Below, one piece after another: positions 1 through 64,000 of a stretch of 64,000 nt of DNA. Numbering within the stretch: position 1 is the first letter of the stretch; the number at the start of each line of letters is the position of its first letter. The notes beneath the pieces were generated by a model. That model saw only the letters and a list, made by a program, of their open reading frames with translations. It ran no database searches and was not told the origin of the DNA. The position numbers and the translations under genes were made by a program. This DNA comes from Methylocystis sp. L43 (GTDB lineage Bacteria > Pseudomonadota > Alphaproteobacteria > Rhizobiales > Beijerinckiaceae): positions 1-64,000 of the forward strand of contig NZ_JADNRA010000028.1 of NCBI RefSeq assembly GCF_015709525.1, in the 5' to 3' direction.

Positions 1-1043
<1,043 letters not shown>

Positions 1044-1214
1044 TTTCACCTCCATGACGAGAGCCGCGGCGGGCCGGGCGTCGTCGCCAATATGTATGCA
1101 TCCCCCCGCCGGAGCCGTAGATGCCTCGACTAGCGCAGGATGAGATTAGAAGTAATCTAGGTCAGGATGGCGCAATAGCCAAACAGGCGTCATAATTCGC
1201 CAAAAGTTGAGCGG

Positions 1215-2681
1215 ATGAAAAAGATTGTCATCGCCGGCCTAAATGAATGCCTGGGCTCGGCTTTCTCGGGACTGACGGATGTTTTGACGCTCGCGCGGCG
1301 CGCCGTCGTTCGCGCCGCCGCGCCCGCTCAAAACGCCGAAAATCCTTTCTATGTCGTTACGGCAAGCGCGGACGGCGAGTCGATCCGCGATCGCGCGGGA
1401 GCGATCTTCCCCGTCGCGGCGCCATTCGAGGCCATTGCGACCTGCGACGCGATCATCGTGCCGAGTTTCTGGCCCGACGAGGACGGAAAGCCGCCGGACA
1501 TGTCGCGCTTTAGCGCGGCGGCCGCCTGGCTGCGGCGCCACCACGCGCGCGGGGCGCTGATCGCAGGGTGCGGATCGGGCGTTTTTCTTCTCGGCGAGGC
1601 GGGTCTCCTGGATGGCCGCCGCTGCACGACAAGCTGGTGGCATCATGAAGAATTGAAGCAGCGGTATGCGCGAATCGACGCAGCCTGGGGCGCGCGGCTG
1701 ATCGAGGACCGTCGAGTGGTCTCCGCCGCTGGCCCGCTGTCGTGGATCGACGTCGCTCTGCATGTCGTTCGCGCGCTTTGCGGAGTCGATGCGGCGCGAA
1801 TTGCGGCGGATGTCACCCTGGGCGAGGCGGCGCCCGTCAAAGGCGCGCAGCGCGGCCAGACCGTCTACAACGCCGCGGCGCTGAACGAAGGCGCCGGCGC
1901 CTTTCTGACCGACGCCGAGCGAATCATCCGGCAATCCGATGCGGCGATGAGCGCTCAGGAGCTGGCGCGGGCTCTTTCGACGTCCGAGCGAACGCTGCAT
2001 CGCAGGCTCAAACTGGCCTCCGGAGAGTCGCCCAAGACCTTCATCGATCGGATACGGGTCGAGACCGCGCGCATGTTGCTGGAAACCAGCGCCAAGCCGG
2101 TCAAGGAACTCGCCGCCAGCGCCGGCTTCGCCGACGAGGCGAGTTTTCGGCGCGCGTTCCGGCGTTTCGCCGGCATGGCGCCGAGCGCCTATCGGGTGTG
2201 GGCGCGCGCCAGAAGCCAGAACAAAGGCCAGCTTTTCGCATTACGCAAGGAAGCGGAAATCATTCCGAAAATGCTGACGACCATTTTCGACGCCTGCGTC
2301 AATGGCGTCACGCTCGCAGACCCCGAACTCGAAGATTCGCCGATCATTTACGCCAATCGACCGTTTATGCGAATCACCGGCTATGAACTCGACGAGATTA
2401 TCGGACGCAACTGCCGCTTTCTTCAGGGCGGCGACCGCGACCAAGAGGGAAGACTGCGGCTGCGCGAAGCGATCCGCAATCGAGAACAGATCGAAGTCAC
2501 GCTGCGCAATTATCGCAAGGATGGCGCGCTCTTTCATAACACGCTCAACATCACGCCTCTGTTCGACGCCGACGGCCGCCTCCTCTATTTCCTCGGCGTG
2601 CAATATGACGTCAGCACTCAGGTGCAGGCCGAGCTGGAAATCGGCGACCTTAAAGCGAAGCTTATGTCTTTGACGGATTAA
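1215..2681 (+). CDS. DJ-1/PfpI-AraC transcriptional regulator with C-terminal LOV photosensory domain
   Basis: Predicted DNA-binding regulator of 488 residues with three modules. Residues 1-185 are a GATase1/DJ-1-like domain as in GlxA/FtrA regulators, with a nucleophile-elbow cysteine in AGCGSG (C119). Residues about 235-332 are the AraC double helix-turn-helix. Residues about 355-470 are a LOV domain. The LOV core GRNCRFLQG carries C400, the residue that forms the flavin adduct in this family. R401, Q404, R417, N432, N442 and Q463 sit at exactly the offsets of the flavin contacts in oat phototropin LOV2. A short helix (VQAELEIGDLKAKL) follows the LOV core and could be a signalling helix. 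Seen: domains and residues. Known: such LOV domains bind FMN and respond to blue light. Inferred: light controls DNA binding by the AraC part. The target genes are unknown; the ftsH promoter and the nearby quorum-sensing genes are candidates. LOV domains fused C-terminally to an AraC regulator are unusual in my experience. Confidence 0.9.
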   Translation: MKKIVIAGLNECLGSAFSGLTDVLTLARRAVVRAAAPAQNAENPFYVVTASADGESIRDRAGAIFPVAAPFEAIATCDAIIVPSFWPDEDGKPPDMSRFSAAAAWLRRHHARGALIAGCGSGVFLLGEAGLLDGRRCTTSWWHHEELKQRYARIDAAWGARLIEDRRVVSAAGPLSWIDVALHVVRALCGVDAARIAADVTLGEAAPVKGAQRGQTVYNAAALNEGAGAFLTDAERIIRQSDAAMSAQELARALSTSERTLHRRLKLASGESPKTFIDRIRVETARMLLETSAKPVKELAASAGFADEASFRRAFRRFAGMAPSAYRVWARARSQNKGQLFALRKEAEIIPKMLTTIFDACVNGVTLADPELEDSPIIYANRPFMRITGYELDEIIGRNCRFLQGGDRDQEGRLRLREAIRNREQIEVTLRNYRKDGALFHNTLNITPLFDADGRLLYFLGVQYDVSTQVQAELEIGDLKAKLMSLTD

Positions 2682-2911
2682 TCGTCATTGCGGCGCACTG
2701 ACGCTGAAGCCCAGCCGACTAACCGTTGTTTAAGCCGGGATTACGGGCTGCAAGCCGAATCAGCGCGGCGCTCTTTTGAGCGGTGTGGCAGGTGCATCGC
2801 AAAACCTTTTCCTACTTGGCATATTTCTAAGTCGGTGCGCTAATTTGTCGCGCCTGCCTCAGATGCGGCTCTTCGTTTCCTCAATGGGCAGCGAGCCACA
2901 GGACAAACGCC
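2682..2911. other. Intergenic stretch downstream of the LOV regulator
   Basis: No convincing gene is visible here. A frame from 2776 (96 codons) crosses the stretch but has no recognisable domain and overlaps the better small-peptide candidate in another frame. AT-richer sequence at 2813-2850 (TTGGCA followed by TAATTT at a long spacing) could hold a promoter for the peptide, but the match is weak. Confidence 0.3.
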
Positions 2912-2995
2912 ATGAACGCGATCTCTGCGATTCTCTCAATTTTCGCCGCCGCCGCCGCTATCACGCTTGCGATCACAGCCTTCGTGAACGCCTGA
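2912..2995 (+). CDS. Possible 27-residue hydrophobic membrane peptide
   Basis: A short frame begins ATG AAC GCG and ends TGA, encoding a peptide that starts MNAISAILSIF and ends ITAFVNA. It is almost wholly hydrophobic and could form one membrane helix, with no charged residue anywhere. A weak GGAC sits about 8 bases upstream. It lies between the LOV regulator and the quorum-sensing genes. No function is assigned. It could be a small membrane peptide, a type I toxin-like peptide or chance coding in GC-rich DNA; composition and clean ends favour a real peptide slightly. Confidence 0.4.
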   Translation: MNAISAILSIFAAAAAITLAITAFVNA

Positions 2996-3105
2996 CAAAT
3001 CGCGCGCGCACATACGAAGAAGCGTCGCTCGCCGCCCCGCGGCGAGACGCCGACGCCCCGCATTAGTCTATTTCCCTTGGATCGCTCGCCCGCGAGACGT
3101 TGTGC

Positions 3106-3759
3106 TCATGACCGGCAGCCCGTCTGGCGTAGTTTTTCTAGATCGGCAAGATTGATCGGCGGCGCCGTGGCGCCGGCGAGACTTTTGAACGGCGCGTTCA
3201 TCGCAGCGCCGACCTCATAAAGCACAGCGCACATGTCGGCGCCGTCGATGCGCATGGACCGCGCTAATGTTTCGCCTGCGCAACCGCGCTGCGACAGCAG
3301 GCGATGCATCGACCTGTCGAAAACGCCGATCACATGCGTCAGCGCGGCGGCTTCAGCGATTGCATTCAGCGCGACGCCGAGCTGACCGATGGTGCGATCG
3401 CTGGCGACATCCGTCGCGCGAAAATCTCCGGCGGCGCGGAGCGTCAAACGACTTGCTTCCCAAATCAGCGGGCTTTCGACGCGTATGCCATCCGGCGCCG
3501 CTCCCGCGAAGGCATCGTTCAACATCGTCACGCCGGCAGTCGGCAAAACCCGCAGCGCTCCCGCGACGCATTCCGTTTCGTCGAGGGCAAGTACGTAGAG
3601 CGGATCCAGCGAATCAAAATAGTCGACGACCGCCAGCCGATGAACAGCGCCGGACGGCCGACCGGCATGCGCGTGAGCAGCGCCGAGGCGCAGGCCATAC
3701 ATCTCGTCCATGAGTCGGGGAAAGAGCGCGCGCGATTCGCCAGGCAGCAGCGCGATCAT
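3106..3759 (-). CDS. Acyl-homoserine-lactone synthase, LuxI family (divergent)
   Basis: 217 residues. It should make an N-acyl-homoserine lactone signal from SAM and an acyl carrier (acyl-ACP or acyl-CoA). Compared with Vibrio LuxI, D46, D49, R70 (in LRVLPT), F84, E101 and R104 (WEASR) are conserved at the same numbers, and R24 matches R25. F29, W35 and E44 are not conserved (A, R and V here). The start codon overlaps the stop of the upstream luxR gene as ATGA, so the two are translationally coupled. The loss of three family residues suggests an unusual acyl group or altered kinetics; this is inference. The family assignment itself is firm. Confidence 0.85.
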   Translation of the reverse strand: MIALLPGESRALFPRLMDEMYGLRLGAAHAHAGRPSGAVHRLAVVDYFDSLDPLYVLALDETECVAGALRVLPTAGVTMLNDAFAGAAPDGIRVESPLIWEASRLTLRAAGDFRATDVASDRTIGQLGVALNAIAEAAALTHVIGVFDRSMHRLLSQRGCAGETLARSMRIDGADMCAVLYEVGAAMNAPFKSLAGATAPPINLADLEKLRQTGCRS

Positions 3760-4613
3760 CGCTCCCGCCGATCGACCGAAGAAAGGTCCGTAGGAGCGGA
3801 CTCGATCGCGGAACGCGGCCGTTCGACTCCGACGCGAATCAACCCTGTCTGGCAGGCTTCCTCAATCGCATCGTCGACGGAGGCGGCGTGAAGCCTGGCG
3901 CGCGCCGCTTCGAGCCAGAAGCGCACGGCAGTTGCACGAGCGCCGAGCGCGATTCCGATCTCATGATCGTCAATTCCTCGGGCCTTGAGGCGCAGGCAAG
4001 CCAACTCGCGATCCGACAGCCGAACGTCAACGTGGGATTCTCCTTTGAAAGCGTCTCGCACGCTGACGTGAAAGATCGCGCTCATGACCATGAGCCGGCG
4101 AATCAGGTCATGGCGCGGCGACAGCAGGGATGAAGCGTCTTCAGGGCAGCAGACGCTAAACAGCCCATATTCGCCGCTTCGGCCGCGCAGGGGAATGGAG
4201 ACGCCGTCGGCGCCGAGGTCGAGCTCCAGCGCCTCGCCCAGGAGTTTTCTAACGACCGGATCGTCGCGATCCAGCAGGCGCCAATCGATCGGCATGATCC
4301 CCCCGAAGCCCGCGCGTACGACGGGCTCGAGGTCGACACGGCGCGCCTGGACATGGGATTTTCGCCACGACGCCGCATGAGCGGCGGAGAGCAGAGGTCG
4401 GTCGGACAGGCCCGTCGGGACGTTGAAGGCGAGGTAAGCGACATTCGCGAGGCCTGTCGCCCGCAGGAACTCGCTGAGGAAGCTGTTGGGAATAGGGATT
4501 CTGTCGGCGCGCGTGAGCCGATCGATGAGATCGAAAACATCTTCGAAATACACGCGACGCCTGTGGCCGGAAACAATTATCAATTTGATACAGCGTCGCC
4601 CGAAGTGAGGCAA
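3756..4613 (-). CDS. LuxR-family quorum-sensing transcriptional regulator
   Basis: 285 residues. An N-terminal autoinducer-binding domain (about 22-180) is followed by a LuxR helix-turn-helix (about 198-258, LSDRELACLRLKARG through EEACQTGLI). In TraR/LuxR terms W57 (W83), P71 (P97) and W85 (W111) are kept. Y61 is H87 and D70, which holds the lactone amide, is E96. The protein probably binds the lactone made by the coupled synthase and regulates the pair itself. A 20-bp perfect palindrome lies 24 bases upstream of the start. A later GTG start (residue 14 or 21) cannot be excluded. The tail after the helix-turn-helix is longer than usual (about 27 residues). Confidence 0.88.
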   Translation of the reverse strand: MPHFGRRCIKLIIVSGHRRRVYFEDVFDLIDRLTRADRIPIPNSFLSEFLRATGLANVAYLAFNVPTGLSDRPLLSAAHAASWRKSHVQARRVDLEPVVRAGFGGIMPIDWRLLDRDDPVVRKLLGEALELDLGADGVSIPLRGRSGEYGLFSVCCPEDASSLLSPRHDLIRRLMVMSAIFHVSVRDAFKGESHVDVRLSDRELACLRLKARGIDDHEIGIALGARATAVRFWLEAARARLHAASVDDAIEEACQTGLIRVGVERPRSAIESAPTDLSSVDRRER

Positions 4614-4637
4614 TGCGCAGGCCGCGAAGATAGCAAA

Positions 4638-4657
4638 AGGGGGGCTTAAGCCCCCCT
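4638..4657. promoter_or_regulatory. 20-bp perfect palindrome upstream of luxR
   Basis: The sequence AGGGGGGCTTAAGCCCCCCT reads the same on both strands. Its length equals that of a lux box, and it sits 24 bases from the luxR start. It does not match the lux-box consensus. On the minus strand it is followed by TTTTGC, so it could instead be a terminator or attenuator hairpin with a TTAA loop. Confidence 0.45.
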
Positions 4658-4683
4658 GTAAGACGAAACGGGGCGTGAGCCCT

Positions 4684-4721
4684 TTCCAAAAGAAAGAGCC
4701 CGGCCGATCGGCCGGGCTCTT
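4684..4721 (-). terminator. Rho-independent terminator of the porin gene
   Basis: A 28-bp perfect palindrome at 4694-4721 (arm AAGAGCCCGGCCGA) is followed on the minus strand by TTTCTTTT. It lies 22 bases beyond the porin stop codon. It would insulate luxR from porin transcription. Confidence 0.85.
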
Positions 4722-4743
4722 ATATTTCGAACGTCAGGCTGGA

Positions 4744-5682
4744 TCAGTATTTCGCAACAATCGGGGCATTGCCCCAGTTGAAGTGATAGTTGACGCCAGC
4801 GCGCACAATGTTTCCGTTGAAGCGAGTCTGCGACTGCGAAACCACTCCGGCGACAACGCTACCCGGGAAGAGTGTATTGCCCAAGGTTGTCAAGAGGCCC
4901 GCCGAGTAGCTGACATTGCCGAGATCGTAATACAGATATTCGACCTTGGCGGACCAGTTCGGCATGAACATCCACTCAAGTCCGGCGCCCGCCGTCCAGC
5001 CGACGCGCGTGTCGGAAAAGGTTCCAGACGAGAAAGCAGAGCTAGCGAGACATCCCGCCGGGAACTGAGCGCAGTCATTGTTGAACTGCGCGATGCCGGT
5101 CGACACCGAGACGCCGCCATAGGCGAGACCGCCTGTGCCGTAAACAAGCATGGTCGGGGTGAAGAGCCAGCCGAGTCGGCCGCGAACCGTCCCGATATAG
5201 TCAAGACGCTTCGAGGTCGTGATCGCGGTCGTAACGATTTCGCTGGCGGCGATAAACGGAAATGCGCCCGCCGCGGTAACCGACGTCTTGTTGCTGTTGC
5301 TGCTGGCGACGCCTTGGATGTCAGCCTCGACGCCCGCGACAAGGCGGCCGCCCCAGAACTGCCAATTATAGCCAATCTGGCCGCCACCGATGAATCCGCT
5401 GGTGTTGCCCTGCGAAACGCCCGAAGCCCCGAGCGCGGAATACGCGGCATATAAATTGGCCGCGCCGACTCCGGGGAGGGAGGAAATCGGGGCTGACGAG
5501 GTCCAGATGTTGTTGCTGTTGCCCCATGTCCCGCCGGCGTTCAGACCGACGTAAAAGCCGCTCCACAGCGGGGGCGGCGGCAGCGGGGGCGGCGGAGGAG
5601 CCTTGTAGCTGGGAAGATCGGCCGCCAAAGCCGAGCCCGTCAGCGCAACCATAAGAGCGGCGACGGAAAGAGCTCTTTTCAT
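4744..5682 (-). CDS. Outer membrane beta-barrel protein (Omp25/31-like porin family)
   Basis: 312 residues from the ATG at 5682, which has GAGGA 6 bases upstream. The Sec signal peptide MKRALSVAALMVALTGSALA ends in an AxA-type cleavage site. A proline-rich linker (about residues 25-38) and an eight-strand-type barrel with WSGFYVGLNAGGTWG near its start follow. The barrel ends VNYHFNWGNAPIVAKY. Such proteins are abundant surface proteins in Hyphomicrobiales; the transport role is unproven. An in-frame extension to 5769 exists but would put the signal peptide inside the protein. The gene has its own strong terminator. Confidence 0.88.
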   Translation of the reverse strand: MKRALSVAALMVALTGSALAADLPSYKAPPPPPLPPPPLWSGFYVGLNAGGTWGNSNNIWTSSAPISSLPGVGAANLYAAYSALGASGVSQGNTSGFIGGGQIGYNWQFWGGRLVAGVEADIQGVASSNSNKTSVTAAGAFPFIAASEIVTTAITTSKRLDYIGTVRGRLGWLFTPTMLVYGTGGLAYGGVSVSTGIAQFNNDCAQFPAGCLASSAFSSGTFSDTRVGWTAGAGLEWMFMPNWSAKVEYLYYDLGNVSYSAGLLTTLGNTLFPGSVVAGVVSQSQTRFNGNIVRAGVNYHFNWGNAPIVAKY

Positions 5683-6091
5683 CTGTGTCCTCGTTGCTTG
5701 AGGCGGAAAATCTTCGCCCGATTGACTTGTTGAAACCTTCAGCGATCGCTCGCCATGCACTGCACTCAATCAGTCGAGGCCGCGCACAGTCAATGCAAAA
5801 GCCTCTGGTTTCACAGGCGCTCGGTTTGAATCTGGACGGGTGTGGCGCCGGCGCCACATCTCTCGCTCACGACAGAGGTTCGGCGACATGTAGACCGGTG
5901 ACGCCCACGGCGAATGGGTGGCCGTAAGCCGCGATTCCCCAACGACTAACAGCGCCAGGGGATATTCCCGTCGCGGCTCGAGCAGGGAGCAGCCGAGAAG
6001 GGTGATCGGCGCGCGCGAAAAGCGTAAAGCCTCGCCCTGCTATGAACGTGATTGAAGGCGATGGCTCACAGCAAGCAGGCTTTGAAAGCCG
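5683..6091. other. Intergenic stretch upstream of the porin
   Basis: No gene is supported. It must carry the porin promoter and untranslated leader. A TTGACT hexamer on the minus strand near 5785-5790, followed 17 bases later by ATTGAG, is a weak sigma-70-like candidate. The rest (5850-6091) shows nothing I recognise. Confidence 0.4.
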
Positions 6092-6643
6092 CTAACCATC
6101 GGCCAGGCGCGCGATCTCGGCGCGGCGCCAAACCTCTTTTGAGCCCTCCGCCGCCTTGTGCTCCAGCATCCGCGCGGCGACCAGATCGAGTGGTCCCACG
6201 GGACAAATTCCCATCCACTCGAGCCGCTGCGTGGGCGCAAGCGACCCCAGTACGCGCGAACAGCTCTTGCCGAAATGACGCAGAGGCAGAAGCAGGAGTT
6301 CGAGTTCCGCCGCATCCCTGTCCGGCGCTGTCCGAGCGCGCGCGACTAGCGGCGTTTGGGCGTCGATAACCCGGCGCATCGCCTCAGCCATCGCCTCCTG
6401 CCGCTGCGCTCGCCACCAATCAAGGAAACGGCGTCCCTTCTGCTCGCGCTGCCAGAGGGCGTTAACCCGAGCGCCACAGAGCCGGAGTGGCAGTCGACGC
6501 TCCGGGTCCACTTCGATGATGAATATGTCGGGCAGAATATGGCGAATCGCGACGGGATCGATTTCCGCTCGATCCGGCGCCGCCCGTTCTCCCTTCAATC
6601 GACCCCAATAGTCGTGAAGCTCCCTAGTGCCCGGTAATATCAT
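6092..6643 (-). CDS. PAS_5 family sensor-like protein
   Basis: 183 residues matching the stand-alone PAS_5 type common in alphaproteobacteria. It has the N-terminal pattern REL.DYW..LKGERAAPDRAEIDP, followed by a PAS fold (residues about 30-140) with the LRLCGARVNALW strand-helix segment. There is no output domain, so it probably works through a partner or as a small cytosolic sensor. Function unknown. It reads away from the rhomboid gene and is alone on its strand. Confidence 0.7.
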   Translation of the reverse strand: MILPGTRELHDYWGRLKGERAAPDRAEIDPVAIRHILPDIFIIEVDPERRLPLRLCGARVNALWQREQKGRRFLDWWRAQRQEAMAEAMRRVIDAQTPLVARARTAPDRDAAELELLLLPLRHFGKSCSRVLGSLAPTQRLEWMGICPVGPLDLVAARMLEHKAAEGSKEVWRRAEIARLADG

Positions 6644-6978
6644 TCAATTCCGCCCGACGCTCGCGCGCCCCCGCCCAGAATTGGGACGCCTGCCCCCGCC
6701 GCGTTCCAATTCTTGCTGAAGAGAGCAGCGATCGTGCCATCGGAGCGGCAACCTCCAGGATGGCGGAGATTACGACGGCCAGGACTCCGCAACCTATGAG
6801 TGAAACCAACAAGCTGAGCCGGGCGGAAGCTGTCTCGAGCGACCCGCTGGGCGCTCACGAATCAGCGCTTGCCCTCGCCGCCAGGCGCTTCAAATCGGGA
6901 CGCTGGCCGACGCCGGTCGCGCTAGATTAGCATTGAGGCTGCGCGGGCCCCTGCCCAGCAAAACGAACAGGAGCGAAC
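6644..6978. other. Intergenic region with two weak overlapping small-ORF candidates
   Basis: On the minus strand a TTG-started frame at 6624-6812 encodes 62 residues with a hydrophobic N-terminus and would overlap the PAS_5 start by 20 bases. On the plus strand, 6760-6930 encodes 56 residues ending FKSGRWPTPVALD. Neither has a good ribosome site, and at most one is likely real. The rhomboid promoter must also lie here. Confidence 0.25.
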
Positions 6979-7677
6979 GTGCCCGCAAGGCGAGAACGAA
7001 TTTTCAATCTCCCGACAGTGACCAAGACGCTGATCGTCGTACTGACGGCGACGCAGTTCGTCGTCGCGTACGGCCCTTTGGAATTCTCAAACTGGCTGAT
7101 ATCGACTTTCGCCTTCATCCCGGCGCGCGTGACGCTTGAAGGCGGCGCCGAATACGCCACCATGCTCACCTACTTTTTTTTACACGGCGACTGGACGCAT
7201 CTCATCGTGAATGCGTTAGCGCTTGCAGCATTCGGCACGCCGGTCGAACGTCGATTCGGTTCGGCGCGCTACCTCCTCTTTCTCGCCGCGAGCGCTTTCG
7301 CAGGCGCGTTGTTGTTTCTTGCGCTGCACCCTTACGAAATCGCCCCTGTCGTGGGCGCATCAGGCGCAATCTCAGGAACAATGGGGGCAATTGTGCGTTT
7401 CGCATTTACGCCAGGAGCGCGGCTGGCGGACAAGCGGCGCAGCCCCCGGGCGCCATATGACGAGGAATCGCATTCCACTTCGCTGTCGCAACTGCATTTG
7501 AACCGACAGGCGATGTTTTTCCTTGTCGCATGGTTAGCGGTGAACGTGCTTCTTGGCGCCTTTCCCCAGGCGGTCGGCGTGTCGAGCGCGATCGCATGGG
7601 AAGCGCACGTAGGAGGGTTTCTGTTCGGCCTGCTCTTTTTCAGCTTCTTCGATCGCGCGGGTCGGCATGCCCTTTAG
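6979..7677 (+). CDS. Rhomboid-family intramembrane serine protease
   Basis: 232 residues from a GTG start with AGGAGC upstream. About six membrane helices are visible. The catalytic serine is S128 in GASGAISG and the catalytic histidine H210 in EAHVGGFLFG. The HGDWTHLIVN segment (residues 69-78) is the conserved oxyanion-side loop. It cleaves membrane proteins within the bilayer; substrates are unknown. A charged cytosolic insertion (about residues 146-172) separates the serine helix from the next one. A CBS-domain gene follows after 60 bases and may be cotranscribed. Confidence 0.9.
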   Translation: MPARRERIFNLPTVTKTLIVVLTATQFVVAYGPLEFSNWLISTFAFIPARVTLEGGAEYATMLTYFFLHGDWTHLIVNALALAAFGTPVERRFGSARYLLFLAASAFAGALLFLALHPYEIAPVVGASGAISGTMGAIVRFAFTPGARLADKRRSPRAPYDEESHSTSLSQLHLNRQAMFFLVAWLAVNVLLGAFPQAVGVSSAIAWEAHVGGFLFGLLFFSFFDRAGRHAL

Positions 7678-7737
7678 TTCGCAGTAACGCCCGTCGGCTG
7701 GCGAGGGAGGCCGGTCGCGAGCGAAAAGGAGGGCCAG

Positions 7738-8169
7738 ATGACGATCTCGAACATACTCGCAGAGAAAGGAAGAGAGGTGGTGACTGCGAGCGCCGACACG
7801 ACGCTGCAGCAGGCCGCTCAGCTGATGATGCGCTATCGAATCGGCGCGCTCGTCATTCTGGACGACAGCGGCCGACTGGCCGGACTGATCGCTGAGCGCG
7901 ACATTGTGTCGGCGGTGGCGCTCGACGGGCCGGAGGCGCTGACGCAACGCATATCTGCGTATATGCAGCCCAGCCCTCAGCCGGCGAGAGAAGACGACGC
8001 CGTCGAGAACACGATGCGCGTGATGACCATCGAACGGCGCCGGCATATTCCCGTGATCCGGGAAACGCGCCTCGTCGGCCTCGTGTCGATCGGCGACGTG
8101 GTCAAATACCGCATTCGCGTCATCGAGGAAGAGCACCGATCGATGCGCGAATACATCGCCCAAGCCTAG
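7738..8169 (+). CDS. CBS-domain protein
   Basis: 143 residues consisting of two CBS motifs (about 7-62 and 75-133), the first with TLQQAAQLMMRYRIGALVILDD and the second with MTIERRRHIPVI. Stand-alone CBS pairs bind adenine nucleotides and act as energy sensors or regulatory subunits. The ribosome site GGAGGG lies 6 bases upstream. It is convergent with the patatin gene with an 8-base gap. The partner is unknown. Confidence 0.88.
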   Translation: MTISNILAEKGREVVTASADTTLQQAAQLMMRYRIGALVILDDSGRLAGLIAERDIVSAVALDGPEALTQRISAYMQPSPQPAREDDAVENTMRVMTIERRRHIPVIRETRLVGLVSIGDVVKYRIRVIEEEHRSMREYIAQA

Positions 8170-8177
8170 GGCCAAGC

Positions 8178-9233
8178 CTAAGGACCAGGCGGGGCCGAGA
8201 GCGGGATGTGGGCGAAGATGTTGGGCAGCGCGCGCTTCGTCGCCTCGCGCCCCACATGGATCAGCTGATCAGCCTTGTGGAAGTCGAACATGCCGACTTC
8301 CTCCAGCCGCGCGGTGATCGTCGCGTCGGGCGGGTCGCCAGCCAACCGCGAACGCAGGATGCGATCCTGGATGATGTTGAAGGCGTCGATCATCGCCGTG
8401 GCGACGTTCGGCGCATCGCCCGGCTGACGATCGAAATAGCGGGGCAGGAACCGATCGACGAAAGATGCGTCGGCCTTCTCCCCGAACGGCCCGGCCTCCG
8501 CGGCCTGATGCAGTGCAGTAGGATCGTCGCGGATGACGCGCGCGCGATACATCGTGTCGGCGGTGACGTTCACGGCGATCACATATTCCGCGCCGAGCGC
8601 GCGGCACACGGTGACCGGCACGGGATTGACCAGTGCGCCATCAAAGAGCCAGCGATCGCCAATACGCACCGGCTCGAAAACGCCCGGCAACGCGTAAGAT
8701 GCGCGGATGGCGAGCGATAGGGAGCCATGTTGCAGCCACACCTCGTGGCCCGTCCCAACCTGAGTCGCCACCGCCGCGAAGGGTATAGGCAGCTCCTCGA
8801 TCTCCACGTCTTCGAGCTCCTTCTCCAGAGCGGACCGCAGCCGTTCGCCAGTGATGAGGCTGGCGCCGGAGAAGGAGAGATCCATCAAGGTGAAGACGCG
8901 CCGCTTGGTCAGCGTGCGGGCAAAGGCTTCGATCTGATCAAGCTTGCCGGCGGCGTAGCATCCGGCGACCACCGCGCCGATCGATGTGCCTGCGATGACG
9001 TCCGGCTTGATGTCATGGGCGGCGAGCTCGCGCAGCACGCCGATGTGCGACCAGCCGCGCGCCGCGCCGGCGCCGAGCGCCAGCCCGATCGTCGGCTGAC
9101 CGCGTCTTTGCCGTTTGGCCTCGGTATCCGCCTTGCGTACGAGGGTCGTCGGAGGAGCTTGTGGTTCGTCCGTCATCGCGCCAGCCGCCTCGGCATCGGG
9201 AAGTTGAGGGTTGCGTGAGCGTAGCGATAACAT
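8178..9233 (-). CDS. Patatin-like phospholipase/esterase (RssA-like)
   Basis: 351 residues with the serine-aspartate dyad of patatins. S84 is in GTSIG, D198 in DGALVNP, and the glycine-rich oxyanion loop GAGAARG lies at 54-60. No signal peptide or membrane helix is seen, so it is probably cytoplasmic or peripheral. It hydrolyses acyl esters of lipids; the true substrate is unknown. The ATG at 9233 has GGAAGG upstream; an alternative ATG at 9176 would shorten it by 19 residues without touching the domain. It follows hisI on the same strand with a 115-base gap. Confidence 0.9.
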   Translation of the reverse strand: MLSLRSRNPQLPDAEAAGAMTDEPQAPPTTLVRKADTEAKRQRRGQPTIGLALGAGAARGWSHIGVLRELAAHDIKPDVIAGTSIGAVVAGCYAAGKLDQIEAFARTLTKRRVFTLMDLSFSGASLITGERLRSALEKELEDVEIEELPIPFAAVATQVGTGHEVWLQHGSLSLAIRASYALPGVFEPVRIGDRWLFDGALVNPVPVTVCRALGAEYVIAVNVTADTMYRARVIRDDPTALHQAAEAGPFGEKADASFVDRFLPRYFDRQPGDAPNVATAMIDAFNIIQDRILRSRLAGDPPDATITARLEEVGMFDFHKADQLIHVGREATKRALPNIFAHIPLSAPPGP

Positions 9234-9348
9234 ACGGGCCTTCCCGCGCCGCCGTCTCCGTCATGGTAAGCGGCACAAGATATATTTGGAGACCAGCCTG
9301 CGCTTCGGAAGGTGGGCTTCAGGTTAACTTTCCGCCAAATATGGGCGC

Positions 9349-9738
9349 CTATGCGCCAACGGCGGAGAAAACCAGCGCGCCCTCGTCGCCGAGCGCCCGA
9401 TAAAAGCAGGACTTTCTCCCCGTATGGCACGCTTTGCCGTCGCCGCCGACTTCGACCTCAAGCAGCACGGCGTCCTGATCGCAGTCGACGCGCAGCGAGA
9501 GCACTTTTTGCGTCTGCCCCGAGGTCTCGCCTTTGCGCCAAAGCGCGCCCCGAGACCGCGACCAATAATGGGCGAGACCCGTCTCGATCGTCTTCTCGAG
9601 CGCGAGTTCGTTCATATAGGCGACCATCAGCACTTCGTGCGTCGCCGCCTCAGTGGTGACGCAGACGATGAGGCCGTTCGCGTCGAATTTCGGCGCGAAA
9701 ACGCTCCCCTCCTCCACCTCTCTGGACGCCTGCGACAT
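9349..9738 (-). CDS. hisI: Phosphoribosyl-AMP cyclohydrolase
   Basis: 129 residues; third step of histidine synthesis (opens the purine ring of PR-AMP). The metal-site motifs are visible: DCDQDA at about residues 88-93 and [11 protein letters not shown] at about 106-116. The start is set by TGATG: its ATG shares one base with the folE stop codon, giving translational coupling. The open frame continues upstream to 10077, but that part overlaps folE. The HisE pyrophosphohydrolase part is not fused, which fits alphaproteobacteria. Confidence 0.95.
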
Positions 9739-10367
9739 CACCGCGCCCCGCGCAGGAGCGTGTAGAAATGCGCCTGCTCCGTCGGATCCTCGCGGAATAC
9801 GCCGGAAAACTGCATGGTGACCGTGGACGATCCCTGCTTCATCACGCCGCGCATCGACATGCACATATGTTCCGCCTCGACCATCACGGCGACCCCGCGC
9901 GGCGCGAGCGCTTCGTCGATCGCCGCCGCGATCTGCGCCGTCATCGCCTCCTGAGTCTGGAGGCGGCGGGCAAAAATCTCGACGAGACGGGCGAGCTTCG
10001 ATAGGCCCACAACCCCGCCATTGGGATAATAGGCGATATGCGCCTTGCCGACGAAGGGCACGACGTGGTGCTCGCAATGCGAGGTGAAGGGAATATCGCG
10101 AACGAGCACGAGATCGTTGTAGCCTTCGACCTCCTCGAAGACTTTCGACAGGACCTCATCGGCGCTCTCCCGATAGCCGCTGAAGAACTCTTCATAGGCT
10201 TTGACGACTCGACGCGGGGTGTCCAGCAGTCCCTCGCGGTCCGGATCGTCTCCCGCCCAGCGCAACAGGGTGCGCACGGCGGCTTCGGCTTCATCGCGGG
10301 AGGGGCGTTCGACGGTTTTAACCGTCTCGAGCGAAGAAAAGGGACAGGTCTTAACCACGTCATCCAT
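9738..10367 (-). CDS. folE: GTP cyclohydrolase I
   Basis: 209 residues; makes dihydroneopterin triphosphate from GTP, the first step of folate (and tetrahydromethanopterin-type) pterin synthesis. The zinc ligands C98 and H101 (HCEHHVVPF) and C169 (EHMCMSMRG) have the same spacing as in E. coli (71 residues from first to second cysteine). Its stop codon overlaps the hisI start. It is divergent from the IscU-like gene. Confidence 0.96.
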
Positions 10368-10614
10368 GTGGCGCCTCCATATGCTTCAGCGCGCGCCTAT
10401 AAAAGGCGCAGCGGCAGAGAATGCCTCGCGCCAGCGAGGCGGTCCCTCAAATCGTCGCCCTCTCCAGATGGTTCGAGATCATGCGAGAATTCGAGACTAA
10501 CGAGGGCCGCTGACGGCCCCGGCGCGACCCCCCGCTTTCGCGAAGGGGCGCAAAATACTATATAGAGTTTTACCAAGGCGATGGTAAGGCCTTGGCTTGA
10601 ATGCACCGGCGGCG

Positions 10615-11040
10615 ATGCTCAACAACATTTACAATCAACGCATTCTGGAACTTGCCGGAAACATTCCGCGCATCGGCCGGCTGCCGCGCCCCGACGCGAC
10701 CGCCTCGGCCTATTCCAAACTCTGCGGCTCGACGATCACCGTCGATCTGAGGCTGGAAGACGGGAAAGTGGCCGATTATGCGCATGAGCTGAAGGCCTGC
10801 GCGCTCGGCCAGGCGTCGGCCTCGATCATGGCGCGCAATGTGGTTGGCTCCACGCCGCAGGAGCTGCGCGAGGCGCGTGAGGCGCTGCGCCGAATGCTCA
10901 AGGAGAACGGTCCGCCGCCGACCGGCAAATGGGCGGATCTTGCGGTGCTGGAGCCGGTGCGCGACTACAAGGCCCGGCATGGGTCGACCATGCTGGCTTT
11001 TGACGCAGTCGCGGACGCCGTAAAAAAGGCGGAGGCTTGA
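10615..11040 (+). CDS. IscU/NifU-like iron-sulfur scaffold protein
   Basis: 141 residues from the ATG at 10615. A TTG at 10597 adds six residues, and its upstream AAGGCC makes it possible. It resembles IscU-type scaffolds, with cysteines in KLCGST and KACALGQAS. The third scaffold cysteine near the C-terminus is missing: the matching stretch reads KARHGSTM. It may be a carrier or a repair scaffold rather than a classic IscU. The gene is not in an isc or suf operon here. A second iron-sulfur protein gene (nfuA) lies at 43866. Confidence 0.85.
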   Translation: MLNNIYNQRILELAGNIPRIGRLPRPDATASAYSKLCGSTITVDLRLEDGKVADYAHELKACALGQASASIMARNVVGSTPQELREAREALRRMLKENGPPPTGKWADLAVLEPVRDYKARHGSTMLAFDAVADAVKKAEA

Positions 11041-11119
11041 TCGCAGCCCGAAGAGGGCGGAAAAGCTCTCATCCTGTCGCCTCGACACAATCTATAGCCA
11101 CGACAAGGGCCCCGCGCAC

Positions 11120-12370
11120 TTGATCTCACAAGAACGAACGACCGACCGCCTAGGCGTCCTCGGCTGGTGGCGCGCGACACCCCTTTATCTGCGAATCTTA
11201 GGTGCCGTGGCGCTGGGGCTTGTCGTTGGCGTCACGCTTGGCGACCAGGCGGCAGTGCTCGAGACGCCGGCGAAGCTCGTCCTGCGGCTCCTGGGGGCGC
11301 TTGCCCCTCCGCTGATTCTGCTGGCGATTATGCAGGCGCTGATGCGCGCGCATCTTGGCGGGCGGAAGGCCCTGCGGCTGGTGACGCTGCTGTTGACCAA
11401 CACGCTGGTGGCGATCGGCATCGGCCTCCTTGTCGCCAATGTCCTTCAACCCGGTTCATGGTCGAACCCCTCGCCGGCGCACGCGCCCGCCAAAGCCGCA
11501 GCCGGCGCCGATCCTCTCGCGCAATTCCTGGACAGCGTGCCAAGGAGCATCGGCGGGCCATTTTCGGACAATGGCACGGTGATGGGCGTGATCTTCATTG
11601 CGGTGGCGCTGGGCGTCGCGCTGAGAAGCCTGCGGCATCATGAGGTGCGCACCGTCGAAGACCTCGTTCACGTGGCGCTGACCAGCCTGATTACGATTCT
11701 GCACTGGATCATCGATCTGGTGCCGCTGGCCGTGTTCGGCATCGTCGCCAGCATCGTCGGCGTGAAGGGCTTTGCCGATTTTCTCGCTTTAGGGGGCTTC
11801 GTCGTCGCCGTGCTCGCGGCGCTGACGTTGCAAGCCGGCTACTACCTTATTCGCGTGCGTCTAGGTTCCTGGGTGCGTCCGCTCGAACTGCTGCGGGGCG
11901 TGCGCGATGCGCTGGTGATGGCGTTTTCGACCGGCAGCTCCACCGCCACGATGCCAGTGACCTATGCGCGCCTGCGCGAAAATGTCGGGCTTCGGGAGGA
12001 GTCCGCCAGCATGGGCGCGCTCGTGGGCGCGAATTTCAATAATGACGGCACGGCGCTTTATGAAGCCATGTCGGCCTTGTTCGTCGCGCAATTGCTCGGC
12101 ATGCATTTGACGCTCAGCCAGCAGTTCATCGTCGTGGTGACGTCGGTCGTCGCATCCGTCGGCGCGGCCGGCATTCCAGAGGCGGGATTGGTGACGATGA
12201 CCATGGTCTTCAAGGCGGTCGCGTTGCCCACCGACTACATCGCTATGCTTTTCACCGTCGACTGGCTGCTGGACCGCTGCCGGACGGCCATCAATGTCAT
12301 GGGCGACGTGACGGTCAGCTGTCTGCTGGATGGCAAAACGCGCGAGCCGCTGGAGACGCGACCGCCCTGA
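11120..12370 (+). CDS. Dicarboxylate/amino acid:cation symporter (DAACS family)
   Basis: 416 residues, about eight membrane helices plus two re-entrant hairpins. The serine-rich hairpin ([13 protein letters not shown], about residues 270-282) and the substrate motif NNDGTALYE (about 304-312) are diagnostic of the GltP/DctA family. The second hairpin AGIPEAGLV is also present. It imports C4-dicarboxylates or acidic amino acids with Na+ or H+. The start is TTG with no strong ribosome site. Substrate cannot be fixed from sequence. Confidence 0.9.
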
Positions 12371-12441
12371 GGCGTCCGAGACGCCGCAAGAGACGCCGCA
12401 AGAGTCTCGCCCCGCCGCCCCTTTCCGCCTACGCTCGCCGC

Positions 12442-12945
12442 ATGACCCCTGCCCCGATTCGCATCCTCGGCATTGATCCCGGCCTGCGCAACACCGGCTG
12501 GGGCGTCATCGAGGCGCAGGGCTCGCGGCTCTCCTTCATCGCCTGCGGGCGCGTGCGCTCCGACGCAAGTCTCAACATGGGCGAGCGGCTTTCGCAGCTG
12601 CATCTGGGGCTGATGGGGGTCATCGCCGACCATGCGCCGCATGAAGCGGCGATCGAGGAGACCTTCGTCAACCGCGATCCGCAGTCGGCCTTGAAACTCG
12701 GACAAGCGCGCGGCGTGGCGCTGACCGCCCCCGCGCTTGCTGGCCTCGTCATCGCCGAATACGCCGCCAATCTCGTCAAGAAGACCGTGGTCGGCGCCGG
12801 CCACGCCGACAAGACGCAAGTGCAGATGATGGTGCGGGTGTTGCTGCCGGCGAGCGGAGCGACGAGCGCCGACGCCGCCGACGCTTTGGCGGTCGCGATC
12901 TGCCACGCCCAGCATCGCGGCGCGAGACTGCGGATTTCGGCATGA
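12442..12945 (+). CDS. ruvC: Holliday junction resolvase RuvC
   Basis: 167 residues; nuclease that cuts Holliday junctions. The first catalytic aspartate is in [12 protein letters not shown], the glutamate in [12 protein letters not shown], and the last two acids in [16 protein letters not shown]. The stop codon overlaps the ruvA start as ATGA. Upstream (12379-12409) is a tandem repeat of AGACGCCGCAAG. Confidence 0.96.
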
Positions 12946-13556
12946 TCGGCAAGCTCAAAGGCCTCATCGACAGCTATGGCGAGGACTTTGTGATTCTCGA
13001 CGTTAATGGCGTCGGCTATGTCGTGCACTGTTCGACACGCACGTTGCAGCAGCTGCCGCGCGTCGGCGAAGCCACCGCGCTCGCCATCGAGACGCAGGTG
13101 CGCGAGGATTCGATCAGGCTCTTTGGCTTCGCGACCGAGTCTGAGCGCGACTGGTTCCGCCTTTTGCAGACCGTGCAGGGCGTCGGCGCTAAAGTGGCGC
13201 TGGCGATCCTTTCAATTCTTCCTGCGAACGATCTCGCCTCGGCCATCGCCATGCAGGACAAGGCGAGCGTCTCCCGCGCGCCGGGCGTCGGGCCCAAGCT
13301 CGCCGCGCGCATCGTCGCGGAGATGAAGGACAAGGCGCCCGCCTTCGGCGCCGTCGACCCTGCCCTGGCGCGGCTCTCGGGCGAGGAGCCGGAGGGCGCG
13401 CCGTCGGCGGCGCGCGATGCGATTTCCGCTCTGGTCAATCTCGGCTACGGGCGCCCGCAGGCGGCGGCCGCCGTGGCCGAGAGCCTCAAACAGCTTGGCG
13501 AAGCGGCCGAGGCGAGCGCGCTGATTCGCCGGGGCCTGCGCGAACTCGCGCGCTGA
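12942..13556 (+). CDS. ruvA: Holliday junction branch migration protein RuvA
   Basis: 204 residues; tetrameric junction-binding partner of RuvB. The OB-fold N-domain starts [21 protein letters not shown]. Two helix-hairpin-helix motifs ([16 protein letters not shown] and [16 protein letters not shown]) follow, then the C-terminal RuvB-binding domain. It is coupled to ruvC by a 4-base overlap. The usual partner ruvB does not follow directly, because an antisense gene lies between. Confidence 0.96.
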
Positions 13557-13564
13557 GCGCGCGA

Positions 13565-14146
13565 TCAGGCGGCAATCACGTCGCGGTAGATTTCGGCGAG
13601 CGTCGTTTCGAACTCTATCGCCGGGAGGCGCATGGTCGCTTCTATTGCGCCGAGTCGCGGACGTTCAAAGAACCCGCCCTCGACACGGTCGATGACATCG
13701 ACGGCGAGATGGTCGCGCTCGACCAGCACATAATGCTGCAGCGACGGAAGCTTTTGATAGAGCCCCCATTTTTCCCATCTGTCGCGATGGGCGGAGCCTT
13801 TCGACACAACTTCGATGAGCACGACCGGGTCGTCGAGCGAGGTCGCGTCGGGCGAAAGCGGCCCACAACGCACCATAACGTCAGGAAAGCACGCGAGATC
13901 GAGCAGCCGCTGCTTCAGGTAGAACGTCTCATCGAAGGGGCGACAGTCCGACCCGCGCCGCCGAAACTCATTCATTAGCGCGACTGTCAGATTTTGAACG
14001 ATCCGCTTATGCTCCCAGCGTGCGCCAACCATCATGCGCACGACGCGGCCGCCGATCAGCTCCCACTTCTCGTCGGCGGGCTTGTCGGGCAAAAGTTCCT
14101 CGAAATCGTCGAGAGACATATACTCATATTGCGAGGACGGGCGATT
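13565..14146 (-). CDS. Uma2-family putative restriction-like endonuclease
   Basis: 193 residues from a GTG with GGAGCC upstream; an in-frame ATG at 14179 would add 11 residues. The PD-(D/E)XK-like core is visible: FPDVMV for the aspartate and VVLIEVVSKG for the glutamate. The following helix and the LPSLQHYVLVER strand are typical of Uma2. The family is widespread and often laterally moved; function is poorly known. It lies antisense between ruvA and ruvB, only 8 bases from the ruvA stop. Confidence 0.82.
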   Translation of the reverse strand, partial: NRPSSQYEYMSLDDFEELLPDKPADEKWELIGGRVVRMMVGARWEHKRIVQNLTVALMNEFRRRGSDCRPFDETFYLKQRLLDLACFPDVMVRCGPLSPDATSLDDPVVLIEVVSKGSAHRDRWEKWGLYQKLPSLQHYVLVERDHLAVDVIDRVEGGFFERPRLGAIEATMRLPAIEFETTLAEIYRDVIAA

Positions 14147-14196
14147 CACGGCGCGGCTCCGTTTGCCGCATCTTAGCATAGCGCCTGCGCCAGCGC

Positions 14197-15255
14197 ATGG
14201 GAGCCGCCCGCTTGACCACGCCGCCAGCGCGCCTTGTCAGCCCCGAGCAGCGCGACGATGACGCCGACGCGTCGCTGCGTCCGCTGTCGCTTTCGGACTT
14301 TACGGGTCAGGAGGCGGCGCGCGCCAATCTCAAGGTCTTCATCGAGGCCGCCAAGACGCGCGGCGATGCGCTCGATCATGTGCTGCTCGTCGGCCCGCCT
14401 GGGCTGGGCAAGACCACGCTGGCGCAGATCGTCGCGCGCGAGCTTGGCGTCAATTTTCGCTCCACCTCCGGCCCCGTCATCGCCAAGGCCGGCGACCTTG
14501 CGGCGCTGCTCACCAACCTCGAGCCGCGCGACGTGCTGTTCATCGACGAAATTCACCGGCTCAATCCGGCGGTGGAGGAGATCCTTTACCCGGCGATGGA
14601 GGATTTTCAGCTTGACCTGATCATCGGCGAGGGCCCGGCGGCGCGTTCGGTGAAGATCGATCTTGCGAAGTTCACCCTCGTCGGCGCAACGACGCGCGCG
14701 GGTTTGCTGACGACGCCGCTGCGCGATCGCTTCGGCATTCCTGTTCGATTAAATTTCTACACGGCGGAAGAATTGGAGCTGATCGTCAAGCGCGGCGCGC
14801 GCGTGCTGGGGATCGGCGTCGACGGCTCGGGCGCGAAGGAAATCGCCCGGCGTTCGCGCGGCACGCCCCGCATCGCCGGCCGCCTTCTGCGACGCGTGCG
14901 CGACTTCGCCGTAGTGGATGGCGTCGGGTCAATCACCCGCAAACTCGCCGATCACGCACTGTCGCTCCTCGAGGTCGATTCAATAGGCCTCGACGTGATG
15001 GATCGTCGCTATCTCAATCTGGTGGCCGTCAATTTCGGCGGCGGCCCGGTCGGCATCGAGACGATCGCCGCGGCGCTGTCGGAGCCGCGCGACGCGATCG
15101 AGGACATTATCGAGCCGTTTCTTTTGCAGCAGGGTTTCTTGCAGCGCACGCCGCGCGGGCGCTTGCTGACGCCGCACGCCTTCCGCCACCTCGGCCTCGC
15201 CGAGCCGGCGCGTCCCGCGGCGCAGTTCGGATTGTTTGGCGAAGGCGAAGACTAA
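14197..15255 (+). CDS. ruvB: Holliday junction branch migration ATPase RuvB
   Basis: 352 residues; hexameric AAA+ motor that drives branch migration with RuvA. Walker A is GPPGLGKTT, Walker B is FIDEIHR, sensor 1 is VGATTRAG, and the C-terminal winged helix contains [16 protein letters not shown] at 14212 is an alternative start. Because the Uma2 gene intervenes, ruvB probably needs its own promoter within or beyond that antisense gene. Confidence 0.96.
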
Positions 15256-15262
15256 CCAGCGA

Positions 15263-15370
15263 TCACGCGGTGAGCACGAAATAAATCATTGCGCCAAATA
15301 AGAGAACGGCGGCGATCTCGCCGGCATGCTCCAGCGCCTTCAGCGCGCGGCTTAGAAATTTCGAGTTCAT
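15263..15370 (-). CDS. 35-residue single-helix membrane protein
   Basis: The frame runs from ATG at 15370 to TGA at 15263-15265, with GGAG nine bases upstream. The N-terminal half is charged and amphipathic (MNSKFLSRALKALEHAG). A hydrophobic helix (IAAVLLFGAMIYFVL) follows. It lies 90 bases downstream of the persulfide dioxygenase fusion on the same strand. Function unknown; it could be a small inner-membrane subunit. Confidence 0.55.
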   Translation of the reverse strand: MNSKFLSRALKALEHAGEIAAVLLFGAMIYFVLTA

Positions 15371-15460
15371 GATGCACACTCCGTAGAAGCGTACATGGCG
15401 TCTCAAGCTACGCTTTCCAGCTCCTTCGGCGGAGTCAACTCGGTCGAGCCAATGTCCGAC

Positions 15461-16498
15461 TTAGCCTGCGAGCGGACCGCCGGCCTTTATCCAGGCGTCG
15501 AGGCCGCCCTGAATGTGGCGCACCGAAGTTAGTCCCGCTTCCTGCGCGGCCTCGACCGCCATCGCCGAGCGCTCGCCGAAGGCGCAATAAAAGACGATGC
15601 GCTTGCCAGTGGCGACCGCCAATTCATGCAGCAGTCCGCCGTCCCGAATATTCTCGTCGAGTTCGTCGTACGGCATATGCAGCGAGCCGGGAATGACGCC
15701 ATTGACTTCGCGCTCGCGCGTTTCGCGCAGATCGACGAGAGCCGTTGAGGGCTGACCGAGCAGTTCGAGCGCCTCTTGCGGCGTCAACGACCAGCCGCGC
15801 CGCGCGATGTCCTCCTGATGCAATCCGATGTGAATGTTCGCCGGCACCGCGACGTCCATCATTTTCGGATTGGGCAGATGCAGGCTTTCCATCAGCGCGA
15901 CATATTCATCTATGGATTTAACCTGCAAACGCGGATTGAACGCCCGCTCCTCGCCAATCGTGCTGACCGTATCGCCCTTATAGTCGTGCGCAGGATAGAC
16001 AAGCGTCGAATCGGGAAGCTTCAACAGCTTGCCGAAAAGCGACTCGTACTGCGCCCGCGCGTCGCCGTTCTGAAAGTCAGTGCGGCCGGTGCCACGAATC
16101 AACAGCGTGTCGCCGGTGAAAACCCGGTCGGCCATCATAAAGCTGTATGAATCGTCGGTGTGTCCGGGCGTATAGAGAACATCGAGCTCGACGCCCGGAA
16201 TGCGGATGCGCTCGCCTTCGCGGACGCGCATCGACACCACGTCAGCGTTGCTGCGCTCGCCCATCACCGTGATGCAATGCGTGCGGTCGCGCAGCGCGCC
16301 CGATCCGGTGATGTGATCGGCGTGGGTGTGCGTGTCCAAAGACTTGACCAGCCGTACGTCGAGTTCGCGCATCAGCTGCAGATAGCGATCAACCTTGTCG
16401 AGCACCGGATCGATGATCAGCGCCTCCCCGCCGCGATGGCCGGCGAGGAGGTAGCTGTAGGTGCTGGAGACGCTATCGAACAGTTGCCTGAAGATCAT
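15461..16498 (-). CDS. Persulfide dioxygenase-like MBL-fold protein fused to a rhodanese domain
   Basis: 345 residues. Residues 1-235 are an ETHE1/BLH-type metallo-beta-lactamase fold with THTHADHITG, a second histidine in YTPGHTDDS and the aspartate in FTGDTL. Residues about 250-345 are a rhodanese domain with active cysteine in FYCAFGERSA. Together they would oxidise glutathione persulfide and pass sulfane sulfur, detoxifying sulfide. The peroxiredoxin gene 27 bases upstream on the same strand suggests a sulfide/oxidant defence operon (inference). Confidence 0.9.
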   Translation of the reverse strand: MIFRQLFDSVSSTYSYLLAGHRGGEALIIDPVLDKVDRYLQLMRELDVRLVKSLDTHTHADHITGSGALRDRTHCITVMGERSNADVVSMRVREGERIRIPGVELDVLYTPGHTDDSYSFMMADRVFTGDTLLIRGTGRTDFQNGDARAQYESLFGKLLKLPDSTLVYPAHDYKGDTVSTIGEERAFNPRLQVKSIDEYVALMESLHLPNPKMMDVAVPANIHIGLHQEDIARRGWSLTPQEALELLGQPSTALVDLRETREREVNGVIPGSLHMPYDELDENIRDGGLLHELAVATGKRIVFYCAFGERSAMAVEAAQEAGLTSVRHIQGGLDAWIKAGGPLAG

Positions 16499-16525
16499 CG
16501 CCCGCTTTCCTGCGCCTGCCGCGCG

Positions 16526-17185
16526 TCATTTCGGTTGCGGTACAATGCGAAGATAGGGCCGCGGCGCGTTCCAGCCGTCCGGATAGATCTTCTTGGCTTC
16601 CTCGTCGGAGACCGAACCGGCGATGATGACGTCATCGCCCGGCCGCCAGTTCACGGGCGTCGCGACCTTATGTGTCGAAGTTAATTGCAGCGAGTCGATG
16701 ATTCGGAGCACTTCATCGAAGTTGCGGCCGGTCGTCATCGGATAGACCATGATGAGCTTGATCTTCTTGTCGGGCCCGATGACGAAAATATTGCGCACCG
16801 TCTGGTTGTCGGCCGGCGTCCTGACGCTGGCGTCGCCGCCCGCGCTCGCCGGCAACATTCCATAGAGCTTGGAGATGCGCAGGTCCGGGTCGCCGATCAT
16901 CGGATAATTCGGCTTCGCGCCCTGGGTTTCCTCAATGTCGACGGCCCATTTGGCGTGATTGTCGACCGGATCGACGCTCAAACCGATGATCTTGACGTTA
17001 CGTCGCTTAAATTCCGGTTCGAGTTTGGCCATGTAGCCAAGTTCGGTCGTGCAGACCGGCGTGAAGTCCTTGGGATGCGAGAATAGAATGCACCAGGAAT
17101 CGCCAATCCAATCATGAAACTTGATATGTCCTTGCGTCGTGTCGGCTTCGAAATCCGGCGCGGTGTCGCCAATCTGGAAAGACAT
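16526..17185 (-). CDS. 1-Cys peroxiredoxin (Prx6 family)
   Basis: 219 residues; reduces hydroperoxides. The peroxidatic cysteine is C45 in PKDFTPVCTTELG. The length and the long C-terminal domain (PVNWRPGDDVIIAG) are those of Prx6-type enzymes. No classic resolving cysteine is present; C32 in DSWCILF lies beside the active site. It is first in an apparent two- or three-gene operon with the persulfide dioxygenase fusion. Confidence 0.93.
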   Translation of the reverse strand: MSFQIGDTAPDFEADTTQGHIKFHDWIGDSWCILFSHPKDFTPVCTTELGYMAKLEPEFKRRNVKIIGLSVDPVDNHAKWAVDIEETQGAKPNYPMIGDPDLRISKLYGMLPASAGGDASVRTPADNQTVRNIFVIGPDKKIKLIMVYPMTTGRNFDEVLRIIDSLQLTSTHKVATPVNWRPGDDVIIAGSVSDEEAKKIYPDGWNAPRPYLRIVPQPK

Positions 17186-17360
17186 GTGGAAGCTCCTCGG
17201 TTATGGTTGCGACGCGCCTTCGAGCGCGAGCGACGCTCTTCGCCGCCTGAGAGCGTAGGCCTATAAATGCGATTATTTCGCTCAGTATCAAGAACAGCCG
17301 CGTTCAAGCCAATCCCGCCTCTTTGATGAAACTCCAACCTAGCCGCCAGCCGAACGCAGA

Positions 17361-17792
17361 ATGACGACGATCGCGCCATGTCAGTCCCTCTCCATTCGCG
17401 TCTATTACGAGGACACGGATTTTTCCGGACTCGTCTATCACGCCTCCTATCTGCGCTTCATGGAGCGGGCGCGCACAGAGATGTTGCGTTCCCTCGGGCT
17501 CGATCAGAAGGCGCTGCTGGCGGGCGCCGCAGGCGCGCCGATTTTTTTCGTCGTCCGGTCGATGGACGTCGACTTTCAAAAGCCCGCGACAATGGACGAC
17601 CTGCTGACCGTCGAAACCGAGACTCTTGAACTCGGCGGCGCCTCGCTCACGCTTGAGCAGCGGGTTTTGCGGCAGGCGGAAGTGCTTGTCCGCGCCAAAG
17701 TCCGGATCGTGTGCGTCGAAGCCGGCCGCGCGCGCCGCCTGCCGCCCGAGGTGCGCGCGAAATTCGAATGTCATCTGCCAAATTCAGAGTAG
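17361..17792 (+). CDS. ybgC: Acyl-CoA thioesterase YbgC (hotdog fold)
   Basis: 143 residues. The 4-hydroxybenzoyl-CoA thioesterase motif YYEDTDFSGLVYHASYLRF is intact with the catalytic aspartate at D20. In most relatives this gene heads the tol-pal cluster; here it is alone upstream of alr with a 51-base gap. It probably hydrolyses short acyl-CoA or acyl-ACP esters in phospholipid metabolism. Confidence 0.9.
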   Translation: MTTIAPCQSLSIRVYYEDTDFSGLVYHASYLRFMERARTEMLRSLGLDQKALLAGAAGAPIFFVVRSMDVDFQKPATMDDLLTVETETLELGGASLTLEQRVLRQAEVLVRAKVRIVCVEAGRARRLPPEVRAKFECHLPNSE

Positions 17793-17843
17793 AATGCCGT
17801 CGCCATCTGGACGCCGCCTTTTGCGGCCTAAATTGGCGTTGAG

Positions 17844-18983
17844 ATGGGAATCAACGAACCCGCTGCGCGCCTTCGGCCCCGGACCGAGCCTTCGGATCCG
17901 GCGGAGACCGGCGTTCTGATCGTCGACCTCTCCGCCCTCGCCGACAATTGGCGCACGATGGCTCGACTGGCCGGCGGCGCGGAATGCGGCGCGGTGGTGA
18001 AAGCCGACGCTTATGGCTTGGGGCTCGCGCCCGCGATGCGCGCGCTGCTCTCAGCCGGCTGCCGAACCTTTTTCGTGGCCAATGTCGTCGAAGGCGAAGC
18101 GGCCCGGGCCGTCGCCCACGACGCGACCATTTATGTGCTGGACGGGCTCGTGCCCGGCGCGGCGCCGCGGCTCGTCGCCGCCGACCTTATCCCAGCCTTG
18201 GGTTCGCTCGGCGAAATTGACGAATGGGCGGCGACGGGGCGCAAGCCCAAAGCCGCCATCCATTTCGACACGGGGATGAACCGCTTCGGAATTCCGATCA
18301 GCGAGGCGGCGCAGGCGGCCGAGCGTGCGCGCCATATCGCGCCTACGCTGGTGATGAGCCATTTCGTCAGTTCGCAAATGCGCGACGCCCCCTGCAACGC
18401 CCGGCAGATCGAGGCGTTCCTCGACGCCCGCGCGCGCTTCGCCGAGATTCCGGCGTCCATGGCGAATTCCTCGGCCGTCTTCCTGCCGCAGCGCCCGCAT
18501 TTCGATCTCGTTCGTCCCGGTTACGCGCTCTTTGGCGGCAACCCCACGCCTTACGCCGAATGCCCGGTGCGGCCGGTCGCGCGGCTCAGCGCGCGCATTC
18601 TCTCAACGCGCGAGATCGAGCCAGGCGCCTGCGTCGGCTATGACGCGCTGTGGTCGGCGCCAAAGCGGACGCGCATCGCCACGATCGGCGTCGGCTATGC
18701 GGACGGCGTGCCGGTCGGGGCTGCCTCTTGCACGGAAAAGCCCACGGGCGAAGCGCTCGTCGGCGGAGTCCGCTGCCCCTTCATCGGCCGCGTGTCGATG
18801 GATTATGTCGTGCTGGACGTTTCCGAGGCGCCGCGCGAGGCCGCGCAGCGCGGCGAATGGGTCGAACTGCTGGGCGACGGCATTTGCATCGAGGACGCCG
18901 CGGCGCGCGCCGGCACCATCGGCTATGAGATTCTCACACGGCTCGGCGCGCGATTCTCCCGGCGCTACCTCTCGACCGTCTAA
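17844..18983 (+). CDS. alr: Alanine racemase
   Basis: 379 residues; PLP enzyme making D-alanine for peptidoglycan. The PLP lysine is in VVKADAYGLG near residue 53. The second-domain tyrosine is in VGYDALW. The GRVSMDYVVLD segment matches the conserved substrate-site strand. The first 22 residues look like an extension, and the true start could be a little downstream. No regulatory signal is visible. Confidence 0.94.
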   Translation: MGINEPAARLRPRTEPSDPAETGVLIVDLSALADNWRTMARLAGGAECGAVVKADAYGLGLAPAMRALLSAGCRTFFVANVVEGEAARAVAHDATIYVLDGLVPGAAPRLVAADLIPALGSLGEIDEWAATGRKPKAAIHFDTGMNRFGIPISEAAQAAERARHIAPTLVMSHFVSSQMRDAPCNARQIEAFLDARARFAEIPASMANSSAVFLPQRPHFDLVRPGYALFGGNPTPYAECPVRPVARLSARILSTREIEPGACVGYDALWSAPKRTRIATIGVGYADGVPVGAASCTEKPTGEALVGGVRCPFIGRVSMDYVVLDVSEAPREAAQRGEWVELLGDGICIEDAAARAGTIGYEILTRLGARFSRRYLSTV

Positions 18984-18989
18984 GCGTCC

Positions 18990-19961
18990 TCAGAAGCGGA
19001 AATGACCTAGATAATAATCGCTGAGACCCGCAGCGTTCGGCGAATCGAGAGCGGTGGGAAAGGTCTCGTCCGTCTTTCTGAATGTCTTCCCTGCCTTGCG
19101 CACAAAAGTGACTTCCAGCACTGAAGGAACTGAAACGCCGCTAATTACCGCCATAGGCGCATAATTATTGGCGTGCACGTGAATGGGCTGGTGATGCACC
19201 GTCAGTGCGCTGATCGCCCTGAGCATCTGATGGTAGCGCTGAGGCTGAACCATCCTCTCCAGCCAGTGAAATTCGACAACGATCTGACGAAACTGCGCGA
19301 GGCAGGCCGGGTCGGCCATTCCGAAGACGTCCCACTCGGCGTCTTCTATGTCGCATTTCAGAATGAGTTCGATTGCTTGTGCGTGGCCATTGCTGACCAG
19401 CGCATCCGCCAGCGTGGTGAGCGGCAGGTTCGCGTCAGGAAGAGGTCCAATTCCGCAGCGAAACCAGTGGAAGCGCGGGTGCTGCTCCGGCAGCGCCTCG
19501 ATTGTATGGTCGTATTGAAAAACGTCGATGCCGCAGTCGGCGATCTGCCGATCCCAAGCCGTGTCGCGGTTGACGCCGAAAGAATAAGCGGCCTGCACGC
19601 CCACGAAGTCGTCCAGCATGACATAGCCGCCATCATGAGCGCGGCCGACCCGCAACTTGGAACAGCCTTCGACCGCCATCGGCTCAAGACGACGCAAAAG
19701 GAAGAGCAAGTCTGCCCTATGGCGTGGGTCCGGTCTGTTATACGCCGCCAAATGATGCAGCTGCTGGCGAAAGGCGTCTCGTTCGGCCGTGACCTTCTTC
19801 AGCTCGCCTAAGAGCCTGTCTCGTTCTTTTTGGAGGGCGGCGGAAGCGGCGGCTGTCGCGGAAACGTCAGGACTTGCCGGCTGCGCCGACTGGGCCAGGG
19901 GAGCGTCTGCAAGAACTGTTGCAAGAACTGTTGTAGGTGCGTCACTCACGTCTTGCCCCAT
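18990..19961 (-). CDS. METTL24-like (Methyltransf_22) methyltransferase with coiled-coil N-terminus
   Basis: 323 residues from ATG at 19961, which has GGGGGAG upstream. After a low-complexity N-terminus (a tandem GCAAGAACTGTT repeat encodes TVLATVLA), residues about 42-75 form a coiled coil. The methyltransferase domain then starts LRVGRAHDGGYVMLDDF and continues YSFGVNRDTAWDRQIAD, DVFQYDHT and LKCDIEDAEWDVF. These match the FkbM/METTL24 type. Substrate unknown, possibly a glycan or lipid. It lies 7 bases from the convergent alr. Confidence 0.7.
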   Translation of the reverse strand: MGQDVSDAPTTVLATVLADAPLAQSAQPASPDVSATAAASAALQKERDRLLGELKKVTAERDAFRQQLHHLAAYNRPDPRHRADLLFLLRRLEPMAVEGCSKLRVGRAHDGGYVMLDDFVGVQAAYSFGVNRDTAWDRQIADCGIDVFQYDHTIEALPEQHPRFHWFRCGIGPLPDANLPLTTLADALVSNGHAQAIELILKCDIEDAEWDVFGMADPACLAQFRQIVVEFHWLERMVQPQRYHQMLRAISALTVHHQPIHVHANNYAPMAVISGVSVPSVLEVTFVRKAGKTFRKTDETFPTALDSPNAAGLSDYYLGHFRF

Positions 19962-20042
19962 CGCGCGCGCTCCCCCCAAGCCCTCGCCAAGCCCTCGGCG
20001 GCCCACACGCCTTTTCGGCCTCGTTGCGGCCGAAGGGCCGCG

Positions 20043-20681
20043 TCACGCCATCGCGAACCACGGCGCGAGCACCGGATATCCCTCGCCTGCGAGGAGCGAC
20101 ACCGTCTCATGCAGCGGCAGGCCGACGACGGCCGTATAGGATCCGACGATCTTCGCCAGAAAGACGCCGGCGCGTCCCTGAATGGCGTAGCCGCCCGCCT
20201 TGCCGCGCCACTCGCCGGTTGAGAGATAGGCCTCGATCTCGGTCGAGCCGAGGCGCTTGAACCGCAGCCGCGCCTCGACGAGACGCCTGCGCTCATAGCC
20301 GCGCGGCGTGATCAGGCTCACCGCCGAAAAGACCCGGTGCTGGCGCCCCGAGAGCAGCTGCAGGCACTCCTCGGCCTCTTCCCGCGTCTCCGCCTTGGGC
20401 AGGATGCGCCGGCCGACAGCCACGACCGTGTCGGCGGCGATGAGAAAAGACTCCTTCAGCTCGGGCTGCGTCGCCCGCAGCTTTACCGCGGCAGCCGCCT
20501 TCTCGCTGGCGATTCGTGTGGCGTAGGCGCGCGGCGATTCCCCGCGGTGCGGCGTCTCATCGATGTCGGCCGGCAGCAGGGCGTCGGCGTCGAGTCCCGC
20601 CTGCTGCAACAGCGCCAGGCGCCTCGGCGAAGCTGATGCGAGAATGAGCTTGGGACGGGCGATTGGAGGATTGGCTGTCAA
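20043..20681 (-). CDS. maf: Maf-family nucleotide pyrophosphatase
   Basis: 212 residues; hydrolyses non-canonical or surplus nucleoside triphosphates. The family start [18 protein letters not shown], the [13 protein letters not shown] segment and the [17 protein letters not shown] active-site segment are present. The [25 protein letters not shown] segment completes it. It follows infA by 24 bases in the same direction, a common alphaproteobacterial pairing. Confidence 0.93.
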
Positions 20682-20705
20682 GAATGTCGCTCCGCCAAAG
20701 GAAAA

Positions 20706-20924
20706 TTACCGGAAACGATATGTTATACGGCCTTTGGTCAAATCATAAGGGGTCATCTCGACAAGCACCTTGTCGCCAGTCAATACGCGGATGCGGTTCT
20801 TGCGCATTTTGCCGGCGGTATGGGCGATGATTTCGTGGTCGTTTTCGAGCTTGACGCGAAACATCGCGCTCGGCAGCAGTTCGGTGACGACGCCGGGAAA
20901 TTCGAGCAGTTCTTCCTTGGCCAT
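20706..20924 (-). CDS. infA: Translation initiation factor IF-1
   Basis: 72 residues, the normal length. The S1/OB-fold sequence [18 protein letters not shown] is followed by the conserved [19 protein letters not shown] and ends KGRITYRFR. The open frame extends to 21119 but homology begins at the ATG at 20924. It heads infA-maf. Confidence 0.97.
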
Positions 20925-21078
20925 GTGGTTCCTTGTGAGGCGCTCTCCGCCGCGAGTTTTGCCGCGCGGCTTAGATAGCGCGTGAAATGCGAAAAACCCG
21001 CTGCCCCGGCCGGGGAGCGGACTCGGCGCGGACCCTAGTCGAGAACGAAGGATTTGTGAACCAGGGAGTTGAGGGGCC

Positions 21079-21513
21079 TCAACGCCCCTTCTCAGGTTTG
21101 ACGGCCTCGAATGGATCAAGAATTATTGCCCCGAGTCCCTCAACGTCTCGAACATTGCGCGTCACAAGTGTCAGATCATTCGCTTTGGCCGTGGCCGCAA
21201 GCAAGGAGTCCACAACAGGGGCGGTCCGAAGAGCGCTCATTCGCCCCCACTCCCCCGCAACGTCAGAGTCGACCGGCAGAATACGTCCGACGAAAGCGCG
21301 TTCGACATCAACCAACCAACGGTCAAGAGCGTCGGCGCCCCTCACGTCCCTTCGCCGCAGCCTTTCCGCCCCCCGGCGGATTTCGCCAAGCGTCAGCACG
21401 CTCAGATAAAGCTGCTCGTCCTTTACCGAGGCGAACCAAGACGCGACACGCGCATCGCATCGCGCACCTTTGCGAAACTCGGAAATCACATTGGTGTCGA
21501 TCAGAAAATTCAA
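21079..21513 (-). CDS. VapC-like PIN-domain toxin
   Basis: 144 residues. PIN-domain acids are visible: D6 in [11 protein letters not shown], the glutamate in LTLGEIRRG and D99 or nearby in [12 protein letters not shown], then [11 protein letters not shown]. VapC proteins cut tRNA or rRNA and are blocked by a cognate antitoxin. The start overlaps the upstream gene stop by 4 bases (ATGA), as in most vapBC pairs. Confidence 0.88.
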
Positions 21514-21794
21514 AAGGCGACGTCCCGGCCGAGATCGCGCGGGCGTTCTAGGTCAACGCCTTCAAGCGGCGCTGCGGCGAGAAGCGCCTTGAGCGAGCCC
21601 GGAGCTGGGGAGGGCACGACATCGCGGAGAACAGCGCGTACTTCCGCTTCGCGGAGGGGATCGGCGAGCGCGGCGGCGACGCCGCGAACAAGCGCGACAT
21701 CCTCCTTGCGCGCCTGCACCTCGACACGCACGAGGCCCTTTCGCTTCATTCGCTGTCGATAGATTTGGACGCTGGATTTTAGAGGCTTTGGCAT
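21510..21794 (-). CDS. Putative VapB-like antitoxin
   Basis: 94 residues from the ATG at 21794; the open frame extends to 21878 without homology or a better start. It begins MPKPLKSSVQIYRQRMKRKG and carries the strand-helix pattern VRVEVQARKEDVALVRGVAAALADP. This resembles ribbon-helix-helix antitoxins found upstream of PIN toxins. Assignment rests mainly on position and coupling to the toxin gene. Confidence 0.7.
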   Translation of the reverse strand: MPKPLKSSVQIYRQRMKRKGLVRVEVQARKEDVALVRGVAAALADPLREAEVRAVLRDVVPSPAPGSLKALLAAAPLEGVDLERPRDLGRDVAF

Positions 21795-21868
21795 CCCGGA
21801 CCTTCTTCCGGAAGAGCTACCGGAAATCTGGCGCGTAAGCAAGTATCTGGACCGGCTTTCATGCCTTC

Positions 21869-21890
21869 CTTCTCCCATTTACGGGAGAAG
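21869..21890 (-). terminator. Hairpin between vapB and uvrB
   Basis: CTTCTCCC pairs with GGGAGAAG across a six-base loop, 13 bases beyond the uvrB stop codon. There is no long T-run, so termination would be partial. The same kind of CTCCC hairpin is common in intergenic DNA of this order. Confidence 0.45.
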
Positions 21891-21902
21891 TGAGAAGCAT
21901 CG

Positions 21903-24500
21903 TCACTTCGGCTTGCCCTTCACCGTGCGCGTGCCGGGCTTGCCGCCCGAAGAGCGTGGCGAAACGCGCGGCGGCGGCGTGAGCCGACCCAGCGGCCGCG
22001 CTTCCCCGCCGCCGAAATTATGCGGCCCCATGTCGGCGTCGGTCGGCTTATGCGCGCGGGTCGCGAGCTTTTCCTCTTCGTCGCGGCGGACGGCGCCGCG
22101 CCCTCCCCGACCAAAGGAGGCGCGAAATTGCGGACTCGCCTCGGCGAGCAATTCGGCGCGTTGCAGCCGCTGGATTTCATCGCGCATGCGCGCCGCCTCC
22201 TCGAAAGCGAGATCGGCCGCCGCCGCCTTCATGCGCTTTTCGAGATCGGCGATCGTCGCCGCGAGATTATGCCCCGGCGCGATGTCGTAACCCGTGTCGA
22301 TGGTCACATGATCCTGCTCGGCGACCGAGCCGAGAATGTCAGCGATGCCGCGCTTGATCGACGCCGGCGTGATGTTGTTCTCGAGATTGTAGGCTTCCTG
22401 CTTGGCGCGGCGACGGTCGGTCTCGTCCATCGCGCGTTTCATCGAGCCGGTGATCTGATCGGCGTATAAAATCACGCGGCCGTCGATATTGCGCGCCGCG
22501 CGGCCGATCGTCTGCACGAGCGAGGTCTCGGAGCGCAGAAAGCCCTCCTTGTCGGCGTCGAGAATGGCGACGAGGCCGCATTCGGGGATGTCCAGACCTT
22601 CGCGCAGCAGATTGATGCCGACGAGCACGTCGAAGGCGCCGAGCCGCAGATCGCGGATGATCTCGATGCGCTCGATCGTGTCGATGTCGGAATGCATGTA
22701 GCGCACGCGCACGCCGTTCTCATGCAGATATTCAGTCAGATCTTCCGCCATCCGCTTGGTGAGCACGGTGACCAGCGAGCGATAGCCGATTTGCGCCGTC
22801 GCGCGCGCTTCGTCGAGAAGATCGTCGACCTGGGCGCGCGCCGGGCGCACCTCGACAATAGGATCGATCAATCCCGTCGGGCGAATCACCTGTTCGACGA
22901 AAACGCCGCCTGTCTGATTGAGCTCCCAGTTTCCCGGCGTGGCAGACACCGAAACGGTCTGTGGCCGCATCGCGTCCCATTCCTCGAAACGCAGCGGGCG
23001 ATTGTCCATGCAGGACGGCAGGCGGAATCCATATTCCGCGAGCGTCGCCTTGCGGCGGAAGTCGCCCTTATACATCGCGCCGATCTGCGGAATGCTGACA
23101 TGGCTCTCGTCGGCGAAGACCAGCGCATTGTCGGGAAGATATTCGAACAGCGTCGGCGGCGGCTCTCCGGGCCTGCGGCCGGTGAGATAGCGCGAATAAT
23201 TCTCGACGCCGGCGCAGGAGCCCGTCGCCTCCATCATCTCGAGGTCGAAGCGGGTGCGTTGCTCGAGTCGCTGCGCCTCCAGGAGACGCCCGGAACGGTG
23301 CAATTCGTCGAGTCGCGCGCGCAATTCCTCCTTGATCGCCTTGATCGACTGCAGCAGCGTCGGCCTCGGCGTCACATAATGCGAATTGGCGTAGACTTTG
23401 ACGAATTCGAGGTCGACCGTCTTCTTGCCGGTCAGCGGATCGAATTCGGAGATCGACTCCACCTCATCGCCAAAGAAGCTGACGCGCCAGGCGCGATCCT
23501 CATAGTGGGCCGGGAAGATGTCGACGGTGTCGCCGCGCACGCGAAAGGTACCGCGGGTGAAATCGGCGCCGATCCGACGGTAGTGCAGCGCGACGAGATC
23601 GGTGACCAGCTGCCGCTGCTCCAGCTTCTCGCCAAGAGTCACCGAAAAGGTCATCGCCGTATAGGTTTCGACCGATCCGATGCCGTAGATGCAGGAGACC
23701 GACGCCACGATGATGACGTCGTCGCGCTCGAGCAGCGCGCGCGTGGCGGCGTGGCGCATGCGATCGATCTGCTCGTTCACCGAGGATTCTTTCTCGATAT
23801 AGGTGTCCGAGCGCGGCACATAGGCCTCGGGCTGGTAGTAGTCGTAATAGGAGACGAAATATTCGACGGCGTTATTGGGAAAGAAGCTCTTGAACTCGCC
23901 GTAGAGCTGAGCGGCGAGGGTCTTGTTCGGCGCGAGAATGAGCGCCGGCCGCTGCACGCGTTCGATCACGCTCGCCATGGTGAAGGTCTTGCCCGATCCG
24001 GTGACGCCAAGCAGCACCTGATCGCGTTCCTGCGCCGCGATGCCCTTGACCAGCTCCGCGATCGCCGCCGGTTGGTCGCCCTTCGGCGTGTATTCGGACA
24101 CGAGGTCGAACCTCACGCCGCCTTCGGACTTCGCCGGCCGCTCGGGCCGATGCGGCGTCCAGGGCTTTTGGTCGCGAATGTTCGGATCGCCAAGGCGCAG
24201 CAGTTGCGCAAGACTGTCGGCGGTGGCTTCCACGCCGCCCATGTTTTGAGCGGCGCTTCCTGAAGTCGCGCCGCCCGCCTGAAATCCCTCGCCGAGGCCG
24301 TATTTTTCGATGTCCTCCTCGCCGAGGCCGTGAATCGAAGAGGCGTCATAGGCGGCCTGCGGCGCCTCGCCGAACCCGGGCGCCAGCGCCGGATTGAGGA
24401 GCTGCATGAGATGCGGCGCGAGCGGCTCCACCACCGGCTTTGACGCCTTGGCGCGCGTCGGCCGCGCAGGATCTCTGGGCTTTCCGGGAGGTTTCGCCAT
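21903..24500 (-). CDS. uvrB: Excinuclease ABC subunit UvrB
   Basis: 865 residues; damage-verifying helicase of nucleotide excision repair. Walker A is [12 protein letters not shown], the damage-probing hairpin is [12 protein letters not shown], helicase box II is DESH, and the C-terminal UVR motif contains [17 protein letters not shown]. The protein is longer than E. coli UvrB (673). About 125 extra residues sit before the [14 protein letters not shown] start of the core, and about 80 basic and proline-rich residues follow the UVR motif. N-terminal extensions occur in related orders; their function is unknown. Confidence 0.96.
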
Positions 24501-24551
24501 GGCCGCAATATGGGGGAGACGAGCGCGGGATGGAAGCGCCCAAAGGAGCGG

Positions 24552-25460
24552 TTACGCCACACCCAGATCAATGACGACGATCTCCGGCGGACAACCGATC
24601 CTCACGGGCGCGATCGAACAGCCAAGCCCGGCGGAAACGACTAGGTGACGATCGTTCTCAATCTTGTGACCATAAGCGTAGCGCGCGCCATAGCGTGATG
24701 GCACGCTCGGCCGCCAGCCAAAGAAATTCAGTTGTCCGCCATGCGTATGGCCACTGAGCGTGAGCGAAACGCGCGCCGGCACGCTCGGAAAAATATCCGG
24801 CTCATGCGCCAGCAGAATAATCGGCGCGTCGTCAGCGACTTTCGTCATCGCCGCGGTCAGATCATCGATCCCATATCGCGGATGGCCCCACCCCCGCACC
24901 GGGACAAAGGCGATTTGATCGCCCAGTCCGACAATCCAGAACGGTTTCCCGTCCTTGACCAAACGCACGGCGTCATTCTGATAAACGGCGAGACCCGCAT
25001 CCTGCATGGCCTTGCCAACATCCGGCAAACCCTCGCCGCGGCGCATCGACGCCTCATCCGCCCACCAATCATGGTTGCCGAGCACGGCATGAATGCCGAG
25101 AGGCGCGTCAAGCCGCGCCAATGCGCGCGACCAGGCGCTCGCCGGCTCCTGTCTCTGAAATTTATGAGTCGCCACATAGTCGCCAACGAGCAAGGCGCAG
25201 TCAGCGCCCTGACTGTTGGTCAGGTCGACAATTTCCGTCACACGCTCGGCGGTCATCCACGGACCGCAGGCGTGAAGATCGGCTACGATCGCGAGCCGCA
25301 GCCTTAAATCTTTTGGCCACGTCAGCGGCGTGAAGGCGTAACGGGTGACGCGCAAACGAAAAAGCGGCTCGATGAGCGAGCCATAGATCGCGATGCCGCC
25401 GCCAGCAACAGTAAGTGAGGTGATCAGGCGCAAGAATGCGCGGCGATGGAGCATTTGCAA
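24552..25460 (-). CDS. Membrane-anchored or exported metallophosphoesterase
   Basis: 302 residues. The N-terminus (HRRAFLRLITSLTVAGGG) has a twin-arginine-like pattern and a hydrophobic stretch. The metallophosphoesterase ligands follow: D in IVADLHACGP, D in LLVGDYV, GNHDWW, H in LLAHEPD and GHTHGGQ. This resembles YkuE/YaeI-type phosphodiesterases, which in some bacteria act on UDP-diacylglucosamine or cell-wall lipids. It reads in the same direction as uvrB with a 51-base gap. Confidence 0.88.
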   Translation of the reverse strand: MQMLHRRAFLRLITSLTVAGGGIAIYGSLIEPLFRLRVTRYAFTPLTWPKDLRLRLAIVADLHACGPWMTAERVTEIVDLTNSQGADCALLVGDYVATHKFQRQEPASAWSRALARLDAPLGIHAVLGNHDWWADEASMRRGEGLPDVGKAMQDAGLAVYQNDAVRLVKDGKPFWIVGLGDQIAFVPVRGWGHPRYGIDDLTAAMTKVADDAPIILLAHEPDIFPSVPARVSLTLSGHTHGGQLNFFGWRPSVPSRYGARYAYGHKIENDRHLVVSAGLGCSIAPVRIGCPPEIVVIDLGVA

Positions 25461-25758
25461 TCGCCAGATGAAAGATGACGAGACACTTTAAATCAAATCC
25501 CGGCGCAGTGGAAATCTCGTGACCAGCGAGACCCAGGTTTGGGAATGGCGCAATATAGTGGGAGTTCAGGTTCAAGGGCAGCGGAAATCGCTGCTCCACA
25601 TCCCCTCGGACAAGCGAAAGCTCGGTTTGGCGCGAGCGCGTTCCTCGCCATGGAGAGCCACTCCTTAGGAGGAGACGCCGCGTATATGAGCACGTGACAC
25701 TGCCGTCTCCTGTTGGACAACGCATCGACCGCGCTATCTGCCTCCATAGGGGGCCAAC

Positions 25759-26049
25759 ATGCGCAGACGTCGATCGAAAATGAACAAGCTTTTCTCCGAC
25801 ACGCTCAAGATGAGCTTCGTGGCCAATCAGGTCATCGGCTTGCGGCTGATGAAGATCGCCACCGGCGGCGCGCATGGCAAGCGCGAAAGCGACCTGATGG
25901 TGAGCGAAAAGCTCGAAGCCGCGGCCGAGGCCAGCCTCGCGGCCGCGATGAGCATGGCGACAGGACAACCGCATCGCGCCGCCGAACGCGCGCTCGCCGT
26001 TTACACGAAGCGGGTCAATGGCAATCTAACGCGACTGTCGAAGCGCTGA
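25759..26049 (+). CDS. Conserved small helical protein of unknown function
   Basis: 96 residues; an ATG at 25780 (MNKLFSDTLKMSF) is an equally good start. The sequence is wholly helical, with VANQVIGLRLMKIATGG followed by an Ala-rich helix and a basic tail ending NLTRLSKR. It recalls short phasin-like or PHA-associated proteins of alphaproteobacteria, but I see no decisive motif. Its 3' end overlaps the convergent gene by 24 bases. Confidence 0.6.
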   Translation: MRRRRSKMNKLFSDTLKMSFVANQVIGLRLMKIATGGAHGKRESDLMVSEKLEAAAEASLAAAMSMATGQPHRAAERALAVYTKRVNGNLTRLSKR

Positions 26050-26634
26050 CGGAGACGACTTGTCTTGGGCGAACCGTGGCCGGGGCGCCGCGCGCTTGCG
26101 CCGCCATATCCCCAGCGCGCAGCCAGCCCCCACAAGCGAGAGCACGCCGAACGCGGCGGACCATTCAGCCCCCTCGCCCACCGAAAAATCATACTGCCCG
26201 ACATATTCCTTGGCGCCGTCGTCGCTGGTCGCCCTGACGAGAGCGACATAGCTTCCGTCGCTGACGAAATTATGCGTGAAGCTTGTCGTGCCCTTGTCCG
26301 CCAAATATTTCTGTGGCGGCAAAACGGCGACGGTGTTGGCGTCGAGATCGTCGCGCCAATCGGCCTGACCGACATTGCGTAGCACGCGGATTTCGATGTT
26401 CATGTCGCGCAGCTCGATCTGCCGCGCGTCGAGGATGATCATCGTCGGACCGAGCGTCGGCACATGCCGGCAGAATATCTCGTCGGTCTGATTTTCTTGA
26501 AAAGCGCTGAACATCATTTGCGTCGGTCCGACGCTCATCACGCAATGGCGTGGATGTTCCGCCCTGATCTGCGCCCGAGCGATGTTGACGCATACGCAGG
26601 CGAGAAGCGCGGCGAGCAGAAGTCTTCCCGACAT
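26026..26634 (-). CDS. Secreted or periplasmic protein with C-terminal membrane helix, unknown function
   Basis: 202 residues. A Sec signal peptide (MSGRLLLAALLACVCVNIARA) is followed by a beta-rich domain of about 120 residues. A C-terminal helix (AAFGVLSLVGAGCALGIW) and a basic tail complete it. This layout fits a periplasmic domain anchored at its C-terminus. Two cysteines (in RHCVMS and IFCRHV) may pair. I do not recognise the family with confidence. Confidence 0.6.
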   Translation of the reverse strand: MSGRLLLAALLACVCVNIARAQIRAEHPRHCVMSVGPTQMMFSAFQENQTDEIFCRHVPTLGPTMIILDARQIELRDMNIEIRVLRNVGQADWRDDLDANTVAVLPPQKYLADKGTTSFTHNFVSDGSYVALVRATSDDGAKEYVGQYDFSVGEGAEWSAAFGVLSLVGAGCALGIWRRKRAAPRPRFAQDKSSPSALRQSR

Positions 26635-26646
26635 CGGACCCTCCGG

Positions 26647-26805
26647 TCATGGCGCGCGAGACCTTCGGCTCGGCGCCGTCGACTTGCCGCCAATAAAAGC
26701 ATCCAAGGCCGCCGCCCCCGTTAAATGCGCCAAGCTTTCAAGCTGCCGCCAATCCGGATTTTGACAAAGAAGCGATCTGGCCAAAAAGCGGCCAGAATTC
26801 GCCAT
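26647..26805 (-). CDS. Doubtful 52-residue ORF downstream of the ABC exporter
   Basis: ATG at 26805 has GGGAG eight bases upstream, in frame to a TGA. The product starts MANSGRFLARSLLCQNPDW and has no recognisable domain. It fills the gap between the ABC exporter and the secreted unknown on the same strand. It may be chance. Confidence 0.25.
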   Translation of the reverse strand: MANSGRFLARSLLCQNPDWRQLESLAHLTGAAALDAFIGGKSTAPSRRSRAP

Positions 26806-26821
26806 CCGAGGCTCCCGTCGC

Positions 26822-28732
26822 CTATTCCGCCTCCTCCAATTCCTCCCGCTCGGCCTCCAGCAATTTGGCGCGCGCCTCGGCGGCCTCGCGCTGACGGTTC
26901 CACATGCCGGCGTAATGGCCGCCAAGCGCCAGCAGCGCCTTATGCGTGCCGCGTTCGACGATTCGGCCATGATCGAGAAACAGGATTTCGTCGGCGTCGA
27001 CGATCGTCGACAGACGATGCGCGATGACGAGCGTCGTGCGGCCGCGCGCGACCCGCCTCAACGCCTCCTGAATTTCATGTTCCGTCAAGCTGTCGAGCGC
27101 CGACGTCGCTTCATCGAGGATGAGAATGGGCGGACCTTTGAGAATCGTGCGCGCAATCGCGACGCGCTGCTTTTCGCCGCCAGAAAGCTTCAGCCCGCGC
27201 TCGCCGACCTGCGCCTCATAAGCCTCCGGCACGCTCTCGATGAAGCGGTCGATCTGCGCGAGCCGGGCCGCCTCGCGAACCTCTTCGTCGCTCGCGTCCC
27301 ACCTTCCATAGCGAATGTTGTAGCCGATCGAATCGTTAAACAGCACGGTGTCCTGCGGCACCATGCCGATCGCCGCCCGCAGGCTTTCCTGCGTGACGTC
27401 GAGAATATTCTGTCCGTCGATCGTGATGCGGCCGCCTTGCGGCTCGTAGAAACGATACATCAGGCGCGAGATCGTCGATTTTCCCGCGCCGGACGGCCCG
27501 ACAATGGCGATGGTTTGTCCGGGCTCGGCTTCAAAGCTCACGCCCTTGAGGATCGGCCGGTTCGGCTCGTAGTGGAACGCGACATTATCGAAAACGATCC
27601 GCCCTTCGCGCACGAGAAGCGGCGTCGCGCCCGGCTTGTCCAAGATCTCGGGGCTCTGCGCCAGGATCGAAAACATCGTTTCGATGTCGATGATCGCCTG
27701 CCGCACCTCGCGATAGAAGGTGCCCATGAAATTTAGGGGCTGCGCCAACTGACCCATCATCAGGTTGATCAGGACGAAATCGCCCACCGTATTGCGGCCG
27801 GCCTCGATGCCATAGACGCACATCACCATCATGGTGGTGAGGCCGATGATAAAGATCACCGTCTGGCCGGCGTTGAGCACCGCAAGCGAGACATAGGACT
27901 GCGTGCTCGCCTGCTCGTAATGGATCATCGATTTGTCGTAGCGCTCAGCCTCACGTCTCTCCGCACCGAAATATTTGACCGTTTCATAGTTCAGCAGGCT
28001 GTCGATCGCCTTCTGATTGGCGTCGGTGTCGCTGTCGTTCATCCTGCGCCGAATGGCGATCCGCCAGTTTGTGGCGAGCGTCGTATAGAGAAAATATCCG
28101 GCGAGAGTCGCGACCAGGACGAGCCCGTAACGCCAGCCAAACTGATAGAGAAAAATGCCGAGGACCAGCGCCATCTCCAGCACTGTCGGGGCGCCCGTCG
28201 ACATGATGAGGCGCGACAGCGTCTCGATGCCGTTGCGCCCGCGCTCCAGCACGCGCGTGAGCCCGCCGGTCTTTCGGCCGATGTGAAATCGCAGCGACAG
28301 CTCATGCATATGCACGAAGAGGTCAGTCGCCAGCCGGCGCACGGCGTGCATCGCCACCGCCGCGAAGACGCCGTCGCGCAACTGCATCAGCACGACCGAA
28401 GTTATGCGGATCGCGCCCATCAGAAGCGTGAAATAAACCGCGGCGGCCGCCATTTTCCCCGCCACGCCGGGTCCGCCCTCGGCCAGCGCGTCCGTCGCCC
28501 ATTTGAAAGCATATGGCGTCGCGGCGTTGAACAGCTTGCTGACGACGAGCAGCGCAAAAACCGCGGCGACCCGAAACTCGAGATCGCGGCGGCCGCGCGG
28601 CCAGATGTAGGGCCATAAATGGCGTATCGTCTTGAAAAGAGACGATTCCGACAGCTGCTGTTCATTAATGGGCTGAGGCGCGGCGTCATCCGCATCGATT
28701 GCGCTTGATTCGCCTTGATCAGGATTCAGCAT
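26822..28732 (-). CDS. Atm1-type ABC exporter (half-transporter, permease-ATPase fusion)
   Basis: 636 residues from the ATG at 28732, which has GGAGACCT directly upstream; the longer open frame to 28867 has no support. Six membrane helices (about residues 45-340) precede an ATPase domain with Walker A GPSGAGKST, signature LSGGEKQRVAIA and Walker B ILILDEATSALD. The NEQQL/FKTIRHLWPYIWP start and the NYETVKYFGAERRE segment are typical of Atm1/ABCB7 homologues. These export glutathione-linked sulfur species or metals. The gene is divergent from the LOG gene, 133 bp apart. Confidence 0.92.
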   Translation of the reverse strand: MLNPDQGESSAIDADDAAPQPINEQQLSESSLFKTIRHLWPYIWPRGRRDLEFRVAAVFALLVVSKLFNAATPYAFKWATDALAEGGPGVAGKMAAAAVYFTLLMGAIRITSVVLMQLRDGVFAAVAMHAVRRLATDLFVHMHELSLRFHIGRKTGGLTRVLERGRNGIETLSRLIMSTGAPTVLEMALVLGIFLYQFGWRYGLVLVATLAGYFLYTTLATNWRIAIRRRMNDSDTDANQKAIDSLLNYETVKYFGAERREAERYDKSMIHYEQASTQSYVSLAVLNAGQTVIFIIGLTTMMVMCVYGIEAGRNTVGDFVLINLMMGQLAQPLNFMGTFYREVRQAIIDIETMFSILAQSPEILDKPGATPLLVREGRIVFDNVAFHYEPNRPILKGVSFEAEPGQTIAIVGPSGAGKSTISRLMYRFYEPQGGRITIDGQNILDVTQESLRAAIGMVPQDTVLFNDSIGYNIRYGRWDASDEEVREAARLAQIDRFIESVPEAYEAQVGERGLKLSGGEKQRVAIARTILKGPPILILDEATSALDSLTEHEIQEALRRVARGRTTLVIAHRLSTIVDADEILFLDHGRIVERGTHKALLALGGHYAGMWNRQREAAEARAKLLEAEREELEEAE

Positions 28733-28821
28733 AGGTCTCCGATTGAATGGGCCGCCGTCGCGACGTTTTGCGTCATATATGAGTTTTAGAAGGAATGCGC
28801 ACCCCAAGCCGCAGCGCGGCG

Positions 28822-28865
28822 ATAGCGCTGCAGGAGAATGAAAATAGCGCTGCAAGAGAATGAAC
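28822..28865 (+). repeat. 22-bp imperfect tandem duplication at the LOG gene start
   Basis: Two adjacent 22-bp units, 20 of 22 bases identical, each contain a purine-rich ribosome-site-like stretch followed by ATG (GGAGAATG in the first, AGAGAATG in the second). The second unit supplies the start region of the LOG gene. Confidence 0.8.
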
Positions 28866-29462
28866 ATGCGAAAGATTGAGAACGTTTGCGTCTATTGCGG
28901 CTCCTCGATCGGCGCCGATCCGCGTTACACAGCGGCGGCGCGCGCGCTGGGCGCGGCCCTCGCGCGCGCCGGGGTCGGCCTCGTTTATGGCGGCGGAGCC
29001 ATTGGCTTGATGGGCGTTCTGGCGAAGGCCACGGTCGCCGCCGGCGGCGTTGTCACCGGGATCATTCCCGAGTTCCTGGACCGACGGGAGATTCCCTTTG
29101 TGGGCGCGACGGAGCTCGTCGTCGTCGACGACATGCACACGCGCAAGCGCCTGATGTTCGAACGATCCGACGCCTTCATCGCGCTGCCGGGCGGCGTCGG
29201 CACTCTGGAGGAGCTGACCGAACAGCTGACCTGGATCCAGCTCGGCCGTCACACCAAGCCTCTGGTCATTGCCGACATCGGCGGCTTCTGGCGGCCGCTG
29301 CTGTCGCTTTTCGCGCACATGCGGAACGAGGAGTTCTTCGGCGAAATCGATAACGTGCGCTATCTCGTGGCCGAACGCGTGGAAGACATTCTGCCGATGA
29401 TTTTCGCGGCGGTCCGCCACTCTCCAGACATCAGCGAGACGGCGATCACCGAACGGCTGTAG
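28866..29462 (+). CDS. LOG-family protein (nucleoside 5'-monophosphate phosphoribohydrolase)
   Basis: 198 residues from the ATG at 28866; an ATG at 28860 adds two. The LOG motifs are present: VYCGSSIGADPRY at the start, GLVYGGGAIGLMG, the arginine pair in HTRKRLMFE and PGGVGTLEEL. Members release free cytokinin-like bases from their ribotides, or act on other NMPs. The 3' end overlaps the convergent citramalate synthase by 17 bases. Confidence 0.9.
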   Translation: MRKIENVCVYCGSSIGADPRYTAAARALGAALARAGVGLVYGGGAIGLMGVLAKATVAAGGVVTGIIPEFLDRREIPFVGATELVVVDDMHTRKRLMFERSDAFIALPGGVGTLEELTEQLTWIQLGRHTKPLVIADIGGFWRPLLSLFAHMRNEEFFGEIDNVRYLVAERVEDILPMIFAAVRHSPDISETAITERL

Positions 29463-31071
29463 CGGTTCGACGGTCGTTGCGCTCGACCGACACCAGCAGC
29501 TTATAGTTGATCGCATCGACGAGCGCCTCGAAGGACGCGTCGATGACATTGGCCGAAACGCCGACGGTGGACCACCGCGCGCCCTCGCCGTCGGCGCATT
29601 CGACGAGAACGCGCGTCACCGCGTCGGTGCCGCCCTGGAACACGCGGACGCGATAGTCGACGAGCCGAACGTCCTCGATGAAACGCTGATAGGCGCCAAG
29701 ATCCTTGCGCAGCGCGAGATCGAGGGCGTTGACGGGGCCGTTGCCTTCGGCGGCGGAAATCCGGCTCTCGCCATCCACATTGATCTTGACGATCGCCTCG
29801 GCGCCCTGGTCCTCAAAGCCGCCATTGCGGGCGAAGCGCCGATCGACCGCGACGCTGTAGCGTTCGATGTCGAAGAAATGCGGCGCCTCGCCGAGCACGC
29901 GCTTCGCGAGAAGAAAGAACGAGGCGTCGGCGCCCTCATAGGCGTAGCCTTGCGCTTCCTTCTCCTTCACCTCATCGAGAAGCCGCGCCAGACGCGGATC
30001 CTCCTTGTCGAGGACGACGCCCAATCGGCCAAGCTCCGCCGCGATGTTCGAGCGCCCCGCCTGATCCGATACGAGCACGCGCCGCACATTTCCGACCGAT
30101 TCCGGCGTGACATGTTCGTACGTGCGCGGATCGGTCAGCACAGCCGAGGCGTGAATGCCGGCCTTGGTCGCAAAGGCGCTGGCGCCGACATAGGGCGCGT
30201 GGCGGTTCGGCGCGCGGTTGAGAAGCTCATCGAGCGCATGGCTCACGCGCGTCAGATGCGTCAGCTTCTCTTGCGTCACGCCGATGTCGAAGCGGTCGGC
30301 AAATTCGCTCTTCAGCAATAGTGTCGGAATGATCGTCGTGAGATTGGCGTTGCCGCAGCGTTCGCCAAGACCATTGAGCGTGCCTTGAATCTGCCGCGCG
30401 CCGGCGCGCACGGCGGCGAGCGAATTCGCCACCGCCTGTCCCGTGTCGTCGTGGCAATGCACGCCGATGCGGTCTCCTGGAATCTGCTTGACGACCTCCG
30501 CGACGATGCTTTCAACCTCGTGCGGCAGCGTGCCGCCATTGGTGTCGCAGAGGACCACCCAGCGCGCGCCAGCCGTATGCGCGGCCATTGCGCAGGCCAG
30601 CGCATACTCGGGGTTCGCCTTGAAGCCGTCGAAAAAATGCTCGCAATCGACCGCGACTTCCTTTCCGCGCGCGACGGCGGCGTTTACGGATTGCGTAACG
30701 CTTGCAAGATTATCCTCTTCCGTTGAGCGTAAGGCGACGCGGACCTGAAAGTCCCAGCTCTTGGCGACAAAGGTGACGACGTCGGCGCTGCTGTCGAGGA
30801 GCGCCGCGACGCCCGGATCATTCTCGACCGAGCGGCCCTGACGCCGCGTCATGCCGAAGGCGGCCAAGCGCGCGCGCAGTTTCGGACGCTGCGCAAAAAA
30901 CTCCGTGTCGAGCGGATTCGCGCCGGGATAGCCGCCCTCGACGTAGTCGATTCCGATCTCGTCCAGCATAACGGCGATCTGACGCTTGTCGTCCAGCGAA
31001 AAATCGACGCCCGTCGTCTGCGCGCCGTCGCGCAGCGTCGTGTCGTATAGCGTCAGCCGTTCTTTGGCCAT
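29446..31071 (-). CDS. cimA: (R)-citramalate synthase
   Basis: 541 residues. It condenses pyruvate with acetyl-CoA, starting threonine-independent isoleucine synthesis. The HMGL-like barrel carries LYDTTLRDGAQ at the start and GVHCHDDTGQAVANS and GERCGNANL for the metal site. A LeuA-type regulatory domain forms the C-terminus. The 541-residue length and the order of motifs fit CimA better than 2-isopropylmalate synthase. Its ATG shares a base with the stop of the GNAT gene (TGATG), so it is the last gene of a coupled trio. Confidence 0.92.
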   Translation of the reverse strand: MAKERLTLYDTTLRDGAQTTGVDFSLDDKRQIAVMLDEIGIDYVEGGYPGANPLDTEFFAQRPKLRARLAAFGMTRRQGRSVENDPGVAALLDSSADVVTFVAKSWDFQVRVALRSTEEDNLASVTQSVNAAVARGKEVAVDCEHFFDGFKANPEYALACAMAAHTAGARWVVLCDTNGGTLPHEVESIVAEVVKQIPGDRIGVHCHDDTGQAVANSLAAVRAGARQIQGTLNGLGERCGNANLTTIIPTLLLKSEFADRFDIGVTQEKLTHLTRVSHALDELLNRAPNRHAPYVGASAFATKAGIHASAVLTDPRTYEHVTPESVGNVRRVLVSDQAGRSNIAAELGRLGVVLDKEDPRLARLLDEVKEKEAQGYAYEGADASFFLLAKRVLGEAPHFFDIERYSVAVDRRFARNGGFEDQGAEAIVKINVDGESRISAAEGNGPVNALDLALRKDLGAYQRFIEDVRLVDYRVRVFQGGTDAVTRVLVECADGEGARWSTVGVSANVIDASFEALVDAINYKLLVSVERNDRRTATAVR

Positions 31072-31580
31072 CAATGCGCTCTCCCGGCGGCGGGCGCCGC
31101 CAGCTCCTTGGTCATCGTCGTATTGCCGAGCCATTGCCCGCCGATCTCGATCATATTGCGGGTCGTGGCCACATAGCCGCGCGTCGCGAAAAAATCCTGC
31201 GCAGCGTCGGAGGCCTCAACCGTCAGCAGTGTCGTGCAGCGCGCGGCGGCGAGTTTTTCGATCGCCTCGGCGAGCGCCGATCCGACGCCTTGGCGCGCCA
31301 TGTCGGGCCGCACATAGAGCATGTCAAACATCTTGTTGTCGCGCAGCGACGCGAAACCGGCGATGCCCCCGTCGACGAGCGCGACGATGGTCAGCGCGTC
31401 CGAGAGGCGCGACGCGAAGGCCGCTTCGTCGTCAGCCGCAGACGCCCAGGCTTCGCGCTGCGCCTCGTCATAGTCATCGGCCGCAAGCGCCTCGACGCTG
31501 GCGCGAAAGAGCGCCGCGAGCCTCGCGGCGTCTGCCGGAAGAAATGGCCGCAGACCGGGCGTTTGCGCGCTGCGCGCCAT
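31071..31580 (-). CDS. GNAT-family N-acetyltransferase
   Basis: 169 residues from the ATG at 31580, which overlaps the stop of the upstream small gene as TGATG; its own stop overlaps cimA the same way. The acetyl-CoA site is RPDMARQGVGSALAEA (about residues 89-104), followed by TLLTVEASDAAQDFFATRGY. The substrate is unknown; coupling to cimA could be regulatory convenience rather than function. Confidence 0.88.
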   Translation of the reverse strand: MARSAQTPGLRPFLPADAARLAALFRASVEALAADDYDEAQREAWASAADDEAAFASRLSDALTIVALVDGGIAGFASLRDNKMFDMLYVRPDMARQGVGSALAEAIEKLAAARCTTLLTVEASDAAQDFFATRGYVATTRNMIEIGGQWLGNTTMTKELAAPAAGRAH

Positions 31581-31714
31581 CACACGATCTCGAAGGCGCG
31601 CAGCAGATGCCAGGCGATGTAGGCGGCGAGCGCGAGCACCAGCAGCTTGAACGCGAGATAGAGCGCCCAATGGCGCTTGAAGGGAAGCGTCTTTTTCCAG
31701 TCATCATTGGACAT
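31580..31714 (-). CDS. 44-residue single-helix membrane protein, first gene of the cimA operon
   Basis: ATG at 31714 with AGGGGA upstream. The product starts MSNDDWKKTLPFKRHWALYL, continues with a hydrophobic helix (FKLLVLALAAYIAWHLL), and ends RAFEIV. The stop codon overlaps the GNAT start. A charged, basic N-terminus suggests an inside N-terminus. Function unknown. Clean signals and coupling make it likely to be real. Confidence 0.7.
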   Translation of the reverse strand: MSNDDWKKTLPFKRHWALYLAFKLLVLALAAYIAWHLLRAFEIV

Positions 31715-31735
31715 TTGATATCCCCTTCTGTTCAG

Positions 31736-31917
31736 CCCACCCGGTTCGCTTCGCGAACCGCCCTCCCCGTCAAGGGGAGGGATTGGCCTGCATGCTCGAA
31801 ACGCAAGAAATCACAAATCTCGCCTTGCTTAAGCGTTCGATCGTTACGCCGAGTCGCGCCGTTCTGATCCCTCCCCCTTGCGGGGAGGGTGGCGCGCGAA
31901 GCGCGCCGGGTGGGGGA
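31736..31917. repeat. Composite palindromic repeat element, copy 1 (182 bp)
   Basis: The left arm starts CCCACCCGGTTCGCTTCGCG and contains the hairpin CCCTCCCC-GTCAA-GGGGAGGG. The right arm is its rough inverse, with CCTCCCCCTTGCGGGGAGG and ending CCGGGTGGGGGA. Between them lies about 80 bases. The whole could fold as one large hairpin with smaller hairpins in each arm, as in REP/BIME doublets. Confidence 0.85.
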
Positions 31918-31931
31918 GACGCCAGCGCTTC

Positions 31932-32285
31932 TCATGACGCCTCCCGCATATGTTCCTTCGCTCGGGCGATGATGGTCTCCACGACGCCGATCAGATTGGC
32001 GTCGATCTCGTGATTCCAGAAGCGCAGCACATGAAAGCCGTTCGCCCGAAAAATCGCGTCGCGCCTGGCGTCATGGCGAAGACCCTTATCCTCTCCATGC
32101 TGCGCGCCGTCAGCTTCCACTATCAACCGATACTTGTAACAAACAAAATCGAGCACATAGCCTTCAAGCGGCGCCTGACGACGAAAATGAAACCCTTGCG
32201 GGCGAAGCTTACGCAACTGCGACCAGAGCTTCACCTCTTGCGGCGTCATGTTCTTGCGCAATTCGCGCGCGCGGGGGTTGGCCAT
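31932..32285 (-). CDS. DUF559-family Vsr-like putative endonuclease
   Basis: 117 residues from the ATG at 32285; a GTG at 32294 adds three. It begins with the DUF559 pattern RARELRKNMTPQEVKLWSQL. The Vsr/PD-(D/E)XK core LDFVCYKYRLIVEADGAQH and RFWNHEI follow. Cellular role unknown. The gene sits exactly between two direct copies of the 182-bp palindromic element, which suggests movement or duplication as a unit. Confidence 0.85.
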   Translation of the reverse strand: MANPRARELRKNMTPQEVKLWSQLRKLRPQGFHFRRQAPLEGYVLDFVCYKYRLIVEADGAQHGEDKGLRHDARRDAIFRANGFHVLRFWNHEIDANLIGVVETIIARAKEHMREAS

Positions 32286-32294
32286 GTCCGTCAC

Positions 32295-32476
32295 CCCACC
32301 CGGTTCGCTTCGCGAACCACCCTCCCCGTCAAGGGGAGGGATTGGCCTGCATCAGCGAAACGCACAACTTCATGCAAAATGCCTCGCATGGGCGCGTGAT
32401 CGCTACGCCGAGTCGCGCCGTTCCTATCCCTCCCCCTTGCGGGGAGGGTGGCGCGCGAAGCGCGACGGGTGGGGGA
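32295..32476. repeat. Composite palindromic repeat element, copy 2 (182 bp)
   Basis: Same length and orientation as the copy at 31736. The arms are nearly identical; a 41-base central segment has diverged while keeping its length. It ends 8 bases from the cysS stop codon and could double as its terminator. Confidence 0.85.
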
Positions 32477-32484
32477 AAGAGCGC

Positions 32485-33924
32485 TCATCGCTTCACCTCC
32501 CAGGTTGTCGTGCCGTCTTTATTGTCCTTGAGGGCAATGCCCATAGCGGCGAGTTCGTCGCGGATGCGATCGGACTCGGCCCAGTTTTTAGAAGCGCGGG
32601 CCGCGAGGCGAGCAGTGATGAGTCGCTTGACAATATCGCCATGTTTTTCGAAGAACGCCTGATCTTGATCGTGCCTCCATGCCCGAAATGCTTCCAAATC
32701 GATGCCGGAAAGCTCCAGCATGATCGATAGAACTCGATCTGTGCGAAGTTCAGAAAATGCGCGATCTAATATTTGCATTGCGAGCGGAGTGTTTAGGTCA
32801 TCGGAAAGCGCTTCCAAATAGGTCGACGGAATTTCATCAGAGCGCAGAGGTTGATCGGCGATCCTCCCATCTGAACCCAAAGGCGCGACGGAAAAATCCA
32901 TAGCGGTCATCCAATATGTAAGCTTCGTCTCCGCCTCCTCCAGCGCCTTAACTGTCCAATCGATCGGCTGGCGGTAATGCGTGCGCAGCATCGCAAGCCG
33001 CAGCACTTCGCCCGGCCACTTCCGCCCCCCAAACTTCTCCGTGTGCAGCAGCTCGTGGATCGTCACGAAATTCCCCAGGCTCTTGGACATTTTCTCGCCC
33101 TCGACCTGCAGGAAGCCATTATGCATCCAGTAATTCGCCATCACGTCGCGCCCGAAAGCGCAGCAGCTTTGCGCGATCTCGTTTTCGTGATGCGGAAAGA
33201 CGAGGTCGATGCCGCCGCCGTGAATGTCGAAGGTTTCGCCAAGATGCGCGGCTGACATTGCGGAACATTCGATGTGCCAGCCGGGGCGTCCCCTGCCCCA
33301 GGGACTTTGCCAGCCCGGCTCATCATCCTTCGACGGTTTCCAGAGCACGAAATCCATATCCCCGCGCTTATAGGGTGCCACGTCGACGCGCGCGCCAGCG
33401 ATCATTTCGTCGAGTGGGCGCCTCGACAGTCGTCCGTACGTGGGCATGGACGTCACATCGAAAAGCACATGGCGATCTTCAACATATGCATGACCCGAAT
33501 CGAGCAAGCGTTGAATCAATCGAACCATGTCGATCTGCTTGTCGTCGTTCCTGATGTAATCTGTTGCGCGCGGCTCGATGGTCGGATTCAAACATCCAAG
33601 AGCGCGAACGTCCTCGTGGAATATGTCGATGGTCTTATCGGTCAGTTCGCGAATCGAGATCCCGCGCTCGAACGCCCGCGCGTTGATCTTGTCGTCGACG
33701 TCGGTGATGTTGCGGACGTATGTGACATGCTCGGCGCCGTAGAGATGGCGCAACAAGCGAAACAACACGTCGAAAACGATGAGCGGCCTGGCGTTGCCGA
33801 TATGCGCGTAGTCGTAGACCGTCGGCCCGCAGACATACATGCGCACATGCGCGGGATCGATCGGACGGAATTCCTCCTTCGTCCGGCTCAGCGTATTGTA
33901 AATTTTCAGCGCAGGCGTCGACAT
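32485..33924 (-). CDS. cysS: Cysteinyl-tRNA synthetase
   Basis: 479 residues. The zinc ligand cysteine lies in [16 protein letters not shown], which includes the HIGH-type motif. Other ligands are in HIECSAM and the histidines of [20 protein letters not shown] is the second class I signature. The length is normal. Charges tRNA-Cys. Confidence 0.96.
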
Positions 33925-34183
33925 GAATTTCCCCGCAAGGCCGCCGGCCGGGGCGTCGCTTCATGTCGTTTGGAGAGACGTGACGGCTCCGGCCAGCGTG
34001 ATCGCTAGCTGATAATGGTCTTCCGACAAATGGTGAGCCGAAGCGTCATGGCGGCGACCATGCGCTAAAGCGCGCCGCCGCGTCAAGCGCGAGCCTGCCG
34101 AGCGGCGGGCGATTTAACTCGGGTTTTACCGCTATGCGCTAGGTCTTCGGCAGGTTGTCGGGGTCGCGTGGGGCTTGTTCATC
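33925..34183. other. Divergent promoter region between cysS and a secreted protein gene
   Basis: About 260 bases with no supported gene. An AT-richer patch near 34110-34135 could contain the plus-strand promoter. No tRNA or clear operator is seen. Confidence 0.4.
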
Positions 34184-34516
34184 ATGTGGAAATATGAGGC
34201 GCCGTTCGGGCGGCGCGCGTTTGCGTCGCTACTTGCAGGAATGTGGATCGGCGTCGGCTACGCCTGCGCCGCGCGAGCTGAGGCGGGCGCGGGCGCCGCC
34301 TATGTTATCGCCGATCAGGAGGGCTACGGCCTGACGGAATGCCTCACGCATAAGGCCGATTGCGGCAAGATCGTCGCCGACTCCTGGTGTGCGGCGCATG
34401 GCCATGGCGCGGCCAGAGCTTTTGGCCGCGCGGACGATGTGACCGCCTCGATCGACGTCCACGCTGCGCGCGCCTCGATTGAGCCGGACGCCGCGGTCGT
34501 CGCCTGCGTCGATTAG
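34184..34516 (+). CDS. Secreted small protein of unknown function
   Basis: 110 residues from the ATG at 34184; an upstream start at 34175 adds three. A signal peptide runs to about residue 32 (AFASLLAGMWIGVGYACAARA). The mature part has four cysteines (ECLTH, ADCGK, DSWCAAH and VACVD) and could form two disulfides. I do not recognise the family. It converges on creA with a 2-base gap. Confidence 0.6.
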   Translation: MWKYEAPFGRRAFASLLAGMWIGVGYACAARAEAGAGAAYVIADQEGYGLTECLTHKADCGKIVADSWCAAHGHGAARAFGRADDVTASIDVHAARASIEPDAAVVACVD

Positions 34517-34518
34517 CG

Positions 34519-35037
34519 TCAGCGCAGAAACTCTCCGCATTGCGGGACTTCGTTCTGGCCGGCCCAGGGCTGAATGGCGACGGTCGAGGTCGAACTCTCG
34601 GGCGAACCTTCGACGAGCTTGTCAGAATAGACCATATAGATCAGCACATTGCGCTTCGCATCGCAGCCGCGAACGATATGCATGCGCTTGAACAACAGCG
34701 ACCGCCGCTCGCTGAACGCCGTATCGCCCTGGCCGAACTTCTCCTTGAATTTGACCGGGGCATATTGCCGACAGGCGAGCGAAACCTCCGACGACTGCTC
34801 CGCCACGCCGAACATGCCGGCGACGCCGCCCCTTTCATGCGCCGTATAGTAGCAGGCGACGCCTTCGATCGTCGGGTCGTCGATCCCGTAGGTCGCGAGC
34901 TTGTCGTTCGGGGTGAGGAGCTTGAAATCGACCGATTTGCGGAAAATGAGATCCGGCCCACTCTGCGCAAAGGCCGGCGCGGCGCCGAAATAAACAAAGG
35001 CCGTCGAAATCAGAGCCAGCAATTTGGAACGCTTCAT
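34519..35037 (-). CDS. creA: CreA-family secreted protein
   Basis: 172 residues from ATG at 35037, which has AGGAGGT upstream. A signal peptide (MKRSKLLALISTAFVYFG through AFA) precedes the CreA domain, with KLLTPNDKLATYGIDDPTIEGVACYY and SLACRQYAPVKF. The C-terminal part LIYMVYSDKLVEGSP is also typical. The family is conserved but its biochemical role is unknown. Confidence 0.9.
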   Translation of the reverse strand: MKRSKLLALISTAFVYFGAAPAFAQSGPDLIFRKSVDFKLLTPNDKLATYGIDDPTIEGVACYYTAHERGGVAGMFGVAEQSSEVSLACRQYAPVKFKEKFGQGDTAFSERRSLLFKRMHIVRGCDAKRNVLIYMVYSDKLVEGSPESSTSTVAIQPWAGQNEVPQCGEFLR

Positions 35038-35111
35038 ATCGGCAACCTCCTGGATCACGCTGCCTTTGGGCGGAATCGCCAAAGGCGGATAACATGATCG
35101 ATCTCGAAAGC

Positions 35112-35167
35112 TTAGAGCGCGCTCTGTGCGAAAACCGAATTCCACTTCTTCGCGAGCGGCGCTCTAG
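35112..35167. repeat. Short interspersed palindromic repeat
   Basis: A unit bounded by TTAGAGCGC and GCGCTCTAG, with AAAACCGAATTCCACTT inside. It resembles a very common intergenic palindromic family in Hyphomicrobiales genomes. It lies upstream of creA and could affect its leader or promoter. Confidence 0.65.
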
Positions 35168-35492
35168 CGACGCCGTTGCCGATATGGGCGAAACGCCCCG
35201 GCAAGGGAAGGGCTTCGACCCTGGGCGAGGCAAAAAATTCGGCGCGCGGCGGGGGAATTGGCGTCGTCGTCCGGCGCCTTGTTGCCGACATGATGGGCGC
35301 GATTAATCGAGCGACGTTTGCTACGCGGCCCGGATTGGTGAAAATGACGCGATTCGTCGTAAGCGACGCGCGCCGGAACATCAGTCGCCAAGCGATCGCG
35401 CAAGCGTTTCTCGGCTTCTTACCAGAGTGAAGAGAGCCAAAAACTTCAATGAGGCCGCGACCATAAAGCCCTTTTTGACGAAAAGCGCCTTC
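35168..35492. other. Intergenic stretch between creA repeat and the DUF2865 gene
   Basis: No gene is well supported. A plus-strand frame at 35176-35430 (84 codons; a shorter version from 35290 starts MMGAINRATF) has no recognisable domain. The DUF2865 promoter must lie near 35400-35490. Confidence 0.3.
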
Positions 35493-36584
35493 ATGCGGAC
35501 GAAACTCGCCGCCGCCGCTGGCGTCGCATTCGGCCTCCTCGCCATTTCGCCGGCGGCAGGGGAAAGTCCCTACTGTACGGAGTTGCGCGCGCAGATCGCC
35601 CGCGCCAACGCCGGCGGCAGCGCGGGGAGATTCCAGGCCGCAGCCGCCAAGCAGCGCGGCGACTATGCCCGCGTCTCGGCGAGAGCCCGCGCGCTCGGCT
35701 GCGATCGCGGCCAATTCCTGTTCTTCGGCGATCCGCCGCCGCCTCAGTGCAATCAAATCAACGCGCAGCTCAACCAACTCTCTGGCGCCATCGCCAGCTA
35801 TGAACGGGCGAGCGCCGACGACGGCGGCCAGCGTCAGGCGCTTGCCGCCCGCTACGAGGCTGAATGCCGCAATCCTCAGGCGGCGCAAGCGCGCGCTGCA
35901 CGACCGCGCAATTTCTTTGAAGAGCTGTTTGGCGTCGCGCCCGATGAAAGTCCGGGCGCGCGCGACATGCCCGTCGGTCCAGACCCGGATCAGGAACCTT
36001 CAGACGGGAAGCCGCGCGGGGGTCCAATGGCGATCTGCGTGCGCGCCTGCGACGGCGGGTTTTTCCCGATCAGCTATTCGGCGCGCGGCTCCAACCTCGA
36101 CGATCTTGCGACGATGTGCCGGGCGCTGTGTCCCAACGCCGAGGTGAAACTCTATACGGCGTCGCAATCGAAGGTGCTCAGTTCTGCGCTTTCGATCGAC
36201 GGCGAGGCTTATTCCAGCCATCCCAACGCGCATAAATTCGAGACAACCTATGATCCGTCCTGCGGCTGCAAGCCGCCGGGGCAGTCGTGGGCCGAGGCGC
36301 TCGCCGAAGCCGAGCGACTCATCGCCGAGCGCCACGCAAAGGACCAGGTCGTCACCGCGGAGCAGGCCGAGCAATTGTCGCGCGCGCTGCCGCCCGGCGC
36401 GGCGCGCGGTCGGAAAGCGAAAGGCGCCGCGCCGGCGCCAGAGCCGACGAAGACGCCGGAATCCGCAGCGCAGGCGCAGCCCAGCGCCGCGGATGGCGCG
36501 GCCGCTACGCCGGAAACCTATCGCGAAGTCATCGGACCTGACGGGATCAAGCGCCGCATGCGGGTCGTCGCGCCGGCGTTGTGA
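35493..36584 (+). CDS. DUF2865-domain secreted protein
   Basis: 363 residues from the ATG at 35493. The signal peptide is MRTKLAAAAGVAFGLLAI through AAG. A helical Cys-containing N-terminal half is followed by the DUF2865 core with ICVRACDGGFFPISYSARG, TMCRALCPNAEVKLYT and YDPSCGCKPPGQSW. A Pro/Ala-rich tail ends in RREV-like GPDGIKRRMRVVAP. The six or more conserved cysteines suggest disulfides in the periplasm. The family is restricted to alphaproteobacteria and has no known function. Confidence 0.85.
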   Translation: MRTKLAAAAGVAFGLLAISPAAGESPYCTELRAQIARANAGGSAGRFQAAAAKQRGDYARVSARARALGCDRGQFLFFGDPPPPQCNQINAQLNQLSGAIASYERASADDGGQRQALAARYEAECRNPQAAQARAARPRNFFEELFGVAPDESPGARDMPVGPDPDQEPSDGKPRGGPMAICVRACDGGFFPISYSARGSNLDDLATMCRALCPNAEVKLYTASQSKVLSSALSIDGEAYSSHPNAHKFETTYDPSCGCKPPGQSWAEALAEAERLIAERHAKDQVVTAEQAEQLSRALPPGAARGRKAKGAAPAPEPTKTPESAAQAQPSAADGAAATPETYREVIGPDGIKRRMRVVAPAL

Positions 36585-36617
36585 GCCTCATCCCGCTCGC
36601 TTTAGTTCTCCGCCGCG

Positions 36618-39146
36618 TCAGGGCATATGCGCCTTGACCGTCTCGATCAGCTGTTTGATCGAGAACGGCTTCGCCAGAAAACCGAAGTCGCCCTCGGGAA
36701 GATTTTTGGCGAAGGCCTCTTCGGCATAGCCGGAAACGAAGATCACTTTCGCCGCGACGCCGCGCTTGCGCAGTTCGGCGAACATCGCCGGGCCGTCCAT
36801 CTCCGGCATCACCACGTCGGAGACGATGAGGTCGATCTTGCCGTCGACGCGTTCGACGACCTCGAGCGCCTCCATCCCCGTCGCCGCTTCGAGCACCGTG
36901 AATCCGCGCGAACTTAAGGCGCGTGCGCCGATCGAGCGCACGGCGTCTTCGTCTTCGACGAGGAGGACCACGCCCTGTCCCGTGTAGTCCGCAGCGACCT
37001 TGGGCGTATCCGCCTTCTGCGACGTCTCCTTCTCCTCCGGCACGTAGCGCGGCAGGAAAATGCGGAAAACCGCGCCTCGCCCGATCTCGCTGTCGACGGA
37101 GATGAAGCCGCCCGACTGCTTGACAATGCCGAAGACCGTCGAAAGGCCGAGGCCCGTGCCTTTGCCGACTTCCTTCGTCGTGAAGAAGGGTTCGAAGATT
37201 TTTTCTTTCACATCGGCGGGAATGCCGCTGCCCGAGTCCTCGACCTCGACTAGCACATAATCCGCCGCCGGCAGCGCCGCCTCATTAAAGGCGGCGCATT
37301 CCGAGGCGGCGACATTGCGCGTGCGGATCTGTACGCGTCCGCCTGACTCCAGCATGGCGTCGCGCGCATTGACGACGAGATTGATGATCACCTGTTCGAA
37401 CTGGGTGATGTCGGCCTTCACGAACCAGAGATCGCGGCCAAGACGCAGTTCGAGCTCGTTCTTTTCGCCGACGACCCGGCGCAGCAGATTCTGCACTTCG
37501 GAGAGCGCGTCGCCGAGTTGCAGGACTTGCGGGCGCAGCGTCTGACGCCGAGAGAAGGCGAGCAGCTGCCGCGTCAGGCCTGCCGCGCGGTTGGCGGTTT
37601 CCTTGATCTGGCGAATGTCGCGGAAGGCGGGGTCGGTCGGCCGGTGGCTGGAGAGCAGCAGATCCGAATAGCCGATGATCGCCGTTAGCATATTGTTGAA
37701 GTCATGCGCGATGCCGCCGGCGAGCTGGCCGACCGCATTCATTTTCTGCGATTGCGCGAACTCCTCCTGCAGCTTGCGCTGCTCGGTCGTGTCGAGCGCA
37801 TAGACCATCGCGCCTTTCTTGCCGGCGTCCTCGGCGGAAGAGACGAAGAACCGCGCCGAACGCGTCGCCGCGCCGGCGGCGTCTTCCTCGAACACGACAT
37901 TGATCGGGCGCACCTCGCCTTTGCCTTCGATCGCGTCTTCGATCGCGGCGCGCAGGGCGGCGCCATCGCGTTCGCCGAGTCCCGTCAGCACCGACCATGG
38001 CGCGGCGGCTTGTCCCTGGCCCGACTTCAGCGCCTGCGGCAGCAGTTTCGCGAAGGCCGCGTTCGACGTCAGCACGCGGCCCTCGCCGTCCAGCGTCGCC
38101 ATCGCCATCGGCGTCGAGTTGAAGAAGCGCGCGAAACGCACCTCGGCCGCGCGCAAATTCTCTTCCGGCTGTTCGCCAGAGGCGCGGTTGAGCACCAGGG
38201 TGCGCGAGGGGCCGGATTCGCCGTCGTGGCCGAAAGCAACCTGGTGCAGCAGCCTGACAGGCAGCGACTTGCCGTTGCGGCATCGCAGGTCGAGGTCGAT
38301 CTGCTCGGTGCGCACGTCGCCCGGCGCGCCCGACATCGCGGCGAGAAGCGCCGCGCCGCTATGGGCGACGATGGAGGACAGCGTCGCGCCGCCAGATCCG
38401 ACTTGCGTGAGATCATAGCCCAGCCATCCGGCGAGCGTTTTATTCATATAAGAGACGGCGCCGTCCGGACTCGCGGAAAAGAAACCGGCCGGCGCGTGAT
38501 CGAGAAAATCGATGGCGTGCTGGAGCTCCTGGAAGACGTTCTCCTGCCGCTGTCGATCGGCCGTCACGTCGGCCACCGCCCAGAGACAGAAGCGCCCCCC
38601 CGACGTCGTCGGCAGGGGCCGCACGCGAATGCGGTACCAGCCGACAGGCCCCTGCCCCGAGAGCGGCGGCGAAAGCCGCAGGTCTTCGCTATGCGACACC
38701 GCGGCGCGCGCCGCCTGGACCAGTCTGTAGATCGCCTCCGAGACCTCGGGCGGCCCTGAGAACAACCGCTCGACCAGCTGAACGCCGGAAGCGTCTTTAG
38801 CGTCGCACATCGCCGAATAGGCTTCGTTGGCGTATACGATGCGCGCATCGCCTTTGGTGACGAGCAGCCCTTCGCCGGATGTGTCGGCGATGAGTTTCGT
38901 CACGTCATTGCCCGCGACTCGGCCGGAGAAGTGAATCAATCCGACCGCATAGGCGAATAGAAAGAAGATTCCGGCGACGCCGAAAACCGCGAGCGCCAGA
39001 ATGGTGACGCGCGGCCCGAGGTCCGAAGGCGTCAGGTAATAGGCGGCGACGCCTGCGACCAACGCGATGACGAGGGCGAGCGTCAATCCGATATTCGCGG
39101 GCCGCTCGCTGCGTCCCAAGGCGGCCGCTTCGGTCCTGTCGCTCAT
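36618..39146 (-). CDS. cckA: Hybrid sensor histidine kinase CckA
   Basis: 842 residues. Two N-terminal membrane helices (about 18-75) precede PAS domains (about 85-460). The HisKA box [13 protein letters not shown], the ATPase boxes ([28 protein letters not shown]) and a C-terminal receiver with phosphoacceptor aspartate in [12 protein letters not shown] follow. In relatives CckA phosphorylates ChpT and so controls CtrA, the cell-cycle master regulator. A perfect CtrA-type site lies 161 bases upstream of its start. Confidence 0.93.
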
Positions 39147-39307
39147 TTCTTAACCACCCGCGTCATATATCGCCGATCGCGACGGCCATGCTGACGCCGG
39201 CGCGCCGATTATTACTCTGCCGACGCTTACAGAATCATCTAAAACAATGGCTGTGAACGCCCATAATAGCAACGCCGGACATCGGAAGGGCGCTGATTCA
39301 TCAAACA

Positions 39308-39322
39308 TTAACCATTCATTAA
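39308..39322. promoter_or_regulatory. Putative CtrA binding site
   Basis: TTAACCATTCATTAA fits the full CtrA consensus TTAA-N7-TTAA exactly. It lies 76 bases upstream of the FliO-like gene and 161 bases upstream of the divergent cckA. It may drive the flagellar gene and feed back on cckA. Confidence 0.7.
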
Positions 39323-39398
39323 CCTTTTTTCGGCGCTTGCCATGAAAGCTGTTAATTTGGCAAGGTTCACGCGCGTCCGAACGAGAGACTAACCGTTC

Positions 39399-40292
39399 AT
39401 GCCTGATAAATTCACTCAACTGCTGCCGGCGCTCGGAGCGCTCGTTGCGTTCCTCGTCGCTGCGGTGCTCGTGCTTTATATTTTCCGTCTGTTATTCGGA
39501 CGCCGCATTCGAGCGCCGGGAGGCCGCAATCGCGCGCGCCGGCTGGACGTCGTCGATGTCTATGACCTCGATCGCGAGCGCCAGCTCGTCATTGTGCGGC
39601 GCGACAATATCGAACATCTGCTCCTGATCGGCGGCCCCAACGACATCCTCGTCGAAGCGACGATCAGCCGGCTCGAAGGCGCTGTCAGCCGCGGGCCGGA
39701 GCAACGCCCCGGACCGCCGGCGGCCGCGAACTGGCCGGCCGGGCCCTCGGCTCCGCCTCGAGAGCTGGAAACGCCGCTGCCGAAACCCGCCGCGGCGGGA
39801 GGCGCCGTCAATCTGCCGCCTGACCTCTTCGCGCCGGCGCCAACCAAGCCTGCTGCGCCGCCGCCTGCCCCGCCTCCGCCGGCGGGCCCTAGAATTTCGA
39901 GCCCGGCCGCGCCGCCGCAGCGCCCGGCTCCGCCCCGTTCGCCGACCCCGCCCTTCCTTGCGCGCGCCCAGCAGCGGCTGGCCCCGCGTCCGAAAGAGCC
40001 GCCGCCGCCTGAAGCCGCGGCTCCGGCGCCGCCGCCTCCGCCTCCGCCGCCCGCGGCTCCTCCCAGACCGGCAGAACCGCCGCCGCCAAGGCCTGCAGCG
40101 CCGCCGGCTCCCCCGCCGCCAGCGGCGGCGAGACCTGCTGCGCCGCCCCCTGCGCCCCCGCCGCCGCCCAAGCCTGCGGCGCCGCCGCCGCCGCCTACGC
40201 CGCCACAGGCGGCTCCGGCCGACGTCGATCCGCTGGACTCGCTCGAAGCGGAGATGGCGCGGTTGCTCGGCCGCCCGGATCAGAAGGAATGA
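39399..40292 (+). CDS. FliO-like membrane protein with long proline-rich tail
   Basis: 297 residues. One membrane helix (about 10-33) is followed by the FliO-type domain (LDVVDVYDLDRERQLVIVRRDNIEHLLLIGG split over residues about 48-78). Residues about 100-280 are dominated by Pro and Ala with runs of PPPPP, ending in an acidic-helical piece (DPLDSLEAEMARLLG). FliO helps assemble the flagellar export gate. No other flagellar gene is in the window, so a general envelope role is also possible. The tail is likely disordered. Confidence 0.7.
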   Translation: MPDKFTQLLPALGALVAFLVAAVLVLYIFRLLFGRRIRAPGGRNRARRLDVVDVYDLDRERQLVIVRRDNIEHLLLIGGPNDILVEATISRLEGAVSRGPEQRPGPPAAANWPAGPSAPPRELETPLPKPAAAGGAVNLPPDLFAPAPTKPAAPPPAPPPPAGPRISSPAAPPQRPAPPRSPTPPFLARAQQRLAPRPKEPPPPEAAAPAPPPPPPPPAAPPRPAEPPPPRPAAPPAPPPPAAARPAAPPPAPPPPPKPAAPPPPPTPPQAAPADVDPLDSLEAEMARLLGRPDQKE

Positions 40293-40322
40293 AAAAGGGC
40301 GTCGCCGGCGGCGACGCCCTTC
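40293..40322 (-). terminator. Terminator between the FliO-like gene and dksA
   Basis: AAGGGCGTCGCC pairs with GGCGACGCCCTT, with a three-base loop. On the minus strand the stem is followed by TTTTTCATT, so it ends dksA transcription. On the plus strand it has only a weak T-run and may also slow the FliO-like transcript. Confidence 0.85.
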
Positions 40323-40345
40323 ACTTTTCCCCCGAAGGTTTCGGA

Positions 40346-40762
40346 CTAATCGTCTCGATAGACTTTTTCGCGCCGTTCGTGACGCTCCTGCGCCTCGATG
40401 GACAGCGTCGCGATCGGGCGGGCGTCGAGGCGCTTGAGAGAAATCGGCTCTCCCGTTTCCTCGCAATAGCCGTAACTGCCGTCGTCGAGGCGCGTCAGCG
40501 CCGCGTCGATTTTGGCGATGAGCTTGCGCTGCCGGTCGCGGGCGCGCAGTTCGATGGCGCGATCGGTTTCAGACGATGCGCGATCCGCAAGATCAGGATG
40601 GTTTTCATTTTCATTCTGCAGAGTGGCCAGCGTTTCGCGACTCTCTTGCAGAATGTCCTCCTTCCAAGCCAGCAGTTTGCGCCGGAAATATTCGCGCTGC
40701 CGATCGCACATGAAGGGTTCGTCTTCGGAAGGCTTATACGTTTCTTCCAGATCCACCGCCAT
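40346..40762 (-). CDS. dksA: RNA polymerase-binding factor DksA (zinc-finger cysteines mostly lost)
   Basis: 138 residues; transcription factor that works with ppGpp at RNA polymerase. The coiled-coil tip acids are present in HPDLADRASSETDRAIELR. In the globular zinc region only the first of four cysteines is kept (YGYCEETGEPI). The other three positions are T, S and A. Such cysteine-poor DksA forms are known in alphaproteobacteria and Pseudomonas DksA2 and can work without zinc. It has its own terminator. Confidence 0.93.
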   Translation of the reverse strand: MAVDLEETYKPSEDEPFMCDRQREYFRRKLLAWKEDILQESRETLATLQNENENHPDLADRASSETDRAIELRARDRQRKLIAKIDAALTRLDDGSYGYCEETGEPISLKRLDARPIATLSIEAQERHERREKVYRDD

Positions 40763-40843
40763 CTCGCGAATCCTTAATTGGCCTATAGGCGACGCCTATA
40801 TAGCCGCGACGGGCGCCACATACAATCATTCCCGCGCCGCCGC

Positions 40844-42055
40844 TCACTCCATGGCTCTGCGCAGATTTTCGTCGATCTTGTCCAGGAACCCTGTCGTCGA
40901 CAGCCATCTTTGATTGCAGCCGACGAGCAGGGCGAGGTCCTTGGTCATGAAGCCCGACTCGACGGTCGCGACGCACACTTCCTCAAGCGTGCGGGCAAAA
41001 CGGACAAGATCCTCGTTCCCATCGAGCTTGCCGCGATGCGCGAGCGCGCGCGTCCAGGCGAAAATCGAGGCGATCGAGTTGGTGGAGGTCTCGTGACCCT
41101 TCTGATGTTCACGATAGTGGCGCGTCACGGTGCCGTGAGCCGCTTCGGCCTCGACGGTCTGGCCGTCGGGCGTCATCAGCACGCTCGTCATCAGACCGAG
41201 CGAACCGAAGCCCTGCGCAACGGTGTCTGACTGCACGTCGCCGTCGTAATTCTTGCACGCCCAGATGTAGCCGCCCGACCATTTGAGCGCCGAGGCGACC
41301 ATATCGTCGATCAGACGATGCTCGTAGGTGAGGCCGAGCGCCTGGAATTTCGATTTGAACTCGGCGTCGTAAATCTCCTGGAACAGATCTTTGAATCGGC
41401 CGTCATAGGCCTTAAGGATCGTGTTCTTGGTCGAGAGATAGACCGGATATCTGCGCGTGAGCCCGTAGTTGAACGTCGCGCGCGCGAACTCGCTGATCGA
41501 CTCGTCAAGATTATACATCGCCAGCGCGACGCCGGAGCCGGGGAAATTGAAGACTTCCTTCTCGATGACGTCGCCGTCGACGCCCTCGAATTTGATTGTG
41601 AGACGCCCCTTGCCGGGCACCTTGAAGTCGGTCGCCTTGTATTGATCGCCAAAGGCGTGACGGCCGACGATGATCGGCTGCGTCCATCCCGGCACCAATC
41701 GCGGCACGTTCCTGCAGATGATCGGCTCGCGGAAGATGACGCCGCCCAGGATGTTGCGGATCGTGCCGTTCGGCGATTTCCACATCTCCTTGAGCTGGAA
41801 TTCCTTCACGCGCGCCTCATCGGGCGTGATGGTCGCGCATTTCACCCCGACGCCATGCTCCTTGATGGCGTAGGCCGCGTCGACCGTCACCTGATCATTG
41901 GTGGCGTCGCGATTTTCGATCGAAAGATCGTAATAAAGGAGATCGACGTCGAGATAGGGCCGAACGAGCTTTTCTTTGATGGCGGCCCAGATGATGCGGG
42001 TCATTTCGTCGCCGTCGAGTTCGACGACAGGATTCGCAACCTTGATCTTCCGCAT
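40844..42055 (-). CDS. icd: NADP-dependent isocitrate dehydrogenase
   Basis: 403 residues of the eukaryote-like dimeric type (subfamily II). It oxidises isocitrate to 2-oxoglutarate in the TCA cycle. It starts [20 protein letters not shown]; the substrate-site segment [20 protein letters not shown] and the metal aspartates in [20 protein letters not shown] are present. No partner genes nearby belong to the cycle. Confidence 0.96.
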
Positions 42056-42204
42056 GCAACCGCTCCTCTGTGCCGCGCGCCTTATAGCGTCGGCTAAAGG
42101 TTTTGGGTAGCAATCCAGGGGCCTGCGGCTAAGCGGCGAAGCCGCCCTTCCCCCCGCGCGCTTTCCGCCCTAATTTGCCGGCCGCTTTGGGGCGAGGAGT
42201 CAAA

Positions 42205-43035
42205 TTGGTCGGGGCCGGAACGGATCGCAGCAAGACGGCCCTTTCCGGGGGGCCGGCGATTGTGCTCGTGCGTCCGCAGCTCGCCGTCAACATCGGCATG
42301 TGCGCCCGCGCCATGGCCAACTTCGGCCTCTCCGATCTGCGCCTCGTCTCGCCGCGTGAAGGCTGGCCGCGCACCGGCGCCTACCGCAAGGGCGCCTATG
42401 CGGCCGCCGCCGGCGCCGTGCATCTCCTCGAAAGCGCGAAGCTCTACGAGAGCGTGCGCGAAGCGATCGAGGATCTCTCATTCGTCTATGCCGCCACGGC
42501 GCGCGGACGCGGCCAGATGAAGCCGGTGCTGACGCCGGCACAGGCCATGCCGGGCATGGCGGCGCGCGTGACGGCGGGCGAAAAATATGGCGTGCTGTTT
42601 GGGCCCGAGCGCACCGGCCTCGACAATGACGACGTTGCGCTCGCCGACGCCATCCTCACCTTTCCGGTCAATCCCGCCTACGCTTCGCTCAATCTCGCGC
42701 AGGCGGTGCTGCTCACCGGCTATGAATGGTTTCGCGCCGCGCATGGCGACGCCATTCCCTTTGAGATCGAAGAGCGCTCGCCCCCGGCGACGCGCGAGAT
42801 GACCCTTGCTTTTTTTGATTTTCTCGAAGGCGAACTCGACAAGCGCGGCTTCTTCCGCCCGCTGACGAAAAAGCCCGTCATGTCGCGCAACCTGCGCAAC
42901 ATGTTCCACCGCATGGGCCTCACCCAGCAGGACGTGCGCACGCTGTGGGGCATGGTCGTGCGGCTGGTGGAAGGCCCGCGCCGTGAGCCGAAGAAGACGA
43001 GCCGAAAAAAGCAGGCGGAAGGCGCGGACTCCTGA
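42205..43035 (+). CDS. trmJ: tRNA 2'-O-methyltransferase (TrmJ/SPOUT family)
   Basis: 276 residues from the TTG at 42205, chosen because GAGGAG lies five bases upstream; a start at 42175 adds ten residues without a ribosome site. The SPOUT fold has IVLVRPQLAVNIGMCARAMANFG at the start and the knot motifs VLFGPERTGL and NPAYASLNLAQAVLL. TrmJ methylates position 32 of tRNAs. A basic C-terminal tail (KKTSRKKQAEG) may help bind RNA. Confidence 0.9.
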   Translation: MVGAGTDRSKTALSGGPAIVLVRPQLAVNIGMCARAMANFGLSDLRLVSPREGWPRTGAYRKGAYAAAAGAVHLLESAKLYESVREAIEDLSFVYAATARGRGQMKPVLTPAQAMPGMAARVTAGEKYGVLFGPERTGLDNDDVALADAILTFPVNPAYASLNLAQAVLLTGYEWFRAAHGDAIPFEIEERSPPATREMTLAFFDFLEGELDKRGFFRPLTKKPVMSRNLRNMFHRMGLTQQDVRTLWGMVVRLVEGPRREPKKTSRKKQAEGADS

Positions 43036-43062
43036 GCCGCGTCACCTGTGACGACGACCGTC

Positions 43063-43485
43063 CTAATGAAGCGACCGCTTGCCTTCCCGCCGCGTCGGCG
43101 GCGGGGCGAGCGGGCTCGCCTGATGGTGCACGAGCCGCCAGCGCTCCCCGTTCCAGCGAAACCAGTTCGTCGCCAGCAGCAGGCCGCCGCCGACCTCCTC
43201 GATGCAAAAGACCCGACCCTCGGCGCCCTCGATGAGCGTCTGTGGATCTCGCGTCGTGACCGCTTCCTGCGCCGGGTTACGAAAAATATCGCGATAGGAG
43301 GCGAGCACCGGCATGCGCCCGACGAGCGCCGGCCAGCCGGGATGAGCGCAAGAGACGCCCTCTTCCGCCCAAAGTTCATTCAAACCGCCAAGGTCACGTG
43401 CGGCGAAGGCACGGTAATAAGCAGCGTTGGCGTCGAGCAGCGAGATTTCATCCATCGGGGGACACTGCGAGATTCGATCGGGCAT
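43063..43485 (-). CDS. NTF2-like/SnoaL-like protein
   Basis: 140 residues; an ATG at 43455 (MDEISLLDANAAYYRAF) is a likely alternative start. The cone-shaped NTF2 fold is suggested by AYYRAFAARDLGGLNELWAEEGVSCAHPGW and NWFRWNGERWRLVHHQAS. Such proteins range from enzymes to ligand-binding domains. Function unknown. It is convergent with trmJ. Confidence 0.8.
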   Translation of the reverse strand: MPDRISQCPPMDEISLLDANAAYYRAFAARDLGGLNELWAEEGVSCAHPGWPALVGRMPVLASYRDIFRNPAQEAVTTRDPQTLIEGAEGRVFCIEEVGGGLLLATNWFRWNGERWRLVHHQASPLAPPPTRREGKRSLH

Positions 43486-43537
43486 GGCAAATGCCAGACA
43501 GGGCCCAGAGCAAGACGGCGTCCAAAGAGATTGACCG

Positions 43538-43783
43538 ATGGATGCGCTGACCTGGTTCGAGCTCTTCGCGGTAAGCGCGATGCTGCTGACTTATTCAATG
43601 GAGGAACGCAGCCATTGGTTCGTGCTGGGATTCGCGGGCGCCTGCGCTCTGGGATCAATCTATGGATTCCTTCAAGGCGCTTGGCCCTTCGGCCTGGTCG
43701 AAGCGGTGTGGGTGGGGGTTGCGCTCAAGCGGTGGCGCTCGCGGCGAAGAACCTCGCAAGACCGCGGCGAAGCGCTTAAGTAG
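43538..43783 (+). CDS. Small membrane protein of unknown function
   Basis: 81 residues. Two hydrophobic segments (about residues 8-20 and 27-46, the second with LGFAGACALGSIYGFL) precede WPFGLVEAVWVGVALKRW and a basic tail. This matches a small conserved alphaproteobacterial membrane-protein type without a known role. An 82-base gap separates it from nfuA. Confidence 0.7.
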   Translation: MDALTWFELFAVSAMLLTYSMEERSHWFVLGFAGACALGSIYGFLQGAWPFGLVEAVWVGVALKRWRSRRRTSQDRGEALK

Positions 43784-43865
43784 TATGCAGAGATGTCACA
43801 GCACGCCAAATTTGTGATATTTGCGCACTTCCGGCCGGCCTTGAACCGGACGTAGGAGTCTACCG

Positions 43866-44423
43866 ATGTTCATCCAGACTGAAGCCACCCCCAATCCTGC
43901 AACGCTCAAGTTTCTGCCCGGCCAGGACGTTCTGGGCCAGGGCGCCATGGAATTTCGCTCGCGCGACGACGCCATCCACGCGCCGCTCGCCGAGGCGCTG
44001 CTCTCCATCGACGGCGTCGAGGCGGTGATGTATGGCGCGGATTTCGTCTCGGTGACGAAGAACGGCGCCGAATGGCCGCATCTGAAGCCCGCCATTCTTG
44101 GCACGATCATGGAGCATTTCGCCTCCGGCGCGCCGCTCCTGACGGAAGGCGCGGCGCCGGCGCAGCCCCACGGGGAGTTCTATGACTCGGCCGACGCGGA
44201 GACGGTCGCCACGATCAAGGAGCTGATCGAGACGCGCGTGCGCCCGGCGGTCGCCGGCGACGGCGGCGATATCGTCTTCCGCGGCTTCAAAGACGGCGTC
44301 GTCTACCTTGCCATGAAGGGCGCTTGCTCCGGATGCCCGTCATCCACCGCGACCTTGCGGCACGGCATCGAGAACCTGCTCAAGCATTTCCTGCCGCAGG
44401 TGAAGGCGGTCGAGCCGGCGTAG
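43866..44423 (+). CDS. nfuA: Iron-sulfur carrier of the NfuA type
   Basis: 185 residues. The Nfu N-terminal domain (MFIQTEATPNPATLKFLPG) precedes the NifU-like domain (about 110-180) with the cluster-binding CSGCPSS. It delivers 4Fe-4S clusters to apo-enzymes. MiaB, encoded 1.4 kb downstream, is a plausible client because it has two clusters. The layout is that of alphaproteobacterial and mitochondrial NFU1. Confidence 0.95.
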   Translation: MFIQTEATPNPATLKFLPGQDVLGQGAMEFRSRDDAIHAPLAEALLSIDGVEAVMYGADFVSVTKNGAEWPHLKPAILGTIMEHFASGAPLLTEGAAPAQPHGEFYDSADAETVATIKELIETRVRPAVAGDGGDIVFRGFKDGVVYLAMKGACSGCPSSTATLRHGIENLLKHFLPQVKAVEPA

Positions 44424-44482
44424 CGGCGGCGTCTCCGGAACGACGTTGATCGCGCTCCGAAAACCGTCATAATCGACGAATC

Positions 44483-45220
44483 ATGCGAATCCTTGGGATT
44501 GACACCGCTCTGCCAGCCGTCTCGGCCTGCGTGCTGGACCATGACGCGGCGGCGCCGATCGCCGCCGAGTCGATTGAGATGGAGCGGGGGCACGCCGAGG
44601 CGCTGCTGCCGCTGATCAAACGCGTCATGAGCAAGGTCGAAGGGGGGTTCGCCTCGCTCGACCGGGTGGCGGTGACCGTCGGGCCTGGCTCCTTCACGGG
44701 CATTCGCATCGGCCTCGCCGCCGGTCAGGCGATCGCGCTCGCCTGTAAGATCGAGATTGTCGGCGTCTCGACGCTTGCCGCGCTTGCGGCGCCGCTGATC
44801 ATCGATCCTTTCGACGGCGTCGTCGCGGCGGCGATCGACGCCCGCCATGACAAGGTCTACATCGCCGCCTTCGGCCCCGACGGGCGCCCGCTCCTCTCGC
44901 CGCGCCGCATCAACGCGCATGAAGCGCTTCGCGCGCTGGGGACCGGCCCGCTGCTGCTGACCGGCTCCGGCGCGCCACTGCTTGCGAGGGAGGCGCGCGC
45001 CCGCGGCGTTCCGGTCAGGATCGCGAGCGAGCGGCCTGCCCCCGATATCGCCCTCGTGGCGCGTCTTGGCCTTGCCGCGCAGCCTGATACTGCGCCCGCC
45101 CGCCCGCTTTATCTTAAAGAGCCCGACGTCACGATGCCCGCCGCCCGACCCAACGCCCTAATGGCTGTTGCAGGCTTGGGCGATGCGGCCGCGCGCGCCG
45201 CCGCCGCGGCTCAGGCGTGA
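44483..45220 (+). CDS. tsaB: tRNA threonylcarbamoyladenosine biosynthesis protein TsaB
   Basis: 245 residues. It begins with the ASKHA-like MRILGIDTALPAVSACVLD and has VTVGPGSFTGIRIGLAAGQAIA, diagnostic of TsaB. It supports TsaD in making t6A at position 37 of ANN-decoding tRNAs. The rimI gene starts 10 bases after its stop. Confidence 0.95.
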   Translation: MRILGIDTALPAVSACVLDHDAAAPIAAESIEMERGHAEALLPLIKRVMSKVEGGFASLDRVAVTVGPGSFTGIRIGLAAGQAIALACKIEIVGVSTLAALAAPLIIDPFDGVVAAAIDARHDKVYIAAFGPDGRPLLSPRRINAHEALRALGTGPLLLTGSGAPLLAREARARGVPVRIASERPAPDIALVARLGLAAQPDTAPARPLYLKEPDVTMPAARPNALMAVAGLGDAAARAAAAAQA

Positions 45221-45230
45221 GCTTTGCGCC

Positions 45231-45719
45231 ATGACGCTGCTTTCGTCCTTCTTCGCCAAGCCGACATTCGTCATCGAACCCATCGGGGCGGAGCGCGCCG
45301 ATGACTGCGAACGTCTGCACGGGGCGTCTTTCGCTTTTGGTTGGTCGAAAATCGATTTTGAAAATTATTTGACGGACCCGCACATCGTCGCCGACGGGGC
45401 GGTTCCCGAAGGTCGCAGAGGCGAGCTAGGGGGCTTCATTCTCTCGCGGCTGACGCCGCCCGACGCCGAAGTCCTCACTTTCGCCGTCGACCCTGGCAGA
45501 CGCGGCGCGGGACTGGGCCGGCGCATTCTTGAAAAGCATCTCGAAAATCTCGAGCGCGGCGGCGCCCGCCTCGTCTTTCTGGAGGTCGCCGACGACAATG
45601 AGGCCGCGCTGAAGCTCTACGCACGCGAGGGCTTCAAGGAGATCGGCAGGCGCGAAAATTACTATCAACGCGCCAACGGCGAGCGGCGCGCGGCGATCGC
45701 TCTGCGGCTGGAAATCTGA
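45231..45719 (+). CDS. rimI: Ribosomal-protein-alanine N-acetyltransferase RimI-like
   Basis: 162 residues from ATG at 45231. The GNAT core has FAVDPGRRGAGLGRRILEKHLENL for acetyl-CoA and FLEVADDNEAALKLYAREGFKEIGRRENYY, typical of RimI. RimI acetylates the N-terminus of ribosomal protein S18, and the tsaB-rimI pairing is very common. Confidence 0.92.
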   Translation: MTLLSSFFAKPTFVIEPIGAERADDCERLHGASFAFGWSKIDFENYLTDPHIVADGAVPEGRRGELGGFILSRLTPPDAEVLTFAVDPGRRGAGLGRRILEKHLENLERGGARLVFLEVADDNEAALKLYAREGFKEIGRRENYYQRANGERRAAIALRLEI

Positions 45720-45772
45720 ATATGCACGCTCGCGGGGACGGCTGTGACAGCGGGCCAGTTCAGAAAATATGA

Positions 45773-47293
45773 GTGCAGAGCCCTCTTGCGGCGCTAAGGC
45801 GCAAAAAAAGTCGTATACTGAGTCCGCTCGGGCGGCGCGCCGAGTCGCCGGGCGAGCGATGGAGCAGAAAAATAGTCACAGACGTCAAAGAACTGATTGA
45901 GGCGCGATCCAAACCTCAGCGGTCAGAAGCGGCACGACTATCCAAAGTTCTGGTCAAGTCATACGGCTGCCAGATGAACGTCTATGACGCGACGCGCATG
46001 GCTGACCTGCTCGGCCGCGAGGGCTATGCCGAGACCAAGAGCGAAGAAGACGCCGATCTCGTCATTCTCAACACATGCCATATTCGCGAAAAGGCCGCGG
46101 AAAAAATCTATTCCGAACTCGGCAAGCTTGCGATCGCCAAACGGGCGCTGAACGCGCAAGGCCGCGACATGAAAATCGTCGTCGCCGGCTGCGTCGCCCA
46201 GGCTGAAGGCGAAGAGGTGCTCAAGCGCCAGCGCGCCGTCGATGTCGTCGTCGGTCCGCAGAGCTATCACCGACTGCCGGAGCTGCTGCGCCAGGCTAAG
46301 AACGGCGCAAGGGTCTCGGACACGGATTTCGCCGTCGAGGACAAATTTCGCGTCCTGCCCGCTCCCGGTCGCGCGCAGATTCGCGCCCGCGGCGTTTCGG
46401 CTTTCGTCACCGTGCAGGAAGGATGCGACAAGTTCTGCTCGTTTTGCGTCGTGCCCTATACGCGCGGCGCCGAAGCATCTCGTCCCGTCGCCGAGATCAT
46501 CGCCGAGTCCATGCGCCTCGTCGACGCCGGCGTGCGCGAGATCACGCTGATCGGCCAAAACGTCAACGCTTATCTCGGTCCGGATGGCGACGGCCGGCAG
46601 GCAAGCCTTGCGCAGCTTCTCGACCGGCTGGCGCAGATCGAAGGATTGGCGCGCCTGCGCTACACCACAAGTCATCCGGTCGACATGGCGCAGGAGCTGA
46701 TTGACGCGCATGGCGCAAATCCAAAACTCATGCCCTTTGTGCATCTGCCGGTTCAATCCGGTTCGGACCGCATTCTGAAAGCCATGAACCGCAAGCACGG
46801 CGCAGACGCATACCTCTCCATCGTCGAAAGCCTGCGAAAGGCGCGCGCGGACGTCGCCCTGTCGTCGGACTTCATCGTTGGCTTTCCCGGCGAAAGCGAC
46901 GCCGATTTCGAGGCGACGATGGCGCTCGCCCGCGCTGTGGGCTTCGCTTCAAGCTTTTCATTCAAATATTCGCCTCGGCCCGGCACGCCCGCCGCCGACC
47001 GCGACGATCAAATTGACGAGACCGTCAAGAGCGAACGCCTCGCGGCGCTACAGGTTTTGCTTGAAGAGCAGCGGCAAGCCTTCAACGCGGCGACGGTCGG
47101 CCGAGAACTCGACGTGCTCTTTGAAAAAGCCGGTCGGCACGAGGGGCAAATTGGGGGCAAGAGTCCCTATATGCAGGCTGTGCATGTTGAAGGCCCCATG
47201 GCGTGCGTTGGCCGCGAAGTCAGAGTGGAGATCATCGCGGCGGGCTCGAATTCCTTGAGCGGACGGCTCATGAGCGAGGAGGCGAAGGCTTGA
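45773..47293 (+). CDS. miaB: tRNA-2-methylthio-N6-isopentenyladenosine synthase MiaB
   Basis: 506 residues from GTG 45773, the only canonical in-frame start after an upstream stop. It has no good ribosome site, so the real start may be non-canonical and the Arg-rich first 50 residues need checking. The first cluster site uses cysteines in [19 protein letters not shown] and AGCVAQ. The radical-SAM cluster is in CDKFCSFC, and a TRAM domain ends the protein. It methylthiolates A37 in tRNAs. It overlaps phoH by 4 bases. Confidence 0.93.
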
Positions 47294-48330
47294 CGACCAT
47301 CGACGACCCGTTGCTCGCCGCACGGGGACCGGAGCCTGTTGACCCGGAAGCGGAAATCACGCTCGCCTTTGAAAACAACCGTCACGCCTCGCTCGTTTTC
47401 GGCCTCTACGACCAGAATCTCGCCAAGATCGAACGACGCTTGCGGGTCGCCTCCTTCGCCAATGGCAATCACGTCACGCTCAAAGGCAAGTCCGAGGCCT
47501 GCGAACATGCGCGACGCGTGCTGGAGGCGCTTTATGAGCGCGTCGCGATGGGTCAGACGATCACGCTGGGCGACGTCGACGGCGCCATAGAAGAATCAGC
47601 GCGCCAACGCAGCCTGTTTCCCGATTCGGAGCCTTCACGCGGCGCTTTCGAGCAGATCCTGACCCGCAAACGCGGGTCAGTGCGCGCGCGCAACGCCGCG
47701 CAGGACCAGTATTTGCGGGCGCTCAAGCGCTACGAACTGGTTTTCGCCGAAGGTCCAGCGGGCACGGGCAAGACCTGGCTCGCGGTCGGCCATGCCGTGC
47801 AGCTGATGGAGCAAGGCGCGGTCGAACGGCTGATTCTCTCCCGTCCCGCCGTCGAGGCCGGCGAGCGTCTCGGCTTTTTGCCCGGCGATATGCGCGACAA
47901 GGTCGACCCCTATCTCCGCCCGATTTACGACGCGCTGCATGACTTCATGGATGCGCGGATGGTCGAGCGCGGCATGCAGACGGGTCTCATCGAAGTCGCG
48001 CCGCTCGCGTTCATGCGCGGACGAACGCTGACGCGAAGCTGTATCCTGCTCGACGAGGCGCAGAACGCCAGTTCGATGCAGATGAAGATGTTTCTCACTC
48101 GGCTCGGCGAAGGCTCGCGGATGATCGTCACCGGCGATCCATCGCAGACCGATCTGCCTCCCGGGCAGAAATCCGGCCTCTCGGAAGCCGTGAACCTGCT
48201 CGCCAATCTCGACGTCGTCGGCCGCGTGAGATTTTCGGAAGGCGACGTGGTGCGTCACGATCTCGTTCGGCAAATCGTTGGAGCCTATGAGCGCGCCGCG
48301 CGCGCCAACAAGCAGACGCGCGGGGACTGA
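47290..48330 (+). CDS. phoH: PhoH-like ATPase
   Basis: 346 residues from TTG at 47290, which overlaps the miaB stop and follows GAGGAGG. The single ATPase domain has Walker [12 protein letters not shown], Walker B ILLDEAQN and the PhoH segment [12 protein letters not shown] (here [12 protein letters not shown]). PhoH/YbeZ partners with YbeY in ribosome and RNA quality control. The miaB-phoH-ybeY order is conserved. Confidence 0.93.
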
Positions 48331-48332
48331 CT

Positions 48333-48824
48333 TTGGAGATCGACGTGAATGTCGCGGCGCCTGCCTGGCGGCGCGTCGAGGATCTGGAAGATTTGACGAA
48401 ACAATGCGTTCGCCAGAGTCTTGCCCTAAGCGCGGCCACGCTCGCGCCGGAATGTGAAATCAGCGTCACATTTTGCGACGACGCGGCGATCCAGGAACTC
48501 AACGCCGAGTGGCGCGGCAAGGATCAGCCCACGAATGTGCTGTCTTTTCCGACGCCTGGCCCGCTTGGGCGCAAGCCTCTGCTTGGCGACATTATCATCG
48601 CCTTCGAAACCGTCGCCAGAGAGGCGGAGCAACAGGGCACGCTTTTGCGCGCCCACACGGCGCATATGATCGCGCATGGATTTCTGCATCTAATCGGATA
48701 TGATCACGAGACCGCCGCCGAGGCCGAGCGGATGGAAGCGCTGGAGCGTAAGATCGCGACGGCGCTTGGATTTCCCGACCCCTATGCGGAAGACGCAGAC
48801 GGGCCGGCCGGCGGAGCGAATTGA
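48333..48824 (+). CDS. ybeY: Endoribonuclease YbeY
   Basis: 163 residues from a TTG start two bases after phoH. The zinc motif HGFLHLIGYDHE (three histidines) is intact. YbeY matures 16S rRNA and takes part in ribosome quality control with PhoH. Confidence 0.95.
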   Translation: MEIDVNVAAPAWRRVEDLEDLTKQCVRQSLALSAATLAPECEISVTFCDDAAIQELNAEWRGKDQPTNVLSFPTPGPLGRKPLLGDIIIAFETVAREAEQQGTLLRAHTAHMIAHGFLHLIGYDHETAAEAERMEALERKIATALGFPDPYAEDADGPAGGAN

Positions 48825-48833
48825 ACAAAGCGC

Positions 48834-49781
48834 ATGTCGACGCCATACGATAACGCCGACGATCCAATTCCATTCAGACGAACTGGCGATGGACCACGCC
48901 TGAGCCTCGTCGACAGGCTGCGCGGGCTGCTCGGTCTGGCGCCGGCCTCGGTGCGCGAGGACATCGAGGATAGGCTCGAAGAGTCGGCGTGCGACGTGAC
49001 CCCGCATGAGCGGGCGCTCTTGAAGAACGTCCTCGGCCTGCACGACATGCGCGTCGACGACGCGATGATCCCCCGCGCCGACATCGTCGCCATCTCGCTG
49101 GACGCGCCGCTGCGCGAAGCCCTGGAGCTGTTTCGCACCGCCGCCCATTCGCGCCTGCCGGTTTACGCCGATACGCTCGACGATCCGCGCGGGATGATCC
49201 ATATCCGCGATTTCGTCAATCATATCGCGTGCTGCGCCGATCGGCCCCAAGGCGCCGACGCGACGACCGTCGAACCGAGAAAGATCGACTTCGACACGCC
49301 GCTGTCGCAGGCGAATTTGCTCAAGCCGGTGCTCTTCGTGCCCCGCTCTATGCCGGCGCTCGATCTGTTGATCCGCATGCAGGCGACGCGCACGCATCTG
49401 GCGCTCGTCATCGACGAATATGGCGGCACCGACGGCCTCGTCACTATCGAGGACATCATGGAGATGATCGTCGGCGACATCGAGGACGAACATGACGTCA
49501 TCGACGAGTCGGGCTTCGTCGAGCTTGAAAACGGCGATTTCATCATCGACGGGCGCGCCGATCTCGACGAAGTGACGGCGCGGCTCGGCGTCGACTTCAG
49601 ACTTGAAGACACGCCCGCCGAGGTGACGACGCTCGGCGGTCTGGTCGCGTGGCTCGCCGGCCGCGTTCCGATGCGCGGCGAGATCATCGCGACGCCGGTC
49701 GACTCCCACGAATTCGAGATCGTCGACGCCGATCCGCGGCGCGTCGGCAAGCTGCGCGTGCGGTCGCGCCGGCCGGCGTGA
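48834..49781 (+). CDS. CorC/TlyC-type CBS-domain protein
   Basis: 315 residues. Two CBS repeats (about 70-195) and a C-terminal CorC/HlyC transporter-associated domain (about 215-305) are visible. Motifs are LHDMRVDDAMIPRADIVAI and VIDEYGGTDGLVTIEDIMEMIVGDIEDEHD. There is no membrane region, so this is the soluble type; called CorC, it is linked to Mg/Co efflux. It precedes lnt, as in most proteobacteria. Confidence 0.9.
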   Translation: MSTPYDNADDPIPFRRTGDGPRLSLVDRLRGLLGLAPASVREDIEDRLEESACDVTPHERALLKNVLGLHDMRVDDAMIPRADIVAISLDAPLREALELFRTAAHSRLPVYADTLDDPRGMIHIRDFVNHIACCADRPQGADATTVEPRKIDFDTPLSQANLLKPVLFVPRSMPALDLLIRMQATRTHLALVIDEYGGTDGLVTIEDIMEMIVGDIEDEHDVIDESGFVELENGDFIIDGRADLDEVTARLGVDFRLEDTPAEVTTLGGLVAWLAGRVPMRGEIIATPVDSHEFEIVDADPRRVGKLRVRSRRPA

Positions 49782-49862
49782 GATATCCTTCGCGCGCGCA
49801 TAAATTTGTCTGCTAAATCCGCTGTAAAGTCAGCCTGCCGATTCGCAGCGCTTCGAGGATCG

Positions 49863-51509
49863 ATGGCGCAGATTGCCGAAATCGCCGGCGTGCGCGCGTC
49901 GGCGCCAGCTCTTTTGCAACGTATTGTCCTCGCCCGCGGCTGGACGCGCCGCGCGATCGCGTTCTGCGCCGGCGCGGCCGGCGCTCTCGCCCTTGCGCCT
50001 TTTGATTTCATCCCGGCGATGTTCGTCCCGCTCACCTTCGCCGTCTGGCTGATCGACGGCGCGGCGGACGGCGAAGACTCGCCGCGCTTTGCCCTCGCGC
50101 CGATTCTCTCGGCGGCGGGCGCCGGCTGGTGGTTGGGCTTCGGCTATTTCGTCGCGGGCCTCTGGTGGATGGGCGCCGCAATGCTCGTCGAAGCCGACCA
50201 ATTCGCCTGGGCGCTGCCGCTCGCCGTGTTCGGCTTGCCGGCGGTTCTTGCGGTTTTTCCCGCCGCAGGTTTCGCTGTCGCGCGCCTCTTGTGGTCGCCT
50301 GGCGGCGCCCGCGTCTTCGCGCTCGCCGCGGGACTGGGCGCCGCGGAGTGGCTGCGCGGGCATCTGTTCACGGGCTTTCCCTGGAACGATTTCGGCATGG
50401 CGCTCGCCGGCGCCGGGCCGCTCGCGCAGACGGCCTCTCTCGTCGGCCTGCACGGGCTCGACGTCATCGCGATCGTGATTTTCGCCGCGCCGGCGACGCT
50501 CATCGATCGCGCGCCGCGCGGCGCCCGCCGCATCGGCGGAACGATGTTCGCCGCGGCGGCGCTCGCCATGCTGATGTTCGCCTATGGCGTGTTTCGGCTG
50601 GGCGCCAACAAGACGGAATATGTCGACGGCGTGGCGTTGCGCCTGATGCAGCCCAATCTCCCTCAGGATGCGAAATTTCGCCCCGAGAACGGCGCGAAAA
50701 TCTTGCATCACTATCTCGACCTGTCGGAGCGCGCGACAAACGCGCGGCCGTCCGGCCTCGCCGAGGTCACCCATCTCGTCTGGCCCGAATCGGCGTTTCC
50801 CTACGTCATTTCAAGCCACCCGGAAGCGCTGGCGGCGATCGCCCGCGCGCTCAAGGGCGGCGTTCTTCTGACCGGGGCGGCCAGGGCCGAAGGCGACGGC
50901 GACGGACGGCGGGGCAGGATCTTCAATTCGATCGAGGCGCTCAAGGGAGACTCGATCGTCGCCTTTTACGATAAGGTGCATCTCGTCCCCTTCGGAGAAT
51001 ATCTGCCGCTGGAGGACCTGCTCCGGCCGCTTGGAATCAATCACCTCGTTCCGGGCATATGGGACCGCGGCGCGGGTCCGCGCCTTCTCGCGGCGCCTGG
51101 CCTGCCGCCAATTGCGCCGCTCATCTGCTACGAAGCGATTTTCTCGGGCGAGACGATCCAGCGCGACGCCGCCGATCGCCCCCGTCTGTTCCTCAACGTC
51201 ACCAATGATGGATGGTTCGGCCGCACGACCGGCCCCTATCAGCATCTGGTCCAGGCGCGCCTGCGCGCCATCGAAGAAGGGCTGCCAATGATCCGCGTCG
51301 CCAATACCGGCGTTTCGGCGATCACCGACGCCTATGGACGCGTCCTTCAGTCGCTGCCGCTCGGCGAAGAAGGCCTCATCGACGGGCGTCTGCCGAGGGA
51401 GGCGGCGCCCACCGTCTTCGCCGCTTACGGCGCGCTGGCGTTCCCGGCGCTCCTTGCCCTCGCGACGGCCCTGGCCTTGCTCGGCGTCGTGCGGCGCCGC
51501 CGGCCATAA
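49863..51509 (+). CDS. lnt: Apolipoprotein N-acyltransferase
   Basis: 548 residues from the ATG at 49863, preceded by AGGA; an in-frame start at 49806 is less supported. About seven membrane helices hold a periplasmic nitrilase-like domain. The catalytic Glu is in WPESAFPY, the Lys in YDKVHLVPFGEYLP and the Cys in LICYEAIF. It adds the third acyl chain to lipoproteins. Confidence 0.94.
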   Translation: MAQIAEIAGVRASAPALLQRIVLARGWTRRAIAFCAGAAGALALAPFDFIPAMFVPLTFAVWLIDGAADGEDSPRFALAPILSAAGAGWWLGFGYFVAGLWWMGAAMLVEADQFAWALPLAVFGLPAVLAVFPAAGFAVARLLWSPGGARVFALAAGLGAAEWLRGHLFTGFPWNDFGMALAGAGPLAQTASLVGLHGLDVIAIVIFAAPATLIDRAPRGARRIGGTMFAAAALAMLMFAYGVFRLGANKTEYVDGVALRLMQPNLPQDAKFRPENGAKILHHYLDLSERATNARPSGLAEVTHLVWPESAFPYVISSHPEALAAIARALKGGVLLTGAARAEGDGDGRRGRIFNSIEALKGDSIVAFYDKVHLVPFGEYLPLEDLLRPLGINHLVPGIWDRGAGPRLLAAPGLPPIAPLICYEAIFSGETIQRDAADRPRLFLNVTNDGWFGRTTGPYQHLVQARLRAIEEGLPMIRVANTGVSAITDAYGRVLQSLPLGEEGLIDGRLPREAAPTVFAAYGALAFPALLALATALALLGVVRRRRP

Positions 51510-51793
51510 AGTCGCTCCCGCTTCGTCGGGCGTTCGATGATCCGCCCGCGGCGAAAAGACGCCGCTTGCATGCAGGCAGAGCGCTTTCTTCGATCCTTCG
51601 AACCTTGCAACTTTTCGCGGTTCCAGGCCGCGCAGCTATCGACGCAGGCGGGGAAATGTAGACTGCCCGTCGCCGGCAAGATCGCCGCTCAACCGTGCTT
51701 AACTGAAATCTTCTTGAATTTCATGCACCTACCTGCAATGTAGGTTGCGCGCCCGGCGAGGATTCGGCTACAACTGTGCAGGAGGCGGTAACG
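51510..51793. other. Promoter region of the HTH-metK segment
   Basis: About 280 bases without a convincing gene. AT-richer sequence near 51700-51745 (TTAACTGAAATC and a region containing TGCAATGTAGG) could hold the HTH gene promoter. No riboswitch fold is recognised. Confidence 0.35.
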
Positions 51794-52213
51794 TTGAAGA
51801 AGGCGCCAGATCCGATCGATCGTCACGTCGGCAGCCGCGTTCGGATGCAGCGTATCCTCATGAAAATGAGTCAGGAGAAGCTCGGCGACGCGCTCGGACT
51901 GACTTTTCAGCAAGTGCAGAAATACGAGAAGGGCGCCAATCGTATCGGCGCGAGCCGCCTGCAGCAGATTTCGAAGACTTTGAACGTGCCGCCGTCCTTT
52001 TTCTTCGAAGGCGCGCCAACGAGCGGCGCGCCCGCGACGTCCGACGGATTCGCTGAGGAGTCTTCATCGCAATATGTCGTCGATTTTTTATCGACGACGG
52101 AAGGCCTGCATCTCAATCGCGCATTCGCACGCATCCGCGATCCCAAGGTGCGAAAGCGCGTGCTGGATCTCGTGACGACGCTCGCAGAGCAGTCCGAGCC
52201 GCCACGGGAGTAA
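51794..52213 (+). CDS. XRE-family HTH transcriptional regulator
   Basis: 139 residues from TTG 51794, chosen because GGAGG lies 9 bases upstream. The helix-turn-helix spans about residues 10-66 (VGSRVRMQRILMKMSQEKLG and LTFQQVQKYEKGANRI). A C-terminal helical part follows. Homologues of this size sit upstream of metK in many Hyphomicrobiales. Known relatives influence cell-cycle and symbiosis genes; targets here are unknown. Confidence 0.88.
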   Translation: MKKAPDPIDRHVGSRVRMQRILMKMSQEKLGDALGLTFQQVQKYEKGANRIGASRLQQISKTLNVPPSFFFEGAPTSGAPATSDGFAEESSSQYVVDFLSTTEGLHLNRAFARIRDPKVRKRVLDLVTTLAEQSEPPRE

Positions 52214-52334
52214 AAGAATGTCGTTCTCCAAAACGAACGATTTGGCCTTTTCGGCTTGACGCACCGAACGGGCGCTGGCAGATGACTCCCCCTGCTCCGC
52301 AGTTGTTCGACTCTTCCTCAAAGCCATCGGAGAT

Positions 52335-53531
<1,197 letters not shown>

Positions 53532-53600
53532 CTTCCGCCAAAATCGACGAACGGCTCGGAACGCGAAGGCCGCAGCGGGGAAATTTCCGTCGCCAGATGG

Positions 53601-53638
53601 CTCTGTTCATGGCGGGCGCAAGCCGGCCATGAACAGAG
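53601..53638 (+). terminator. GCAA-capped hairpin after metK
   Basis: A 17-bp stem with one mismatch, outer arm CTCTGTTCATGGC and its complement GCCATGAACAGAG, is closed by a GCAA tetraloop. It lies 70 bases past the metK stop. No T-run follows, so it may be a processing or mRNA-stability hairpin rather than a classic terminator. Confidence 0.6.
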
Positions 53639-53671
53639 TGACGTTAGCATGATCGCGGCCAGTTAGCGCTT

Positions 53672-54355
53672 ATGAGCGAGACCTCTCAGCAACGCGGCGC
53701 TCATGCCCGTCTCTATGGCCGCTCGAAAGGCAAGGCGCTCAGAAAACGTCAGGCGACGCTGATCGACGAGCTCTTGCCGCGTCTGTCGCTCGACCTTGCG
53801 CAACCGCCGGAGCCAACGGCCCGCGAAAGGCGCCTCGAGATCGGCTTTGGCGGCGGCGAGCATCTGATTGCGGCGGCGAGCGACAGCCCCGAGGTCGAAT
53901 TCATCGGCTGCGAGCCCTTCCTCAACGGCATGGCGAAGCTCCTCGCCCGAATCGACGAGCGTGGACTGACGAATATCCGCCTGCATCAAGGCGACGCCGC
54001 AGATGTGCTCGACTGGCTGCCGGAGGACAGCCTGTCGCGCGTGTATCTGTTTTACCCAGATCCTTGGCCAAAGAGGCGCCAGCGCAAGAGGCGTTTCGTG
54101 GCGCGAGAAAATCTCGACCGTCTGGCGCGGGCGATGCATGCGGGCGCGGAGCTGCGCTTTGCGACGGATATCGACGATTACGCCGCCTGGACCTTGGCGC
54201 GGCTGCGCGCCCACCCAGCCTTCCGCTGGCGCGCGCAGCGCGCCGAGGACTGGCGAACGCCATGGTCAGGTTGGACTCGAACCAAATATGAAGCCAAAGC
54301 CATGGCCGAAGGCCGCAATCCGGTCTATCTGAGCTTCATCCGGGCGCTGCGCTAA
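53672..54355 (+). CDS. trmB: tRNA (guanine-N7-)-methyltransferase
   Basis: 227 residues. The SAM site is LEIGFGGGEHL, and the RNA-binding/catalytic region is VYLFYPDPWPKRRQRKRRFV. The ending TKYEAKAMAEGRNPVYLSF is typical of TrmB. It makes m7G46 in tRNA. The metK-trmB order is common in the order. Confidence 0.95.
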   Translation: MSETSQQRGAHARLYGRSKGKALRKRQATLIDELLPRLSLDLAQPPEPTARERRLEIGFGGGEHLIAAASDSPEVEFIGCEPFLNGMAKLLARIDERGLTNIRLHQGDAADVLDWLPEDSLSRVYLFYPDPWPKRRQRKRRFVARENLDRLARAMHAGAELRFATDIDDYAAWTLARLRAHPAFRWRAQRAEDWRTPWSGWTRTKYEAKAMAEGRNPVYLSFIRALR

Positions 54356-54420
54356 GCCGCCTCGAAGCTGCAAAGCCTTCAAGATCACACGGCCGATGAT
54401 GGCGACAAAGGGAGACGCGC

Positions 54421-55314
54421 ATGGTTGAGACGGCGGGAATGGCTAACGCGCCGACGACGCCGATCGAAACGACCACGGATCGTTTCCGCGCCGACGTTCT
54501 CGACGCTTCGATGCGGCAGATCGTGCTCGTCGATTTCTGGGCGCCATGGTGCGGCCCCTGTCGCCAGCTCGCGCCCGTCATCGAGCGTCTGGTGGCCGCC
54601 TCCGGCGGCAAGATCGCGCTCGTCAAAATGAATATCGACGCCGATCCGCTGATCGCGGATCAGCTTGGCGTCAAGTCGATTCCGGCCGTCGTGGCGTTTC
54701 AGCGCGCACGACCGATCGATGGTTTCGTCGGCGCGCTGCCCGAAAGTCAAATCAAGGGCTTCCTGGAGCGGCTCATCGGCCCGATCGAGGACGAGGGCGA
54801 TGCGCTCGAAGCGGCGCAGGCGATGATCGCGGACGGCGATCTCGCCGGCGCGGAATCGCTGCTGAGCGAACTCGCCGGCGGCGAACCGCCCAACGCCAGG
54901 GCCGCAGCCGTCTTGCTGCGTCTATATATCGACTCAGGGCGCTTCGATGAGGCGGGGGCGCTGTTTGAGGCCCTTCCCGACGCCATTCGCCGCGACAGCG
55001 GCGTCGCGGCGGCTGGGGCCGCGCTTCAGAACGCCCAGCAGGCCCAGGATCTCGGCGAGATCGACGAACTGAGAAATCGCGTCGATCGCCATCCTGACGA
55101 CCTGCAGGCCTGTTTCGATCTCGCGCTCGCGCTCAACGCGAAAGGACTGCGCGAGGAAGCGGCGGATGCGCTGCTTGAAATCATCCGCCGCGACCGTAGT
55201 TGGAACGATGATGGCGCAAGAAAGCAGCTCATTCAGTTTTTTGAGGCGTGGGGACCGATGGATAAGGCGGCCGTGAACGCACGGCGGCGGCTGTCCACGC
55301 TGCTCTACTCCTAG
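54421..55314 (+). CDS. CnoX-like thioredoxin with TPR domain
   Basis: 297 residues. A thioredoxin domain (about 20-120) with active site WCGPC is followed by TPR-like helices (about 125-290). In E. coli CnoX (YbbN) the two parts protect clients from oxidation as a chaperone partner of GroEL. In E. coli CnoX the active site is SXXC; this protein keeps both cysteines and so may be a true oxidoreductase. Confidence 0.88.
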   Translation: MVETAGMANAPTTPIETTTDRFRADVLDASMRQIVLVDFWAPWCGPCRQLAPVIERLVAASGGKIALVKMNIDADPLIADQLGVKSIPAVVAFQRARPIDGFVGALPESQIKGFLERLIGPIEDEGDALEAAQAMIADGDLAGAESLLSELAGGEPPNARAAAVLLRLYIDSGRFDEAGALFEALPDAIRRDSGVAAAGAALQNAQQAQDLGEIDELRNRVDRHPDDLQACFDLALALNAKGLREEAADALLEIIRRDRSWNDDGARKQLIQFFEAWGPMDKAAVNARRRLSTLLYS

Positions 55315-55330
55315 GGAGGCGTTCGCCGAC

Positions 55331-55999
55331 ATGAGCCTGAACCGTCCCTACGCCGACATCGACGAATTGCCGAGGGTTCTACCGCTCTTCCCGCTTGCGG
55401 GCGCCATATTGCTGCCGCGCGGCGAACTGCCGCTCAATGTTTTTGAGCCGCGCTATCTCGCAATGGTCGACGACGCGATCGCCAGCGCGCGCCTGATCGG
55501 CATGATCCAGCCGCTGCCGGGCGACGAGACGATCGGCGAAGCGACGCAACTCTATGATGTAGGCTGCGCCGGACGGATCACGCGCCTCGCCGAAACCGGA
55601 GACGGCCGCTATCTCATCACCCTCACCGGCGTGGCGCGGTTTCGCGTTCTCGAGGAGCTTAGAGTTCGGACGCAATACCGGCAGTGTCAGGTCGGATATG
55701 ACGAATTCTTAGAGGATTTGACGACAGGCGCCGGCGCCGACGCGGTCGACCGCGAAAGCATGGTGTCCATGTTGCGCAACTTCGCCGAATGTTCGAAACT
55801 TGAAGTCGACTGGGCGAGCATAGACGCGGCGCCGACGGAGACGCTCGTCAACGCGCTGGCGATGATGTGTCCGTTCGGCGCCAATGACAAGCAAGCGCTG
55901 ATCGAAGCCATCGATCTGAAAACCCGCGCGGAAACGCTTATCGCGCTCGCGAAGCTCGATCTCGCGCAACGAAACGGCGACCGGCCGCAATGGCATTGA
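55331..55999 (+). CDS. Lon substrate-binding-domain protein (LonN)
   Basis: 222 residues. The start LPLFPLAGAILLPRGELPLNVFEPRY matches the N-terminal domain of Lon, and no protease or ATPase domain follows. The family is widespread in alphaproteobacteria and its function is not known. A 16-base gap follows the thioredoxin gene. Confidence 0.9.
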   Translation: MSLNRPYADIDELPRVLPLFPLAGAILLPRGELPLNVFEPRYLAMVDDAIASARLIGMIQPLPGDETIGEATQLYDVGCAGRITRLAETGDGRYLITLTGVARFRVLEELRVRTQYRQCQVGYDEFLEDLTTGAGADAVDRESMVSMLRNFAECSKLEVDWASIDAAPTETLVNALAMMCPFGANDKQALIEAIDLKTRAETLIALAKLDLAQRNGDRPQWH

Positions 56000-56014
56000 A
56001 GGAAATTAACGACC

Positions 56015-56239
56015 ATGATTGACGAACGCGATTCCGGCGCCGAGAGACTCGAATCCCCTGCGGAGCCGACGCGGATTGATCCGCGCCTGCTCGAAATCCT
56101 CGTCTGTCCGCTGACGAAGACGACGCTCGAATATGACAACGCGCGCCAGGAACTCATTTCGCGATCGGCGCGGCTTGCCTATCCGATCCGGGACGGCATT
56201 CCGATCATGCTGCCCGAAGAGGCGCGCCAGATCGACTGA
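56015..56239 (+). CDS. UPF0434/Trm112-like small protein
   Basis: 74 residues. The core [17 protein letters not shown] and [18 protein letters not shown] are typical of YcaR/UPF0434. Trm112 proteins activate methyltransferases by binding them. Of the usual zinc cysteines only one (VCPLT) is visible. It lies between the Lon-N gene and tesB, 15 bases from each. Confidence 0.88.
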
Positions 56240-56253
56240 CCGGCTCGTCCGCA

Positions 56254-57129
56254 ATGGACGAAACCGCGCCATCCAAGCTTCTGGCGCTTCTCGATCTCGA
56301 GGAGGTCGGACCAGACCTCTTCCGCGGCCATAGCCCGGCCTCTTCCGGCCGTCAGGTCTATGGCGGTCAGGCCGTGGCTCAGGCGCTCGTCGCCGCGACG
56401 CGGACGGCGCCCAAAGACCGCCCCGTTCATTCGCTGCACGGCTATTTCGTCCTCGCCGGCGATCCCTCGATTCCGATCGACTTCACCGTCGAACGCGTCC
56501 GCGACGGCAGGAGCTTCACGACGCGGCGCTGTAACGCCATGCAGCGCGGACGCACGATCTTCTCAATGGAGGCGTCGTTCCAGCGGCGAGAAGAAGGTCT
56601 CGCGCACGCCGCCCCTATGCCGGACGCGCCGGACCCAGAGAGTCTCGACGACGTGCATGCGCTCGTCGAGCGTTTTCGCGCCTTCCTTCCGGAACAGGCC
56701 GAGAGCTGGCTGAAGCGGCGAAGCGCGCTCGATATGCGCGTCGTCGCGCCCGACGACGTATTTTTTCCCGAACGCCGCGCCGCCGGCCAGATGATCTGGT
56801 TTCGCGTGCGCGGCGCGGTCCCGGACGACCCCGCCATTCACACGGCGCTGCTCGCCTATCTTTCCGATATGACGCTGCTCAACACGGCGCTGCTCGTTCA
56901 CGGCCTGACGATCTTCGATCCGAAGATCCAGGTGGCGAGCCTCGATCACGCCCTGTGGATTCACGGGCCGCTGCGCGTCGACGAATGGCTGCTCTATGCG
57001 CAGCAAAGCCCGTGGGCCGGCGGCGCGCGCGCCCTGACGCGCGGGCAGATCTTCACCCACGAGGGACGCCTCGTCGCCTCCGTGAGCCAGGAAGGCCTGG
57101 TGCGCCGGCGCGACTCGGCGCGATCCTGA
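56254..57129 (+). CDS. tesB: Acyl-CoA thioesterase II
   Basis: 291 residues with a double hotdog fold. The N-terminal half has YGGQAVAQALVAATRT and HSLHGYFVLAGDP. The C-terminal half has LAYLSDMTLLNTALL, with the catalytic aspartate, and SLDHALWIHGPLRVDEWLLY. It hydrolyses medium and long acyl-CoA. It is the last gene of the run from the thioredoxin gene. Confidence 0.94.
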   Translation: MDETAPSKLLALLDLEEVGPDLFRGHSPASSGRQVYGGQAVAQALVAATRTAPKDRPVHSLHGYFVLAGDPSIPIDFTVERVRDGRSFTTRRCNAMQRGRTIFSMEASFQRREEGLAHAAPMPDAPDPESLDDVHALVERFRAFLPEQAESWLKRRSALDMRVVAPDDVFFPERRAAGQMIWFRVRGAVPDDPAIHTALLAYLSDMTLLNTALLVHGLTIFDPKIQVASLDHALWIHGPLRVDEWLLYAQQSPWAGGARALTRGQIFTHEGRLVASVSQEGLVRRRDSARS

Positions 57130-57131
57130 GC

Positions 57132-57150
57132 CTGCCTAGATTTCAGGCAG
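57132..57150 (+). terminator. Weak hairpin after tesB
   Basis: CTGCCT pairs with AGGCAG across a seven-base loop three bases after the tesB stop. The stem is short and there is no T-run, so it is only a possible terminator. Confidence 0.3.
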
Positions 57151-57818
<668 letters not shown>

Positions 57819-57850
57819 TCGCCTCTCCGCAACATCAGGAGCTATTACAC

Positions 57851-59326
57851 ATGAAACTTCCTTCGCCTCGAAGCGCTTCTGTCGCTTCGATCATCGCGGG
57901 AGCGGCGATTTCGGCATCGTTGGCGTTTCCGGCCTTCGCCGCGAATGATCCGACTCCCAATCCCGGCGACACCGCCTGGATGCTGACGTCGTCGCTCTTG
58001 GTGCTGATGATGTCGATCCCGGGCCTCGCCCTGTTCTACGGCGGCCTGGTGCGCGCCAAGAACATGCTGTCCATCCTGTCGCAAACCTTCGCGATCGTCG
58101 CGCTCGTCGGCGTGATCTACACGGTTTATGGCTACTCGCTCGCCTTCGGCGACGGCGGTTCGCTCAGCAGCTATATCGGCGGGTTCAACAAGCTGTTTCT
58201 CAAGGGCGTGACGGCCGCTTCCAATGTGGCGACCTTCACCCCCGGCACCGTCATTCCGGAATATGCCTATTTCGTCTTCCAGATGACCTTCGCGATGATC
58301 ACCCCGGCGCTGATCATCGGCGCTTTCGCCGAGCGCATGAAATTTTCGGCCGTTCTGCTGTTCGTCGCCTTCTGGGTGACGATCATCTACTTCCCCATCG
58401 CGCATTGGGTGTGGGGCGTCGCCGATCCGAACGCGCTTGTCGACGCGGCGACCCAACTCGCCGCAGCGGGCGACGAGGCGGCGAAAGCGGCCGCACAGAC
58501 GAAGATCGATGAGATCAACGCCGCCGTGGGCTGGCTCGCCGGCAAGGGCGCGCTGGACTTCGCGGGCGGCACGGTGGTGCACATCAACGCCGGCATCGCG
58601 GGTCTCGTGGGCGCAATCATGGTTGGCAAGCGCATCGGCTACGGCAAAGAAGCCTTGCCGCCGCATTCGCTGACCCTGTCGATGGTCGGCGCCTCACTGC
58701 TGTGGGTCGGCTGGTTCGGCTTTAACGCCGGGTCCAATCTCGAGGCGAACGGCGCGACTGCGCTCGCATTCGTCAACACCATGGTGGCGACGGCGGCTGC
58801 GGCGCTCTCCTGGATGATCGTCGAGTGGTTGTTGAAGGGCAAACCGTCGATGCTCGGCCTCATCACCGGGGCCGTCGCCGGCCTCGTCGCGGTGACGCCG
58901 GCGTCGGGTTATGCAGGTCCGGTCGGCGCCATCGTCCTTGGTCTCGCGGTTTCGCCGATCTGCCTCTTCTTCGTCGACTTTGTGAAGAAGATGGCGGGCT
59001 ACGACGACGCGCTCGACGTCTTCGGCGTGCACTGCATCGGCGGCATCACCGGCGCCTTGGCGACCGGAATTCTGGTCAGTCCCGACCTCGGCGGCGTCGG
59101 CATCACCGACTACACCAATCTGGAAAACTACGCCGGAACCTACGACATGATCGCGCAGATGAAGGCCCAGGGAATCGCCGTCATCGCGACTCTTCTGTGG
59201 TCCGGCATCGGGTCGGCGATCCTCTATAAGCTCGTCGATGTGATCGTCGGTCTGCGGCCGACTCCCGATCAAGAGCGCGAAGGCCTCGACATCAGCGATC
59301 ACGGCGAGCGCGCTTACAACTACTAA
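57851..59326 (+). CDS. amtB: Ammonium channel AmtB
   Basis: 491 residues from ATG 57851, preceded by AGGAG. A cleaved signal peptide (to about residue 31) is followed by eleven membrane helices. The channel histidines are H244 (GTVVHINAG) and the one in DVFGVHCIGG. An Ala-rich, probably periplasmic insertion (residues about 194-227, AATQLAAAGDEAAKAAAQTK) is longer than in E. coli AmtB. It is cotranscribed with glnK. Confidence 0.95.
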   Translation: MKLPSPRSASVASIIAGAAISASLAFPAFAANDPTPNPGDTAWMLTSSLLVLMMSIPGLALFYGGLVRAKNMLSILSQTFAIVALVGVIYTVYGYSLAFGDGGSLSSYIGGFNKLFLKGVTAASNVATFTPGTVIPEYAYFVFQMTFAMITPALIIGAFAERMKFSAVLLFVAFWVTIIYFPIAHWVWGVADPNALVDAATQLAAAGDEAAKAAAQTKIDEINAAVGWLAGKGALDFAGGTVVHINAGIAGLVGAIMVGKRIGYGKEALPPHSLTLSMVGASLLWVGWFGFNAGSNLEANGATALAFVNTMVATAAAALSWMIVEWLLKGKPSMLGLITGAVAGLVAVTPASGYAGPVGAIVLGLAVSPICLFFVDFVKKMAGYDDALDVFGVHCIGGITGALATGILVSPDLGGVGITDYTNLENYAGTYDMIAQMKAQGIAVIATLLWSGIGSAILYKLVDVIVGLRPTPDQEREGLDISDHGERAYNY

Positions 59327-59350
59327 GTTCGGTCTCCTGACACGATGCGA

Positions 59351-59380
59351 AGCGGCGCCCACGGGCGCCGTTTCTTTTTG
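59351..59380 (+). terminator. Rho-independent terminator of glnK-amtB
   Basis: CGGCGCC pairs with GGCGCCG across a CACG loop, followed by TTTCTTTTT. It lies 25 bases after the amtB stop codon. Confidence 0.9.
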
Positions 59381-59430
59381 TGTAGATGCGCTGGCTTCCA
59401 AGCGAGGGACTGGAGAAGAAGGGCGGCTAT

Positions 59431-59555
59431 ACCTCCCCCTTGCGGGGAGGTCGCGACGCGAAGCGGCGCCGGGTGGGGGTGATGACGTTTCTCCCGGCGC
59501 ACGTCACCCCACCCGGTTCGCTTCGCAAACCACCCTCCCCGTCAAGGGGAGGGAT
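59431..59555. repeat. Composite palindromic repeat, third locus with arms in reversed order
   Basis: The right-arm type (CCTCCCCCTTGCGGGGAGG, then CGCCGGGTGGGGG) comes first and the left-arm type (CCCACCCGGTTCGCTTCGC, then CCCTCCCC-GTCAA-GGGGAGGG) second, with about 30 bases between. This is the same repeat family as at 31.7 and 32.3 kb, but the arm order is inside-out. Confidence 0.85.
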
Positions 59556-59631
59556 TCCCACCAACACGTATTGCCCTCGTCATCGAGGGAAGGCAGATTG
59601 CGCGTCTTTCCAATCGGATCAGGGCTGGCCT

Positions 59632-61140
59632 ATGTCGCGGTTTGTTAATCGGCGCGTTTTCCTTCTTTTCTTAGCTGTCGCGCTCGGAATCCCGATTCTT
59701 CCCGCCCGCGCAGCCGAGCGCGTGGTCAATCTCACCTTCGTCGTCTTTAGCGACATCTACGAAATGGCCGAGAGAGACGGACGCGGCGGCTTCGCCCGGA
59801 TCGCCGGCGGGCTGAAAGGCGAGCGCGCAAAAGCAAAAAACATCATCGTCGCGCACGCCGGCGACACGCTGTCGCCCTCGCTCACTTCGAGCGTCGACAA
59901 GGGGGCGCATATCATCGACCTCCTCAATCGTATCGGCGTTGACGTGTTCACGCCTGGCAATCACGAGTTCGATTTCGGCGAAGCGGTTTTTCGCCAGCGC
60001 ATGGGCGAAGCGAAGTTCGCTCTGCTCGCCGCGAATCTGCGCGACGCCTCCGGCCGCGCCCTCCCCGGCTTCGCCGACAGCAAGGTCATCGATGTCGACG
60101 GGGTGAAGGTCGGAATCTTTGGTCTGACCGACGACGAGTCCGCGAGACGGTCCAGTCCCGGAAGCCTGAAACTTCTGCCCGCGATCGAGACCGCCAAACG
60201 CGAGGCCAAGGCGCTGCGCGACGCCGGCGCCGATCTTGTCGTCGTCGTCACCCATTCCGAATGGCAGGATGATCTGCGCCTCGCGAAACTCGGACCGATC
60301 GACATTGTTCTGTCCGGGCATGACCATAATCTTCTTGTCGCCTATGACGGCCGCGCCGCCGTCGGCGAGACACAGGCCGACGGCGTCAATCTCGTCGCGA
60401 TCGATGTCGAGATGCGGATCGCCGACGACGGCGTCAAGCGCTGGACGCCCAAGTTCCGCATCATCGACACGGCGGACGTGACGCCAGACGCCGCGATTGC
60501 AGAACGCGTCGCGCAATATGAAGCCGAGGTCGACAAGGCGCTCGACGTCGACATCGGACGCACAAAGACGCCGCTCGACAGCCGAAAGGCGAGCGTGCGC
60601 GGTGAAGAGACCGCGATCGGCGACTTTTTCGCCGACACGATGCGCGCCGCCGCCGGCGCCGACGTCGCGATCATCAACGGCGGCGGCATTCGGGGCAATC
60701 GCAACTATGCCGCCGGGACAAAACTGACGCGCAAGGACATCGCCAAGGAGCTGCCGTTCAACAATCAGCTGGTGACGCTGGCGCTTACAGGCGCCGATCT
60801 GCGTGCCGCCTTGGAAAACGCCGTATGGCTGATCGGCAAGGACGCGGGGCGATTCGCGCAGATTTCCGGCGCGCGCATCGTCGTGCGGCGCGACGCGGTG
60901 CCAGGCTCGCGGCTGGCTTCGATCGAGATCGGCGGCAAGCCGCTCGATGACGCAAAGCTCTACAAGGTCGCGACGATCGACTTCCTGGCGCGCGGAAAGG
61001 ACGGCTATGTCGCGCTTGCGCGGGGGAAACCGCTGGTCAGCGACCTCGAGGGTCCGCTGCTGACGAACGTCATCATCGACGCCATCGAAAAGGCCGGCGC
61101 GATTGCGCCCGTGGTCGACGGCCGCATCCGAATCGAATGA
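59632..61140 (+). CDS. Secreted bifunctional metallophosphatase/5'-nucleotidase
   Basis: 502 residues from ATG 59632; the open frame to 59386 runs through the palindromic repeat. A Sec signal peptide (VFLLFLAVALGIPILPARAA) precedes the metallophosphatase domain with VFSDIYEM, GNHEFDFG, VVVTHSE and SGHDHN. The C-terminal nucleotidase domain has INGGGIRGNR and LPFNNQLVTLALTG. It releases phosphate from nucleotides in the periplasm. Confidence 0.93.
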   Translation: MSRFVNRRVFLLFLAVALGIPILPARAAERVVNLTFVVFSDIYEMAERDGRGGFARIAGGLKGERAKAKNIIVAHAGDTLSPSLTSSVDKGAHIIDLLNRIGVDVFTPGNHEFDFGEAVFRQRMGEAKFALLAANLRDASGRALPGFADSKVIDVDGVKVGIFGLTDDESARRSSPGSLKLLPAIETAKREAKALRDAGADLVVVVTHSEWQDDLRLAKLGPIDIVLSGHDHNLLVAYDGRAAVGETQADGVNLVAIDVEMRIADDGVKRWTPKFRIIDTADVTPDAAIAERVAQYEAEVDKALDVDIGRTKTPLDSRKASVRGEETAIGDFFADTMRAAAGADVAIINGGGIRGNRNYAAGTKLTRKDIAKELPFNNQLVTLALTGADLRAALENAVWLIGKDAGRFAQISGARIVVRRDAVPGSRLASIEIGGKPLDDAKLYKVATIDFLARGKDGYVALARGKPLVSDLEGPLLTNVIIDAIEKAGAIAPVVDGRIRIE

Positions 61141-62589
61141 TCATATTCCACCGAGGCAGACATATTTGATCTCGATGTAATCATCGACGCCGTAGCGCGA
61201 TCCTTCGCGTCCCAGGCCCGACTGTTTCACGCCGCCAAATGGCGCCACTTCCGTCGAGATCAGCGTCTCGTTGACGCCCACCATGCCGAATTCCAACTGC
61301 TCGGCGACGCGAATGACGCGCGAGACGTCGCGACTATAGAAGTAAGCGGCGAGACCGTAAGGCGTGGCGTTGGCGAGACGCACCGCTTCAGCCTCGCTTT
61401 CAAAGGAAATCAGCGGCGCGACGGGACCGAAGGTCTCCTCGTTGAAGATGAGCGCGTCGGCCGGCACATTGGCGAGCACCGTGGGTTGAAAGAAGGAGCC
61501 GCCGAGCGCGTGGCGGGCGCCTCCGGTGAGAACCTTCGCGCCGCGGGCGATGGCGTCGGCGATGTGACGCTCGACCTTTTCAACGGCCGCTTCTTCGATC
61601 AGCGGACCGATGGCGACGCCCTCCTCCGTCCCTTCGCCGACCTTTAACGCGCCAGCCGCCGCCGCGAGTTTTTCGGCGAAGACGTCGACGATCGACGCAT
61701 GAACGAGGATGCGGTTCGCCGAAACGCAGGTCTGACCGCTGTTGCGGTATTTGGTGGCGACGGCGCCCTCGACGGCGCGATCGAGATCGGCGTCCTCGAA
61801 TATGATCAGCGGCGCGTTGCCGCCAAGCTCCATCGAGCATTTCTGAATATTCTCGGCCGCCTGCCGCAGGAGAATTCTGCCCACCTCGGTCGAGCCGGTG
61901 AAGGTCAGCTTGCGCACGAGGGAATTTCGCGTGAATTCGAGCCCGACCGGCGCGGGGTCTTTCGCCGTCACCACATTGATCGCCCCGGCGGGCACGCCGG
62001 CGCGTTCTGCAAGTTCGGCTAGCGCAAGCGCGGAGAAGGGCGTCAGCTCCGCAGGCTTCACGACCATCGTGCAGCCGGCGCCGAGCGCCGCGCCGACCTT
62101 GCGCGCAAACATGGCGGACGGGAAATTCCACGGCGTAATCGCCGCGGTGACGCCGATCGCCTGTTTGAAGACGAGCAGGCGACGGTCGGTCGGACCCGGC
62201 ACCACGTCGCCATAGATGCGCCGGCCCTCCTCCGCGAACCACTCAATAAAGCTCGCCGCATAGGCGATCTCCCCCCGCGCCTCGGCGAGCGGCTTGCCCA
62301 TTTCCGCGGTGATGATGCGCGCCAGCCGCTCCTGATCGGCCATGATCAATTCGAACCAGCGGCGCATGATATGCGCGCGCTCCCTGGCGGCGCGATCGCG
62401 CCAGCCTGGCAGCGCCCGCGCACAAGACTCGATCGCCCGGCTTGTCTCGGCTGCGCCCATGTCGGGAACTTGGCCGAGAACCGCCCCGGTGGCTGGGTTG
62501 TTGACGGCGAAGGTTGCGCCGCTTTCGGCGCCGACCCAAAGCCCGCCGACGAATGCTTGCTCGCGAAGGCCTAGGCTGACAGAGTTCAT
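61141..62589 (-). CDS. gabD: NAD(P)-dependent succinate-semialdehyde dehydrogenase
   Basis: 482 residues of the aldehyde dehydrogenase superfamily. The catalytic Cys is in SGQTCVSANRILVH and the Glu in MELGGNAPLIIFEDADLD. ITPWNFPSAMFARK and FTGSTEVGRILL form the cofactor site. Sequence pattern is closest to GabD, which converts succinate semialdehyde to succinate; substrate is not certain. It ends at the 5'-nucleotidase stop, convergent. Confidence 0.88.
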   Translation of the reverse strand: MNSVSLGLREQAFVGGLWVGAESGATFAVNNPATGAVLGQVPDMGAAETSRAIESCARALPGWRDRAARERAHIMRRWFELIMADQERLARIITAEMGKPLAEARGEIAYAASFIEWFAEEGRRIYGDVVPGPTDRRLLVFKQAIGVTAAITPWNFPSAMFARKVGAALGAGCTMVVKPAELTPFSALALAELAERAGVPAGAINVVTAKDPAPVGLEFTRNSLVRKLTFTGSTEVGRILLRQAAENIQKCSMELGGNAPLIIFEDADLDRAVEGAVATKYRNSGQTCVSANRILVHASIVDVFAEKLAAAAGALKVGEGTEEGVAIGPLIEEAAVEKVERHIADAIARGAKVLTGGARHALGGSFFQPTVLANVPADALIFNEETFGPVAPLISFESEAEAVRLANATPYGLAAYFYSRDVSRVIRVAEQLEFGMVGVNETLISTEVAPFGGVKQSGLGREGSRYGVDDYIEIKYVCLGGI

Positions 62590-62739
62590 TTCGACTTCCC
62601 CCTGGGCGCGCGTCGCGCATTTTTGCTACAAAGGGCCAAAGCGGCGTGACGGTCCTTAACGGGCCGCTCGCGAACCCGCAAAAAAACCGACATAATCGCG
62701 GCTCATGGGCAAGCGCCCTTCCGCCGCCAGAGGTCACAT

Positions 62740-64000
62740 TTGGCTCGTTCCACAATCGTCGATCTGACGCGCATTCGCCTGTCCCGTCGCTCTGTTATCG
62801 GCGCCGGCGCCGCCGCCTTGATCGCGCCGCGCGTTCTGGCCAAGCCCGGAGCGCCGACCGCCGCCTCCAATCGCTTCGGCCCCCTCGCGCAGGGCGAAGT
62901 CGAGAGCCACGGCCTTTCGACCTTTGGCGACCTTGGCGAGCCGGCCGACTTCAAATTTTTCGGCTACGTGAATGCGAAAGCCCCCAAGGGAGGGACTTTG
63001 GCGCTGTCGCCGGCAAGCTCGACCTACGACAGTTTCAACGCCTATGTGCTGCGGGGCAATCCGGCGACGGGCATGACGCTCGTCTTCGACAGTCTGATGA
63101 ATCAGAGCCTCGACGAACGCGACGCCTACTACGGCCTCGTCGCCAAGAAGGTGCGCATCTCGCCCGACAAGCTCACTTACGCTTTTCTGTTGCGTAAAGA
63201 GGCGCGCTTTCACGACGGCTCGCCGCTTACGGCGCATGACGCCGCCTTCTCGCTCAACATTCTCAAGAGCAAGGGCCATCCTGTCATCAGCCAGATGCTG
63301 CGTGACCTCGAAAGCGCCGAAGCCGAGGCGGACGACGTTCTCGTGCTGCGCTTCGCGCCTGACCGCACGCGCGATCTGCCGCTCAGCGTCGTGGGTCAGC
63401 CGATCTTTTCGCGCGCCTATTACAAGGACCGCGATTTCGCAGCGACGACGATGGAGCCGCCGCTCGGCTCCGGGCCCTACAAGGTCGGCGCCTTCGAGCA
63501 GGGCCGCTACATCGCCTATCATCGCAATCCCGACTATTGGGCGAAGGACCTGCCAATCGCGACAGGTCAGGCCAATTTCGACGTCGTGCGCTTCGAATAT
63601 TTCGGCGACAGCCAGGTCGCCTTCGAAGCCTTCAAGGCCGGCGCATTCACCGAGCGAGAGGAAAACATCGCGCGCGTTTGGGCGACGGGCTATGATTTTC
63701 CGGCGTTCAAGGACGGGCGCGTCAAGCGAACCACGACGCCCAACAACAATATTCCGCAGATCCAGGGATGGTTCTTCAACACGCGCCGCAAGATTTTTAG
63801 AGATCCGCGGGTGCGCGAAGCGATCGGCTACGCCTTCGATTACGAATGGACAAGCCGCAACCTGATGTATGACGCCTATAAGCGCATCTCGTCCTATTTC
63901 GAGAACTCCGAGCTTGAAGCGAAAGGCTTGCCGAGCGAACAGGAAAAAGCGCTGCTGGAGCCCTTTCGCGCTGATCTGCCGGCGGAAGTTTTTGGCGAAC
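62740..64000 (+). CDS. YejA-like peptide ABC transporter substrate-binding protein (5' part, cut by window edge)
   Basis: At least 420 residues from the TTG at 62740, which has AGAGGT upstream. The N-terminus carries a twin-arginine signal (SRRSVIGAGAAALIA), so it is exported by Tat. Then HGLSTFGDLGEPADFKFFGYVNAKAPKGG, typical of YejA, starts an SBP_bac_5 fold that continues past the window. Members bind peptides such as microcin C-like compounds or murein peptides. The transporter genes should follow beyond the edge. Confidence 0.88.
   Translation, partial: MARSTIVDLTRIRLSRRSVIGAGAAALIAPRVLAKPGAPTAASNRFGPLAQGEVESHGLSTFGDLGEPADFKFFGYVNAKAPKGGTLALSPASSTYDSFNAYVLRGNPATGMTLVFDSLMNQSLDERDAYYGLVAKKVRISPDKLTYAFLLRKEARFHDGSPLTAHDAAFSLNILKSKGHPVISQMLRDLESAEAEADDVLVLRFAPDRTRDLPLSVVGQPIFSRAYYKDRDFAATTMEPPLGSGPYKVGAFEQGRYIAYHRNPDYWAKDLPIATGQANFDVVRFEYFGDSQVAFEAFKAGAFTEREENIARVWATGYDFPAFKDGRVKRTTTPNNNIPQIQGWFFNTRRKIFRDPRVREAIGYAFDYEWTSRNLMYDAYKRISSYFENSELEAKGLPSEQEKALLEPFRADLPAEVFGE

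Follow-up and report, generated by a model that had tools for sequence, protein, structure and literature searches.

What might a DNA-binding protein with a built-in blue-light sensor control in a methanotroph? The question is raised by a gene close to the edge of a contig of Methylocystis sp. L43 (NZ_JADNRA010000028.1), the first 64,000 nucleotides of which (the window) were analyzed here (Table 1). We consider it fairly probable that the product is a one-component blue-light regulator controlling its own gene, ftsH, and a stand-alone pmoC gene through a predicted operator with 21-bp phasing. The first-pass annotation had already suggested that the gene encodes a one-component regulator, with a DJ-1/PfpI domain, an AraC-type helix-turn-helix (HTH), and a C-terminal LOV domain following one another; Pfam matched this order, and the one-component reading is supported by our sequence analysis. 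The DNA-binding domain was recognized as HTH_18 and also by PF00165 (6.5e-10), with no match to the LuxR-type HTH (GerE) among families up to E 0.01, while the C-terminus matched PAS_9 (residues 373-467, 1.9e-20), PAS and LOV matches together spanning residues 353-475. The best NCBIfam match was FtrA (NF006902; 150.6 bits, 5.8e-44), but the curated cut-off is 425, so the regulator is not FtrA; the YtvA family (NF052652) was matched by the LOV part alone (147.7 bits), below its curated cut-off of 250. Rfam returned nothing at gathering threshold within positions 900-5000 of the window. The AlphaFold model of the regulator (mean pLDDT 65.6, mostly below 65 in the LOV part) is the basis of no claim made here.

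Table 1. Coordinates of the features discussed, numbered within the window.
Feature	Position	Strand	Basis or remark
DJ-1/PfpI - AraC HTH - LOV regulator, 488 aa	1215..2681	+	ORF from ATG; Pfam, PDB matches, orthologue alignment
DJ-1/PfpI (GATase1-like) domain, residues 43-186	1341..1772	+	Pfam PF01965, 8.7e-11; nucleophile position is Gly120
AraC-type DNA-binding domain, residues 250-327	1962..2195	+	Pfam PF12833, 5e-23
LOV domain including N-cap and C-terminal helix, residues 341-488	2235..2678	+	Colinearity with short LOV, invariant residues
Predicted operator GCCAAA-N15-GCCAAA, direct half-sites 21 bp apart	1178..1204	+	10 bp before the regulator ATG
Inverted repeat AGATTA-GAAG-TAATCT, ftsH/regulator gap	1143..1158	.	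Exact in 9/20 aligned rows, by eye
ftsH (second copy), truncated at contig edge	3..1055	-	Inner ATG at 1043; divergent from regulator
LuxI-type autoinducer synthase	3106..3759	-	PF00765, 1.4e-10; convergent with regulator
LuxR-type autoinducer-binding regulator	3756..4613	-	PF03472, 7e-16
Second predicted operator GCCA-N17-GCCA	26780..26804	+	146-170 bp before start of gene 26026-26634
Candidate further target, 202-aa protein	26026..26634	-	No Pfam match above cut-off

The top PDB matches of the C-terminus were 'Sensory box protein' 7r5n (5.2e-33) and 3sw1 (1.6e-32), which we take to be Pseudomonas short LOV proteins, PpSB1-LOV and PpSB2-LOV being presumably the relevant comparators. Oat NPH1-1 (2v0u) aligned through chain residues 4-122 with regulator residues 354-472, two segments of equal length (3.9e-25). 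Seven residues had been said to reproduce the spacing of the oat LOV2 pocket, and C400, R401, Q404, R417, N432, N442, and Q463 do stand at spacings of 0/+1/+4/+17/+32/+42/+63, their AsLOV2 counterparts presumably being C450, R451, Q454, R467, N482, N492, and Q513. These seven residues, together with N399, F402, and L403, are identical in all 21 full-length Methylocystis orthologues, which span 63-100% identity, and the agreement is therefore far beyond chance. The motif NCRFLQ (residues 399-404) includes the adduct cysteine, Cys400, kept in 21/21, so the claim of a complete LOV pocket holds for every residue named.

LOV-containing one-component light regulators are exemplified by EL222, in which LOV comes first and is joined to a LuxR-type HTH, whereas here LOV is last and the HTH is of the AraC type. 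The order and partner had accordingly been taken as new, a suggestion ruled out by McLOVn-TF from Methylocystis (El-Arab et al. 2015; PMC4416707), described with the same amidotransferase/AraC - HTH - LOV order in the same genus and matched to our protein by this order. As reported in the text of that paper, the McLOVn-TF LOV fragment (residues 337-490) bound flavin, gave C4a adduct spectra with 130 s recovery, and was dimeric in the dark, while the full-length protein was insoluble (PMC4416707). Because this orthologous fragment showed a flavin adduct photocycle, the photoactivity forecast from the sequence is very likely right; the invariant residues and the orthologue together make the regulator itself very likely photoactive in blue light.

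An architecture search had been proposed in the first-pass annotation; it recovered the full three-domain gene in 21 of the 39 Methylocystis genomes (among the matches listed, some of these genomes being incomplete). In a second genome collection, orthologue carriers include Methylocystis rosea SV97, M. sp. H62, M. suflitae NLS-7, and M. sp. B8. No AraC-LOV fusion was seen elsewhere among the matches listed for 385 drawn alphaproteobacterial genomes (E up to 1e-20): outside the own genome, the earliest start is at query residue 42 (a single match, in G692), and thus none of these matches covers the whole HTH and LOV. In 298 genomes of the family outside the genus, the matches listed at E 1e-40 comprised just two, a relative lacking LOV (G127) and a match confined to LOV (G239); around the former, no pmoC was recognized by eye among ORFs of at least 170 aa. 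Genome G005 carries, at C1:2866642-2867001, a 134-aa remnant frame corresponding to residues 3-61 and 430-488 (90-91% identity), an apparent internal deletion of the regulator gene that retained the operator and ftsH.

The own genome also encodes a stand-alone 150-aa short LOV protein (contig C31), which aligns with regulator residues 341-488, N-cap and C-terminal helix included (92/148 identical), and three LOV-less GATase1-AraC paralogues, with which residues 3-342 share 50-52% identity. Given the colinearity with the short LOV, the simplest reading of these sequences is that a whole short LOV was joined to the C-terminus of a GATase1-AraC regulator. The fused domain retains the N-cap and C-terminal helix of short LOV proteins but is attached to a DNA-binding regulator; GATase1-AraC regulators (FtrA/GlxA-like) share the N-terminal DJ-1/PfpI-like domain and the AraC HTH, to which the present protein adds LOV while lacking the nucleophile cysteine of the paralogues. 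Competitive dimerization, in which the short LOV heterodimerizes with the regulator and sets its activity (El-Arab et al., PMC4416707), fits the presence of such a close short LOV in this genome and the dimeric state of both LOV forms in that paper, but the text of the paper contains no heterodimer (PMC4416707); we regard the idea as doubtful, and it would complement rather than exclude control of ftsH and pmoC by the regulator.

A second, GATase1-like input had likewise been suggested for the N-terminal domain. In the orthologue/paralogue alignment, the DJ-1 nucleophile position is Gly120 in 21/21 orthologues and cysteine in 7/7 aligned LOV-less paralogues, and Cys119, one residue earlier, is present in 19/21 orthologues. 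Because the nucleophile has been replaced throughout, the enzyme-like part of the suggestion is unlikely to be correct, and a role of the domain in dimerization or ligand binding is possible.

The neighborhood of the regulator points to the likely targets. ftsH adjoins the regulator in all ten relatives of the second collection that hold the regulator N-terminus, and in relatives with longer contigs the regulator gene is divergent from ftsH, which is followed by pmoC (regulator <- -> ftsH -> pmoC). On the ftsH side, pmoC was found at 10/10 LOV loci with enough contig (nine at 2.3-2.5 kb, G002 at 7.4 kb), a count that rests on part of the PmoC matches, those listed; the remaining 11 LOV loci have no more than 1.4 kb of contig on that side. 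ftsH lies between regulator and pmoC in all six genomes searched for it (G002, G003, G009, G012, G013, and G015), and no pmoA follows the ftsH-linked pmoC at nine of the ten loci, nor in G005, the contig of G025 ending there. The regulator-adjacent ftsH is a second copy, since another ftsH of G013 follows tilS (identified by eye). Contig C24 of the own genome breaks off within a pmoC whose downstream gene content is, by eye, that of the stand-alone pmoC of G013. Because this pmoC shares with G013 a 165-aa gene and the genes after it, the own genome probably has ftsH followed by pmoC next to the window, ftsH and pmoC repeats having broken the assembly; the promoter of the ftsH-linked pmoC was not found in the own assembly and is taken as likely to fall in the gap. 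The 165-aa gene stands conserved right after the stand-alone pmoC in both places (L067 6045-6542 in G013; L078 8060-8557 on own contig C24). In G001 (L111), which is without the regulator, pmoC follows the tilS-linked ftsH (tilS by eye), and this tilS-ftsH-pmoC arrangement is perhaps the older state. The LuxI/LuxR pair of the window (3106-4613) scored far under the NCBIfam cut-offs.

LOV-less relatives of the regulator are also found beside pmoC. Among the matches listed for the genus, a pmoC match lies no more than 500 bp from 28 of the 42 close LOV-less paralogues; 23 of these pairs are divergent with 180-235 bp between the matches and five are tandem, and the other 14 paralogues were left out of the operator counts. 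The search for pmoA covered 12 genomes, and a comparison of coordinates showed no pmoA beside a paralogue-linked pmoC in them. ftsH occurs next to such a pmoC on G002 C7, as remnants on own contig C8, and, provided the contig is circular, on G012 C4. One regulator family is thus found beside pmoC and ftsH in different arrangements, and the HTH domains of the paralogues share 53-57 of 88 residues with that of the regulator. On own contig C8, two LOV-less paralogues lie side by side at a stand-alone pmoC, with ftsH fragments beyond (L011 5058-7400).

A candidate binding site connects these promoters. In 20 aligned regulator/ftsH gaps, a nearly fixed block containing GCCAAA-N15-GCCAAA precedes the regulator start codon; in the window it lies 135-161 bp before the inner ftsH ATG. 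A divergent regulator with direct half-sites phased by 21 bp is the classical AraC layout, in which the half-sites lie about 21 bp apart; at the predicted targets of the LOV regulator, 21-bp direct repeats are conserved as candidate binding sites. No sigma-70-like match was found in the ftsH/regulator gap, and the inverted repeat located there is possibly the site of another regulator.

The core GCCA-N17-GCCA was present in 21/21 regulator/ftsH gaps, in 11/11 promoters of ftsH-linked pmoC, and in 21/23 divergent gaps between LOV-less paralogue and pmoC (the core-free ones being in G009 and G012 C6), compared with 1/11 regions before a pmoC with pmoA behind it (main operon) and 0/5 tandem paralogue-pmoC gaps. 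It was also absent before a further stand-alone pmoC (G015 C3:352296) and from G013 245000-245400, before a pmoCAB2-like operon. A single core, oppositely oriented, lies 230 bp upstream of a fourth pmoC in G013. The sets scored comprised 20 of the 21 LOV promoters (A3), nine ftsH-linked pmoC promoters (A4; G005 with its remnant and eight of the ten intact loci), 21 of the 23 divergent paralogue gaps (A5), and 12 upstream regions taken as pmoCAB1 (A6; 11 with pmoA behind, G015 C3 without); L035, G010, G025, G007 C5, and G033 C241 were checked singly outside A3-A5, and all contain the core. In dinucleotide shuffles, the per-sequence chance of a core was 0.8%, 1.8%, and 1.7% for A3, A4, and A5, and 3.9% for the 12 longer control regions. 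The full GCCAAA-N15-GCCAAA is exact in 17/20 regulator gaps, 1/9 ftsH-linked pmoC promoters, and 4/21 paralogue gaps. Over spacings of 5-32, N17 alone was common in the regulator/ftsH and ftsH-linked pmoC sets; the paralogue set A5 also repeats N29 (18/21), N8 (10), and N13 (7), and its GCCA-N29-GCCA suggests a third half-site. Every scoring sequence has a copy with TGGC on the ftsH/pmoC sense strand, L033 having one additional, reversed copy. Ahead of pmoC, the predicted site lies at a distance of 93-119 bp in G013 and 124-150 bp on own contig C8.

Five exact copies of GCCAAA-N15-GCCAAA occur in the own genome, one at the regulator and one in the gap separating the C8 paralogue from its pmoC. 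For one of the four copies other than that at the regulator to lie within 300 bp upstream of any of the three paralogues, the probability is about 0.0009, a rough figure calculated after the fact. The N15 spacing is not enriched genome-wide: among GCCAAA pairs counted over 26 spacings, it accounts for 5/60 in the own genome and 4/36 in G013. Across 39 genomes, the pattern gave 114 hits versus 24 for the reversed pattern, a reversed word being a weak control; 27 of the 114 were placed by coordinates, at LOV-gene starts (18), remnants (3), paralogue/pmoC gaps (5), and the ftsH-linked pmoC of G015 (1). Because orthologous promoters share ancestry, the support comes from the agreement between promoter classes and from the orientation, not from the number of sequences.

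The same counts could be read differently: the operator may be real but serve mainly the LOV-less paralogues or another regulator, the LOV protein regulating only itself or acting on distant genes. The paralogues do stand directly divergent from pmoC, and G005 keeps both the operator (2866599-2866625) and the pmoC site with a mere remnant of the LOV gene, a retention that also fits a recent loss of the regulator. Yet the predicted operator is found at 21/21 intact LOV genes, and G001, which has neither the regulator nor a close paralogue (best regulator-family match 3.3e-23), shows no core across 11 kb around its ftsH-pmoC pair, the proximal TGGCGAC half-site being kept there (by eye; one case). 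We therefore judge this alternative unlikely and retain control of ftsH and pmoC by the LOV regulator.

One more gene may be a regulator target, as judged from its upstream sequence. The site at 26780..26804 has the common orientation relative to the gene at 26026-26634, whose product is related to a 221-aa protein encoded directly after pmoC on own contig C8 (L011 8473-9138; 44% over 128 aa, 3e-33), neither product reaching the Pfam cut-off. G009, G010, and G013 retain the site, with diverged flanks in G013, and a counterpart of the gene was seen in G009 and G013; in G003, a site lies 78-102 bp ahead of the likely start of a relative in another setting, and stretch L129 of G012 contains no core. 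With seven copies in the window against 2.9 expected, the core is not specific by itself, and because this class was found via the site, it is a lead rather than an unbiased count.

Control by the LOV regulator could proceed as follows. Under blue light, the LOV domain would form a flavin-cysteine adduct, as its invariant residues lead one to expect. As predicted from the conserved sites, a regulator dimer would occupy a pair of direct half-sites spaced by 21 bp in its own promoter, where they also lie upstream of the divergent ftsH, and would do likewise in the promoter of the stand-alone pmoC that follows ftsH. It would most likely activate ftsH and pmoC from upstream and repress its own gene, like AraC, light setting its activity via the LOV dimer. 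The LOV-less paralogues would act at other pmoC genes through sites of this type.

The signal itself might be other than light. The N-cap cysteine Cys361 is invariant in 21/21 orthologues, and, according to the text of PMC4416707, such a cysteine is tied to oxidative-stress signaling in fungal LOV proteins, so that the domain could sense redox state or oxygen stress via flavin or Cys361, light being incidental. The adduct cysteine Cys400 is, however, equally invariant, and a photocycle operates in the orthologous LOV fragment (PMC4416707), which makes such a sensor rather improbable. That the true target is the convergent luxI-luxR pair, i.e., light-gated quorum sensing, is very improbable: both genes were found beside the regulator in 7/10 relatives but not in 3/10, they point towards the regulator and thus share no promoter with it, and no core occurs on either strand at 1202-8637.

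For blue-light control of ftsH and pmoC, a plausible but speculative purpose would be the replacement, aided by FtsH, of subunit C damaged by light in the membrane methane monooxygenase (pMMO). In such a scheme, which we put forward tentatively as having a minor share of the probability, blue light would trigger pMMO maintenance by calling up a dedicated FtsH and a spare subunit C, the paralogues reading other cues at further pmoC genes through the same operator; the circuit would be comparable to the way FtsH drives the renewal of photosystem II. It has long been known that light inactivates ammonia monooxygenase, which is related to pMMO, and that recovery requires new enzyme; in Nitrospira inopinata, activity was inhibited by blue and green light of wavelengths below 550 nm, as described in the text of PMC9797979. 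A light sensor driving a membrane protease and a spare subunit would make sense. In strain SC2, a monocistronic pmoC1 - ftsH1 pair, the same pair as at the regulator loci, was described, and the authors proposed that it might check whether the enzyme is correctly folded (PMC3794950); the main text of that paper contains no occurrence of AraC, LOV, or blue light.

In the main text describing McLOVn-TF (PMC4416707), pmo, ftsH, and methane do not occur, and relative to that paper the predicted operator and the link to pmoC-ftsH are new. Our literature search, which had most subscription journals outside its reach, found no report tying the regulator to pmoC or ftsH, and no scheme of a light-driven protease with a spare subunit for methanotrophs. 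To our knowledge, no regulator acting directly on the transcription of pMMO genes is known from these methanotrophs. The promoter comparison is new evidence suggesting that a kind of protein known since 2015 is part of an ftsH-pmoC module, to which a common direct-repeat operator would tie it. With a defined regulator, a predicted operator, and a target set, the job of this known kind of protein becomes testable, and the regulator offers a natural AraC-LOV switch for optogenetics. If true, the proposed control would connect sunlight to the upkeep of the methane-consuming enzyme.
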